Of a stretch of 43,133 nucleotides of DNA, positions 1-43,133 are shown piece after piece. Below the pieces are notes generated by a model. It made no database searches, was not told the origin of the DNA, and was given only the letters and a program-made list of their open reading frames with translations. A program made the position numbers and the translations under genes. Positions within the stretch are counted from its first letter, which is position 1. Every line of letters starts with the position of its first letter. The DNA comes from Halorubrum sp. Hd13 (lineage in GTDB: Archaea; Halobacteriota; Halobacteria; Halobacteriales; Haloferacaceae), in NCBI RefSeq assembly GCF_002252755.1, contig NZ_NHOY01000004.1, positions 1-43,133 on the forward strand. The letters run 5' to 3'.

Positions 1-118
1 CAGAAACTGCTGACGAGTGGATTCACGAGTGAAGTCAAAAGAGTGGCAAAAATAGAGGTATTAAAACTGTGAGGAACTCAGCTTATGAGTATGATTAGTA
101 ACTGTGATATCGAAATAT

Positions 119-215
119 AGTTTCTCAGATATTATAGTTGCTGCTCAAGCAATTGGTGACTCAACGGGAGCAGCGCCCACTAGCAGTTTCTCAGATACTA
201 TAGTTGCTGCTCAAG
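119..215. repeat. Two 31-bp direct repeats, 66 bp apart
   Basis: Positions 119-149 and 185-215 are the same 31-bp unit with one T/C difference. The start-to-start spacing is 66 bp, or 22 codons, and the surrounding frame stays open, so both copies encode SFSD(I/T)IVAAQ. A weaker third copy follows at about 235-272. It could be a fragment of a gene for a repetitive protein or a non-coding repeat. No start with promoter support was found. Confidence 0.75.
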
Positions 216-277
216 TACTGTTGAAATCCTATTCTTCAGATATAATATCGCGTATAACAGCCGCTCAGCAGGTGCGC

Positions 278-478
278 TTATTCACCGGTATCTGTTCGTT
301 CCCCTATCCAAAAACCAAAGAGAAGGATAGCAAACCCGGCTACTACGGCTATCCAAAATCCCGGGTCTAGAACCATAGCAGGTGAAAACTCACTCGGGGC
401 TAGAACCAACGTCCAAAGAGGGACACCAACCAGCAGACAAGCCAGCGCAATAAACATAAATTTGCGATAGGGATTCAT
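278..478 (-). CDS. Small two-TM membrane protein, hypothetical
   Basis: This is a 66-residue protein starting MNPYRKFMFI. It has two hydrophobic stretches, at about residues 6-27 and 37-58, and ends in a charged tail (GERTDTGE), so it is probably an integral membrane protein with a short cytoplasmic tail. I chose the ATG at 478. The frame stays open upstream to a TTG at 595, but that extension runs into the dispersed repeat at 571-603 and adds no recognisable domain. I do not recognise the family. It converges on nothing and lies in a decayed region with IS scars nearby, so expression is uncertain. Confidence 0.5.
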   Translation of the reverse strand: MNPYRKFMFIALACLLVGVPLWTLVLAPSEFSPAMVLDPGFWIAVVAGFAILLFGFWIGERTDTGE

Positions 479-570
479 CTTGTATAGATAAGTACCATTT
501 GGCGTGAGATATATGCTCTCCCTTTCAGGGTAGTTTGTGAATGTTCTGTAGTGACCGAAACCGCGGTAAG

Positions 571-603
571 ATGTATCAAATTCTGAGGATTCCAACAGAG
601 CTG
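571..603 (+). repeat. Dispersed intergenic repeat, copy A
   Basis: This is one of four copies of a 32-34-bp sequence with core CTGAGGATTYCRACAGAG (others at 24623-24660 minus, 24979-25012 and 34450-34483). It is followed at once by TTCTGTTGAAAT, so CCAACAGA and TCTGTTG form a short inverted repeat. It may be an end of a small transposable element. Confidence 0.7.
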
Positions 604-646
604 GTTCTGTTGAAATCGTTAAGCGGTGATAGGATCGGCGTGCGAG

Positions 647-913
647 ATGCAGAAAGGATATTCAACAGGAGGACATCAAAAAGAAGAGTACAGCTTTCCA
701 AAGTCCAATCAGCGCAAGGCCCTCTATCAAACTGGTATCGGATTGTATATTCTGTGGATAATAGCGACGACGCTGCTCATTCTCGGTCGATACACGCCGT
801 TTCCATCGTATAAAATCGTTCACTCAGCGGTTGTAACTGGCGCAGTAGTGCTTACTATCCTAGGTGCGGGGCAACTTTTCCGGAAAGGCTACCGAAAGGT
901 CGTCTCGGGGTAG
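647..913 (+). CDS. Small two-TM membrane protein, hypothetical
   Basis: This is an 88-residue protein beginning MQKGYSTGGH. It has a polar lysine-containing N-terminus, two transmembrane stretches (about residues 31-50 and 58-78) and a basic C-terminus (FRKGYRKVVSG), which predicts both ends on the cytoplasmic side. The start at 647 is preferred over 626 because the extra residues are unlike the rest. It lies just downstream of dispersed repeat copy A, as do other small membrane genes near copies of this repeat. I do not recognise the family. Confidence 0.5.
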   Translation: MQKGYSTGGHQKEEYSFPKSNQRKALYQTGIGLYILWIIATTLLILGRYTPFPSYKIVHSAVVTGAVVLTILGAGQLFRKGYRKVVSG

Positions 914-1000
914 ATACGCGCTCTGCATGTAGCACAGCCTCGACAAACTATCAGCGACCAATGGTTTCAACAAAGCAATTATACGAAGTCAAGGAGAACA

Positions 1001-1030
1001 GCTGCGGCTAGCCGCAGGATGAATCCGACA
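1001..1030 (+). mobile_element. Solo IS200/IS605-type end (GATGAATCCGAC type)
   Basis: A hairpin CTGCGGC-TA-GCCGCAG (1002-1017) is followed by AGGATGAATCCGAC. The same hairpin-plus-tail layout occurs at 40731-40761. Such ends flank haloarchaeal TnpB elements, but no transposase frame survives here, so I read it as a scar. Confidence 0.55.
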
Positions 1031-1109
1031 ACATGGAATTAATACACGTCCGACGGATTAGTTCGAGTTTCTAATACATACTTTGAAGCTCCCAAAACCA
1101 TGACACGAT

Positions 1110-1485
1110 AGTCAATTCAGAACAGAGAGGATTTCGAACAACCTCCGGAGGCGGTCTCTCCGCCATTCAATGAGACAGTATCCGAAACACCGACGTGGTG
1201 AACGCGAATCCTCGGAGGGTTCGTCGTTGTGCCTGTCGGTCAAGCAACCCGAAGATAACTCCGAGTCCGGCGACGCGTCAGCAACTCCCTGTGGCACAAA
1301 CAACAGATGGAATCAACGGCGTCGAGCATAGGAGTATCGGCGGTTTGGCACCGCCAGTCAGCCACCAACCACGACGACTGGGTTAGATGTGAACTCCCGT
1401 AAAGCGGCGGAGTCATGGTTGCGAACCTGAAACTCCCACCGCTCGGGATTCCTCAGCCTTCAGGCGGAGGAGGATGTCAATTCAA
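1110..1485 (+). mobile_element. Decayed IS200/IS605-family tail
   Basis: The stretch 1380-1485 has the look of the 3' end of a haloarchaeal TnpB element. GGTTGCGAACC is followed by a GC-rich stretch, then a hairpin around CCTTCAGGCGG and the terminal GGAGGATGTCA, which recurs at 41051-41075. The upstream part gives only short interrupted frames in all directions, so any tnpB body is gone or unrecognisable. No other gene can be supported in this stretch. Confidence 0.45.
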
Positions 1486-1861
1486 TAGAGCTAAAATTCT
1501 TGAGACGGCCTGAATCAACGTCTGTCGACTAGATGGCGACAGAGAGTCGAGGACGTACATCTGCAACCACCAGTACACCTCGAAATCAGAAGTCGGGCCG
1601 GTGGCATGGTCTGTGCGCTTCACGTGGGACGACCGCAACTGGTCAGAGAGACCACACTCCATCAATAGGGCACACCCCAACCAAGAGCGTACTAACCGGA
1701 GTACAGGCGGTGGAAAACTTGCCTCGGTGGAACGACATAGCCAATATCCTTCATCGGAAGACCTCCACGGTCTCAACTGTGGGAGGGCGTCAATCCGGCT
1801 ATAGAGAGGATAAATTAGCCATCTACCGGCCCAAACAACCGGTAGCACGAGCGTAGCGTTA
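1486..1861. other. Stretch without a supported gene
   Basis: A minus-strand frame of 123 codons (1477-1848) runs through here, but it is rich in Trp, Ser and Leu, lacks a recognisable motif and ends in the IS-like tail. It could be a fragment of an older gene cut by the insertion. The last 50 bases should hold the promoter of the histidine kinase; a weak AT-rich element (GATAAATTA) lies near 1808. Confidence 0.3.
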
Positions 1862-1891
1862 TTGTTCTATAAACTTCAACTCACAGAGAGA

Positions 1892-4804
1892 ATGCCCGAG
1901 GTTTTCACGCAACGACACCCGACAATTGGCGTGGTGGGGCCAGCGTCGGTCGAAACGACGCTCCAAGACGCGCAGGATTCGCTCGACGTGGCTGTTTCAA
2001 TAGCACCTGCCGGACGTGACGCTCCCGGCTCAGTCGAGGAGTTCGATTGCGTGGTTGCCGCGGTAACGCCTGAGTCGGGCAGCGTCGACCGGACAGACGC
2101 CGATACAGCCGCGTCACTGACCGAGGTCAGCAACTGGACGGTCCGGAACGCCGCCCGTGACTCCGCCCCACCGGTGGTGTACGTCGCCCCTACGGAGGCA
2201 TCGATCGCCGAAGCGCTTGAGGCCGGTGTGACGGAGTATCTGCCGTGGGAACTGCTCGCGCAATCGCCGACGACAGTGCTCAAGCGGGCGGTTACCGCGA
2301 CGGAGGAACGGCCGACTGCCGACTATCGGACCATCTACGACAACGTCTCTGAGCCACTGACGCTTCATGACCCCCGGACGGGAGAGTTGATCCACGCGAA
2401 TCGGCGGCTCTGTGAGTTGCTGAAGTATGACCGAGCGGAGCTCATTTCGATGCAGGTTGGCGATTACACTGCGAGTATCGACGGGTACGATCAGGCCGCT
2501 GCTATGGAGATTATCACCTCCGCGACGGAGAGCGGAACCGTCGGTCCAATTGAATGGCCGCTTGAGACGGCCGACGGCGAACACGTCTGGGTCGAAGCGA
2601 CGCTGACGACAGTCACGATAGACGATCAGGAACTGGTGTTGGCGACCGCCACGGACGTGACCGACCGTCGACGGCAGCGCCGTCAGTTCCGCGAGATCTC
2701 GACTCATATCGATGAGGTCGTCTATCTGGCACGTGCGGACCTCTCGGAGGTTCTCTTTATCAACGAGGCCTACGCGGATTTGTTCGACCAACCGGTCGAA
2801 CGCCTGTATGACGACCCGATGGCCGTTCTCGACGCCGTTCATCCGGACGACCGCGAGGCGTACCACTCGGACCTCGTCGCCATGAGCGAACACATCCGCG
2901 GGGAGGAGTCGGGGCCGTACACGTTCAGTCACCGACTCCGCGTGGACGGTGAGACACGTTGGGTTGAGGTACGCGGCTATCCGAGCCGCGGCCCGGGCGG
3001 TGCCGTTGACCGAATCGTTGGGGTCATTCGGGATGTCACCGATGCGCGACGCCGTGAGCGCGAGTACGAGCAGATATTCAACGGGGTTACCACTGCGATC
3101 GCAGTCCACGACCCCGACACGGGTGAAATGGTAGATGTGAACGACAGTTACGTCGAACTGTTCGGATACGACTACGACACGATTCTTCAACAAGGAATCA
3201 ACGACCTCAGTGTCCCCGAAGAGGGGTACACTGATGAGCGCGCGAGACGGCTCATCACCGATGTCGGCGAAGACGAGGAGGATGAAACAGTCGAGTGGCG
3301 AATTGAGACTGCCGAGGGCGACCACCGTCTCATCGAAGCGAACCTCACAGTCGCGACTGTAGGCGGCCAGCGACGTGTCCTCTCGTTGATGCGCGATATT
3401 ACAGAACAGAAACGTCGCGAGCGGGAGTACGAGCAGATCTTCAATGGAGTCAACGACGCTATCGCTATCTTCGACCCGCAGACAATCTCCTTTACCAGTG
3501 TCAACGATTCGTATCACGAGCTTGTAGGGTGCGACGATCTCGAGCGCATTCGCGAACTCGGTATCGAGGGTCTCAGCGCGACTGGGGACGGGTACACAGC
3601 GGAACGCGGCAAAGAACTAATTCAGACTGTCGCCGGTTCCGGTGAACCGAAGACCATCGAGTGGAAAGTCGCGCCGCCGGACGAGGAGCAATCATGGATC
3701 GAGGTCACGTTGGCGACGGCTGAGATCGGTGGTGAACAGCGAGTCCTGTCGATCCAGCGTGATATCACGGAGCGGAAGCGTCGCGAACGAGAGTTCGAAC
3801 AGATCTTCAACGGCGTGACGGACGTGATCGGGATCTACGACCCGCAGACTGCGGAGCTGCTCGACGTCAACGACACCATGTGTGAGCTCCTGGGATATGA
3901 CCGCGACACGATCATCGATATGGACCCAGAAGAGGTGACGGCGACGGCACTCGGATTCGATGCGGACACGATCGGAGAGGTCGTCCGCGACGTGGCCAAA
4001 TCCGGTGATCCGGCGAGAGACATCGAGTGGGCGCTGCGGACCGCCAGCGGCGAGGTAGTATGGCTTGAGGTCAACGCGACGTTAACAGAGATTGGCGGCG
4101 AGCAGCGTGTGGTCACTATCGCTCGTGACGTCACCGGACGGCGTGACCGCGAAGAGCGGGTTCAAGTGTTGAACCGCGTGCTGAGGCACAACGTGCGGAA
4201 CGATATGGATGCGGTCTTGGGATACACGGCTGCAATTGAAGAGACGGCGGAAGACGAGGTCGTCCGAGGATACGCCGAAAGCGTTCACGACATCGCGAAC
4301 AGTCTCTTGGAACTGAGCGGTAAGGCGCGTGCCGCCAGTCAGATGCTTCAGGACAACGACCAACCGGAAAATCGCAGAGTCGGAACAGTACTGGAGTCTG
4401 TCGTCGCCGACCTCCGTGAGTCTCACGACGAAGCGACGATTCAACTGTACTCCGCGGAGGCTCCCGCACCAGCTGATACAGCTGTCTTTCGGCTGGTCTT
4501 AAGCGAGCTCGTCGAGAACGCCGTCGAACACGGTGGCGACTCCCCGGACGTCGAAATTGAGACGACGCCGTCTACGGCTAATGATGAGACGCGAATCACG
4601 GTGCGTGACGACGGACCCGGCATCCCTGACCGCGTGCTCACTCCGTTCCGAGCCGACGGTGAATCGCCGTTCCAGCACAATCACGGGATCGGCCTCTGGC
4701 TTGTCAACTGGGGTGTTCGGCAACTCGGTGGCGGTATCGAGTTCGAGCGGCCCACCGATGGCGGAACTGCCGTTCACCTTTCTTTGCCAAACGTGCTGCG
4801 CTGA
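1892..4804 (+). CDS. Sensor histidine kinase, pseudo-receiver plus five PAS domains
   Basis: This is a 970-residue soluble kinase with no transmembrane segment, so it probably senses a cytoplasmic signal and phosphorylates an unlinked response regulator. Residues about 8-130 resemble a receiver fold, but the strand that should carry the phospho-acceptor Asp reads FDCVVAAV. Five PAS domains follow at about 139-260, 262-390, 392-512, 513-633 and 634-754. Repeats 3-5 share the linker REYEQIFNGV or a close variant. The dimerisation helix has the phospho-His in LRHNVRND (His766). The ATPase domain shows the N box ELVENAVEHG, G1 DDGPGIPD and G2 HGIGLWLVNWG. I chose the ATG at 1892; a TTG at 1862 is in frame but adds only ten residues. 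No response regulator is adjacent. The family is clear but the ligand is unknown. Confidence 0.93.
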   Translation: MPEVFTQRHPTIGVVGPASVETTLQDAQDSLDVAVSIAPAGRDAPGSVEEFDCVVAAVTPESGSVDRTDADTAASLTEVSNWTVRNAARDSAPPVVYVAPTEASIAEALEAGVTEYLPWELLAQSPTTVLKRAVTATEERPTADYRTIYDNVSEPLTLHDPRTGELIHANRRLCELLKYDRAELISMQVGDYTASIDGYDQAAAMEIITSATESGTVGPIEWPLETADGEHVWVEATLTTVTIDDQELVLATATDVTDRRRQRRQFREISTHIDEVVYLARADLSEVLFINEAYADLFDQPVERLYDDPMAVLDAVHPDDREAYHSDLVAMSEHIRGEESGPYTFSHRLRVDGETRWVEVRGYPSRGPGGAVDRIVGVIRDVTDARRREREYEQIFNGVTTAIAVHDPDTGEMVDVNDSYVELFGYDYDTILQQGINDLSVPEEGYTDERARRLITDVGEDEEDETVEWRIETAEGDHRLIEANLTVATVGGQRRVLSLMRDITEQKRREREYEQIFNGVNDAIAIFDPQTISFTSVNDSYHELVGCDDLERIRELGIEGLSATGDGYTAERGKELIQTVAGSGEPKTIEWKVAPPDEEQSWIEVTLATAEIGGEQRVLSIQRDITERKRREREFEQIFNGVTDVIGIYDPQTAELLDVNDTMCELLGYDRDTIIDMDPEEVTATALGFDADTIGEVVRDVAKSGDPARDIEWALRTASGEVVWLEVNATLTEIGGEQRVVTIARDVTGRRDREERVQVLNRVLRHNVRNDMDAVLGYTAAIEETAEDEVVRGYAESVHDIANSLLELSGKARAASQMLQDNDQPENRRVGTVLESVVADLRESHDEATIQLYSAEAPAPADTAVFRLVLSELVENAVEHGGDSPDVEIETTPSTANDETRITVRDDGPGIPDRVLTPFRADGESPFQHNHGIGLWLVNWGVRQLGGGIEFERPTDGGTAVHLSLPNVLR

Positions 4805-4855
4805 CACCCGACACAATACACGATGGATCCCCCAGTTGAGAGCGCGCCGATTTGA

Positions 4856-5044
4856 GGTGTTACGATCATCGGTATCTACGCCGAAACAGCGGACGCGTTC
4901 CGCGATCACCTCCGATCGAGCTTCGAGACATTGGGTCACGTCGTGAGACTCGCGATCAACACGCAGCAGAACCGTGAACTCCTGTTCTCGGACGCAATCA
5001 CAGCGGTGTCACGGAAGCACTCCATCGATCGATTTCACCACTAG
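4856..5044 (+). pseudogene. Possible gene remnant without a start codon
   Basis: An open frame of 62 codons reads GVTIIGIYAETADAFRDHL and on to SIDRFHH. It has ordinary haloarchaeal composition and codon use, but there is no ATG, GTG or TTG near its beginning and a stop lies just upstream. It looks like the 3' part of a deleted gene. I cannot assign a family. It sits between the kinase and the lipoprotein gene. Confidence 0.3.
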
Positions 5045-5101
5045 AAACACTCCGAACAGCATTAATTCACAACAATGTCAATAGCAATACGCCCTCCAAC
5101 G

Positions 5102-5596
5102 ATGAATCAACACACGCGTTCGTCATTCGACTCCGTGACGCGACGTCAAGCCCTCGCAATCGGGGCCAGCGCCGCCGTAGCGTCTACCGCCGGCTGCTCG
5201 ACACTGCTTAATGCGATCGGCAACCGAGTCTTCGAACAAGTCAACCTCCTCAACCAGCTGAATCAGGAGGTCAGCGGGTCGATCGAAGTCGTAGACCCCG
5301 ATGGAGAGACGGTCCTCGATACACCGTTCGACGTTCCCTCTACCGAGTCAGACGGTGAGAGTAATATCGTCGCCTACGCCGACGTATGGACCACCACCGG
5401 CGAGTATCAAGTTGACTTGGAGCTCGCGGATACCGTGATAGCAGGGACTTCACAGCTGAATCAGCGATTTCCGATTACTAATACTGAAGAGGAAATCGTC
5501 GCCATCTCTATCGGCTCGAGCGACCAAAGTGAACCGATCGCGCTTCGAGTCGGAGAGTCGTTCTCGGATCTCGGTCAGACAAACGAGACCAGCTAA
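5102..5596 (+). CDS. Tat-exported lipoprotein, hypothetical
   Basis: This is a 164-residue precursor. The signal has the twin-arginine motif TRRQALAIG, an alanine-rich hydrophobic core and a lipobox STAGC, so the mature protein should be anchored outside the membrane through the lipidated Cys. The mature part contains a beta-rich segment (SGSIEVVDPDGETVLDTPF, then YQVDLELADTVIAG) typical of small haloarchaeal Ig-like or transthyretin-like lipoproteins; that fold is inferred. The charge is strongly acidic. The ATG at 5075 is also in frame; an AT-rich element at about 5059-5066 fits a transcript starting near 5086-5090, which favours the ATG at 5102. No partner gene lies alongside on the same strand. 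Confidence 0.8.
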   Translation: MNQHTRSSFDSVTRRQALAIGASAAVASTAGCSTLLNAIGNRVFEQVNLLNQLNQEVSGSIEVVDPDGETVLDTPFDVPSTESDGESNIVAYADVWTTTGEYQVDLELADTVIAGTSQLNQRFPITNTEEEIVAISIGSSDQSEPIALRVGESFSDLGQTNETS

Positions 5597-5640
5597 CCGG
5601 GGGAAAACAGTTTCGCGAGTATGCATTCGACAGCGGGTTC

Positions 5641-6201
5641 CTAGCCCGTGTCAGCAACAAGCAACACAAAGCGCCCGGCTGCGTGTACCAACACTGTTAT
5701 CGGGAGTCCGATAGCGGCTGCTAGCACGGTAACTGAGAGTATTGTTGGAACGTTACCCACTGAAACCGCGAGTCCGAGCATTGTGAGGAGTCCGCCGACG
5801 AACGTTCCCGCCGCGACCGTCTCTATCGTTCGGATGCTATCATAGGCTAACGTCTGCGTACTGCGGTCTCCGACGAACGGGATCCCTCGACGATCTACCT
5901 CTAAGTATGCGTAACTGAGTAGTACGACTGCCAAACCGAGTAGCAAGACAGTACAGAGGAGAACGATGGCGGTTCCGCCAGCGAGTATCGACCCTTCTCC
6001 GCCGATCGCTGCTAATGACCCGAAGGCCAAAAGCGGGACAGCAAGTGCTGCGAGCGCCATCACCACTACGGAAATCCCGGCCCAGACGTAGAGCCCGTTC
6101 CGTGAAAGCCACGTGTACGCCCGATCCGAGTAAGTGTCAGAGTGTGACGTAGCTCGGTCAACCTTGGAGCTAGGCCCGCCCGTTGAGGCGTCGTCTGTCA
6201 T
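5641..6201 (-). CDS. Four-TM membrane protein, hypothetical
   Basis: This is a 186-residue protein with a polar N-terminal tail of about 32 residues and then four hydrophobic segments, at about residues 35-66, 74-101, 125-147 and 150-180. A short charged loop (EVDRRGIPFVGDRS) separates the two pairs. It has no catalytic motif that I recognise. It converges on the lipoprotein gene with 44 bp between the stops, so the two are separate units. Its 5' end lies about 60 bp from the end of the TnpB element, which may have landed in its promoter region. Confidence 0.72.
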   Translation of the reverse strand: MTDDASTGGPSSKVDRATSHSDTYSDRAYTWLSRNGLYVWAGISVVVMALAALAVPLLAFGSLAAIGGEGSILAGGTAIVLLCTVLLLGLAVVLLSYAYLEVDRRGIPFVGDRSTQTLAYDSIRTIETVAAGTFVGGLLTMLGLAVSVGNVPTILSVTVLAAAIGLPITVLVHAAGRFVLLVADTG

Positions 6202-6262
6202 ACCGGCTGATCGGTCGTCTCCCGTATACTTCCTGTTCCGTGTCTCGGGCGGAGAAACACAG

Positions 6263-6420
6263 GTGAACTACCCCTGCCTACTCACCGCCTTCGGCGGCTC
6301 CTTGAGGCAGGGGCTTCCTGTTTCTACGACGCGCTTTGTAGACACAACCGCGGTGTCCGCAGGGAGCGCAGTCTCCACAGGCGTTCCTTTGGAGTGGCCC
6401 ACTCCTAGTTTGGTGAGTCC
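6263..6420 (-). ncRNA. Candidate omega (guide) RNA at the tnpB 3' end
   Basis: In TnpB elements the guide RNA overlaps the 3' end of tnpB and the right end of the element, with the guide read into the flanking DNA. Here the tnpB stop TAG lies inside the terminal GGGGTAGTTCAC, and the preceding 150 bp form several GC-rich stems (for example GAGCCGCCGAAGGCGG). Haloarchaeal IS1341-type genes are known to produce such sense-overlapping transcripts. The guide would be the bases just below 6263, inside the spacer before the four-TM gene. The 5' limit is a guess. Confidence 0.45.
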
Positions 6421-7530
6421 GCGAGAAAGAATGTTCCACGCTGCGTTTGCGTCTCTGTCCGCCTTGAAACCACAGGCAGGACAGGAGTGTTCACGCACCC
6501 ACAGCGGCTTGTCGGTTTCGACACCACACTGAGCGCACTCTTTGGAGGTTCCTTCGGGTTCAACTTCCACGAAGTGCGTGCCTTCACGCTCACACTTCGT
6601 TTCGAGCATATCGGTGAAGATATTCCACGCCGCTGACGCCGTATTGCGGCTGTTTCGCGGTGATTCGAGCATCCCTTTGACATCGAGGTCTTCGACGGCC
6701 ACCAGTTCGTACTCCCGAGCGTAGTAGTTCGAGAGTTTGTGTAGGAAATCACGCCGTTTGCGCTTGATTTTCTGGTGACACGCAGCGACACGCTGACGTT
6801 GGTTCTTCCAGTTGTTCGACTCGTACTCTTTGCGTGAGAGGTTCCGTTGCTCCCGTTCGAGTCTGTCGCGTTCTTCCGAGAGGTCGAGCGATTCGACTGC
6901 CGTTCCGTCAGTGTCGTGGGCATACTTCAGGATGCCCACGTCGACCCCGACCATCTCGTCAGTGCCAACATCCTCCAACGGTGGCTTGGCCGGCGGGTCT
7001 GTGTCCATCTCGATACCGAAGATAGCGAACCACTCGCCGGTTTTCTCCTGTTTGAGCGTGACTTCCTTGATCGTGGCTTCGTCAGGCAGCGATCGGTGGT
7101 GTTCGATGGGGATATCCGCGAGTTTCGACAGAGACAACACGGTCTGACCACCCTTCTTGTCGAGTTCGAAGCCAGACTGGTTGTAGGTGAAACTGCGAAA
7201 CTCCCGAGGCGACTTCCACCGAAGTTCACCGACGGTGTAGCCCTGTTCTTTGAGCTTCCCGAGAGCGGTGATATTCTTGGCAATCCGCATGACTGTGGGC
7301 TGAAGTACTTTCGAATACACGTCGGTGAGTGCATCCCACCAGTCTTTGAGGTCGGGAAGTTCGTCACGAATCTTCCGCACACGCTGTTTAACGGTGCCCT
7401 CGTGTTCGGGGATCTGGTTGAACCGGTACAGGGCGTGGTTGTAGAGTTGTCGACAGGTATCGCGGTGGTAGTCCAACGTTTCTCGCTGCCGCTCGGTTGG
7501 CTTGAGGCGATACCTGTAGTTGTAGTTCAT
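6268..7530 (-). CDS. tnpB: TnpB RNA-guided nuclease (OrfB, IS605 superfamily)
   Basis: This 420-residue protein of normal family length looks intact. It has the N-terminal OrfB helix-turn region (YRYRLKPTERQRETLDYHRD), then a RuvC-like nuclease split in the usual way: Asp in VGVDVGILK (Asp197), Glu in VAVEDLDVKGM (Glu280) and Asp in KADRDANAAWN (Asp358). A four-Cys zinc ribbon (CAQCG...CPACG) lies between the second and third. TnpB is an RNA-guided DNA endonuclease that recognises a short motif beside the target and helps keep the element at its site. The C-terminal 50 residues are encoded by DNA that should also be guide-RNA scaffold, and the stop codon lies in the element end. ATG 7530 is preferred over a GTG three codons upstream. 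Confidence 0.93.
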   Translation of the reverse strand: MNYNYRYRLKPTERQRETLDYHRDTCRQLYNHALYRFNQIPEHEGTVKQRVRKIRDELPDLKDWWDALTDVYSKVLQPTVMRIAKNITALGKLKEQGYTVGELRWKSPREFRSFTYNQSGFELDKKGGQTVLSLSKLADIPIEHHRSLPDEATIKEVTLKQEKTGEWFAIFGIEMDTDPPAKPPLEDVGTDEMVGVDVGILKYAHDTDGTAVESLDLSEERDRLEREQRNLSRKEYESNNWKNQRQRVAACHQKIKRKRRDFLHKLSNYYAREYELVAVEDLDVKGMLESPRNSRNTASAAWNIFTDMLETKCEREGTHFVEVEPEGTSKECAQCGVETDKPLWVREHSCPACGFKADRDANAAWNILSRGLTKLGVGHSKGTPVETALPADTAVVSTKRVVETGSPCLKEPPKAVSRQG

Positions 7531-7781
7531 TCCACGCACTTCGAGAGAGGCGTGACAGACGTATCAACCCTGGCCGTCCGGAGTGAAAGTAGTCGCCCCG
7601 TGGGCCTGTGCCCCGGCAACAAGCACGTGTCTGAGAGACGATGACGGCGGTGTATCCTCTCCCTACTGCGCTGCTTGTCCGCTTGGGCGGACTGCGCTGC
7701 TCGTTGAGGAAGGGGGATTACCGCCTGTATTCAGCTAAAATCAGTGTCTCTGTGAAGCTTCCAACGGTATTGTCGCCGTGG

Positions 7782-8687
7782 TCACTGTGTCAGTCCTGTA
7801 TCGCTCGCGTCGTAGCGACGAATGCGACAGTTTTCGTCGAGATCGAACTCGACTGACCCGTCAGCGAGACGGACTACAACCTGTGCGGCGGTCGGCACCG
7901 CGTCACCGGTACGCACGTTGCTTACCTCCGTAAGACTGTGCGGTCCGATCTGCGCATCACGCGGACGCAGGCCGTGTGTCGCGTACAGTGCCTCAACGGC
8001 GTGATGCCCCAGGACCGTCTGTGCGATCGGGATCGGATACGACAGCCAGCAGGTGTCACATGCCGCGGTGGCATACGGTACGTCTTGGTGGAGATACGTC
8101 TCTGGAACGGAGTCACGGGGGAGCGACAACCCCGCTGATCCCCAACAGTGCGGGCAAACCCCGTTACGCAAGAGCCGGATATCACACGCGTGGTTTCGGA
8201 GCGTGACATCGATAACTGCGTCGAGTGACCGGTTTTCAGTTGCTCGCGGCGGCGTCGGGTACGCCACAGCGGCGCCGTGGTCCGGACAGCCGATATATAG
8301 GTAGTGCTCTCGGTACGCGGCGACGAGATTCCGATCGCAGTGGGGACACCCATACTCCGTCTCCTGCTCTTCGATTTCGTACCGTTTGTCGCCATTTTGT
8401 GTCTTATAACTCCCCGCCCGAATTGCGGCGACGATTTCCAAGGCGGCTATTCGGGGACGGTACCGCCCGTCCACCTTCTGAATGAAGCCGTCTTGAAGCT
8501 CAGACAGGTGGTAACTGAATCGGCTTGTGTCCTCGACGCCCACTTGCTCTCGTAACTCGGAGAACGTTGGCCACCCGGACGACCACGCTTCGTCGTACCG
8601 ATCTGCGAGAGTTAGCAGGATTCGGACCCGAGTCTCGTCGGTCAACGCTGCATACGCCGACTCACTTGCCTCACGCTCACCCGTCAT
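7782..8687 (-). CDS. ArsR-like HTH regulator with two zinc ribbons
   Basis: This is a 301-residue protein. Residues about 10-75 form a winged helix of the ArsR-like haloarchaeal type (LTDETRVRILLTLADRYDE, then FSELREQVGVEDTSRFSYHLSELQDGFI). Two Cys-pair motifs follow: CPHCDRN...IGCPDHG (with Cys/His) and CPHCWG...CDTCW, which should bind zinc. The C-terminal third is beta-rich and unassigned. It is probably a transcription factor that responds to a ligand or metal through the C-terminal part. It is transcribed divergently from the CPBP protease gene and shares a 108-bp spacer with it, so that gene is the likeliest target. A paralogue lies at 16857-17780. Confidence 0.85.
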   Translation of the reverse strand: MTGEREASESAYAALTDETRVRILLTLADRYDEAWSSGWPTFSELREQVGVEDTSRFSYHLSELQDGFIQKVDGRYRPRIAALEIVAAIRAGSYKTQNGDKRYEIEEQETEYGCPHCDRNLVAAYREHYLYIGCPDHGAAVAYPTPPRATENRSLDAVIDVTLRNHACDIRLLRNGVCPHCWGSAGLSLPRDSVPETYLHQDVPYATAACDTCWLSYPIPIAQTVLGHHAVEALYATHGLRPRDAQIGPHSLTEVSNVRTGDAVPTAAQVVVRLADGSVEFDLDENCRIRRYDASDTGLTQ

Positions 8688-8795
8688 TGGTGTATGATAG
8701 TGCTGTTGTTTCCGGTCGGGTATTTGATTTGTTACTGAACCAACTTAATGGTCGTCCAGATAACACTTACCACCCAGTCACCCGTTCCGTCATCT

Positions 8796-9557
8796 ATGGT
8801 CGATTTGCCCTCCACGCTAGAAGCGACCGTTCCGAATCAACTTAATGATGAGACTGGTGTCGCCAGTGCGGTGGCGTTTCTCGCCTTCACGATACCGATC
8901 ACTGTCGTGTTGAACTTGGCTGCCTCACTCGCCGCTGTCTCAGCCGTCGGTTCCGATGCCGGAGCGACGCTCATATTTATCGCTGGAAGCATCGCGACCG
9001 AACTTTCATTCCTGCTCGTTGGTATCGGGTACGTTTCATTTCGCTCGTCGTTCCAAGTCCCGATTCACGTTCCAGACCGAGACGGCGTTCCTGCTCTTGT
9101 CGGCGGACTGGGGCTGAGTTTCGCGACCGCGTTCCTCTCGCTTGTAAGCACTGACGCGGTTCTTCCGAGCGTCGAACTCTCTCCTGGATTCATGCAGTAC
9201 ACAAATCTCGCAGCACCGACGGGTGTCGGCCTCGTCATCGCGGCAGTCCTGTCGCTTGCGTTGATCGGTCCTGTCGAGGAGTTCTTTTTCCGGGGCGTCA
9301 TCCAGCAGCGACTCCGTGCGTCGTTCTCGGCTAGAACCGCGATCGGTACGGCCAGCCTCGTGTTTGCGCTGTTTCACGTCTACCCGGTCCTCCTTCTGTC
9401 GCCGCCGATTGCCGCAGTTGCCCATATGACGCTTTATTACTCCGTGATGGGAAGGATATTCGGGTGGGTGTTCGAACGGACCAGTACCTTCGTCGCCCCT
9501 GCGCTCGTTCACGGTGTTTTTAATGCCGTGATCTTTGTCGCGCCCCTACTCACCTAA
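8796..9557 (+). CDS. CPBP-family intramembrane metalloprotease
   Basis: This is a 253-residue polytopic membrane protein. It has the three CPBP (Abi) motifs: EEFFFRG (about residues 160-166, glutamates plus Arg), FALFHVYP (His near 193) and LVHGVFNAV (His near 238), so the active site looks complete. Relatives cleave prenylated or other membrane substrates, and some give bacteriocin self-immunity; the substrate here is unknown. Around eight hydrophobic segments are seen. The frame is open from 8748, but the ATG at 8796 (MVDLPSTLEA) gives a better N-terminus and leaves room for a promoter. It is divergent from the zinc-ribbon regulator. Confidence 0.88.
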   Translation: MVDLPSTLEATVPNQLNDETGVASAVAFLAFTIPITVVLNLAASLAAVSAVGSDAGATLIFIAGSIATELSFLLVGIGYVSFRSSFQVPIHVPDRDGVPALVGGLGLSFATAFLSLVSTDAVLPSVELSPGFMQYTNLAAPTGVGLVIAAVLSLALIGPVEEFFFRGVIQQRLRASFSARTAIGTASLVFALFHVYPVLLLSPPIAAVAHMTLYYSVMGRIFGWVFERTSTFVAPALVHGVFNAVIFVAPLLT

Positions 9558-9628
9558 GATCCAGTGGATTCGCGTTTCGGGGATTGAAACACTGCTCTGG
9601 GATTAACATTCGAAAGGGTACACCGTTG

Positions 9629-9692
9629 AGGTAGCCGCCGGTCGGAGGCGGTATTCAAATAAGTATCCGACTGATGAGCATATCCCATCGCC
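9629..9692 (+). repeat. 65-bp dispersed repeat, copy 1
   Basis: This copy starts AGGTAGCCGCCGGTCGGAGG and ends TATCCCATCGCC. About four fifths of its bases match the reverse complement of 23279-23340. The first half forms a short CCGCC/GGCGG hairpin. The rest of the 343-bp spacer (9558-9900) shows no supportable gene and presumably holds the promoter of the PH-domain operon. Confidence 0.7.
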
Positions 9693-9900
9693 GTGGCATA
9701 GTCTGGTGGGATCACCCATCATTTCTCGCGCTCTCCACTGGCTTCTGGGGCGGTTTTTGACCGATCTGCGCCAGCGATGTGGCCGGGCATTTGGCGTCGT
9801 GTTCCGTCTCCTCGATACCCGTTCAGCTACCTCTTGCGACACTGCGTTTCGAACCGTGGATTTCCCCACTATTTTGAGGGTCGGTCATCTGGGATAATGT

Positions 9901-10536
9901 ATGTCTGATACGGCCCTCCAGGACATATCGGAAGACGGCTCAACGGATTCCTCAGAGCTGGATCTCGACTGGCTCACGCTTGAAGACGGCGAGTCTATCC
10001 AGTGGTCGAGTACCCCGCACAAGTACAGCGTCCTTCCTGCGTTTATCATCGGGATTCCGCTGTCACTCGTCCTTATTGGCATCCCAATCGTTGCTGCGTC
10101 CTATCTTCAGTACACCAATACGAACTACGTGGTCACCAATCGCGGCCTCTACAGCAAACGTGGGGTACTCTCACGTGACGTCCAACAGATTGGGTTCGAC
10201 AAAGTCCAAAACATCTCGTACTCACAGTCGGCGCTCGGCTCGTACTTTGGATACGGCTCCGTTGACGTCAGTACAGCGGGCGGATCTGGGATCGAACTTC
10301 AGTTTCGGAGTATCCCTGCCCCGGCAGCAGTTCAGGAACTGATCGCCAGAGAAATTGACAGCCGACAGCAGACCGAGTCCGACTCGACGAAAGAGGATGT
10401 TCTTGATTCGATTCTTATGGAACTGCGCGTCATTCGGCAGGCGGTCGCCGACGACCAGAGCGGGTCCCAGGCCGATTCGACTGCCCCGTCTACTGACGAG
10501 GCAATCCATACTGACACAAGTAACACAGATGAGTGA
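9901..10536 (+). CDS. Membrane protein with bacterial-type PH domain (bPH2/DUF304)
   Basis: This is a 211-residue protein. An acidic N-terminal tail is followed by the GESIQWSSTPHKYS segment, two close hydrophobic helices (about residues 40-72) and then a bPH2 domain: YVVTNRGLYSKRGVLSRDV, FDKVQNISYSQSALGSYFGYGSV and IELQFRSIPAP. The last 70 residues are acidic, polar and probably disordered. The family resembles the YdbS/YdbT pair; its function is mostly unknown and membrane-linked. Its stop overlaps the start of the next gene, a paralogue, so the two are surely co-transcribed and may form a heteromeric complex. Confidence 0.9.
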   Translation: MSDTALQDISEDGSTDSSELDLDWLTLEDGESIQWSSTPHKYSVLPAFIIGIPLSLVLIGIPIVAASYLQYTNTNYVVTNRGLYSKRGVLSRDVQQIGFDKVQNISYSQSALGSYFGYGSVDVSTAGGSGIELQFRSIPAPAAVQELIAREIDSRQQTESDSTKEDVLDSILMELRVIRQAVADDQSGSQADSTAPSTDEAIHTDTSNTDE

Positions 10537-11095
10537 CAGCTGGTGGTATCAACACGACGATGAACGCGTTGTCTGGAAGGGTCGCCCGCGTCTCTCAGCG
10601 GCTCTTCCAGACATAATCGTCGGAAGCGCCATCTCTGTGTTTGCCCTTGTCGGCGCTGTTAGCGTCGACTTCTGGTTGTTCGCGGGGGTGCCCATCGGCG
10701 TTGCGGTTCTCAGTTGGGGGCTACTCAGGGTACGACGGACGCAGTATCTCTTGACGACCCGAGCAGTATGGGCAAAGCGGGGCGTCCTCGGACGAACCGT
10801 TCGTCGTGTCCATGTCGATAAAATCCAGAACACTTCGTTTTCTCAGTCCGTCACAGGCTCGTTTTTCGGTTATGGGAAAGTGTCCGTTGAGGTCGCCGGA
10901 GGACGCGATCTGGAGTTTCGGCGGGTTGATAACCCGAAGAACGTCCAGACAACGCTCGCGGAGTACATGGGGAGTGAAGAGTACGCAATCCCCGGGTCTC
11001 GAGAGCAGTGGGAATCTGTCCTCAGTCTTGTCCGTGAAATCCGCGCAACGGTGGCACCCACCAGAGATGCTAGCGAGCCTGTAAGCCGAGAGTAA
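10529..11095 (+). CDS. Second PH-domain (bPH2/DUF304) membrane protein
   Basis: This is a 188-residue paralogue of the preceding protein. It shows WWYQHDDERVVWKGRPRLS, two hydrophobic helices (about residues 26-65), then YLLTTRAVWAKRGVLGRTV, VDKIQNTSFSQSVTGSFFGYGKV and LEFRRVDNPKN, aligning along the whole PH domain. The ATG at 10529 overlaps the upstream stop by 8 bp, a sign of translational coupling. The frame runs open much further upstream, but that part is a shadow of the first gene. It lacks the long acidic tail of its partner and ends in a short helix plus a polar tail. Confidence 0.9.
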   Translation: MSDSWWYQHDDERVVWKGRPRLSAALPDIIVGSAISVFALVGAVSVDFWLFAGVPIGVAVLSWGLLRVRRTQYLLTTRAVWAKRGVLGRTVRRVHVDKIQNTSFSQSVTGSFFGYGKVSVEVAGGRDLEFRRVDNPKNVQTTLAEYMGSEEYAIPGSREQWESVLSLVREIRATVAPTRDASEPVSRE

Positions 11096-11187
11096 AAGAA
11101 CTCATACTGGGTTTTAAATTGTCCGCCGCCAGTCTGGGGGGCTGTCAGTTACTGTGAGTCGTCAGCGCCACCAGCGTCGGCGAGAGA

Positions 11188-11943
11188 TTACGTGGTGACC
11201 GGGAGATCAGTTTGCGGTAGGACAACCCGTATATAGATGATCAAGTAGGAGACTGTCGCGAGAAGATACACACTGACTGTCGGCAGTGGCGGCCAGTCCA
11301 AAATAAAAATCGCGAACGCTACCCAGAATCCGGCTAATAGAATCCCACACAGTGAGACGACATGTAACCCTTCTTGTGACTGAACTTGGAGGTCGCTCCC
11401 CGTCATCAACCGGACGCTGATCATCGCCACAGTAAGTGTCGCCCAGGTCAAGACCGGGAGCCCGAACACTGTCCATATGGTGACCGGTAACTGTGGAGAC
11501 TCACTGAGCAATATTGGCCACCCAACTATCCCGAGTGCCGCCCAGCCAATGCTCCGCAAGAGCTCTTCTCGGAAGATTGAACGGACGCGTGGGTGGTCAA
11601 GGAATTCGCGGAGGGGATGCGTCGGAGTAGTCTCGTCAGCTGTCAGCGCTTGTTTTCCTTCCGGCGACAGCGGCCACTCCGACTCAGGATGGTTGAGATA
11701 GTACAAGGTCAGTGAATCAGCGAACGACTCCGTCGTGACGACCCCGTGTTCCTCGAGTTCCGTTAACCGGTTCCGGACAGTCACCTTTGAGACGTCTGGC
11801 TTGATCTGCTGTTGAATTTGCTGGAGCGAGAAGAACGGCCGATCTGCTCGATACATCGTTTCGACGACGTGGCGGCGGGTGAGTTTGGTGTTTACCCGCT
11901 TGTCCTGGGGCAGCTTTTCTGCGATCCAAGGTGGGAGGGCCAT
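11188..11943 (-). CDS. HTH-membrane fusion protein
   Basis: This is a 251-residue protein. Residues about 15-85 form a winged helix (TRRHVVETMYRADRPFFSLQ, then VSKVTVRNRLTELEEHGVVT and LYYLNHPES). A linker follows, then four hydrophobic helices in about residues 130-245. DNA-binding and membrane parts in one chain suggest a membrane-tethered regulator; the ligand is unknown. The membrane half aligns with the whole of the neighbouring protein at 12077-12487 (ELLRSI.W...G.VGWP, TVFGLPV.TWA.LT, SDL.VQ). It is convergent with the PH-domain operon. Confidence 0.82.
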   Translation of the reverse strand: MALPPWIAEKLPQDKRVNTKLTRRHVVETMYRADRPFFSLQQIQQQIKPDVSKVTVRNRLTELEEHGVVTTESFADSLTLYYLNHPESEWPLSPEGKQALTADETTPTHPLREFLDHPRVRSIFREELLRSIGWAALGIVGWPILLSESPQLPVTIWTVFGLPVLTWATLTVAMISVRLMTGSDLQVQSQEGLHVVSLCGILLAGFWVAFAIFILDWPPLPTVSVYLLATVSYLIIYIRVVLPQTDLPVTT

Positions 11944-12076
11944 GTGTTATCGGTCGGTCACGCGCAATATCTTAGCGAGTCAAATTGTATGTTTTGCTCT
12001 GGCGGGGCCACAGAGCGGTGCGGTGCTGTTTCAGCAAGCGAGACCGCTTTGGAGACCGTGAGGCTGGCCAGAAGAG

Positions 12077-12487
12077 TCAGGTAGTCGCTGTCGAGCCTCT
12101 GCCCGTCGGGTGAACGTACCAGTACCAGAGGGAAGTCACGGCCGTGACCGCGACGTAACCGAGGGTGATCCACCGAGCGGGGTATCCACTTCTTATGACG
12201 AGATACACCGCGGCGACACCCCCGAGCATGATCCCGAGGGCAAGGCTTACGGATATTCCGCCTGTCGTCTGGACGCGAAGATCCGACTCGGTCACGGTCC
12301 GGATTCCGATAGCACTTGCCGTCAGCACGGCCCAGGTGACCACGGGAAGTCCGAAGACCGTCAGGGGTGTCGTGTTGAGCCAACTAACTTCCATCGTCAC
12401 TAGCGGCCAGCCGACGAGTCCGACTCCGAACCAGACGATACTTCGTAGCAGTTCCGTACGTACGATTTCGCGTATTTGTGGCGTCAT
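12077..12487 (-). CDS. Four-TM membrane protein, HTH-less paralogue of the neighbour
   Basis: This is a 136-residue protein starting MTPQIREIVRTELLRSIVWF. It aligns from end to end with the C-terminal membrane half of the protein at 11188-11943 (shared VGWPL, TVFGLPVVTWAVLT and the SDLRVQ segment) but has no winged helix. The two genes are tandem on the same strand with 133 bp between them, so this one may be transcribed first. A duplicate lacking the DNA-binding part could titrate or heterodimerise with the full-length protein; that is inference. The ATG at 12487 is preferred over one seven codons upstream because the paralogy begins there. Confidence 0.78.
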   Translation of the reverse strand: MTPQIREIVRTELLRSIVWFGVGLVGWPLVTMEVSWLNTTPLTVFGLPVVTWAVLTASAIGIRTVTESDLRVQTTGGISVSLALGIMLGGVAAVYLVIRSGYPARWITLGYVAVTAVTSLWYWYVHPTGRGSTATT

Positions 12488-12930
12488 GTCCACGCACCCA
12501 CATAGCATAGCAACCGGTAAAGCAGCGCCGAGAATTTTGCGTTCACAGAGGTGGGCTTTCCGGGCACGAAAGAGGGTTTGTACCCGGAAAGCAGAGGTAT
12601 CGCGTCACGGGCTGCGCGCCAGGCGGTCACCAGCCAGTCGTATTAAGCTAGGCGTGAATTGTGGGAGACAGCGAAGGCTCGCAGCCAACCTTGAGCTGTC
12701 TCTAGCGCGACGTTGCTGAAACTATTTGTAGCCGAGAATTTTGTCATTCTATTTTTCAAAAAACACGTTCGATGGCATTCCGAAGTCCCTTGCGGGTACG
12801 AATAAAGACAGGGCTCGATCCCCGGGTGAACTCCGAGACAGACGAACACCCAACAAGTGAAATCGAGGGCATGCCTCCGGCGGGCAGTAGTAGCTTCCGG
12901 CGTGACTGAGTTGAGAGCATGATTGTGCGT
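12488..12930. other. 443-bp stretch without a supported gene
   Basis: No frame here looks coding. The 13-mer GCCGAGAATTTTG occurs twice, at 12527-12539 and 12731-12743, in direct orientation about 204 bp apart. Between the copies lies a GC-rich stretch with several small stems; after them comes a TCAAAAAACA run. The pair may mark the ends of a small deleted element. Confidence 0.45.
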
Positions 12931-13830
12931 TCATCTTGATTCGAGATGCTGGACTAACTCTTCAGACACCTCTTCCCGCTCGTGGTGGACCCAGTGTGAT
13001 GTATCGGGAAACATCCGAAGTTGCCCATTCTCGCAGTAATTGAGGCTCTTTTCGGCCATTATAGGGCGGAGAGCGATGTCATCCTTCCCCCAGCAAATCA
13101 GCGTTGGGTGGGCAATTGTGTCGCGTGGAGGATTGTCTGACCGACGGAATCCCCGGTACCAGTTGATCCGTGGCTTGATGCCGGTATTTTGCCAAGCTTC
13201 CTTATAGCGCTCAATCGTTCCTGTATCAAATGTACCCTCATTTGACGTGATTTTGAGGGAATCAACCATGTTGGCCATGTCATTTCGGCCCAGAAGCCAT
13301 TCGGGGAGTTTCGGAACCTGATAGAACCACACATACCAGCTCCGAAGGATCTGTTGGGGGCTCGACCGGAGGGTCTCTTGATACACTGTCGGGTGGGGAA
13401 CATTCAAGATCCCGAGGTGATTGACCATCGATGGGTGCCGGAGGGCGACATTCCAAGCGACAAAGCCACCAAAATCGTGTCCGACTACGTGGGCTGACTC
13501 CCTACCTTCGCTGTAGATCAGTTCACAGACATCAGATGCGAGATTCGAGAGCCGGTACGCATCAACCCCATCGGGAGCTTCGCTCAGATTACAGCCCCGC
13601 TGATCAGGAATGACGACACGAAAACCTGCTTCGACCAGCGGAATAATCTGGTCACGCCAGCCGTACCAGAAATCGGGGTGCCCGTGAAGAAGGACGACGA
13701 GTGGAGCATCGGGATCGCCGGCCGCCACCACATGTAGCTGGACGTCGTTAACGCTGCGATAGGTCGATTCCAGGTCGTGATCGGCTGGTAGCGATACCTC
13801 AGTACTCGGGGGGGTTGTTGTGACTGACAT
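12931..13830 (-). CDS. Alpha/beta hydrolase, epoxide-hydrolase-like
   Basis: This is a 299-residue cytoplasmic enzyme. It has the oxyanion-hole motif HGHPDFWYGW (residues 49-58), the nucleophile elbow VVGHDFGG with Asp119, a cap region rich in Trp/Tyr (SWYVWFYQVP), the acid in GKDDIALRP and the base in DTSHWVHHE (His279). An Asp nucleophile with HGxP is typical of epoxide hydrolases, with haloalkane dehalogenases as close relatives; the substrate cannot be read from sequence. The frame is open 60 codons further upstream, but MSVTTTPPST at 13830 gives the normal family length. It is the last gene before an IS-scarred gap and is on the same strand as the Bat-type regulator, 235 bp away. Confidence 0.9.
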   Translation of the reverse strand: MSVTTTPPSTEVSLPADHDLESTYRSVNDVQLHVVAAGDPDAPLVVLLHGHPDFWYGWRDQIIPLVEAGFRVVIPDQRGCNLSEAPDGVDAYRLSNLASDVCELIYSEGRESAHVVGHDFGGFVAWNVALRHPSMVNHLGILNVPHPTVYQETLRSSPQQILRSWYVWFYQVPKLPEWLLGRNDMANMVDSLKITSNEGTFDTGTIERYKEAWQNTGIKPRINWYRGFRRSDNPPRDTIAHPTLICWGKDDIALRPIMAEKSLNYCENGQLRMFPDTSHWVHHEREEVSEELVQHLESR

Positions 13831-14064
13831 CAGTGGAGGGTTGAAACGCCAACCGTGTTTTGAATATATCCCACGATCATCGAATTGTACTCTCGTGTGA
13901 GCGAGGATACGGTACGTAACCGAATACGATAATTGCCGCACCCATGAGGTCACTTTTGAATACAGAAAATGATCGGCTGGGTCTGGCACGGACCGACCTA
14001 TTGTCCTCATAGACGCCCTAACTCACACTGCGTAGCAGTACCTCAGAATAGAACAGTGTTTAAG

Positions 14065-14721
14065 TTACTGAATGATTTCGTTAAATACACGTTCTTCGAC
14101 TTTTCGAAGATGTTCACCGACCGTTCCTGGAGTGATTCCAACGACCTCACTGATGTCTTCAAGCGATGCTTGTCGAGGTTCCCTATAATACCCTAAATCA
14201 ACCGCCGTCTCCAGAATTTCTTCTTGCCGAGACGTAATCATCCTGCTAAACGATGATCCGTCGGCTTCGTAATCACCCGTTTCAAGGACATCAACTGACA
14301 TATATTCTACATTCTCGACGTACTCGTACAATTTTCTGAATATCTCATCAGTCCCCAGATACGTTATCTTAAGCGAATCATCAGTGGTAAAGCGGATAGG
14401 TGTATCAACCACCAAAAATGATTCTCGCTGTAATTCCAGTGCCCGTCGTACCGGTTCTGTCGGTTCGAATTGACTCACAGCCATCCAACGGTCCGCTCCG
14501 GCAGTCAGATAACTGATCACATGAAATGACTCCTCCATAATCTGTCTGTACCGTTCTTGACTACCACTTGCCTCGGCAAACAACAGCACAGTGTCATCAG
14601 CGAGAAGCTCAACGTAGTGAATGGCTCGCCGATTAATAGAAGGGTCATCTGTTAGCTTCTCTCCGAGCGGATGAAACGCACCACCGTCACTTGGTTTAAC
14701 TAACACTGTGAGATAGCGCAT
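14065..14721 (-). CDS. Bat-type HTH-10 transcriptional regulator
   Basis: This is a 218-residue protein. The N-terminal part (MRYLTVLVKPSDGGAFHPLG...) is the haloarchaeal bacterio-opsin-activator-like sensing domain. The C-terminal part is an HTH-10: SRMITSRQEEILETAVDLGY, then ASLEDISEVVGITPGTVGEHLRKVEERV. Such proteins activate or repress unlinked or adjacent genes; the effector is unknown. The ATG at 14721 is the conserved start; upstream in-frame codons give unrelated sequence. It is divergent from the NuoCD gene with 113 bp between the starts, a spacer that holds a TATA-like TATTTATAC at about 14763, so it may control NuoCD. Confidence 0.9.
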   Translation of the reverse strand: MRYLTVLVKPSDGGAFHPLGEKLTDDPSINRRAIHYVELLADDTVLLFAEASGSQERYRQIMEESFHVISYLTAGADRWMAVSQFEPTEPVRRALELQRESFLVVDTPIRFTTDDSLKITYLGTDEIFRKLYEYVENVEYMSVDVLETGDYEADGSSFSRMITSRQEEILETAVDLGYYREPRQASLEDISEVVGITPGTVGEHLRKVEERVFNEIIQ

Positions 14722-14834
14722 GTACCGAGATACAGTGTATTTGACTAAATTATCATGGATTCCGTATTTATACACCACCACTGGTGAGGCAGCGTTCCTA
14801 CCAGACTGGGACGTGAACTGACACCCGCTAGACG

Positions 14835-16475
14835 ATGCAACGGCAACAACGCTTGACCGCTGATCGACTCGCGGATGAGGCGGTCACGGCCCTCCCCGAC
14901 GACGCCGTCGTCAGCCGTGAAGTACACGAGAACGCCCCCGCGGTCGTGATCCGTGCCGACCGGGTCCGCAGGGCCCTTTCAGTACTTCGCTCAGAAGTGG
15001 GGTTCGACCACTGTTCGTGTGTGACTGCCCAAGAGTACGAAGACCGCTTCGAGACAGTGTATCACCTCACCAGCTACGACAACCGGACGTGCGAGCTGTC
15101 CGTCGTCGTCCCGACAACGAAGGATAACCCGGTGTCTGAATCGGCCGCGCCGGTTTATCGGACGGCTGAGTGGCACGAACGGGAGGCCTACGACCTCGTC
15201 GGCATTACGTACGAAGGGCACCCGAACCTGCGACGGATTCTCCTGCCGGAGACCTGGCAGGGCCACCCGCTGTCGATGAACTACGATCGGAGCCAGCCCC
15301 AGATTGTGTCGCTTTCCGAGCACGCCAATCCCATCAAAGAGGACAGTCGTCAGGGTGATACGATGTTTCTCAACATCGGACCACATCACCCCTCGACCCA
15401 CGGCGTGCTCCATCTGGAGGCAGTCCTAGATGGTGAGCAAGTGATCGATGTGGAGCCGGATATCGGGTACATCCACCGGTGTGAGGAACAGATGTGTCAG
15501 CGGGGAACCTATCGTCATCAGATCATGCCATACCCCGACCGATGGGATTGGGGCGGAGCGGGATTACTCAACGAGTGGGCGTACGCCCGCGTCATCGAAG
15601 ACCTAGCCGATATTGAAGTTCCGGAGTACGCACAGGTCGTCCGGACGATGAGCGCTGAGCTGTCGCGCATCCTCTCGCACTTGTTGTTCACTGCGATGTA
15701 CGCGCTGGATGTTAGCGGCGAGTTCAATGCCACATTTATGTACGGTTTTCGAGATCGGGACCGCGTTCAGGATCTATTGGAGGACCTGACCGGCCAGCGG
15801 ATGATGTTCAACTACTTCCGGGTCGGCGGCGTTGCCTGGGACGTTCCGGAGCCACGCGATGAGTTCTTCGAGAACGTACGCGCTTTCACCAACGATCTGC
15901 CACGGAAGCTCGAAGAGTACCACGACCTGTTGACGAGCAACGAGGTCTTCCAACTGCGTTGTGTTGACACCGGCAAGCTTCCAGCGAAGGTGGCAAAGCA
16001 GTACGGAGTCACTGGACCAGTCGCTCGCGGCTCCGGTATCGACTACGACCTCCGACGAGACGACCCGTACGGCTACTATGATCGTCTCAAGTGGGACATC
16101 GTCACCGAGGACGGCTGTGATAACTTTGCCCGCGTGCTTGTCCGGCTACGAGAGATGGAAGAGTCGGCAGCCATCGTCGAACAGTGCGTCGATCTCCTTA
16201 CAGACTGGCCGGAAGCAGATCGAACCTGTCAGGCCAACGTGCCGCGGACGTTGAAACCGTCCGGTGAGTGCTACAGGGCCGTTGAGGGTGCCAAGGGTGA
16301 ACTCGGAATTTACATCCGCGCAGACGGCACTGAGACTCCCGCACGGTTCAAAATCCGGGGACCATCGTTCTCGAACCTGTCGGCACTTCCGGCGATGGCA
16401 GAGGGAGAGTATGTCGCCGATCTCGTCGCAACCCTCGGAAGTCTCGACACCATCATGGGGGAGGTGGATCGATGA
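14835..16475 (+). CDS. nuoCD: Orphan NADH-quinone oxidoreductase subunit C/D fusion
   Basis: This is a 546-residue fusion. The NuoC part (30-kDa type) covers about residues 20-170 with RTAEWHEREAYDLVGI and the HPNLRRILLP segment. The NuoD part (49-kDa type) begins at NIGPHHPSTHG and shows YIHRCEEQMC, TGQRMMFNYFRVGG, GPVARGSGIDYDLR and GAKGELGIYI. In complex I this subunit forms the quinone pocket at the membrane interface. His189 (bovine His59) and the Asp of YALD (bovine Asp160) are kept, but the residue that aligns with the quinone-site Tyr108 is Trp239 (DRWDW). No other nuo gene is in the window, so it is probably an extra copy. It overlaps the next gene by 4 bp. Confidence 0.93.
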   Translation: MQRQQRLTADRLADEAVTALPDDAVVSREVHENAPAVVIRADRVRRALSVLRSEVGFDHCSCVTAQEYEDRFETVYHLTSYDNRTCELSVVVPTTKDNPVSESAAPVYRTAEWHEREAYDLVGITYEGHPNLRRILLPETWQGHPLSMNYDRSQPQIVSLSEHANPIKEDSRQGDTMFLNIGPHHPSTHGVLHLEAVLDGEQVIDVEPDIGYIHRCEEQMCQRGTYRHQIMPYPDRWDWGGAGLLNEWAYARVIEDLADIEVPEYAQVVRTMSAELSRILSHLLFTAMYALDVSGEFNATFMYGFRDRDRVQDLLEDLTGQRMMFNYFRVGGVAWDVPEPRDEFFENVRAFTNDLPRKLEEYHDLLTSNEVFQLRCVDTGKLPAKVAKQYGVTGPVARGSGIDYDLRRDDPYGYYDRLKWDIVTEDGCDNFARVLVRLREMEESAAIVEQCVDLLTDWPEADRTCQANVPRTLKPSGECYRAVEGAKGELGIYIRADGTETPARFKIRGPSFSNLSALPAMAEGEYVADLVATLGSLDTIMGEVDR

Positions 16476-16744
16476 CGATGTCCGATTCTAGGGTGTGGGG
16501 AGACGACGCCAACCAAGAAGTGACCTGTATCGCCTGCGGTGCGACGCTCGACCGCGAGGACGCCCGAGAGTATGATAAACACGGCGACCGCTGGAGCCGC
16601 GAAGGCAAGGAGTTCGAGTACCTCTGTAAGCCCTGTGATCGTGAGTGTTGTCACCAGACCCGCGACGGGCTCGAAGAGGCGCTCCTAGCGGCTGGAGCCG
16701 GACGAGTCGACCGCGAGACGTTCCTCAGACGGTTCTGTCAGTGA
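16472..16744 (+). CDS. Small zinc-ribbon protein beside nuoCD
   Basis: This is a 90-residue protein starting inside the nuoCD stop (ATGA overlap), so it is translationally coupled. It has CIACG and CKPCDRECC, a four- to six-Cys metal site, separated by a charged segment (DREDAREYDKHGDRWSREGK), and then a helical C-terminus. Members of this haloarchaeal zinc-ribbon family are of unknown function (I believe DUF7562). The pairing with NuoCD suggests a role in assembly or electron delivery, but that is inference. The gene ends directly at an IS-type hairpin, and the stop codon TGA abuts it. Confidence 0.85.
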   Translation: MTMSDSRVWGDDANQEVTCIACGATLDREDAREYDKHGDRWSREGKEFEYLCKPCDRECCHQTRDGLEEALLAAGAGRVDRETFLRRFCQ

Positions 16745-16764
16745 CCCACGACTGAAGTCGTGGG
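16745..16764 (+). mobile_element. Solo IS200/IS605-type hairpin (CCCACGAC type)
   Basis: A perfect 8-bp stem CCCACGAC-TGAA-GTCGTGGG begins right after the stop codon of the zinc-ribbon gene. The same stem with loop TTTC recurs at 41096-41115. Such hairpins mark subterminal ends of haloarchaeal TnpA/TnpB elements. It might now act as a terminator. Confidence 0.55.
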
Positions 16765-16856
16765 CTTGTCAGTGGAGTTCGCATTGTACGGATATCGGGT
16801 GCCAGTCGTGACACCTCATGATCATGTTTCAATAACACAGCGACGTGTCACTCCCT

Positions 16857-17780
16857 ATGGAGACCGAACGAACAGCAGACGAGGTCTTCAACCTCTTGGC
16901 CGACGAGATACGACTCGACATCCTCCGAACGGTCGCGTACGCACAACACGAGGAAAAACGGACGGGCATCGCTTCGCTGTCTTTTTCCAACATCTACGAC
17001 CGCGTTGACGTCGACAGCACGTCGAAGCTATCGTACCACCTCGGAGAACTCACAGGGGTGTTCCTTCGAAAACATAACGACGGCTATGCGTTCACTCACG
17101 CCGGGGAACAGCTGGTCCGTTTCGTCCTCGCTGAGAACTACCGTCAGCCTTCTGAAATCAGCCCGATCGAGACGGACGGTGGCTGTCTGTTCTGCGGTGA
17201 GACGACGGTTCGGGCGGTGATTGAAGACCAGTATTTCATGGTGTACTGTACGGCCTGCGATCGAGGTGTAAACGCGTATCGGGTCAGGCCGGCCCAGGTC
17301 CGCGAGCGCACCGGAGAGGACCTGATCGACGCCGTAACCCGAGAGCAAGCCGGTGACCTGCTCAAGGCCCGTCGCGGCGTGTGCCCGGACTGCGGTGGCT
17401 GTATCGAAACTGGAGTACAGGACGCCGCGGACATCCCGTTCCCGGACGAACGGCCCGTCTCGTTCATCACTACGAGCGAATGTCGGGACTGTTTACGGTT
17501 CCTGAGCCTCCCGTTGCCCGTCGCCGCGGCGTACCATCCGGAGTCGATATCGTTTCACTGGGAGCACGGCGTCGACGTTCTGGGATCCGGCGTGTGGGAG
17601 TTCAACCGTTATCTTCACGACGGCCGGTGGACCTCCGAACGGGTTAGCACTAACTCCCACGAGTATCGCGTCGAGCTACGGCGTGACACCTCCACGCTCC
17701 GACTGTTCCTCGACGAGAGTACCACCGTCACACGCACTGAGCGCGTGCGACGCAGAGACCAGAGCAAACGCAATTCGTAA
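16857..17780 (+). CDS. ArsR-like HTH regulator with two zinc ribbons (paralogue)
   Basis: This is a 307-residue protein, a paralogue of 7782-8687. It has a winged helix at about residues 8-80 (LLADEIRLDILRTVAYAQHE, then YDRVDVDSTSKLSYHLGELT), followed by CLFCGETT...YCTACDRG and CPDCGG...SECRDC, two zinc-ribbon pairs. The C-terminal part is beta-rich and ends in a basic tail (RVRRRDQSKRNS). The role is predicted to be transcription regulation with a metal-stabilised sensor domain. ATG 16857 is chosen over a GTG four codons upstream. Its target is not obvious; nuoCD lies upstream on the same strand and the methyltransferase downstream. Confidence 0.85.
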   Translation: METERTADEVFNLLADEIRLDILRTVAYAQHEEKRTGIASLSFSNIYDRVDVDSTSKLSYHLGELTGVFLRKHNDGYAFTHAGEQLVRFVLAENYRQPSEISPIETDGGCLFCGETTVRAVIEDQYFMVYCTACDRGVNAYRVRPAQVRERTGEDLIDAVTREQAGDLLKARRGVCPDCGGCIETGVQDAADIPFPDERPVSFITTSECRDCLRFLSLPLPVAAAYHPESISFHWEHGVDVLGSGVWEFNRYLHDGRWTSERVSTNSHEYRVELRRDTSTLRLFLDESTTVTRTERVRRRDQSKRNS

Positions 17781-17897
17781 TAGAATTACTACAAAAATTC
17801 CGTTTAGCGAAACGAGCCGTTTCTGACATCAATCGAGGATTTCGACTCGTATAGGTGTGTTCGCGCTATATCGCTCAAATTCGATTTTGAAACGGTT

Positions 17898-17932
17898 CCA
17901 ATAATATATCAATACTTCGATAAATATTATGG
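17898..17932 (+). promoter_or_regulatory. AT-rich imperfect palindrome upstream of the methyltransferase
   Basis: ATAATATATC and GATAAATATTAT face each other across about 8 bp in an otherwise GC-rich sequence. The second arm has TATA-box composition and lies about 50 bp before the chosen methyltransferase start, so it is probably the promoter with a possible operator. Confidence 0.45.
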
Positions 17933-17977
17933 GTGGGCCGCGCGACGATCCGAGTGTGGAACACGGTGTTCAACGAG

Positions 17978-18682
17978 ATGACGTCAACAGAACACACGGA
18001 ACGTGACCGACATCGAGAAGCGAAGCGGACTGACCGCGGCACGGTAGCGAACCGGCCGATGTCAGTCTCGGAGATCAAAGCGTCCTACGCCGAGTTCGCG
18101 GACGGGATGAGTCGGCTCGAATGGCTCGATCGGATCGTCATCGGACGCCGTCGCCGCCACCGATTCAGCGACGTGGACGGCAGAGTGTTAGATGTCGCCT
18201 GCGGCACCGGAACGAACTTTCGGTACCTGCCCGAGACAGTCGAACTCGTGGGGATCGATATCAGCCCGGAGATGCTGTCGAACGCCGATGAACAGCTCGC
18301 CGATCTCGGGAGAGACGGGACGCTCTTGGAGATGGACGCACAGGATCTCGCATTTCCGGACGATAGCTTCGATGCGGTGATCTCGGCGCTATCGACGTGT
18401 ACGTTTCCGGATCCGGTTGCCGCACTCCGGGAGATGGATCGAGTCTGTAAGCCGGACGGGACGATCCGTCTCATAGAACACGGGCGGAGCGATGTGAGGC
18501 CGATCGCCCGGTTCCAAGAGTGGCGCGCCGATCCCCACTACGCGAAGAGCGGATGTCGCTGGACGCAAGAACCAAGCGAAATCGTCGATGAAGCGGGGCT
18601 CTCGATCGAGGAGACCGACACCGGATTGTTCGGTATGATAACTACCTTCGAGATCACGCCCGGAGGGGGTGACGACCGGTGA
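17978..18682 (+). CDS. Class I SAM-dependent methyltransferase
   Basis: This is a 234-residue protein. Motif I is RVLDVACGTGTNF, followed by VELVGIDISPEML (acidic loop), LLEMDAQDLAFPDDSFDAV and FPDPVAALREMDRVCKPDG. The fold and spacing place it among UbiE/METTL7-like small-molecule methyltransferases. The C-terminal GCRWTQEPSEIVDEAGL segment resembles the GC...R...L..AGF signature of thiol or lipid methyltransferases, but the substrate is not predictable. The ATG at 17978 suits the AT-rich promoter; an in-frame ATG at 17933 would begin inside it. The stop overlaps the start of the DUF3784 gene, so the two form an operon. Confidence 0.9.
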   Translation: MTSTEHTERDRHREAKRTDRGTVANRPMSVSEIKASYAEFADGMSRLEWLDRIVIGRRRRHRFSDVDGRVLDVACGTGTNFRYLPETVELVGIDISPEMLSNADEQLADLGRDGTLLEMDAQDLAFPDDSFDAVISALSTCTFPDPVAALREMDRVCKPDGTIRLIEHGRSDVRPIARFQEWRADPHYAKSGCRWTQEPSEIVDEAGLSIEETDTGLFGMITTFEITPGGGDDR

Positions 18683-18999
18683 TAGAGCCGTCTTCCGGCG
18701 CGTTTGAGTGGCTCGCAGTCGGTGTCCTCCTGACGTTCGCGGGGGCACTGATCAAGTTCCACGGGTGGACGTTTCTCCTCGCAGGGTACGACGAGACTGG
18801 AGAGATTCCGGACGACGTGGTACAGGATATTGCGGGGAACTCCGTTCTCCGTGTCGGCCTTGCCGTGTTCGCGATCGGTATTCTCGTCTCCGTGACGAAC
18901 CCACCGTCGTATCTCGGTGTCTTGGTCGGCGCTGGAATCGTACTGGCCGTGCTGCGGATGATCTACCGATTGAACACGTGGTCGCCACGGACGGCCTGA
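18679..18999 (+). CDS. DUF3784-family membrane protein
   Basis: This is a 106-residue protein with a GTG start overlapping the methyltransferase stop by 4 bp. Three hydrophobic segments (about residues 10-30, 58-74 and 78-96) surround the motif GALIKFHGWTFLLAGYDETG with a short acidic IPDDVV segment. This is the typical DUF3784 pattern of a small polytopic protein in which a glycine-rich loop follows the first helix. Its function is unknown. Coupling with a methyltransferase suggests a membrane substrate or sensor, which is inference. Confidence 0.85.
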   Translation: MIEPSSGAFEWLAVGVLLTFAGALIKFHGWTFLLAGYDETGEIPDDVVQDIAGNSVLRVGLAVFAIGILVSVTNPPSYLGVLVGAGIVLAVLRMIYRLNTWSPRTA

Positions 19000-19103
19000 G
19001 CGGATGCTGACGACCGCACCAGCGACCGGAGGCCGGGAGCTTTCCCTGCCGAGCGGTCACCGTTCCCGAACGACTTTCGCGGTTCGGCTACCGTGTGCCG
19101 ATC

Positions 19104-20555
19104 ATGACTGATCTCCTGATTCACGACGCGATCGTGGTTACGGTGGATCACGAAAACCGGATACTGGAGAATGGCTCCGTTCGAGTGACCGACGGAACCA
19201 TCTTGTCGGTCGAACCGACTGAGCCCGCAGATCGCCGATCGACCGCGGAACACGTGATCGATGCGAGCGGCAAGGTCGTGATCCCTGGTCTCATCGACGC
19301 CCACCGTCACACCGATTTCACCCTTGTGCAAGGACTGTTCAGTGAACTCCCCGGTGACGAATTGCTCAAGGAAGCCTTCGCGTTGTATCACACGGCCGAA
19401 TCGACTCTGGGGGACGATTTTTTCGAGGCCGCGTGGCGGCTCGCCTGCCTACGCCAACTCACACACGGCGTCACAACCGTCAACGCGATGGATTTCACGC
19501 CGGAACTCGGGGCGGAAGCGATCGGTGAGACTGGATTACGCGGCGTGATCGGACCGGAACTCGCTGACTTCCTCACCCCTGCGTCCGCAGCCGAACAGCT
19601 CGTAGACGCCCGACGGTTCATCGAAACCTATCACGATACTTTCGAGGGACGAGTCACGGCGAGTATCGCACCGGGGGGCGAAGCCGGCTGTTCACGGACG
19701 CTCTGGGAGGGTGTGGCCGAGCTACGGGCGGACTATCCCGGCTTGCGACTTCATACACATCTGTATGATTCCGCCGCGGCCGACACGATGGCTGCGGGAA
19801 GCGGCACCGATGACCCACTCGACTTACTCGACCGGTACGGCCTCCTTGATGAGCGAACATTACTCACCCATCTACTACACGCAAGCCGAGACGACGCACA
19901 GCGGATCGCCGATGCCGGCGCACACGTGCTTCACTGCCCAACCGTTTACAGTTACTTCCAAGCTGGAACACAAACTTGGTTCCCACTCCCCGCACTCCAA
20001 GAGTTCGGCGCGAACGTTGTCATCGGCCTGGATGATCCGTTCTGGTTCGATTCCTGGGATCTCATTCAGGAATCCAAACACGCCCGGTTATTGGCGAACT
20101 TCGAATACGGTGCTCAGCAATGGTTGTCGTACGATCTCCTCAAAATGCTCACCATTAATGCCGCACGCGCACTTGGCCTCGGCGGGAAGATCGGGAGTCT
20201 CGAACAGGGAAAACGCGCCGACCTCGTCGTCATCGACGTCAATACGCCGCGCCATCAGCCGTACAGCAACATTCCTTCAGTACTGATGAACACCGTAACT
20301 GCGGGAGACGTTGAGACGGTTGTCGTAGAAGGTGACATCCTGATGGAGGACCGGTCGATCAAATCTATGGATGTCGAGACCGTTCAAACAGCCGCAATCC
20401 GAGAGCGAAAACGTTTTCAGCGATGTACTGGCTGGGAAACGTCCCTCGCTGGCAGTACACCGCCGGACAGATCGATACTTCGACGCGTGTCTGGACGGCT
20501 CCTATTGAGAGCGATAAAACAGTATGGCCGCGGCGTTGTCAACCAATACCTGTGA
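19104..20555 (+). CDS. Metal-dependent amidohydrolase (TrzA/ATZ-like deaminase family)
   Basis: This is a 483-residue cytoplasmic enzyme with the amidohydrolase TIM-barrel pattern. It has an N-terminal beta sandwich (LLIHDAIVVTVDHENRILEN), the HxH metal motif GLIDAHRHTD (about residues 62-70), LHTHLYDS with a third His (about 216), THLLHAS (about 255) and the catalytic Asp in GLDDPF (about 310). The C-terminal sandwich contains GSLEQGKRADLVVID. The family includes hydrolytic deaminases of S-adenosylhomocysteine, methylthioadenosine, guanine and triazines. Being next to a SAM methyltransferase would fit, but the substrate is unproven. The last 60 residues are basic. Start at ATG 19104; a GTG three codons earlier is possible. 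Confidence 0.88.
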   Translation: MTDLLIHDAIVVTVDHENRILENGSVRVTDGTILSVEPTEPADRRSTAEHVIDASGKVVIPGLIDAHRHTDFTLVQGLFSELPGDELLKEAFALYHTAESTLGDDFFEAAWRLACLRQLTHGVTTVNAMDFTPELGAEAIGETGLRGVIGPELADFLTPASAAEQLVDARRFIETYHDTFEGRVTASIAPGGEAGCSRTLWEGVAELRADYPGLRLHTHLYDSAAADTMAAGSGTDDPLDLLDRYGLLDERTLLTHLLHASRDDAQRIADAGAHVLHCPTVYSYFQAGTQTWFPLPALQEFGANVVIGLDDPFWFDSWDLIQESKHARLLANFEYGAQQWLSYDLLKMLTINAARALGLGGKIGSLEQGKRADLVVIDVNTPRHQPYSNIPSVLMNTVTAGDVETVVVEGDILMEDRSIKSMDVETVQTAAIRERKRFQRCTGWETSLAGSTPPDRSILRRVSGRLLLRAIKQYGRGVVNQYL

Positions 20556-21190
20556 AGATTAGGTCAGTAGCTGATGGATCGGGAACACAGACAGGTGAAT
20601 CGCCTCGGGGTCAAGTACCAGGGCATTCTCCTTGTGTTCAGTAAAACCGCGGTATGACATCACTAAATTTATTTGAGTATCTCAGCCAATTTGATCTGGT
20701 GTAACGGGGACACCACATCAGAGGCACATTCTTGAGTATACTATCACTAGTGTTGTCGGGACCTGTATGTCCTAACTTGATACATTGAGAGTCACCGATA
20801 TTCTCCACCATCGGTGCTATAGTCATAAAACGACCAGATATCCTACCTTGGTGACTCTGTATACTTAGACCAATGCTTCTCGTCAAGTCTGTATTATTAG
20901 CTCTTGGTTACAGGGGGAATCAACGCACAGATACTACAGAAGACGATGGTGTACGTATTTCAATATCCAATTCCTCGGAGACACAAGTTCCACGAGCAAC
21001 TCGAAGTTAGCATCCACAAGGACTGGCGGGGAAGAGCCCTCGACAGGCTGTTGTCGGAAATAGACCACCAGATCCGACGACCTAGAGATCATCTAAAAGC
21101 CAGTTCCCGAAATCACGTTGCTTGTCGCCCGCTCGGTACGGATCTTTCAGCACTACCTGCGGCAACTCAGTACCGACAGCGTTGAGAGCC
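20556..21190. other. 635-bp AT-rich gap with an IS end scar
   Basis: No supported gene lies here. At 20594-20615 there is a 22-bp sequence (GGTGAATCGCCTCGGGGTC...) that also occurs at 38348-38369, as the end of a TnpB-type element read on the minus strand. The rest is AT-rich relative to the neighbours, with short interrupted frames. A frame from about 20946 to 21185 reaches the start of the next small gene but shows no motif. Confidence 0.5.
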
Positions 21191-21379
21191 ATGTACTTAC
21201 AACAGACACTCTATCCGATCGGACTGGCCAGTACCAACATTGCAATAGGCTGGCTGCTTTATTACTTATCTGAGCCGGTCCTAGGAGGGCTTGTCGTCGT
21301 GGTTGGGGTCTTTGTCATCCTCACCTCAATAGGAAGTACTCTCAGTCGGTATAAACCCGTACTCAGTGATCAACACTGA
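21191..21379 (+). CDS. Small two-TM membrane protein (62-residue family)
   Basis: This is a 62-residue protein: MYLQQTLYPIGLASTNIAIG, then WLLYYL, a short loop EPVLGG, and LVVVVGVFVILTSIGSTLS. It has two transmembrane helices joined by a Pro-Gly loop. It is a clear paralogue of the 62-residue protein at 37766-37954: same length, same YP.GLAS.N...GWLLY.LS.P..GGL motif. That conservation supports it as a real gene despite its size. It has no known function. It stands 170 bp before the DUF6498-like gene on the same strand. Confidence 0.72.
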   Translation: MYLQQTLYPIGLASTNIAIGWLLYYLSEPVLGGLVVVVGVFVILTSIGSTLSRYKPVLSDQH

Positions 21380-21432
21380 CTCCAGCAACGATGGCTTACT
21401 ACTATTAGATCCGCTACCGGTTAGGTACATGA

Positions 21433-21552
21433 ATGCCCTCCACAGCATCTGTTCAAAAGTCACGAGACAGAACTGTGATTGATCCTGATGGGTCTGTGTT
21501 CCACGCCCAGGGTACGCGCAGCGGGTCGCTTTGTCACCACATCCGTAGATGA
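21433..21552 (+). CDS. Possible 39-residue upstream peptide
   Basis: The frame starts ATGCCCTCCA, reads MPSTASVQKSRDRTV... and stops at TGA 21550-21552, overlapping the ATG of the next gene as ATGA. This overlap is what one expects from translational coupling, but the peptide is short and polar and I find no relative. It could be a coincidence. Confidence 0.25.
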   Translation: MPSTASVQKSRDRTVIDPDGSVFHAQGTRSGSLCHHIRR

Positions 21553-23072
21553 GCTCAGCAGCGACAACTCACAATACGGGAGATAGTCGCCTCCCGGATC
21601 CCGAACTATCGGCCCTCCTTGTGGCGAATCTGGTTCCGGTTGTCGGGATTGTTGTTTTCAACCTGTCGGTTTTAGAACTGCTGACGTTATATTGGCTTGA
21701 GTTCGGTGTTGTCTGTTTTTGGGCGGTTGTTCGAGCGACGTTTGCCGGGCGGCCAATGGAACGGAACGGGGATCCAATCCTGTTGGGGGCGATTGCCACA
21801 AAACAGACCTCCATTTCAGTCCCGCTGATCGGTGCTAACGTCCGACTACTGACGATTCCGACACTTTTGTTCGTGGTACCGATCCTCATCGGACTGTGGC
21901 TGTTCGTCGGGGCATTAGTTGTCGGCCCCGTAGCAAGTGTGAATCCGGATGCCAACATCTCGTCGTGGCTTATTGCTGGTGCGTTTGGAATTTTCATCGC
22001 AGCAGGATGGCGAACAGCCACTACGTACTTTCGAGATGGTGATTACCAAGATCACAACGTCGCAACCGCTCTTCAGAGTGTTGTCACGGAAGGCGCAACA
22101 GTACTCCTCGCAAGCATCATCGCGCTGCTCACCGCAGCTCTGGTTGTCTCTAACGGCGGGGGTGGAGAGACCTCTCGTGCGGTTGAACGGGTTGCGACGG
22201 GACCACTTGTCGCAGTGGTAGTCTCAATTAGGCTCCTCACCGATCTCGCAGAATACTACTACGATGGCCGTCTCGGTGCGGGATTGTGGTCACTTGTCGG
22301 CCGTGGAGACGCATACAGTCCCCCGGAGCGTGAGACAATTGAGACAACGCTATCAGGCAATCCCACAGTTTTGCGGCCGTCGCTGTCGGGACGGCTGCTG
22401 CCTACGGCCTCACATTTCCGGACACACCCTGGACTATGGTTGCTGACACCACTCGCCTTTCTCGCCGCATCACTTGCTGTATTTGATGGTGCTACCCAAA
22501 TAGCGGGTGGCATCATGCTTCTCGGGATCGGCGTCCCGCTTGGTCTCATCCATCTCGACTACTGGATCCGGTACGCTGGTGTTGAATACCGGCTAGATTC
22601 GGACACCATTGTTGCGACTGATACCCTGTTTCAAACCCCTCTTTGGCGGTACGAATCGCTAGCTGATCATGAGGTCCGAATCGAACGTGACGCCGTCGAC
22701 AGGTGGTTGGACACCTCGACGGTACTCGTTGACCGCGGTGGCAGGCCGACCAAGCTACCACGACTCGAAGATACGACCCCAATCACGAACTCACTTGTCG
22801 ACGCGAGTACCGCAGACAATGACGCTGGTGCGAATTGGAATGCGAATACACACGAGCCAGACACTATGGTGGAAGTTAGCATCGAATTGCTGCGGCTAGA
22901 CGGTACAGCACCTCGTATCTCGCTTGCGTCGGTGGCTCTGTTCGGAGTCGTCTCACTGATTGCGTTGGTGATAGCTGCTCAGTTTGAAGGCGGCGTAGCA
23001 GCGGGCGTCTTCGTATTTTTGTTCACTGCGATTCCGCTCGTCGGGCTTATCATCTATCAGATCAAACAATAA
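21549..23072 (+). CDS. Polytopic membrane protein, DUF6498-like
   Basis: This is a 507-residue protein. The first 230 residues hold six or so helices with the DUF6498 pattern (PVVGIVVFNLSVLELLTLYWLEFGVVCFW and the long hydrophobic segments after it). Then come a polar loop with SPPERETIETT, two more helices at about residues 295-340, a soluble PH-like segment (EYRLDSDTIVATDTLFQTPLWRYESL) that may echo the bPH domains nearby, a low-complexity loop and two C-terminal helices (about 455-505). It carries no catalytic motif. It is the largest protein of the membrane-protein island. The family assignment is from memory of its pattern. Confidence 0.82.
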   Translation: MSSAATTHNTGDSRLPDPELSALLVANLVPVVGIVVFNLSVLELLTLYWLEFGVVCFWAVVRATFAGRPMERNGDPILLGAIATKQTSISVPLIGANVRLLTIPTLLFVVPILIGLWLFVGALVVGPVASVNPDANISSWLIAGAFGIFIAAGWRTATTYFRDGDYQDHNVATALQSVVTEGATVLLASIIALLTAALVVSNGGGGETSRAVERVATGPLVAVVVSIRLLTDLAEYYYDGRLGAGLWSLVGRGDAYSPPERETIETTLSGNPTVLRPSLSGRLLPTASHFRTHPGLWLLTPLAFLAASLAVFDGATQIAGGIMLLGIGVPLGLIHLDYWIRYAGVEYRLDSDTIVATDTLFQTPLWRYESLADHEVRIERDAVDRWLDTSTVLVDRGGRPTKLPRLEDTTPITNSLVDASTADNDAGANWNANTHEPDTMVEVSIELLRLDGTAPRISLASVALFGVVSLIALVIAAQFEGGVAAGVFVFLFTAIPLVGLIIYQIKQ

Positions 23073-23247
23073 CTAACGCTGTTGACCCTCCAGTGTTAGA
23101 CTGCGGCTCCACGAATTTGTGACACTAACTTCTACTGGTGAGGTGTCGGTGCTACATACTCTATTTGACAGATGAATGCTGGTGGACAGGGTGGAGGGCC
23201 GTCCTTCCAGCGGGGGGTGATCGATGGAACGTCGCGGGGGAGGTGGT

Positions 23248-23340
23248 GAGCCTCCCATCCGTCGGGGGGAGAGGTGAGCGATGGGAGAGGCTCAGCGACC
23301 GGATATTTGTTCAAGACCGCCTCCGGCCGGCGGCTACCTG
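23248..23340 (-). repeat. 65-bp dispersed repeat copy 2 with adjoining inverted repeat
   Basis: The reverse complement of 23279-23340 matches 9629-9692. Overlapping it, GAGCCTCCCATC (23248-23259) faces GATGGGAGAGGCTC (23280-23293) as an inverted repeat with a 2-nt bulge. This lies in the 358-bp gap 23073-23430, where no gene is supported; the GC-rich, purine-skewed stretch at 23190-23290 is unlike its surroundings. Confidence 0.65.
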
Positions 23341-23430
23341 TATATAATACTGGGAATAGTATCAAGCCCATAGCAGCGTTTCATCGGGAGAAACACGGCG
23401 CAGTTGGGCCTGAATCAGATTTTTTGAGTG

Positions 23431-23832
23431 TCAGGCCACGCTCTCAGTTGAGCCAGTGGCATCGTTATACTGGTAGCCACCGAACCCAAGAAGTGGGTAG
23501 AAGATGAACGAAATAAACGTGAGTCCGAGGCCGAACAGGATTCCCTTATTGAATTTGCCAGCGATATCGATACTAATCTTCAGCGTGGCGAAGAAATTGA
23601 TCACCGGGACGAAGAACAGAGCAAACCAGTACCATGCGTTTCCGCTTACTTTGACCAAGACGTAGAGGTTTTATATCGGAATAATCTCAGCCCACCCCGG
23701 CTTACCAGCTTTCTCAAATACTTTCCAAAATCCGGCAAAAATCAAAACAGTGAGTCCTAGTGTAACGAACAATTCAATATTGGTACTACCTGCTCCTTGT
23801 ATCGAAACGGATGAACTCAACGCTAATCGCAT
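23431..23832 (-). pseudogene. DUF5684-like membrane protein broken by an in-frame TAA
   Basis: From the ATG at 23832 the frame reads MRLALSSSVSIQGAG, then a helix ending FAGFWKVFEKAGKPGWAEII, then PI, and a TAA stop at 23671-23673. The frame continues without shift as NLYVLVKVSGNAWYWFALFF, and on through FGLGLTFISFIFYPLLGFGG. Haloarchaeal and bacterial relatives have Tyr at this place in KAGKPGW..IIPIYN, so one change (TAC/TAT to TAA) explains the break. The intact protein would have 133 residues and three or four helices. A TTG at 23658 could restart translation of a 75-residue fragment. Sequencing error remains possible. Confidence 0.8.
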
Positions 23833-23908
23833 CACTCAACTGATTCTCCTATATCAATAAGAAATCCAAGTCAGCGTTTCAGGCACTGAACCACAACCGT
23901 TAGAATAG

Positions 23909-24568
23909 TTATATCCCGAAGTGCGATTCACGTGTGACAACAGTGTATCCCTGAACCGAGAGCACCTCGTCACGATACCGATTCGCGATCAGCTGTTGTG
24001 GGACACGTCGTAGTCCGAACCGCCGATTTGAGCTGTATGTTACGTCGATGGTTGTGTATTCCCTTGAGCTGTTAATCGTCGACGTATATGTTGCCCATGG
24101 TTGTCCATCAACCGTGACTTCTGACTCAATTAGGTAGCCACCACCTGCTGTCGAATCCGTTTTCGTGTGGACAGTCACGTCGGCCGATCGGAGTCCAAAC
24201 AGGTACGAAACGGAATATATTGCTGTGTCACCCTCTATGGAGACCTTATCAGCCACACCCCATTGAAGTGCGAGAACAGGCGGTAGGGGCCCGGAAAATT
24301 CGTCAATAACAGTATCAAGGTCGTCACTAGTTCGAAGTCGGAACGTCCCGTTTGACTGAAAAATAGGAAGTCGTACTCCAATAATGAGGATAGCTGCGAC
24401 GAGAACAGATGGTAGCAATGCTGTTACGAGATATGTGCCGAGGAATACCGACACCGCGAGGACGACGACAAGCGCGTTGAGTGGACGTTCGCGTCTAAGA
24501 TATTGCTGTGCGACATCAACCGCTTTTTGTGAGCGCTCAGAATCCGTGGAGGGTATCGTGGAAACCAT
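23909..24568 (-). CDS. Membrane-anchored hypothetical protein
   Basis: This is a 219-residue protein. A cytoplasmic N-terminus is followed by a hydrophobic stretch (about residues 30-70, two helices). The remainder is a soluble beta-rich domain (FRLRTSDDLDTVIDEFSGPL, then GGGYLIESEVTVDGQPW and NSSREYTTIDVTYSSNRRFG). The alternating pattern resembles SRPBCC-like or polyketide-cyclase-like domains seen in haloarchaeal membrane proteins, but this is not firm. The ATG at 24568 follows dispersed repeat copy D, which lies 55 bp upstream on the same strand and could form part of its leader. Confidence 0.78.
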   Translation of the reverse strand: MVSTIPSTDSERSQKAVDVAQQYLRRERPLNALVVVLAVSVFLGTYLVTALLPSVLVAAILIIGVRLPIFQSNGTFRLRTSDDLDTVIDEFSGPLPPVLALQWGVADKVSIEGDTAIYSVSYLFGLRSADVTVHTKTDSTAGGGYLIESEVTVDGQPWATYTSTINSSREYTTIDVTYSSNRRFGLRRVPQQLIANRYRDEVLSVQGYTVVTRESHFGI

Positions 24569-24622
24569 TGATGACAGAAATTTACTTTTGCGTTTTGATA
24601 CAATTTCTCAACATTAAAAGAA

Positions 24623-24660
24623 GTTAGCTCTGTTAAAATCCTTAGATTCTGATACAAACT
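24623..24660 (-). repeat. Dispersed intergenic repeat, copy D
   Basis: Read on the minus strand it is GTATCAGAATCTAAGGATTT followed by TAACAGAGCTAAC. It matches copies A, B and C over about 32 bp with a few AT substitutions. It stands in opposite orientation to copy B, 320 bp away, so the pair flanks the small gene 24746-24949 as an inverted repeat. Confidence 0.7.
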
Positions 24661-24745
24661 CCACGCGAGATACAGGGGGTGAGTTTATCATACCGAACCC
24701 AGACTTCCAGAACACATATCTTCGTAGCTTCCGGCTAAGGAAGTA

Positions 24746-24949
24746 ATGTCCGCGCTTCAGTCTGCCCTCCTCAATTGGAACCCGAGTCGGTTCATAACTG
24801 CCGTCATAGCTGGCGCTGCAGTCTTTCTTGCGTCCCAGGTTACTGATGGAGTTCTCTTGGAGTTTGGTGTGGCAGTTATCTTAGCAATGGTACTCCATAT
24901 TCCATGGTGGTTGTACAACCGTCATACCACCCAGTCTGTAGATGGGTGA
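24746..24949 (+). CDS. Small two-TM membrane protein, hypothetical
   Basis: This is a 67-residue protein. A short N-terminal amphipathic part (MSALQSALLNWNPSRF) leads into two helices (about residues 17-33 and 37-56), and it ends in a polar tail (YNRHTTQSVDG). The codon pattern is plausible and an AT-rich stretch precedes it. It is bracketed by inverted copies D and B of the dispersed repeat. That layout is what a tiny composite element carrying one small gene would look like, though it may be chance. I do not recognise the family. Confidence 0.55.
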   Translation: MSALQSALLNWNPSRFITAVIAGAAVFLASQVTDGVLLEFGVAVILAMVLHIPWWLYNRHTTQSVDG

Positions 24950-24978
24950 CAGACTCGCGCCCTGTATTCGGCAGCCTG

Positions 24979-25012
24979 TTTGTATCAACTGCTGAGGATT
25001 TCAACAGAGCCG
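24979..25012 (+). repeat. Dispersed intergenic repeat, copy B
   Basis: TTTGTATCAACTGCTGAGGA followed by TTTCAACAGAGCCG is the copy closest to the inferred consensus. It lies between two small membrane genes. Downstream, GAGGTTGAAATGG loosely mirrors its core, as also seen after copy A. Confidence 0.7.
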
Positions 25013-25116
25013 AGAGGTTGAAATGGTGAACACAGAAGTAAAAACAAGCAAATGGATGTACCAACCAGCACTATTGCTAACTGACGAACTAAGCAACGTC
25101 GTGGTGATTAATACAC

Positions 25117-25329
25117 ATGATAGATGACATTTTTGAGTTCATTATCGAACTACTGCTGGAGTTGGTCCCAAACGCGGTATGGAAGGTTCTGCTGAGTGTG
25201 GTCGGGATCGCAATGACGGCAGTCGGAGCGATAAAAATCACAGAGTCAACACGAATAGGGGCCGCATTAATCGCCGTCGGTACATTCCTATTTATAGGCT
25301 CTCTCCTCTCGTTGTACCGATCGAGCTAA
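25117..25329 (+). CDS. Small membrane protein (MIDDIFEF family)
   Basis: This is a 70-residue protein starting MIDDIFEFIIELLLELVPNA, an acidic amphipathic helix, followed by two glycine-rich membrane helices (about residues 22-42 and 47-64) and a short basic end. The first 15 codons have a clear relative at 41138-41182, where the gene is cut off beside an IS element. This supports it as a real mobile or duplicated family. It has no known function. It converges on the DUF3592 gene with only 10 bp between the stops. Confidence 0.7.
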   Translation: MIDDIFEFIIELLLELVPNAVWKVLLSVVGIAMTAVGAIKITESTRIGAALIAVGTFLFIGSLLSLYRSS

Positions 25330-25339
25330 TTCTTTTTTA

Positions 25340-26311
25340 TCACGACGCCGTCACGAGCACGAACGCGACGACACTGATGAGGAACACGATGAGTGTGAAC
25401 ACGAAGCCGGTCAGTTTCACTCGACGGCCATAGGCGTTGAGTTCTTCTCGGGAGTACATGATTGTAACGAGGCGAGACGGATGTCGGAACGGACTCGGTG
25501 GCCGTGGGTCTGGAATACGTTCACGCAGTCGTCTGTATTCGGTAAATGACCAAATGCCATAGAGTGTGAGCCCAAAGACAAATCCTAAAACCGATAGAAG
25601 CGCCGCAAGTAACGCGAATCCGACTGGATTAGTCACACTGACCTGTAGTGATGATCCCTCCGAATTCAACAGAAGTGCTACTATGGTTACGAGAGAAACA
25701 AAAAACACAGCTGGTGTAAACAGCATGAGACGCTTACTAACTCGAGACAGTGTATCCCGACTGAGCCCGAACACCGTGTTATATCGAGTTGGCTCGCGCT
25801 CACTCGTTTGACTAATCTCTGTATTTTGGCCAGGATTACGCGCCCCAATCGCATGAAGTGCTGTCAAGAGCGCCAGAAGACTCCCGAAACCAATGAATCT
25901 GAATGGAGCAAATATCGTTTGTCGCTTGAGAAACGCTCCACTAGGGTTGTCGGGGGTAACGTAGGCTGTAGCTGTCTCATTCGGTTCGTACGGCTCAATA
26001 ATACGCTGAGCGTCGCTCTGGACGGTGTATATCGGCCTCGTTGAGCCTGGGAACACCTGTTTGCTCGTATATTCACGCCCCTGATATTCGTAGGTGTGCT
26101 CAACTGAGACGCGGTAGTAGAAGCGACGCCCATCAGATCTGCTGATATCGGTGCCAACAACAGTTGTTTCAACAGCGACAGCATCGTCAACAGCGTTCGA
26201 TTGCTGGACGTAGTCATAACCTCCATACCCAGCGATACCAAGTCCGAGAATGAGCGCGAGAAGGATCAGCGGCGTAACCGTGACAGCCACCCCACGGAGA
26301 GTAAACTGCAT
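25340..26311 (-). CDS. DUF3592-family membrane protein, long form
   Basis: This is a 323-residue protein. The N-terminal helix (about residues 10-28, GLGIAGYGGYDYVQQSNAVDD) is followed by an external DUF3592 domain: VAVETTVVGTDI, VSVEHTYEYQGREYTSKQVFPG, then PNETATAYVTPDNPSGAFLKRQ. A second helix lies at about 135-155, and the C-terminal half has three more helices plus a cytoplasmic segment. The extracellular domain is repeated as a separate short protein at 28741-29220. DUF3592 proteins are widespread and of unknown function. The polar linker NTEISQTSEREPTRYN is probably flexible. Confidence 0.85.
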   Translation of the reverse strand: MQFTLRGVAVTVTPLILLALILGLGIAGYGGYDYVQQSNAVDDAVAVETTVVGTDISRSDGRRFYYRVSVEHTYEYQGREYTSKQVFPGSTRPIYTVQSDAQRIIEPYEPNETATAYVTPDNPSGAFLKRQTIFAPFRFIGFGSLLALLTALHAIGARNPGQNTEISQTSEREPTRYNTVFGLSRDTLSRVSKRLMLFTPAVFFVSLVTIVALLLNSEGSSLQVSVTNPVGFALLAALLSVLGFVFGLTLYGIWSFTEYRRLRERIPDPRPPSPFRHPSRLVTIMYSREELNAYGRRVKLTGFVFTLIVFLISVVAFVLVTAS

Positions 26312-26618
26312 TTCACCTGAATATTTTTAGGGGAACCAATAAGCCTGAACGGAGTGTTTCAACAGCAGCAACAGCAGTCAGTTGATCGCTATACCGCTGG
26401 ACGAAGCCGACAAACTTAGAAATAAACTTACGAAACAACTATCCTCAGAGTCGGCTATACCACTCGACATATCCGTGTTTCCGGGCCAGTAACGGGTGTA
26501 ATGAAATTATGGATGAATCACTTGAACAACCAGCGTGAGTGAGCGCAATGACACCAGTAACTGCCCAGCAGTTCAACGCTGTTCCATATAAAAATCCGAA
26601 AGCGAATCCCCTCCGCCA
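26312..26618 (+). promoter_or_regulatory. Divergent promoter region with leaderless-type TATA box
   Basis: This 307-bp gap separates the DUF3592 gene (minus) from the 7TM kinase (plus). CATATAAAAAT at 26585-26595 lies about 25-30 bp before the kinase ATG, the spacing expected for a leaderless haloarchaeal transcript. A partial match to the dispersed repeat (GTTTCAACAG near 26353) is too short to call. No gene is seen. Confidence 0.5.
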
Positions 26619-28295
26619 ATGCTGCTCTCATTAGGACTCTCAGTTGCCGTTGATGTCGTTGCTGTAGGCCTGCTGGCGTGGGTAACGTGGCAAACTGCGA
26701 AGGATCGGTCCCCCCCAAATGCGGTCCCCTTTGCGCTAATAACCGCCAGTCTGTTGCTGTGGGCGCTCCTCTCGCTGATATCTGAATTTCCGAACGCGTG
26801 GGGGGTCGGATCGAATTTGGCTGCTATCGCGCAGGTTGTCCCGGTTGTGTTTCTTCCCGCAATATGGCTAGTCTATGTGCTTGGATATATCGGCCGAGAG
26901 ACAGGCTTTACTCTTCTCCGAGGGGCGGTGTTTGTTCTCCTTACGCTCCCGCTGATTGGGGCAGCAGCCACGTTCGAGGGTGACCCAATGCGAGAGGAAA
27001 TTCGTCGCTCACTCGCGTCGCTCGTCGGTACTGAATTATTCTTATTGTTCATAATTTACGTCTACGCAGCGTTTCTCTTCCTCAGGTACGGTTGGAACCA
27101 CGGGCGTGTTTCAAGGACACAGGTTGGGATCCAGCTGGGAGCAATCTCAGCACCATACGTTATTGGGGGCTGGCTGGACGGGAGTTTGATCATCGATGGA
27201 GTCACTGGCGGGTTGTTAGTTTCGGGAGTGTTACTTGCCGTTGCGATTCAACGCTATCCGGTATTGACGGGGTTCCCGAAAGCAGATTATGTCGCCCGGT
27301 CACGCGTCGTCGAATCGCTTCAGGAGGCGGTTGTCGTTGTCGACTGGGAAGCAAATATCCTCGATGCCAACGTGACAGCTGAAAGCCTGTTTGGGTGGAC
27401 GACACGAGACGTGATTGGGACACCACTCAACGCGGCCGTTGACGGGTTCGGCGGGGTAGATCTATCAGGAGGTACCACAGAGGTCGCCTCGCTTCAGACG
27501 ACAAAGGGCCGACGTCCGTTTCAGTACACGGTCTCCGACGTCGAACGCGACATGGGTGACAGCGACGAGGAGCCTGTGGCGCGGACAATTGTCTTTCGAG
27601 ACGTGACCGATCAACGAACCCGGGAACAGCGGCTCTCAGTACTCAACCGAGTGCTTCGACACAACGCCCGGAACAAACTCGACGTGATCTTAGCGCATGC
27701 GGATCACGTAGAAGACGACACGCACCAGACAGCCATTCAAAATAGTGCCAGCGAGCTTGCCTCGGTCAGCCGGAAGGCACGAGAGGCTGAAGCGGTTATG
27801 ACCGATAGCGTTAGCGCTCCGTCAACGGTCGACATTGCTGCTGTCGCCCACGAAGTCGCTGCGACGGCACGTGATGATTATCCGGATAGCAGCATCTCAG
27901 TCACCGCACCGGAGCGGCTGCAATTGACCTCCTATCGAACTGTTGTGCGCCGGCTCATGACTGAACTCGTTGAGAACGCTATCGTTCACTCAGATGACCC
28001 CGCACGAGTCGATATCGAGGTGGAACGAACAGCTGATGATATCCCGCAGCTCCGCATCGCGGACAATGGTCCCGGGATCCCAGACCGAGAGCGTGACTTA
28101 TTGACCGAATCGAGCGAAACACAGCTCGAGCACGGACTTGGAGTCGGACTTTGGTTCGTCAATTGGGCCGTAAGCCAACTGGGCGCTGAACTTGAGTTCC
28201 AGTCAACTGGTTCCACAGGCACTACTGTAGTCGTTCGTTTTTATCGGAACAAAGAGTCGATGCCGCAAGACTCAGACGGCAGTGATAATCGGTGA
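26619..28295 (+). CDS. 7TM-receptor histidine kinase with PAS domain
   Basis: This is a 558-residue kinase. The first 215 residues hold seven hydrophobic helices of the haloarchaeal N-terminal 7TM histidine-kinase sensor. A PAS domain follows at about 225-340 (VVESLQEAVVVVDWEANILD, then RTIVFRDVTDQRTREQR). The phospho-acceptor helix is RVLRHNARNKLD with His348. The ATPase part has ELVENAIVHS, DNGPGIPDRE and GLGVGLWFVNWAVS. It is membrane-bound and likely senses a membrane or external signal. There is no response regulator nearby. Its catalytic core is closely related to the kinase at 1892-4804 (same RVLRHN and LW.VNW motifs). The start at 26619 fits the TATA box upstream. Confidence 0.92.
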   Translation: MLLSLGLSVAVDVVAVGLLAWVTWQTAKDRSPPNAVPFALITASLLLWALLSLISEFPNAWGVGSNLAAIAQVVPVVFLPAIWLVYVLGYIGRETGFTLLRGAVFVLLTLPLIGAAATFEGDPMREEIRRSLASLVGTELFLLFIIYVYAAFLFLRYGWNHGRVSRTQVGIQLGAISAPYVIGGWLDGSLIIDGVTGGLLVSGVLLAVAIQRYPVLTGFPKADYVARSRVVESLQEAVVVVDWEANILDANVTAESLFGWTTRDVIGTPLNAAVDGFGGVDLSGGTTEVASLQTTKGRRPFQYTVSDVERDMGDSDEEPVARTIVFRDVTDQRTREQRLSVLNRVLRHNARNKLDVILAHADHVEDDTHQTAIQNSASELASVSRKAREAEAVMTDSVSAPSTVDIAAVAHEVAATARDDYPDSSISVTAPERLQLTSYRTVVRRLMTELVENAIVHSDDPARVDIEVERTADDIPQLRIADNGPGIPDRERDLLTESSETQLEHGLGVGLWFVNWAVSQLGAELEFQSTGSTGTTVVVRFYRNKESMPQDSDGSDNR

Positions 28296-28422
28296 AGGCG
28301 TATTGACGCCATACTTCTAGAGGAATGTACTCTATTAAAACATTCGCCAAGTTGTATATTCTGACGCAGTTGGTGTCAGTACAATATCAGCAGAGGTCTT
28401 TCTTCGGCTAATTCAATTAACA

Positions 28423-28611
28423 ATGATGCCCTCCACTAACACCAATATCCAGTCACTCCGGCAACCGATAGTACATGGTCTCCTCTGGTTCGTTGTTGTC
28501 TTGGTATACGAATATCTGATTACCGATGGCACACTATTTTCAGCACTTTTAGTGGCAATTATAAGTGCGATCTTCTATGGTGGGCTGATATACTTCTGGA
28601 ATGTATACTGA
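28423..28611 (+). CDS. Small two-TM membrane protein, hypothetical
   Basis: This is a 62-residue protein: a polar N-terminus (MMPSTNTNIQSLRQPIVHG) and two hydrophobic helices (about residues 20-35 and 39-60), ending in YFWNVY. It could also start at the second Met. The start context ATGATGCCCTCCA recurs at the SHOCT gene (29809), which suggests related translation starts. I do not recognise the family. The surrounding AT-rich DNA makes the coding call moderate. Confidence 0.5.
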   Translation: MMPSTNTNIQSLRQPIVHGLLWFVVVLVYEYLITDGTLFSALLVAIISAIFYGGLIYFWNVY

Positions 28612-28740
28612 ACGAAAGTTCTACAGTATCAACGAACAAGTGTATGAGATTGAATAAACTGGGACAAAAAGTAAGCAACCCTCAATGACCAGCCGTTTCA
28701 TCTACCTCTGACACGACCTACCCACACGCGGTGTTCCTCT

Positions 28741-29220
28741 GTGGCTCCGCCGGTCCCATTGGATAGTCTCAAAGGTGCGTTACTGTACATCCTCATTGGG
28801 ATTGCTATCATCAGCTACGGGGGATACGATTACGTTCAACAGACAGAGGCAGTTCGAGAGTCAGTCGAGGTTGATGCGACTATCGCTGAACTCGACATCG
28901 AGACGGACAGCGGAACGTCATCAAATCCAGGTGCGAATTTCGATTCAGTGGTCGAGTTTGAGTACACCTATAATGGGAATGAATATACTGGAACAAAAAT
29001 ATATCCCGCAGATATTGAACAGAACTACGAAACGCAGTCAGGCGCCGAATCAGCTATTGAAGAGTACGAACAGGGGATACAGACAACCGCATATGTCTCT
29101 CCCGACCAGCCGGGAGATGCGTTTTTGAAAGATCAAACGTCAAACGCACCGATCATCGCGATTGTGCTCAGTGGAGTATTCACTCTCTTCGCAGCAGTTT
29201 CCGCCGTAAGGAAATTCTAA
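28741..29220 (+). CDS. DUF3592-family membrane protein, short form
   Basis: This is a 159-residue protein with a GTG start. Helix 1 (about residues 11-26) contains AIISYGGYDYVQQTEAVRES, very like the long form at 25340-26311 (GIAGYGGYDYVQQSNAVDD). The DUF3592 domain follows: VDATIAELDI, VVEFEYTYNGNEYTGTKIYP, GIQTTAYVSPDQPGDAFLKDQ. Helix 2 is at the C-terminus (about 138-155). It consists of the first half of its paralogue only, so the two probably share a fold and may pair. No promoter was singled out. Confidence 0.83.
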   Translation: MAPPVPLDSLKGALLYILIGIAIISYGGYDYVQQTEAVRESVEVDATIAELDIETDSGTSSNPGANFDSVVEFEYTYNGNEYTGTKIYPADIEQNYETQSGAESAIEEYEQGIQTTAYVSPDQPGDAFLKDQTSNAPIIAIVLSGVFTLFAAVSAVRKF

Positions 29221-29378
29221 CACGCTGAAACTGCGCTCGGGGTGATAAGTTGGGCGTGAGTCAGGTTAAATACGTTGCGCATCAGAATTATTTGGCCTGA
29301 GAATCGAATACTATGCCTCTGTTTCTGAGCTAGAGAGCGTGAATAACACCTATACAATTGCCGGATGCTGACTGAATT

Positions 29379-29576
29379 ATGGACAGAAGCTCGAAGAGTC
29401 AGTTGTTGGTTTCTGGAGGAAGTCTTCTGCTAGTATTCCAACTAATTGTGTTTCAGCAGGCTTTCAATATTGTCGCAAATCCTGGAGTTTCAGGCACGCT
29501 GAGGAATGTTTTCAGTGGTGGATTGTTACTCATCGCTACGATCTGTATCGGTAGCGGAGCGTATCTTCGGTATTAG
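29379..29576 (+). CDS. Small two-TM membrane protein, hypothetical
   Basis: This is a 65-residue protein. A basic N-terminus (MDRSSKSQLL) leads into a first helix (about residues 9-31), then a loop with NIVANPGVSGTLRN and a second helix (about 45-63). It has the typical look of the small membrane proteins in this island. No family is recognised. The gap before it, 29221-29378, has no gene. Confidence 0.55.
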   Translation: MDRSSKSQLLVSGGSLLLVFQLIVFQQAFNIVANPGVSGTLRNVFSGGLLLIATICIGSGAYLRY

Positions 29577-29655
29577 CGTATCTCAGTTATACAGGGTCTA
29601 CACCAAGCGCCTGAGCGTCGATCGATTTTTGTGAAAGAGTAGCATACACACAGTT

Positions 29656-29724
29656 GCTGATGCCCTCCGCAGATTTACGGGGACAAACCTCCTTCGAGGG
29701 CCGGAGGGATGGGGGGGCATCAGC
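29656..29724. repeat. 69-bp inverted-repeat element
   Basis: GCTGATGCC (29656-29664) and GGCATCAGC (29716-29724) are perfect 9-bp inverted arms. Inside, CTCCG faces CGGAG, and there is a G-run (GGGGGGG). As RNA or single-stranded DNA it would fold into a long hairpin. It lies between two small genes, and a frame of 44 codons (29660-29794) running through it is not convincing. Confidence 0.55.
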
Positions 29725-29808
29725 GTTTTCTACGCTGGTAGTATGCCTCTGGTCAAGAACATTTAGCCGTATGTATTTTGGCCGTGACCCATAATTGTCG
29801 ACACGGTG

Positions 29809-30225
29809 ATGCCCTCCATATTCGATCAACTGGACGATCATCCGGTCTCACTTGTGGCCGGATTTGTGACCGTCGCCGGAGTGTATGTACTCACTCCGGC
29901 AGTGTGGTACGTGGCACTGACCGCGGGGATGGTCGCGTCTGGCGTTCTTGAGTTCACGATTAAGGAGGTACCGCCCGATACCGACGAGTATGACCCGGAA
30001 CAGTACCCGCTATGGGCAGCCGCGGCTTCGGGAGACGTTCCGAGCGACAGTCACGACACCGGCTCTGCGGATGATGCGCTGTCAACACTACAAGAGCGAT
30101 ATACCAGCGGAGAGCTCAGCGATGCGGAATTTGAAGACACAGTCGAACGACTCCTCGAGTCCGACAGAGATGACGCGCCATCGCATCTGGAAGAGGATTC
30201 GGTCTTGGAAGAGTCGGAAAAGTAA
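29809..30225 (+). CDS. SHOCT-domain membrane protein
   Basis: This is a 138-residue protein: MPSIFDQLDDHPVSLVAG, two membrane helices (about residues 14-50), an acidic linker (PPDTDEYDPEQYP), then a SHOCT motif at about 88-118: DALSTLQERYTSGELSDAEFEDTVERLLE. The C-terminus is strongly acidic. SHOCT is a short helical oligomerisation domain common at the ends of haloarchaeal membrane proteins. It probably oligomerises on the cytoplasmic face. ATG 29809 follows a GTG at 29806. Confidence 0.85.
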   Translation: MPSIFDQLDDHPVSLVAGFVTVAGVYVLTPAVWYVALTAGMVASGVLEFTIKEVPPDTDEYDPEQYPLWAAAASGDVPSDSHDTGSADDALSTLQERYTSGELSDAEFEDTVERLLESDRDDAPSHLEEDSVLEESEK

Positions 30226-30318
30226 CAACTCTGGTGACGATATAGAGCCAGTCATCTGTCCTTTAAAACGAGACTAACTCTCAACTCTCACTAGCTCTCC
30301 GCCACACACGCCAGCCGA

Positions 30319-30681
30319 TCAAAAATAGCCTTCAACGACGCTAACCACTCCGTTTCCAGTTTCGATCTTGGCACACTCATTCGGATCGCTGCCGAGAAGA
30401 CAGTCTGCGCGGTCACCCACACCGTTATCCAGTCGGACGTCTACTCGGTAGACTGCGCGTTCGAGACGAGTCTGGATGCTGACGGTGTCTTGTGGACCGA
30501 CAGAGACGGTCCGGGTGAACGCGGTTTCGCCGTTGTCGTCGGTGATTGTGATGTGAACATTGTGGGTACTATCGTCGTAATTCCTGAGGCATAGACTCTC
30601 ACCACTAACCCGACGTGTATCTGGGTTTCCTGAGTGGTCGGTTGTGCGATGCTCAGCGCGATAAGCCTGTTTTGCGGGCAT
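30319..30681 (-). CDS. Conserved-looking soluble acidic protein, hypothetical
   Basis: This is a 120-residue protein. A charged N-terminal part is followed by beta-rich sequence: SLCLRNYDDSTHNVHITITD, GETAFTRTVSVGPQDTVSIQ, AVYRVDVRLDNGVGDRADC, and four Cys residues overall. The pattern of short strands resembles an Ig-like domain for which the usual signal peptide is missing or further upstream. It ends with GNGVVSVVEGYF. It has no neighbour in operon; the gene converges on the SHOCT gene with 93 bp between stops. Confidence 0.6.
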   Translation of the reverse strand: MPAKQAYRAEHRTTDHSGNPDTRRVSGESLCLRNYDDSTHNVHITITDDNGETAFTRTVSVGPQDTVSIQTRLERAVYRVDVRLDNGVGDRADCLLGSDPNECAKIETGNGVVSVVEGYF

Positions 30682-31045
30682 GTATGGACGGTGGAAGTCC
30701 AGTCCGTAATAAGTTGAGTCACCGTTACGGAACGTGAAACACGGATTCTACTACTTCGCCGATCTGTGTCGACCCTGTCACTGACCCAGAAACATTGGAC
30801 CCGGGTATATGCCACTTCAATACACTAGGGCAAACATTCGACTTGAGATAGAATCGTTCGGTAAGCAGTACTCGGGGGGCCTTTGGGGGGTTCGAGGGCT
30901 CTGTTGACTCGATGGAAACGCTGCTACTCCATGAGAACGTGAAACAAGATATGGGGCGCAAGAGACCGACGGATTTCACGTGCCACAGAGCACGTTCTGT
31001 TGACTGGTCCGTGTGCGAAAGAAGTCGAGTCATGGGCGTTACAGC

Positions 31046-31074
31046 CCGGATGCCGCGCCCCGCGGCATCCGGGA
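31046..31074 (+). ncRNA. Possible bridge-RNA region hairpin upstream of the IS110 transposase
   Basis: A perfect 13-bp stem (CCCGGATGCCGCG and complement, loop CCC) lies 55 bp before the transposase start. In IS110-group elements this stretch encodes the bridge RNA that pairs with donor and target DNA. The rest of the RNA, and its loops, were not identified, so the assignment is tentative. Confidence 0.3.
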
Positions 31075-31129
31075 AAGCCCGAATAGGTGAATCTCTGCTT
31101 CACGCACTGGCGTCCCGGGTGAACGAACC

Positions 31130-32128
31130 ATGTACCTCGGAATAGACGTCCACAAACGGTACGCACAGGTGGCAGTGATGGATGAGGCTGGGAAGATCGT
31201 CGAAGAGGTTCGCGTCGAAAACGCGAACCTCGACGACCTCGCCCAGCGGTACGCCGGCGCACAAGCCGTGCTTGAGGCGACCTCCAACTACTACCACATC
31301 CACGATACGCTGTCGGAGCACTTGGATGTGACTGTCGCTCATCCCAAAAAGATCAACCAGATCGCAGACACCGACAAGAAAACCGACCGCGTTGACGCCA
31401 AAGAACTCGCGCGGATGCTCCGGTTAAATTCGGTGCCTGAAAGCTACGTTCCGACCGAGGAGGTCAGGGAAGCCCGCGCACGAGTGCGCGGGCGACAGAC
31501 GTTGGTCGAAAACCGTACCAAGTACGCCAACAAGATTCATGGGCTTCTCTCCGATCACGGCATCACTGAGGACGTGAAACCGCTAACCGTAGAGGGACGA
31601 GAGTCCCTGCGGGGACTCTCGATCCCGACGCCGTTCGATACGTTGCTTGAGTCGTACCTCGACCTGATCGAGTCGCTCACCGATGAGATTCAGAAGCTCG
31701 ATGAGACGATCGAAGAGCGCGCTGGGTCTCTGAAGGAGACCCAGCTGCTCATGACGATTCCCGGTGTGAGTTACTACACTGCGCTGACGATCTACGCGGA
31801 GTTAGGTGGGATCGACCGGTTTGACGGTGACAAGGAGGTCGTCAGTTACGTGGGATTGAACCCGGTGATCCGCGAGTCAGGTGACTCGCGGATCGAAGGG
31901 AGCATCTCAAAACGTGGATCAGGGAGTGTGCGATGGTTGCTCGTTCAAGCAGCAAACACCGCAGTTCATACCAGTAACGACGAGTATCTGAGTCGGTTTT
32001 ACGACCGGTTAGCAAGCCGAAAGAACTCACAGAAAGCGATTGTGGCAGCAGCTCGGAAGATGCTGGTATCGATCTACCACATGCTTGATCGGGGAGAAGC
32101 GTACGATCCACCCGGTGTGACCGCATAG
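31130..32128 (+). CDS. IS110-family transposase (DEDD)
   Basis: This is a 332-residue recombinase of normal size. The N-terminal RuvC-like domain carries the DEDD set: Asp6 (YLGIDVHKRY), Glu49 (AVLEATSNYY), and Asp86 and Asp89 (KKTDRVDAKELARM). A helical middle part (VRGRQTLVENRTKYANKIHG) leads to the C-terminal Transposase_20 domain with MTIPGVSYYTALTIYAELG, FDGDKEVVSYVGLNPV and SKRGSGSVRWLLVQAA, where the conserved catalytic Ser is expected. It appears intact. The gene contains five perfect 10-12-bp stem-loops, far more than chance predicts (see findings). The start is ATG 31130. Confidence 0.94.
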   Translation: MYLGIDVHKRYAQVAVMDEAGKIVEEVRVENANLDDLAQRYAGAQAVLEATSNYYHIHDTLSEHLDVTVAHPKKINQIADTDKKTDRVDAKELARMLRLNSVPESYVPTEEVREARARVRGRQTLVENRTKYANKIHGLLSDHGITEDVKPLTVEGRESLRGLSIPTPFDTLLESYLDLIESLTDEIQKLDETIEERAGSLKETQLLMTIPGVSYYTALTIYAELGGIDRFDGDKEVVSYVGLNPVIRESGDSRIEGSISKRGSGSVRWLLVQAANTAVHTSNDEYLSRFYDRLASRKNSQKAIVAAARKMLVSIYHMLDRGEAYDPPGVTA

Positions 32129-32137
32129 ACGAAGGAC

Positions 32138-32166
32138 CTGAGGGCCGCCCGTTCGGCGGCCCTCAG
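32138..32166 (+). terminator. GC-rich stem-loop after the IS110 transposase
   Basis: CTGAGGGCCGCC-CGTTC-GGCGGCCCTCAG is a perfect 12-bp stem with a 5-nt loop, starting 10 bp after the stop codon. It may stop transcription or be part of the element end. No T-run follows. Confidence 0.5.
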
Positions 32167-32414
32167 TGGCCAGCCGAGGCCCTCCATGAGCGTCAGCTAT
32201 CGCCAGACAGCGACCGCACCGCAGACACGTTCTGGCCGCCTACCGGCTGTGAAAACAGCAGATCCCTAGACGGCGTAATCATTTTGTCGCTAGGCGTGGT
32301 TTGCCCGGGTAGCAGCGTTTCCATAGGTGAAATCCACAATCGGTGATATGCTCTTAGAGACGTGCAAAGTACAGAGCGCGAATCTGCCGCACGCTAATTC
32401 ATACGAATACTACA

Positions 32415-32434
32415 ATTATAAGAAAGCTTATAAT
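32415..32434 (+). promoter_or_regulatory. Palindromic TATA element of the lipoprotein gene
   Basis: ATTATAAG and CTTATAAT form perfect 8-bp arms around AAAG. The right arm, at 32427-32434, lies 26-33 bp before the ATG, as for the TATA box of a leaderless transcript. The palindrome could also bind a dimeric repressor. The 32167-32414 stretch upstream is gene-free. Confidence 0.6.
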
Positions 32435-32459
32435 AACGTATCACCTCTACTGTACGATT

Positions 32460-34358
32460 ATGAATTCACGACGACGTGATAGTCACGCAAATAGCATGCG
32501 ACGTGCTACCACGAGCAGACGGGCGTTACTCACAGCGAGCGGCGCCGTCGCAATCGGCGCGCTAAGTGGCTGTCTGAGCCAAGTCGCGTCGTCAGTCACG
32601 AACACAGGGTCGTCGCCTGCGGCAGTGTTCGCAGGTGCGGATTGGAACGACGATGACACGGAAGTCACCTTCGAGATGGCACCGGAAGGCCCGCACGTGG
32701 CTCGGTTGACTCCAACGGTGGCCGGGCGAGTTGAGTTGGAAGGGTGGGTGACTTCGACCGCGCTCGCCGCGGCGAACTACAACAACTCTCGGAGTGACAA
32801 GTCAATTATCCGGGCTCCTGACGGGGATGGAGATGCCGATGCCGATGGCGTTGACGACGACGTTCGCGGTGAGGACTATAATACGCCCCGGAGTAATCGG
32901 AGTATCGCGGGACCCAGCGATATCATCGACGACGATATCGACGAAGACGACGAGACGTTCCGGCGCGTCTTCCGACTTGACGCACAGCTCCAAGAGGCGA
33001 CGACTGCGGCTGCGACAGCAATTTCGAAGCGGAGTGCGCGGACGGGGCGGAATCCGGAAACGGAGAAAGAGATTACTGGGGTGTTGGGTGATATGGAAGC
33101 GGTGCTGGCCGAGATGCGGGCAGTGCTGGAGCGGTGTTCAGACGAGTCCTGTGTCGCGGCACTGGCGAACGTCGCAGATAGGGAGGCAGACGTTGTCCGA
33201 GCGCAGGAGTACGCTCAGGACGGCGAATGGGCGGCGTTCGGTCTTGACGGTGGTGGCGGGAACGACATCCTCGTCGGGGATTACTTGCTTCCACCAGTCG
33301 AGTTTGACTCATCCGGGTTGTTCAGTCCGGGAGAGCAGGCGGAGCTTTTCAGGTATCTTGAACAGAAGCCTGTTGTTGCGGAGCGGTTCGCTGTGTGTTT
33401 GCCCGATGCTGAGGTTCCGGGTGGAAACGGGAGTATCGAGGAAGCGGTGACGCCGGAGCGGCTCTTCGCCTACCTGACGGGTCGGTCTGATGGTGAGGGC
33501 CAACTCTACGCGTGGGGGTCAAATTCGGCTGGTTTGAGTGGTCCGGATGAGAGTGGTGATTGTGACGATGACGACTCCACTGTGTCCCCGGGTGCGGTAT
33601 GCGGGGCAACGCCCCACTTCGTTGCGGAGATGACGGGGCCTGTGGCGACGGGCGGTGGACTCGTGGCTGAGCGCGCTGCTGACGGCCACGTTGTTGTGAC
33701 GAACTCTCCACCGTCTGCTAAAGCTGGTACATCTGTTGTGGTGTGTCCGGTTGAGGGTGAGCCGTTCGAGCCGGAGGGGTTGGATGCGTGGGCAAAGAAA
33801 ATGGATGACCTACCTGTGGAAATTACTCAGCAGGGTCGGTTGCTCAACCTGACAGTAGCGCAGGTAATGGTTCAGCCACCGGGTTGTCCGGAGCCGGTTC
33901 CAGCCCTCATGTACGTGGGTCGAGGGCTGAACGATGGGCAGCTCATCTACTCAGGTGGATGGATTATCGATGATGCTGCGTTGTACGAGAATTCGACGAC
34001 GGTGTTGTCGATGGTGGGGGCAGCACAGGTGGTCCCGGTTGGACTCGACCGTCTCGGCGATCTCGACAGTGATGGGCTCGGTGATGGAGTGGCGCGAGCA
34101 GGGGTGAGTGAGCGGGCTCTGCGGGGCGCGCGGATTGAGTTGGGCGGAGTCGACAGAAGCGGCGACATCACTATCGAAGGGCTCGGTGGGAGGCTCCCGG
34201 GAATGACGTCCGGAGTCGATAGTGAAAAGGGGGAGACGTATCGGGTTGTGACGCACGTGGCGGTGGATGCGCCGGTGTTACACTTGGTGAACGCTTCGAG
34301 TGCGTCGGATGAGATAAAATTCAAGGCGGGGGCTGAGCTGTCGAAGAGCGTGAACTGA
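32460..34358 (+). CDS. Large Tat-exported lipoprotein, hypothetical
   Basis: This is a 632-residue precursor. The N-terminus has twin arginines (TSRRALLTASG), a hydrophobic core and a lipobox ALSGC, so the mature protein is a lipid-anchored surface protein. It then shows a threonine-rich beta segment, an Asp-rich calcium-type stretch (DGDGDADADGVDDD), two similar motifs (YNNSRSDKSI and YNTPRSNRSI), a helical coiled-coil-like part at about residues 175-260 (LQEATTAAATAISKRSART...), and a long beta-rich C-terminal region with several Cys. No enzyme motif is seen. The very acidic charge fits life outside the cell in high salt. Its function is unknown. Confidence 0.88.
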   Translation: MNSRRRDSHANSMRRATTSRRALLTASGAVAIGALSGCLSQVASSVTNTGSSPAAVFAGADWNDDDTEVTFEMAPEGPHVARLTPTVAGRVELEGWVTSTALAAANYNNSRSDKSIIRAPDGDGDADADGVDDDVRGEDYNTPRSNRSIAGPSDIIDDDIDEDDETFRRVFRLDAQLQEATTAAATAISKRSARTGRNPETEKEITGVLGDMEAVLAEMRAVLERCSDESCVAALANVADREADVVRAQEYAQDGEWAAFGLDGGGGNDILVGDYLLPPVEFDSSGLFSPGEQAELFRYLEQKPVVAERFAVCLPDAEVPGGNGSIEEAVTPERLFAYLTGRSDGEGQLYAWGSNSAGLSGPDESGDCDDDDSTVSPGAVCGATPHFVAEMTGPVATGGGLVAERAADGHVVVTNSPPSAKAGTSVVVCPVEGEPFEPEGLDAWAKKMDDLPVEITQQGRLLNLTVAQVMVQPPGCPEPVPALMYVGRGLNDGQLIYSGGWIIDDAALYENSTTVLSMVGAAQVVPVGLDRLGDLDSDGLGDGVARAGVSERALRGARIELGGVDRSGDITIEGLGGRLPGMTSGVDSEKGETYRVVTHVAVDAPVLHLVNASSASDEIKFKAGAELSKSVN

Positions 34359-34449
34359 CTGTCCGTGTTGTACCATACACTCTCGGTGGCGACCCGAGTT
34401 CTCGAACAGTATCGCTGTGCTGTATGTACTCTCTGTATACAGCACGCGA

Positions 34450-34483
34450 GTTCTACCAGACTCTGAGGATTTCGACAGAGGCC
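34450..34483 (+). repeat. Dispersed intergenic repeat, copy C
   Basis: GTTCTACCAGACTCTGAGGA followed by TTTCGACAGAGGCC matches copies A, B and D over about 32 bp. It lies where the truncated glycosyltransferase frame loses its homology, so it may mark the insertion or deletion that removed that gene's end. Confidence 0.7.
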
Positions 34484-34544
34484 TCTTTCTACTACGAACG
34501 ATACCACATAGGATTCCATTTTTTCAGAACAATCGTTGTAGCCG

Positions 34545-35260
34545 TTGCCACAGAAGAAGACACAGCCGATGAGAACGGCGACCAACACACCAAACGAAAG
34601 TTTCGCTACCGTTGGATCATGCGTTGCGAAAATCTGGTTGAACCGGATATGTCGTTCAACCGTCTGCCGGAGACTTCCACCCATTGGTACCCGGCGTCAG
34701 CGTTGAACTGACGTTACATCGGTGTGTTCCCCGAGGCGACCATCGTCGCTGATAGTCTGGCGGAGCTCCGAAAGGAACCTTTCCCCGTCAAGATCACTTC
34801 TGTCAAATATGACGGATCCACCCCAGGCGTGGTCGCCCATATACGTCCCGAGCGTTCCCCCAAGAGCATAAACAGGCTCTAACAGAACTGCAAGCGGATC
34901 CTGACCGACGAACGCCGGCAGCTCCGTTGTCGGGCCGTATTCGGCGTAGTCCTCGCGGAGGCGGTCAAGCCAGTCCGAGGGGTGATGAAAATCATCGTCG
35001 GTCCAGACGAAACGGTAGTAATTGGCAGCCTCCATCCCTACAGCGATAGCATTTGCTTTCCCCGAACACCCGACAGGGCCGCCGGCGGGGATCAACTGGA
35101 CGTTCTCCGGGAGCGTGTTTCGGTCCGCAACCGGGTCGTCCTCGGTATCGTGGATGATGAGGACCTCGTCCTCGGGACCCAACTTTGCGGCGACATCGTC
35201 ACAGGCGTGGGTCCAAGACACCGTCGGGAGGAGCACGCTTGTCGGTATGCGTGTAGACAT
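34545..35260 (-). pseudogene. Family 2 glycosyltransferase, broken by an in-frame TGA and 3'-truncated
   Basis: From ATG 35260 the protein starts MSTRIPTSVLLPTVSWTHAC and shows a GT-A fold: DEVLIIHDTEDDP, GPVGCSGKANAIAVGMEAAN, the DxD-like FVWTDDDFHHPSDW and LGEHTDVTSVQR. A TGA at 34697-34699 stops it. The same frame resumes with RRVPMGGSLRQTVERHIRFN and a membrane helix (LSFGVLVAVLIGCVFF), which is the usual C-terminus of this family, so one CGA-to-TGA change explains the break. Homology fades below about 34545, near repeat copy C at 34450-34483, so the last helix is also lost. It is nearly contiguous with the upstream membrane protein gene. Confidence 0.82.
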
Positions 35261-35270
35261 TGATGACTCA

Positions 35271-35696
35271 CTATGATAGCTTCTCACGGCGAGACCGGAC
35301 TCCGCCACCTAGCAGACTGCTGACGACACCGCCAGCAACCGCGAACGTGACAAGTGTTACCGTGAGTATGGCGGACAGGCCGACTTCCTGCCAGAGGACG
35401 AATGCATCTGGTGAAGCCGCCAGTACGCCCACGCGGACGATGCCCCTGTGATACCCCACCGGTTCAATAGCACCCGTCATGGCCAGAAACGTTACCACTG
35501 TCCATGGCAGTGTTCCCACCACGCCGGCTACGGCACTCACCACGGTCCTGCGACGCTGGCGCTGGAGTCCGCGTCCTGCGAGCCAGCCACCGGCGACAGG
35601 ACCGATTCCGGTTGGGACGGCTAGACACACGACGATGCTGCCAAGCAGTGTCCCTGCTATGGTCTGCCATACAGTCTGTGTCTGGTTCTCGGACAT
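35271..35696 (-). CDS. Four-TM membrane protein, hypothetical
   Basis: This is a 141-residue protein with glycine-rich helices at about residues 9-40, 51-73, 80-95 and 104-130 (the DUF5518-like pattern GTLLGSIVVCLAVPTGIGPVAGG) and a basic C-terminus (RSRREKLS). It ends 10 bp before the glycosyltransferase start, so the two were probably one operon with this gene first. It has no catalytic motif. It is divergent from the HTH regulator at 35820 and shares the spacer containing the operator at 35740-35760. Confidence 0.78.
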   Translation of the reverse strand: MSENQTQTVWQTIAGTLLGSIVVCLAVPTGIGPVAGGWLAGRGLQRQRRRTVVSAVAGVVGTLPWTVVTFLAMTGAIEPVGYHRGIVRVGVLAASPDAFVLWQEVGLSAILTVTLVTFAVAGGVVSSLLGGGVRSRREKLS

Positions 35697-35739
35697 CCGT
35701 ACCTGAATATTGAGCGTACGTATGACTGGCTGTTTCTGG

Positions 35740-35760
35740 TGGCTTCACCTACTGAAGCCA
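35740..35760. promoter_or_regulatory. Inverted-repeat operator, copy 1
   Basis: TGGCTTCA-CCTAC-TGAAGCCA has perfect 8-bp arms and a 5-bp spacer. It lies 60 bp before the GTG of the HTH gene at 35820, next to a TATA-like ACCTATATTG at about 35784. The same site with one arm mismatch is at 36513-36533. Confidence 0.75.
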
Positions 35761-35819
35761 GACAGAACGGCTAGAACGGCACAACCTATATTGACGAACG
35801 AAGAGATGACCGATGTACC

Positions 35820-36161
35820 GTGTCCGAGGTGCGAGATCCCGAAGCGCTCGCGGATTTGCTTGGGGACGAGTGTACGCGCACGATTCTCGTCGAGACGAAG
35901 AAGGAACCGTGCTCGGCGGCGGAGCTCAGCGACTGCGCCGGGGTCTCGGAGCCGACGGTCTATCGCCGACTCGAACGACTCCGCGAGTACGATCTGGTTA
36001 CCGAAGATATCCAGCCAGTCACCGACGGAAAAAACTACAAGCTCTACCGGACGGATCTTGACGGGATCGAACTCGATCTCAGCGAAGACGGCTTTGAGAT
36101 TACGATTTCACGTCGGGAACGGATGGCAGACCGCTTCACGCAGTTCGTAGAGGGAAGCTAA
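35820..36161 (+). CDS. ArsR-type winged-helix regulator
   Basis: This is a 113-residue protein with a GTG start. Its winged helix reads VRDPEALADLLGDECTRTIL, then CSAAELSDCAGVSEPTVYRRLERLREYDLVTED, with the wing DGKNYKLYRTDLDGIEL. The tail includes RRERMADRFTQFVEG. It should act as a dimer binding an inverted repeat; the palindrome at 35740-35760 is the natural site. It is followed after one base by a small membrane protein gene, so they form an operon. This HTH plus membrane protein pair is common in haloarchaea, with a signal that is unknown. Confidence 0.9.
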   Translation: MSEVRDPEALADLLGDECTRTILVETKKEPCSAAELSDCAGVSEPTVYRRLERLREYDLVTEDIQPVTDGKNYKLYRTDLDGIELDLSEDGFEITISRRERMADRFTQFVEGS

Positions 36162-36162
36162 T

Positions 36163-36480
36163 ATGCTCGATACACCGCTCCAATTGATTGATCTTGATAC
36201 GCTACGAACCGTCCGTCAGCTGAGCGAGGTGATCCCGATGATCATCGGTTTGGGGATCGGTTACCTCGCTTACACGGCATACCGGCAGAATCAGAGCCGT
36301 CCGATGTTGTACATCGCGATCGGGTTCATACTAGTATTGTTCGTTCAGGCTCCGCTGGCCCTCATCTTCATTTACGTCTTGGAGCTTCCCACCCCGGTCC
36401 TCAATAGCCTCCTCCAAATCCCCGAGTTCACCGGTCTGGGACTGATCCTCTACGGGCTGTGGATGCCACGCCGAGACTAA
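36163..36480 (+). CDS. Small three-TM membrane protein (DUF7521-like)
   Basis: This is a 105-residue protein. A short N-terminus (MLDTPLQLIDLDTLRTVRQL) precedes a helix at about residues 23-40, a second at about 47-73, and a third at about 85-101. The loop AYRQNQSRPML between the first two is polar and basic. The combination with an ArsR-type regulator one base upstream is the typical haloarchaeal pair (I believe DUF7521). It may pass a membrane signal to the regulator or be its main regulated product. Confidence 0.85.
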   Translation: MLDTPLQLIDLDTLRTVRQLSEVIPMIIGLGIGYLAYTAYRQNQSRPMLYIAIGFILVLFVQAPLALIFIYVLELPTPVLNSLLQIPEFTGLGLILYGLWMPRRD

Positions 36481-36512
36481 TGTCACGCCCGAGCCCATAT
36501 ACGACGGTAGGT

Positions 36513-36533
36513 TGACTTCAACCAGTGAAGCCA
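36513..36533. promoter_or_regulatory. Inverted-repeat operator, copy 2
   Basis: TGACTTCA-ACCAG-TGAAGCCA has the same layout as 35740-35760: identical right arm, one mismatch in the left arm and the same 5-bp spacer. It lies about 45 bp before the CPBP protease start at 36577, which fits overlap with its promoter. It implies co-regulation by the HTH at 35820. Confidence 0.72.
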
Positions 36534-36576
36534 GGGAAATCAGCCTTTTTCCATGCGTCCATGCGTTCAGGTGTCG

Positions 36577-37587
36577 ATGACCGAAGCAGACACCGACACC
36601 AACTTCGAACGAACCGCGTCGCGGTCGGGCGATGACGACCGGCGAACTAATTACGGTGGCATCACCGGACGCGTCGTCTCCGTGCTGTGGAATCGAACCG
36701 AGAATCGCCCCCGTGCACTCTGGCGGATCCTCGGAGTGGAAGTCGCCGCGCTCGTGGGGATTTTCGTGCTCCCGGGGCTGGCGCTCGCGGGCACCGAACT
36801 CCCGCCGTCGATGACCGGAGCCGCCTCAAACCTCATCGCTGCCCTCTCTGGACTCCTCGTGGCGGTTGGCGTCGCGAGGTACGTCGACCGGCGACCGTTG
36901 ACCGACTACGGACTCGCGTTTGACCCGTCGTGGCTGAAGGACTTCGGCGCTGGCAGCGTCATCGCCCTGGCGGGGATGGCGGTAGCACTCCCCGTGAGTC
37001 TGCTTGCCGGGTGGGCGACCGTCTCCGAGGTGTTCTCGGGTGGCGCTGGCGCGAACGTGTTGCCGTTCGCCGCCGCATTCGGAGTGTGGACCATCCAGTG
37101 GATGTTTGTGGCCTTCTGGGAAGAGCTGGTCTATCGGGGCCTCATTCTGACGAGCGCCGTCGAAGGACTCCGGAGTCGGTGGCTGTCCGACCGTGGCGCG
37201 GTCGTGGCAGGAGTGGTGGCGTCCTCGCTGATATTCAGTCTCGGGCACTTCCCGGATACGCTGGGAAAGTTCGGATTTCGGGCGGCGTTAGGGCTCCTCC
37301 TCGGGGGCGCGTACGTGTGGACCGACTCGCTGGCGCTGCCGATCGGCCTCCATTTCCTGATCAACTTTGCGATAAACAACATCTACGGGCTAGCAAACTT
37401 CGGTGAGGCTGCGGGGGTTCTGCCGATGCTGATCCGGCCGACGTTCACCGGCCCGACACAGTTCGTCGGGGTGTACGGGGCAGTCAACGGCGCAGCCGTG
37501 CTCTGTGTCGCTGCGCTCACCGTCGGATACGTTGTCCTCCGGAACGGCGATCTTAGGTCGCGGCTGTCGTCAGCGTACATGCAGTGA
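36577..37587 (+). CDS. CPBP-family intramembrane metalloprotease
   Basis: This is a 336-residue polytopic protein. A polar acidic tail of about 45 residues is followed by some eight helices. The CPBP motifs are complete: EELVYRGLIL (about residues 182-190), SLGHFPDT (His near 223) and GLHFLINFAINN (His near 258). It is longer than the copy at 8796-9557 and not closely similar to it. The ATG at 36577 (MTEADTDTN) is preferred over 36553, because the earlier codons encode no conserved sequence. The operator upstream ties it to the HTH regulator gene at 35820. The substrate is unknown; immunity to a secreted peptide is one known role in the family. Confidence 0.9.
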   Translation: MTEADTDTNFERTASRSGDDDRRTNYGGITGRVVSVLWNRTENRPRALWRILGVEVAALVGIFVLPGLALAGTELPPSMTGAASNLIAALSGLLVAVGVARYVDRRPLTDYGLAFDPSWLKDFGAGSVIALAGMAVALPVSLLAGWATVSEVFSGGAGANVLPFAAAFGVWTIQWMFVAFWEELVYRGLILTSAVEGLRSRWLSDRGAVVAGVVASSLIFSLGHFPDTLGKFGFRAALGLLLGGAYVWTDSLALPIGLHFLINFAINNIYGLANFGEAAGVLPMLIRPTFTGPTQFVGVYGAVNGAAVLCVAALTVGYVVLRNGDLRSRLSSAYMQ

Positions 37588-37693
37588 GAGTGACCTGAGT
37601 ACCTACGACGCATGACGCGGACATCGACGTGGAACGGTGACGCCGAGCGGCGGATTCACCGCCCACCCGAAAGGGTTCGACGCCGAGTTCATG

Positions 37694-37744
37694 GACAAGC
37701 CCCACCCTCAAAACGCCGAAGGCGTTTATCATGGGGTAGTTGAC
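37694..37744 (+). mobile_element. Solo TnpB-type right end (GGGGTAGTTGAC type)
   Basis: A hairpin AAACGCC-GAA-GGCGTTT (37711-37727) is embedded between GCCCCACCCTCA and ATCATGGGGT, and ends GGGGTAGTTGAC. This repeats the terminal GGGGTAGTTCAC of the TnpB element at 6263. It is probably the remnant of the guide-RNA 3' end of a lost element. Confidence 0.6.
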
Positions 37745-37765
37745 TAGTAAATGTGGATATCAAAA

Positions 37766-37954
37766 TCAGGTTGATCGTTCGGAAGCGGATTGATATTCGC
37801 TGATAGCGCTTCCGATCAAAGTGAGGATAACAAAGAGGCCGATCACGACAAGCAAGCCTCCCCACCCCGGTTTAGACAGCTGGTAGAGAAGCCAACCCAT
37901 AATCACGTTCGCACTAGCTAATCCGAACGGATAGATCGCTCGTAATGGGTCCAT
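37766..37954 (-). CDS. Small two-TM membrane protein (62-residue family, copy 2)
   Basis: This 62-residue protein starts MDPLRAIYPFGLASANVIMG and continues WLLYQLSKPGWGG and LLVVIGLFVILTLIGSAISE. Its length and motif match the protein at 21191-21379. The frame is open for 86 codons upstream, but these show no relation to the paralogue; the ATG at 37954 is supported by that paralogy. It has two membrane helices and a short polar C-terminus. Its function is unknown. It lies between two IS scars. Confidence 0.7.
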   Translation of the reverse strand: MDPLRAIYPFGLASANVIMGWLLYQLSKPGWGGLLVVIGLFVILTLIGSAISEYQSASERST

Positions 37955-38583
37955 CTTCTTGATCAGAGGCGTAATGAGATCGTGATGAGACTCCTCAAAT
38001 TGGGATATATTCAATCCAGAGAGCGTATTCCAAGCAATTTGATGGGGACCCCGCGTCTTGAGACGCTTCCCTTCTGTGGTGTTTCCAACTGGATTAGAGG
38101 GACCGTCTGATCGAGATACGTCCCGTAGGTCCGGTTCGCATGCGCGGTGCACGTATCGGCGCCACCGATCGACTGGCATACTCGCATACGCGTATCCTGT
38201 TTTCCGCGCCACATATACACTGAGTACGTGTTACAGGCCGAGAAACCGGAAGATGCGGTCGTGGTCGCGATTTGCTCTTATCCGTACGGTTACTACTCCC
38301 AGCGAGAATTGTCACCCCACTCGTCGAGCGATCACCGAGACGGGCGGGGTGAATCGCCTCGGGGTCAAGCCCCGAGGCTTCCCGTTTCTACGACATAAAA
38401 CGCGCCGGGGCGGGACTGAGAGCCTTGTCGACGGCGATTTGACCGTCCCGCTCGCGCGCTGGCTCCCGGAACCGAGGCGGTCAGCGGGTTGGCTGACGCG
38501 TCTGTATATCGGTGAACCGCTGTTTCAGGCTCTAAAACACTGGTGTTATTTATTTGTCTTTACCGCTGGGACTTCCGTTTGAG
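37955..38583. other. Gap with an IS end scar and a leaderless promoter
   Basis: No gene is supported here. At 38348-38394 is a TnpB-type end on the minus strand; its first 22 bp are identical to 20594-20615, followed by CCCCGAGGCTTCCCGTTTCT, which resembles the TnpB element end at 6290-6339. AT-rich TGTTATTTATTTG at about 38544-38556 lies roughly 30 bp before the serine hydrolase start and is its likely TATA box. Confidence 0.6.
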
Positions 38584-40272
38584 ATGATCAACACCAGCAG
38601 ACGAACCTTCCTAACGGGTGTCGGCGGACTGGCGCTGACGGGCGTCGGATCGACTGCTGACCGCGCGAAAGCCAGTTCACGCACGGTGGAGGCAGGTACG
38701 GTTCCTGAGACGGTGTCCCCCGAGATGAGCGATCTTGAGTCGGTTGTCGAAGAGACGCTGGCGTCGCAGCTCGGCGACGCTGCTCCCGGGGCGACAGTTG
38801 CGATTGTCAACGGCGACGATATCGCACTCGCAAAAGGATACGGCCACGCCGATGTCGAAACGGGGAGGCGTATGGATAAAAAAGAGACAGCCACCCGTAT
38901 CGGATCGGTCTCGAAACTCGTGACGTGGACGGCAGTAATGCAGGGCGTACAGGATGGCGTCCTCGATTTGGATGCCGATGTTAACAGGTATCTTGAGGAC
39001 TCCGCTGTCACTATCCCGGACACGTATTCCGACCCGGTGACGCTCCGTCATCTCGGAACCCACACTGCCGGGTTCAGCGTCGTTCCAAATCCTGGACTCG
39101 TTACGAACTCGAACGCACTCACCAGTCTGGAAACGGCGCTTGTCGAGGACCAACCGGACCGGATCCGCCCGCCAAGCGAAGCTGTCGCGTACTCCAACTG
39201 GGGCGCGACGCTGGCCGGTCACATCGTCGCTGAAGCATATGATACGACCTTCGAGGAGTACGTCCAATCAAACATCTGTGGTCCACTCGAGATGAACCAC
39301 AGCACGTTTACACAGCCGGTTCCCGCTGACCACCCCGGCGACCTGGCTGCCCCACACGATTCGAGTGGCGACGAAATTACTCGGGTGGATCCGTTGTACA
39401 TCAACTGGGGGCCGGCCGGGTCGATGAGTGCGACGGCACTCGATATGGCAGCGTTCATGCAAGCGCATCTCGGGTACGGGACCGACGCGATACTGAACAG
39501 CGAGACGATGGCAACGATGCACAGCCGACAATACGGACGTCACCCGGCGGTCAACGGACTGCGATACGGGTTCTTCGAGTACGGCCCTCCCAGTGGATCG
39601 TACATCGGTCATTCGGGCGGGACCGTCTACTACACTGCTTGGCTGGGGCTGCTCCCAGACCACGACGTCGGAGTGTTCATCGGGTTCAACGGTCTCGGAG
39701 ACCCAGTCACTCCCGCCGCCGAGATCCTGACCGAATACGGCTTGTTCCCTGAAACCCCAACACCTGATCCAACCACGGCGCGAACGAGCCGCGAGCGCGC
39801 TGAGGCGGTAGCGGGTGAATACAAGTCTACGGCTACCGCTTTTGAAGACGACTGGCGTCAAGTGATTGGGCTGTTAAGCCGACTATCTGTCGACGCAACT
39901 GATGATGGTGGTCTCGTCACACAGACCATGGGAGGCGACGCCGTCGAGTGGGTCGAAACCGAGCCGTACGTCTATCGCGAACGTAATGGGGACGATGTCC
40001 TAGCGGTCGATGTTGCGGACGGGCGTGTCACGCAACTGCACCTTAACAGTCAACCGTCGACTACCTTCCTCCCGGTCACGATGCCTGACCAGCGCAAGGT
40101 CACGCTCGGAGCTGTCGGAGCCGCAGCCGGGGGATCCGCTCTTTCTCTCGTCGGGTGGGCGGGAATCAGCGGCTGGCGGCGTCTCAGTCGCTTCCGATCT
40201 GGTAGCGACGGCGGATCCACACCCGATGACGAGACGGCTCAACCAGACCGCAATAAGGAGGGATCGCAGTGA
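38584..40272 (+). CDS. Tat-exported serine hydrolase (beta-lactamase/class C-like)
   Basis: This is a 562-residue protein. The signal is twin-arginine (NTSRRTFLTGVGGLALTGVG) without a lipobox. The serine-hydrolase triad is complete: GSVSK (Ser in SxxK, about residues 107-110), YSN in VAYSNWGA (about 202-204) and HSG in IGHSGGT (about 343-345). Such enzymes are penicillin-binding-protein-like peptidases or esterases. After the catalytic domain comes a beta-rich domain and, at about 505-530, a C-terminal helix (LGAVGAAAGGSALSLVGWAG), so it is probably held on the outer face of the membrane. The stop overlaps the GTG of the next gene, so they are co-transcribed. The natural substrate is unknown. 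Confidence 0.92.
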   Translation: MINTSRRTFLTGVGGLALTGVGSTADRAKASSRTVEAGTVPETVSPEMSDLESVVEETLASQLGDAAPGATVAIVNGDDIALAKGYGHADVETGRRMDKKETATRIGSVSKLVTWTAVMQGVQDGVLDLDADVNRYLEDSAVTIPDTYSDPVTLRHLGTHTAGFSVVPNPGLVTNSNALTSLETALVEDQPDRIRPPSEAVAYSNWGATLAGHIVAEAYDTTFEEYVQSNICGPLEMNHSTFTQPVPADHPGDLAAPHDSSGDEITRVDPLYINWGPAGSMSATALDMAAFMQAHLGYGTDAILNSETMATMHSRQYGRHPAVNGLRYGFFEYGPPSGSYIGHSGGTVYYTAWLGLLPDHDVGVFIGFNGLGDPVTPAAEILTEYGLFPETPTPDPTTARTSRERAEAVAGEYKSTATAFEDDWRQVIGLLSRLSVDATDDGGLVTQTMGGDAVEWVETEPYVYRERNGDDVLAVDVADGRVTQLHLNSQPSTTFLPVTMPDQRKVTLGAVGAAAGGSALSLVGWAGISGWRRLSRFRSGSDGGSTPDDETAQPDRNKEGSQ

Positions 40273-40661
40273 CAACTCCACAGTCGCCGTCCAACTCCGG
40301 CGAGGCAACAAAAGAAGGACGCAGGGGCATCGCCCTCGGACAGCGGGTGCGGAACCCCGCGTGGCTTGGCCGGGCCTCAGCCGTCGGGTTCTGTGTCACA
40401 GTGCTTGTGTTCGCCGGGAGCTTCGTGTTCACACTCATGAACCTCGATCAGTTCGCACTCCTCATCGTACCGGCTTGGCTGCAAGCAGTGCTCGCACTCC
40501 CGTACGTCGTTGCGGTGTTCGCACTCGGGACTGTCGCCGGAGCGGTCTCAGGCTGGCGGCACTCACACTGGTCGCTAGCTGCGAGAATCCACCAAACAGT
40601 GCTCGCGGGGCTAGCGATTCTATTCGTCTGGCAACTAACCGTCCTCGGATTCTTACCGTGA
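40269..40661 (+). CDS. Membrane partner of the serine hydrolase
   Basis: This is a 130-residue protein with a GTG start that overlaps the serine hydrolase stop by 4 bp. A basic N-terminus (RRGIALGQRVRNPAWLGR) precedes three hydrophobic helices at about residues 40-60, 66-95 and 108-127. In longer members of the serine-hydrolase family the C-terminus carries similar helices (with GxVxGxxSxWRxxxWSLxxRIHxTxxA), so this protein looks like the membrane end of that family encoded as a separate chain. The motif AGAVSGWRHSHWSLAARIHQ supports this. It may anchor the enzyme. Confidence 0.85.
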   Translation: MTTPQSPSNSGEATKEGRRGIALGQRVRNPAWLGRASAVGFCVTVLVFAGSFVFTLMNLDQFALLIVPAWLQAVLALPYVVAVFALGTVAGAVSGWRHSHWSLAARIHQTVLAGLAILFVWQLTVLGFLP

Positions 40662-41137
40662 GTGCCACAGTGCGTATACGCACCGACGCAGTCGACAATC
40701 CACTGGAATTACGGAGAATCAAGGAGAAAGCCTCGCGCTTCAGCGCGGGGATGAATCCGACAATTCTCTACAGCAACCACAAACTTCTGGTCGGGTGTTT
40801 TAACTGAGTGATTGTCGTACCAATAGTTATCCGAGGCGGTCTATCCGCCCACTTAATCGGATAATATCGGGATTCCCGACCACACACAGAAAGCACCCTT
40901 TCTGTTGGAGTGTTCGGGTACAGTAAGAAGTACCTCTGAATCCCATGCCGGGATAGGAGTAACGGCTGATTGGCACAGCCAGTAGCCGTCACCGGGACAG
41001 CTACAAATCGTAAACACCCCAAACCAGTGGTGCGGGGCCGTGGGAATCTTCGCCCTTCAGGGCGGAGAGGATGTCAAAGAAGTACGAGGCGGAAGCCCAC
41101 GACTTTCGTCGTGGGAGAAAGTCGACATCCAAACGTC
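40662..41137. mobile_element. Cluster of solo IS200/IS605-type ends
   Basis: Three end-type structures are seen. 40731-40761: a CGCGC-TTCA-GCGCG hairpin followed by GGATGAATCCGAC (as at 1001). 41051-41075: CGCCCTTCAGGGCG followed by GAGGATGTCA (as at 1454-1478). 41096-41115: CCCACGAC-TTTC-GTCGTGGG (as at 16745). No transposase frame survives and no other gene is supported. Confidence 0.6.
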
Positions 41138-41184
41138 ATGATAGATGAAATTCTAGAGTTTGCTGTTGACATACTACTAGAGTC
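41138..41184 (+). pseudogene. Truncated paralogue of the MIDDIFEF small membrane protein
   Basis: MIDEILEFAVDILLE matches the first 15 residues of the protein at 25117-25329 (MIDDIFEFIIELLLE) with the same start. Similarity ends at about 41184 and the frame then reads unrelated sequence to 41242. An IS4-like transposase gene follows, so the insertion probably cut the gene. It is a fragment and unlikely to be functional. Confidence 0.6.
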
Positions 41185-43133
41185 CTCGGTAATTGAGCCT
41201 CAGTTCTCAAATTCAGGATGGCCTTCGAGACGGAACGGATAGCCATCTCCGAACACCTCTCGAACAATGTTACTTCAAACTGATAGATCTCGCACTTCTC
41301 CGATATCAATGTCCTCTATGTCAAGCAGCATGGCGATCATCAACTGGTTGGCGGTGAAGGGGTAACGCCCCTGGTCATCTTTCACCGGGTGGTCGTTCTC
41401 CACAGCGTACTTCACGTTCGACGCCATCCACATCGCGTTGTAGATGAACACCATGCTGGCGATAAATTCTCGCTGGCTCCGGAGTTCGCTTGCCGACTTC
41501 GCGGTGAAATCGTGTTTCATCAGTCGATAGGATGTCTCCACCGCCCAACGCTGCCGATATCGTCGCCCGATCTCCAACCCGCCGAACTGCTCGGGATTGA
41601 GGTTGGTGTAGTAGACCTCCCAATTCCTCTGGTCTTCGGTTCCGGTGTCAGCCCTGGAGATACGTTTCTCCGACGGCATCGTGATGAGCCACGACTCGGC
41701 CTCGATTTCCGGGACTTCCTCACCGATGCGAACGTCGTATCCCGCTGCATTGTAGTCCAGGTCGTTGTAAATCGCGCCTTCCTTGAGTTCCCTCACGATA
41801 GAGGGCATACGCCCTCGCAGACGGGAAATGAAGTCGAGGCTGTGATTTTCGAGACACTCGTGCATTCCGCGACCGTAGAATCCCCCGTCCATACAGACGA
41901 CATCGGGCTCAACGTACTGATCGGCGTAGGTGAGCAGTTCGTCTATCTGGTGCTCGATGCTCCCGCGGCGCTGGATGCTCTTCGCGGCCAGCGTCACGGG
42001 TATCTCGACGTTGGCGAGGCTCACGGACGCGATCTGGAACGCGTAGGCGCTCCCCGCCTTCTCATTCACACCCTCGACGCCGATGGGCTGGTCTTCGTGC
42101 GGAATCTCATCCCGGTCGAGCAGCTCCCCGTTCTTATTTTTCTGGTTCGAGTGCCGACCGTACCACATGATATTCGTGAGGTCCACGGCGATATCGGTCG
42201 TCTCGGGCAGGTAGCCGTACTCATCGATTACGGTAATGATCGACTCCAAGGCGGCGAGATACATCTTCCGCAGTTTGAGTATGTCATACTCGCGGAGTTG
42301 GTTCCAGAACGTTTTGAAGCCGGGCACGTCTCGGTAGTAAAAGTACGGGAGAAACCGGATTGATTCCTCGGCGTCGTTGGGGTGGATGTTGCACAGACCG
42401 GCGATCTCCATCAGCTTGAACAACTGCCACTTGGGGTACGTGACCCGTGACTCGTCCCGGTCCAACTGGAAATATTGGTACGCTCTCTTCCGCATCTCGC
42501 GCGAGATGAGCACGAGCGGCGGCTCTCCGCGCCCGTCGGCTGAGGATTCCGGCAGCGTGACGACCTCGTCGTTGTCCTCCAGTTCCTCTAGGGCCTCCCG
42601 AACCTCGGTACGTACCTCACCGCCGAGTTGTTTCTCGACTTCCTCGCTGATGCGCTCGATTGTGTTTTCGGTGACGGTGTCGTTCAGGCCGAGATGTTCC
42701 GCAACGCCGTCCTTCAACTCCTCTTCGATGGCGTAGTCCTTCGAGGCGGTGAGGGACCGGTAGAGATAGAGCCGTGCGGCGTCCTCCCTGTCGAGTTTGT
42801 ACCAGTTCTTCTCCAGCTTCCAGAACGGGAGGGTGTCGGTGACGAGGTCAAGCTCGCCAACGGCTTCGGCTGGATCGAAGCCCTGGTTCAGGTAGGCCTG
42901 AAGTTGCTCCGAGATGGATGCCATCGGCCACCTCTTTGCGTGTAGCAGCTCGAAGCCAAGCATCAGGAGTGCCTTCGAGTTATCAGGGAACTCTGCCGCC
43001 AGCTCGGGATTCGACGAAAGGTCGAGATCGATAGATCCAAACTCCTGTGGAGGATTCGGCACGCTTCCGGGACGTTACTGCTGTATAGGTTATAAATTAG
43101 CAGGTGTCACCTATCGGTGATGTTAAGTTAAGA
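41185..43133 (-). mobile_element. IS4-like DDE insertion sequence, right end beyond window
   Basis: The element holds one transposase gene. One boundary is inferred at about 41184, where the truncated gene loses similarity. The other end was not found before the window stops at 43133. No clear terminal inverted repeat pair could be matched between 41185-41275 and 43063-43133. Confidence 0.55.
41275..43062 (-). CDS. IS4-superfamily DDE transposase
   Basis: This is a 595-residue protein with a GTG start. The DDE triad is visible: Asp294 in IAVDLTNIMWYG, Asp392 in VVCMDGGFYGRGM and Glu509 in the YREK-type motif YRQRWAVETSYRLMK, typical of IS4-like transposases. It is longer than ISH3 or ISH8 proteins, because of an acidic N-terminal domain of about 200 residues (LEELEDNDEVVTLPESSADG) that may bind DNA. 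I cannot name the exact subfamily. It looks intact. The neighbouring truncated gene suggests a recent insertion. Confidence 0.85.
   Translation of the reverse strand: MPNPPQEFGSIDLDLSSNPELAAEFPDNSKALLMLGFELLHAKRWPMASISEQLQAYLNQGFDPAEAVGELDLVTDTLPFWKLEKNWYKLDREDAARLYLYRSLTASKDYAIEEELKDGVAEHLGLNDTVTENTIERISEEVEKQLGGEVRTEVREALEELEDNDEVVTLPESSADGRGEPPLVLISREMRKRAYQYFQLDRDESRVTYPKWQLFKLMEIAGLCNIHPNDAEESIRFLPYFYYRDVPGFKTFWNQLREYDILKLRKMYLAALESIITVIDEYGYLPETTDIAVDLTNIMWYGRHSNQKNKNGELLDRDEIPHEDQPIGVEGVNEKAGSAYAFQIASVSLANVEIPVTLAAKSIQRRGSIEHQIDELLTYADQYVEPDVVCMDGGFYGRGMHECLENHSLDFISRLRGRMPSIVRELKEGAIYNDLDYNAAGYDVRIGEEVPEIEAESWLITMPSEKRISRADTGTEDQRNWEVYYTNLNPEQFGGLEIGRRYRQRWAVETSYRLMKHDFTAKSASELRSQREFIASMVFIYNAMWMASNVKYAVENDHPVKDDQGRYPFTANQLMIAMLLDIEDIDIGEVRDLSV

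What the first reader, a model, noticed from the sequence alone, without database searches (positions are those of the whole stretch)
31046..32166. Seven perfect stem-loops, five of them inside the IS110 transposase gene
Perfect stems lie at 31046-31074 (13 bp, loop 3), 31205-31231 (11 bp, loop 5), 31472-31493 (10, loop 2), 31598-31621 (10, loop 4), 31721-31745 (10, loop 5), 31867-31894 (12, loop 4) and 32138-32166 (12, loop 5). A rough estimate (about 1000 positions, four loop sizes, 4 to the power -10) gives well under 0.1 such stems by chance, and GC bias would raise this only modestly. They encode ordinary peptides, so third positions seem to be tuned for pairing. IS110 elements are known for a non-coding bridge RNA, not for a folded coding mRNA. 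Possible roles are translation control, protection from read-through, or RNA that interacts with the recombinase.
Basis: partly seen in the sequence, partly recalled or inferred. Interest (0 to 1): 0.78.

Follow-up and report, generated by a model that had tools for sequence, protein, structure and literature searches.

The report
Hairpin arrays in haloarchaeal transposase genes
Jumping genes of salt-loving archaea, from at least seven unrelated families, carry rows of perfect hairpins inside their transposase genes that evolution keeps paired even at the cost of changing the protein; the hairpins most likely hold back transposase production, but that function has not been shown.

Summary
The seven stems are the only perfect stems of 10 bp or more in the 43 kb window, and all lie in one 1.4 kb bridge-RNA (IS110-type) element. 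Synonymous shuffles of the transposase gene expect 0.036 such stems; five are there.

The stems are selected. They recur at the same positions in haloarchaeal homologues down to about 50% protein identity. They show about ten times more single-branch compensatory changes than slid controls, including changes that replace two amino acids to keep one pair.

The feature is not specific to IS110. Haloarchaeal ISH3, IS4/ISH8, IS66 and IS5 transposase genes carry similar arrays, with fewer examples in IS630 and IS1595. They are absent from TnpB genes, host genes, and transposases of the same protein families in methanogens and bacteria.

Best mechanism, about 45%: hairpins in the mRNA slow transposase translation, in organisms whose mostly leaderless mRNAs offer no ribosome-binding site to mask. 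Published Halobacterium data fit this (PMC10134880). Two observations argue against it: sense-strand G-U pairs are not tolerated better than A-C mismatches, and one non-coding mobile element also has internal hairpins. DNA-level function and self-templated mutation remain open. I found no earlier report in the held library.

The parts
30902..32330 (+). IS110-type insertion sequence, about 1.43 kb (ends approximate, from where similarity between copies in different sites stops)
   Evidence: pairwise comparison of copies, ends at about -228 and +1200 relative to ATG; left and right end alignments
30912..30927 (+). left subterminal inverted repeat ATGGAAACGCTGCTAC
   Evidence: sequence; complements 32309-32324; conserved in relatives
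30970..30979 (+). candidate right target guide of the bridge RNA (CGGATTTCAC), complementary to the right flank GTGAAATCC at 32327-32335
   Evidence: sequence; noted in this and a few relatives only, not tested statistically
30994..31004 (+). left target guide of the bridge RNA (GTTCTGTTGAC), matching the left flank of the insertion (30898-30908)
   Evidence: 36 distinct flank/guide pairs: 156 of 216 positions match, shuffled mean 100, 0 of 2000 shuffles
31045..31073 (+). hairpin in the left non-coding end, 13 bp, loop 3
   Evidence: same place in relatives; isolated RNA dG -27.4 kcal/mol
31130..32128 (+). IS110 transposase gene, 332 aa (DEDD_Tnp_IS110 + Transposase_20)
   Evidence: Pfam PF01548 8.1e-20, PF02371 7.8e-23
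31205..31231 (+). CDS hairpin H1, 11 bp, loop 5 (gene nt 76-102)
   Evidence: covariation, including V/N to L/K and V/N to G/T double replacements; dG -18.2
31472..31493 (+). CDS hairpin H2, 10 bp, loop 2 (gene nt 343-364)
   Evidence: dG -18.2
31598..31621 (+). CDS hairpin H3, 10 bp, loop 4 (gene nt 469-492)
   Evidence: most covariation, also kept in the about 50%-identity clade; dG -18.0
31721..31745 (+). CDS hairpin H4, 10 bp, loop 5 (gene nt 592-616)
   Evidence: dG -19.5
31867..31894 (+). CDS hairpin H5, 12 bp, loop 4 (or 13 bp, loop 2) (gene nt 738-765)
   Evidence: dG -22.4
32138..32166 (+). hairpin in the right non-coding end, 12 bp, loop 5, starting shortly after the stop codon
   Evidence: stem sequence varies between relatives with pairing kept; dG -26.5
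32309..32324 (+). right subterminal inverted repeat GTAGCAGCGTTTCCAT
   Evidence: sequence, conserved in relatives

Best explanation
The window holds an IS110-type element whose transposase gene carries five selected perfect hairpins, plus one in each non-coding end. It is one case of a feature shared by unrelated IS families of haloarchaea. SHOWN by computation: the hairpins exceed chance by about 100-fold, are conserved in position, are maintained by compensatory substitution, recur in ISH3, IS4/ISH8 and IS66 transposase genes and in two IS5-type genes, and are missing from TnpB, host genes, and same-family transposases of methanogens and bacteria. INFERRED: they act in the RNA as a distributed brake on transposase synthesis. 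Each stem (about -18 to -27 kcal/mol) slows or stalls ribosomes on the transposase mRNA. Most haloarchaeal mRNAs are leaderless, so the usual bacterial way of limiting transposase, a hairpin over the ribosome-binding site, is not available, and the brake sits in the reading frame. An RNA chaperone such as SmAP1 could melt the hairpins and release translation.
For: Excess over synonymous shuffles. Positional conservation. Tree-based compensatory changes: doubles are 22/27/40% of changes in IS110/ISH3/ISH8 stems against 1-2% in slid controls, p 1e-9 to 3e-11; independent count 11 pairs with two-sided changes against 2.9 shuffled and 1-2 slid. Stem fourfold-site divergence 0.017/0.023/0.061 against 0.20/0.39/0.52 outside. 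Folding z -7.5, -12.0 and -9.6 for three hairpin-bearing genes against -0.8 for a hairpin-free haloarchaeal relative and -1.6 for a methanogen one. Per-kb density IS110 4.4, ISH3 4.7, ISH8 3.5, IS66 3.9, expected 0.03-0.14; TnpB 0.07; host genes 0.16. Same DDE family: 14 of 14 haloarchaeal genes have stems, 1 of 15 other archaeal genes does. PMC10134880, in Halobacterium NRC-1: IS mRNAs abundant but only 4 of 33 mobilome proteins detected, three of them TnpB; ribosome pile-up at the 5' end of an ISH3-family mRNA; smap1 deletion lowers IS4 and ISH3 transposition. Majority of transcripts leaderless in Haloferax: PMC3986360 abstract.
Against: An RNA stem should tolerate sense G-U pairs, yet in stems WC-to-G.T changes (17) are fewer than WC-to-A.C (29), the reverse of slid controls (716 to 465; p 0.002). 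The skew comes mainly from IS110 (6 to 20); ISH3 and ISH8 show no preference. Hairpins also sit in both non-coding ends, and a non-coding IS605-type element (L343/L344) carries three internal perfect hairpins. ISH7A, an IS6 gene and a third annotated transposase in NRC-1 have none, and three haloarchaeal IS110 copies lack them. No expression or probing data were tested here. The published protein detection could reflect other controls (low codon adaptation, asRNA).
Confidence: 0.45

Rival explanations
1. DNA-level function. The inverted repeats matter as DNA: hairpins in single strands, or cruciforms, during replication, repair, recombination or transposition of double-stranded IS DNA. For example they could hinder recombination between IS copies or be handled by structure-specific enzymes.
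For: Strict Watson-Crick pairing with no sense wobble preference; stems in coding and non-coding parts alike; a non-coding mobile element also has them; narrow loop sizes, mostly 4-7, and few stems over 14 bp.
Against: No known haloarchaeal process demands it. Host genes and TnpB genes in the same lineage lack them. The array concentrates in transposase genes of families whose proteins are published as hard to detect.
Confidence: 0.22
2. Self-templated mutation. Template switching at existing hairpins copies one arm onto the other, so perfect hairpins maintain themselves without a function.
For: Perfect stems, no wobble preference, and both-sided changes on single branches, including replacement changes, are what arm-to-arm copying would leave.
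Against: It should act on any gene, but host and TnpB genes show chance levels. Several unrelated families in one lineage have arrays while same-family elements in other archaea do not. Broken or partial copies carry somewhat more unpaired changes per pair than intact ones (0.038 against 0.025), as expected if constraint is relaxed.
Confidence: 0.13
3. Antisense or sense-antisense control. The selected molecule is an antisense RNA over the transposase gene, or loop-loop contacts between the two strands' matching hairpins.
For: In IS110, A.C mismatches (G-U in the antisense strand) are tolerated about three times more than G.T (20 to 6, against 154 to 197 in slid controls, p 0.0017); asRNAs to haloarchaeal IS genes are published.
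Against: The skew is absent in ISH3 (9 G.T, 6 A.C) and not significant in ISH8; loops are not frozen; no antisense transcript was tested.
Confidence: 0.1
4. Chance or codon bias in a GC-rich gene.
For: Haloarchaeal genes do have occasional 10-bp stems.
Against: Synonymous shuffles, background density, conservation and covariation all exclude it.
Confidence: 0.01

Closest known systems
5'-UTR structures and sRNAs limiting bacterial transposase translation (IS10, IS200, ISPpu9)
   Same: RNA secondary structure of a transposase mRNA as a candidate brake on transposition; ISPpu9 (PMC8450116, found) is an element of the IS110 family (own knowledge)
   Different: Those act at the ribosome-binding site or 5' UTR. 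Here 2-8 perfect hairpins lie inside the reading frame, in several unrelated IS families of one host lineage, kept by covariation.
IS110/IS1111 bridge RNA (PMC11208160)
   Same: The window element has the two IS110 domains, subterminal inverted repeats and a left-end target guide that follows the insertion flank
   Different: The coding hairpins are outside the bridge RNA and also occur in IS families that have no bridge RNA.
Genome-scale ordered RNA structure of some RNA viruses (from own knowledge)
   Same: Structure spread over coding sequence and conserved beyond the protein
   Different: Here discrete, perfect, short-loop hairpins in transposon genes, not diffuse pairing over a viral genome.
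PATEs and IS605-type palindromic ends of haloarchaea (PMC3119063)
   Same: Haloarchaeal mobile elements with palindromes
   Different: Those palindromes are near-terminal recognition sites, not multiple internal coding hairpins; TnpB genes of that family lack the arrays.

Membership tests
IS110/IS1111 bridge-RNA element | DEDD_Tnp_IS110 and Transposase_20 domains | tested here: met
   PF01548 8.1e-20 and PF02371 7.8e-23
IS110/IS1111 bridge-RNA element | target guide in a non-coding end that follows the insertion site | tested here: met
   left guide matches flank in 36 distinct copies, 0 of 2000 shuffles
IS110/IS1111 bridge-RNA element | subterminal inverted repeats of 7-17 bp (IS1111 group) | tested here: met
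   16-bp ATGGAAACGCTGCTAC/GTAGCAGCGTTTCCAT; but the target guide lies in the left end as in the IS110 group, so the subgroup is mixed
IS110/IS1111 bridge-RNA element | circular intermediate and RNA-guided recombination | not testable with these tools
   needs experiment
5'-UTR or RBS-masking transposase brake | structure covers the start codon or ribosome-binding site | tested here: not met
   coding hairpins begin at gene nt 76, 343, 469, 592 and 738
5'-UTR or RBS-masking transposase brake | structure lowers transposase translation | not testable with these tools
   published low protein for such families only
Intrinsic transcription terminator | GC stem followed at once by a T run | tested here: not met
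   no T run follows any of the seven stems
Programmed frameshift stimulator | two overlapping ORFs joined at a slippery site before one hairpin | tested here: not met
   single intact 332-aa ORF with five spread hairpins
Haloarchaeal IS hairpin array (as described here) | 3 or more perfect stems of 9 bp or more in the transposase gene, with covariation | tested here: met
   covariation tested only for IS110, ISH3 and ISH8

The most novel reading that the evidence does not exclude
Haloarchaeal transposons of many unrelated families have converged on arrays of perfect Watson-Crick hairpins throughout their genes in answer to one host-specific condition (a defence, a DNA-processing pathway or a translation peculiarity) that is not yet known. 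The arrays would be a general signature of active mobile DNA in this lineage, not ordinary transposase regulation.
Probability: 0.35. Interest if true: 0.92.

Novelty: new variant of a known kind. Interest (0 to 1): 0.8.

Why it matters
A structural feature this strong, shared by unrelated transposon families and confined to one host lineage, points to a common selective force on mobile DNA in haloarchaea. If it is a translation brake, it explains why haloarchaeal transposase mRNAs are abundant while the proteins are hardly seen, and gives the RNA chaperone effect on transposition a physical target. If it is not, it points to an unknown DNA-level process. Either way it makes testable, base-by-base predictions in genetically tractable model species, and hairpin density offers a simple way to flag haloarchaeal transposons.

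Tried and rejected
Chance or GC bias: rejected by synonymous shuffles and genome background. Known RNA families: only a sub-threshold Rfam hit. IS110-specific role: rejected after similar arrays turned up in other IS families. Sense-RNA proof from G-U tolerance: tested, came out against. Loop composition and loop motifs: no clear strand signal or stable tetraloop. Dead-copy decay test to separate selection from mutation: only weakly informative, because nearest intact relatives are not parents. First estimate of stem fourfold divergence was circular, since both sequences had to keep the stem; it was replaced by a one-sided definition. First DNA alignment A1 mixed strands and was discarded for A2. 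Host-lineage explanation for the three hairpin-free IS110 copies: not pursued, because ISH3 and ISH8 copies from genome G027, in the same host family (f12) as two of them, do carry hairpins (L368, L380). Salinibacter plasmid as a high-salt bacterial control: its only annotated transposase is a short ORF, so uninformative. Filée 2007 IS review not held.

Full report
OBSERVATION. The seven stems are real. In the whole 43,133-base window the only perfect stems of 10 bp or more with loops of 2-8 are these seven, all inside one element. Shuffling synonymous codons of the transposase gene (1000 times) gives a mean of 0.036 such stems and never more than one; five are present. In 381 kb of the same genome there are 25, or 0.066 per kb. 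The folding energy of the gene is 7.5 SD below 60 synonymous shuffles, and all five hairpins appear in the minimum-energy structure.

WHAT THE ELEMENT IS. ORF 31130-32128 encodes a 332-aa IS110 transposase (PF01548 and PF02371), single copy in its genome. Comparison of copies in different sites puts the element at about 30902-32330, with 16-bp subterminal inverted repeats. The left non-coding end carries a segment (30994-31004) that tracks the left flank of the insertion: in 36 distinct copies 156 of 216 positions match against 100 in shuffles, 0 of 2000. A second left-end segment (30970-30979) is complementary to the right flank; this was noted by eye and not tested statistically. So it is a bridge-RNA element of the known kind, and the coding hairpins are something else.

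SELECTION FOR THE HAIRPINS. Homologues from across haloarchaea have hairpins at the same positions (gene nt -84, 76, 343, 469, 592, 738, 1009) down to about 50% protein identity, with clade-specific additions (174/175, 268, 36) and losses. The aligned stems show many compensatory changes, some of which replace amino acids on both sides: in L067 one G-C to C-G swap turns V27/N33 into L/K, and in L098 a T-A to G-C swap turns them into G/T. On a tree of 89 coding sequences, 24 changes in the eight hairpins examined are single-branch Watson-Crick to Watson-Crick doubles against 62 single changes; slid controls have 2-7 doubles among about 180-275 changes each. An independent count on 25 sequences gives 11 pairs with two-sided changes against 2.9 in shuffles and 1-2 in slid versions, 96.5% of cells paired. 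Fourfold-degenerate sites in stems diverge 0.017, 0.023 and 0.061 where sites outside diverge 0.20, 0.39 and 0.52; loops diverge 0.20-0.38.

NOT AN IS110 FEATURE. A scan of 1.18 Mb of haloarchaeal DNA, 800 kb of it from regions chosen around IS elements, found many clusters of 3-8 stems. Most of the larger non-IS110 clusters proved to be transposase genes of ISH3, IS66, IS4/ISH8, IS630 and IS1595 families. On Halobacterium pNRC100, ISH3B has 8 stems, ISH27-2 5, ISH8A 4, ISH8 2, and the IS5-type ISH28 and ISH11 2 and 3, while eleven host genes have 0-1 each. Density per kb of stems of 9 bp or more: IS110 4.4, ISH3 4.7, ISH8 3.5, IS66 3.9 (four genes only), against 0.03-0.14 expected; haloarchaeal TnpB 0.07; host genes 0.16 with 0.16 expected. 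ISH3 and ISH8 show the same compensatory excess (27% and 40% doubles against 1-2%, p 3e-11 and 1e-9). For IS66, IS5, IS630 and IS1595 only presence was seen; covariation was not tested, and the IS630 and IS1595 cases rest on few copies. IS110 elements of methanogens and bacteria (37 genes) show no excess. Of PF01609 transposases in the same phylum, 14 of 14 haloarchaeal genes have stems and 1 of 15 others does. Those others have lower GC on average, but their own shuffles expect almost none either way.

SHAPE OF THE HAIRPINS. Loops are mostly 4-7 nt with a sharp drop at 8. Stems are mostly 10-14 bp, rarely longer. Median spacing is 149 nt.

MECHANISM. The published Halobacterium atlas (PMC10134880) reports abundant IS mRNAs but only 4 of 33 mobilome proteins detected, three of them TnpB, whose haloarchaeal relatives lack arrays here. 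It reports a ribosome pile-up at the 5' end of an ISH3-family mRNA, and less IS4 and ISH3 transposition without SmAP1, which the authors note may melt hairpins. Most Haloferax transcripts are leaderless (PMC3986360), so a hairpin over a ribosome-binding site is not an option. Together this favours a distributed translation brake. Two results count against it. First, changes to sense G.T pairs are not favoured over A.C (17 to 29, where slid controls give 716 to 465; p 0.002); the skew is strong in IS110 and absent in ISH3. Second, similar hairpins lie in the element's non-coding ends and inside one non-coding IS605-type element. I therefore put the brake at about 45% and keep DNA-level function, self-templated mutation and antisense control open.

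LITERATURE. Searches of the held library for hairpins or palindromes in haloarchaeal transposase genes found no description of this feature. The library lacks most subscription journals, so earlier remarks in the older IS literature cannot be excluded.

Noticed in passing
window 30970-30979 and 30994-31004 against flanks 32327-32335 and 30898-30908: Target guides of a bridge RNA in the left end of a haloarchaeal IS110 element that also has IS1111-type inverted repeats; the left guide follows the insertion flank in 36 copies.
   Followed up: partly
window 32167-32308: The right non-coding end is about 200 nt, structured and conserved across relatives, although the bridge RNA target guides lie in the left end; its role is unclear.
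   Followed up: no
L343:18261-18744 and L344:12425-12908: A 484-bp element without a transposase, with IS605-type end palindromes and three internal perfect 12-13 bp hairpins; it argues against a purely translational role.
   Followed up: partly
L099, L110, L114: Three haloarchaeal IS110 transposase genes, from genomes of families f12 and f13, have no hairpins at all, two of them nested within hairpin-bearing clades: natural controls.
   Followed up: partly
window 16745-16764: CCCACGACTGAAGTCGTGGG, identical to the right-end palindrome of the L343/L344 element: probably the end of an IS605-type element in the window.
   Followed up: no
L345:1905-3719 (ISH7A), L437:32849-33370 (IS6) and L437:31079-32506: NRC-1 transposase genes without any stem of 9 bp or more: families or genes outside the pattern.
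   Followed up: no

Follow-up and report, generated by a model that had tools for sequence, protein, structure and literature searches.

A conserved palindrome associates an ArsR-like regulator and the neighbouring DUF7521 membrane protein with CPBP protease genes in haloarchaea

Introduction

In the SdpR-SdpI system of Bacillus subtilis, the membrane protein sequesters the regulator (PMC1626106). According to a review of TrmB, archaeal activators bind upstream of BRE/TATA, while repressor sites overlap the TATA box or the start site (PMC4158304). The same review cites Phr as a repressor whose sites lie downstream of BRE/TATA (PMC4158304). The Haloferax regulator CsmR also has its site upstream of BRE/TATA, but its targets are expressed more strongly in the deletion strain (PMC13286277).

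The locus described here lies in a 43,133-nt stretch of Halorubrum sp. Hd13 DNA (contig NZ_NHOY01000004.1, hereafter the window). It carries genes for a winged-helix-turn-helix (HTH) regulator, a DUF7521 membrane protein and a CPBP protease, which are all members of named families. Their combination, the operator and the recognition code reported below were not found in the literature searched, a search that left most subscription journals outside. It likewise returned no description of haloarchaeal SdpR/SdpI or of CPBP with ArsR in haloarchaea, and no mention of DUF7521.

Results

The first-pass annotation had proposed one operator before both the HTH operon and the CPBP gene, in a compact module of regulator, small membrane protein and protease with its own site. 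Both the shared operator and this layout were borne out in the window, and the sites were also conserved in relatives. Operator 1 (TGGCTTCACCTACTGAAGCCA, 35740-35760, assigned to neither strand) is a perfect 8-5-8 palindrome that separates the HTH transcription unit from the divergent MP141 unit and is conserved beside orthologues. Operator 2 (TGACTTCAACCAGTGAAGCCA, 36513-36533, likewise without strand) pairs in 7 of its 8 arm positions, differs from operator 1 by one arm base and the spacer, and is kept before CPBP genes in relatives. Between site and start codon lie 59 nt for the HTH gene (GTG start) and 43 nt for both the CPBP gene and the divergent MP141 gene (ATG starts). With no more than 3 mismatches allowed, the window held 4 strand-matches versus 0.47 expected, and 1 of 100 shuffles gave 4. 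When the whole genome (3.81 Mb) was scanned with a degenerate pattern, operators 1 and 2 were the sole matches at up to 1 mismatch, which ruled out a global regulon; two further weak 2-mismatch matches both lay away from any HTH orthologue. Chance occurrence of the motif was ruled out by the whole-genome scan together with a scan of 392 genomes that included a reversed-pattern control.

The regulator gene (35820..36161, plus strand) starts with GTG and encodes 113 aa. Its product scored above the cut-off for Pfam HTH_20, an ArsR-like winged-HTH family (34.7 bits, cut-off 27), just below that for the ArsR model PF01022 (21.7 bits, cut-off 22), and weakly against a TrmB domain. The NCBIfam models placed it outside both the SdpR subfamily (22.3 bits, cut-off 100) and Phr (25.7 bits, cut-off 320). 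In the AlphaFold model (mean pLDDT 80.7), the nearest solved fold was Phr of Pyrococcus (2p4w; Foldseek E 1e-5, TMq 0.69), with SmtB and CzrA as other neighbours. The model puts the recognition helix at about residues 44-56, and Pro45 is proposed as the base-choosing residue. Related HTH proteins gave 12 matches in the Hd13 genome. PADLOC returned weak matches of the HTH protein to Csa3/CARF/WYL models and none for DUF7521, CPBP or MP141, and the module was not filed as a known defence system.

Directly 3' of the regulator gene, 36163..36480 (plus strand) encodes the 105-aa DUF7521 protein, recognised by Pfam PF24365 (37.6 bits, cut-off 27) and further described by an alignment and a model. 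The model was all helical (pLDDT 86), three membrane-spanning stretches were read from the sequence, and the alignment was best conserved in the loop after the first of these (YRxNxSRPM). A fold search with the model gave no match at E <= 0.001. The protein also had no match to SdpI or DUF1648 profiles, which places it outside the SdpI family as searched. DUF7521 was present in 114 of 116 Halobacteriales genomes, at 1 to 11 copies per genome, and in Haloferax volcanii only among 14 control genomes.

The CPBP gene (36577..37587, plus strand) encodes a predicted Rce1-like intramembrane protease of 336 aa. It matched PF02517 with 58.8 bits (cut-off 22.4), and the motifs EExxxR, FxxxH and HxxxN were present in the translation as EELVYR, FSLGH and HFLIN. 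On the other side of the module, MP141 (35271..35696, minus strand) is a small membrane protein, judged by its hydrophobic sequence, whose gene diverges from the HTH gene and starts 43 nt from operator 1; a Pfam search of it gave no match. It occupies the equivalent position in L053, L045, L047, L060 and L062, and is followed by a shortened family 21/2 glycosyltransferase gene (34697..35263, minus strand; relatives 307 aa). The annotated sharing of operator 1 between this divergent unit and the HTH operon held.

Several other features were observed around the module. Within 34355-35263 (minus strand), the glycosyltransferase frame stops in-frame at 188 aa, compared with the intact 307-aa relatives in L006 and L042; similarity to these continues past the stop in the same frame and then fades, so that the gene looks broken. 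Just 3' of the module, 38584-40272 (plus strand) encodes a beta-lactamase-fold serine hydrolase (PF00144). In L051, L157 and L158 a paralogue operator lies 42-43 nt from the start of the related gene, and in the window no TGRCTTCA-type site precedes the gene. A frame near the module at 31130-32128 (plus strand) resembled an IS110-type transposase when judged by eye.

The exact motif occurred at 14 places in 11 of the 392 Halobacteriales genomes, as against 1 place for the reversed-pattern control, and all 14 adjoin an HTH relative of 47-95% identity. A motif that was common and unrelated to regulator orthologues was thus not what the 392 genomes held, and both sites were found conserved together with the regulator. 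Among the 28 distinct sites of the window clade, positions 5-7 and 14-18 were invariant and the spacer was variable. Among close relatives in which a site could be recognised, the distance from site end to HTH start was almost always 59-60 nt; at 50 nt, L045 and L062 deviate, perhaps through the choice of start codon. The site in L043 is degenerate only, and no clear site was seen before the HTH gene of L008.

On the target side, the gap to the start codon was 40-44 nt, also for CPBPs of other subfamilies; L036 and L040 each offer two possible in-frame starts, at 40 and 58 nt. Targets within the clade were the window-type CPBP, two further CPBP types, MP141 or the glycosyltransferase. The second CPBP type (EE-GWRGFALP) is the target in L036, L037, L040, L042, L043 and L008, and the third in L041. 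In the Halobellus-type clade, a single operator serves divergent CPBP and HTH genes. Since non-orthologous proteases stand behind the same operator, the sequence comparison points to selection acting on the link between regulator and protease.

Some of these loci showed features of their own. A Halorientalis marina plasmid carries two module copies (L036 and L037) with differing target CPBP sequences, and other orthologues of the module are located on Haloarcula plasmids. One of these is plasmid pHH126 of Haloarcula hispanica, where the module comprises HISP_RS16985 (glycosyltransferase), RS16980 (HTH), RS16975 (membrane protein) and RS16970 (CPBP) and retains both sites. The RefSeq start of the Haloarcula hispanica HTH protein HISP_RS16980 (L209:3420-3842) falls at the operator, with a conserved GTG 27 codons inward, and this annotation is probably too long. 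The HTH copy at L042:4001-4339 has a stop inside the translated stretch and that at L061:1581-1879 is split into two matches; both copies are possibly decayed.

At target promoters, the operator abuts the BRE region just upstream of a weak TATA-like element, which before the CPBP gene was read as TTTTTC (36546..36551, plus strand). At the HTH promoter, the operator ends about 26 nt upstream of the TATA element; the putative BRE/TATA (CACAAC CTATATT, 35780..35792, plus strand) was read from the sequence and aligned with orthologues. The mean A+T content of the best hexamer was 4.6 of 6 in target promoters, 5.3 in HTH promoters and 3.3 in the background. Relatives largely share a GAGATG-like hexamer that precedes the HTH start by about 14 nt (~35803-35808); its ATG is out of the HTH frame.

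The operator core varied with the residue located two positions past the serine at which the recognition helix begins; in the window regulator this residue is Pro45. Operator candidates were filtered by palindromy, A...T frame and distance, and the residue itself was not used. With Pro, the core was mostly CTTCA or TTTCA (TTC in 45 of 48); Gln went with YTCCA (TCC in 7/7), Ala with TCTCA (CTC in 5 of 6, the exception being L012), Ser with TCGCA/TCCCA (C[CGT]C in 4/5) and Val with CTTCA. On the tree, in which many forks are poorly resolved, the residue and the operator class each switched 7 times, with the Ser type in about three places. An independent-pairs sign test was mostly concordant in direction, with too few independent switches for power, and a second search with the Ser-type HTH mostly recovered the same regions and added little to the code. 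This co-variation is suggestive of the adjacent HTH protein as the binder, its independent weight being limited by shared ancestry. Because the exact motif occurs only beside orthologues and the core changes with the helix residue, the regulator itself very probably binds the palindromes. With an operator that is conserved before its own gene and varies with the recognition helix, it would belong among autoregulated winged-HTH proteins with a palindromic operator.

HTH relatives were found in 331 of 392 Halobacteriales genomes at E <= 1e-15. In 106 of 120 copies (~88%), the HTH was directly followed by a small protein predicted to have two or more membrane segments, a low count given that L063 and L064 among the rest have DUF7521 by homology; the commonest arrangement of the two frames was a 4-nt overlap. 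Upstream of the 120 HTH copies there were 18 perfect 8-5-8 palindromes versus 0.3 expected and 31 with 7 pairs versus 7.7 expected, an excess partly contributed by close relatives. With the filters used, 60 of 122 HTH copies had a clear operator and about half had none. Where a paralogue has an operator, the site mostly stops 36-42 nt short of the HTH start, immediately ahead of a TATA-like element. The window module represents one clade within a haloarchaea-wide family of cassettes that combine an HTH and a small membrane protein, many with their own operator version.

Divergent frames with starts 40-45 nt from paralogue operators were again mostly envelope genes. CPBP genes were identified by Pfam in L178, L149, L140, L168 and L179 and by resemblance in L177; the L179 cassette belongs to the Hd13 genome itself and is distinct from the first one there. 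DUF1648, a domain known from SdpI, was approached by a stretch in L018 (E 1.3e-5 yet below the Pfam cut-off) and weakly in L139, and small membrane proteins of L156, L144, L169, L166 and L016 were DUF1648-like by resemblance only. Further targets were beta-lactamase-fold hydrolases (L051 by Pfam, L157 and L158 by resemblance), an ABC ATPase (L012), DUF3784 (L142; look-alikes L137 and L167) and a plastocyanin-like lipoprotein (L033; look-alike L034).

Discussion

We consider it fairly probable that a dimer of the 113-aa HTH protein binds each of the two 21-bp palindromes and regulates its own HTH-DUF7521 operon, the divergent MP141/glycosyltransferase unit and the CPBP gene, slightly more likely as an activator than as a repressor, with DUF7521 in signalling. 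Sitting directly upstream of the weak BRE/TATA at its targets, it would most likely help recruit TFB/TBP. By analogy with SdpI and SdpR, DUF7521 most likely relays a signal from the envelope to the regulator, whose targets would in turn reshape or protect the envelope. Comparative data support the binding site, the autoregulation, the target set and the fixed geometry. Autoregulation plus control of the protease by one regulator, as first annotated, gains support from the conservation of both sites with the regulator, and the suggested role in immunity or membrane stress would be compatible with the target list.

The identity of the binder could be questioned, as many related HTH proteins exist in haloarchaea (12 in Hd13 alone) and cross-binding is possible, so that the adjacent gene would be a mere neighbour of a palindrome bound by another regulator. 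We regard this as improbable, given that the exact motif is confined to the surroundings of HTH family members and its core varies with the recognition helix of the adjacent protein. That these intergenic inverted repeats, perfect or nearly so, are instead RNA hairpins, terminators or mobile-element ends hardly seems credible: their distance to the start codon is fixed on either strand, they lie upstream of TATA, their spacer is variable and they co-vary with the HTH protein.

A weightier alternative concerns the sign of regulation. The protein may be a classical local repressor of its own operon and targets, with repression lifted by an envelope signal through DUF7521, as with SdpI/SdpR. This is a minority reading, which we nevertheless take seriously. 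It draws on the ArsR-like fold with its neighbours Phr, SmtB and CzrA, on the weak match to the SdpR NCBIfam model, and on the SdpRI precedent (PMC1626106). Phr, the nearest solved relative by fold, is also cited as a repressor, and the CsmR deletion strain is derepressed with a site upstream of BRE/TATA (PMC13286277). Against it, the sites are clear of the TATA box and start site where repressor sites are placed (PMC4158304), that of the HTH promoter ends about 26 nt upstream of TATA, and a rigidly kept spacing next to weak TATA elements is seen more typically with activation. Sites just upstream of BRE/TATA at weak promoters thus slightly favour activation, which is held only slightly above repression because CsmR, also bound upstream, gives higher expression on deletion. 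The operator position by itself fits either sign, as archaeal regulators known to bind at sites of this kind include both activators and repressors.

More speculatively, HTH-DUF7521 pairs may form a haloarchaea-wide, paralogously expanded set of one-component regulators gated at the membrane, which would make them the counterpart of SdpR-SdpI in archaea. Each would recognise its own 8-5-8 operator through the helix code and activate envelope-protection genes (CPBP, DUF1648-like, hydrolases, ABC ATPase) against antagonists such as halocins. This wider proposal is tentative and we think it doubtful as a whole.

For DUF7521, a Pfam family without known function present in nearly every Halobacteriales genome examined, these results provide a candidate partner, operator and target set. 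They also provide a testable protein-DNA code by which the regulons of many uncharacterised haloarchaeal regulators could be predicted from sequence alone, and they tie intramembrane CPBP proteases to a dedicated candidate switch. If DUF7521 gates the regulator, this would be an archaeal route of membrane-to-gene signalling outside two-component systems.

Compared with known systems, the module resembles SdpR-SdpI of B. subtilis in pairing a small ArsR-like winged-HTH gene with a membrane protein gene, and some paralogue cassettes adjoin DUF1648-like genes. SdpR-SdpI is an autorepressor with a membrane receptor/immunity protein; here activation is slightly preferred. DUF7521 is a small membrane protein with three predicted helices for which no match to SdpI families was detected, the targets, CPBP proteases among them, have separate promoters, and the site lies upstream of BRE/TATA in an archaeal promoter. 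Phr, the heat-shock regulator of Pyrococcus furiosus, has the closest solved fold to the modelled regulator (2p4w). It differs in length (about 200 aa versus 113 aa), operator and targets, the regulator here has a membrane partner gene, and Phr is cited as acting at sites downstream of BRE/TATA, whereas the present sites are upstream. The archaeal activators TFB-RF1, Ptr2 and TrmBL1 share a site directly upstream of the promoter elements; the homology seen here is a weak TrmB domain match, and activation is only proposed. CsmR of Haloferax volcanii likewise regulates genes in a haloarchaeon from a semi-palindromic site adjoining BRE/TATA; its motif is TATCA-N4-TGATA with 65 binding peaks (PMC13286277), whereas the regulon described here is local.
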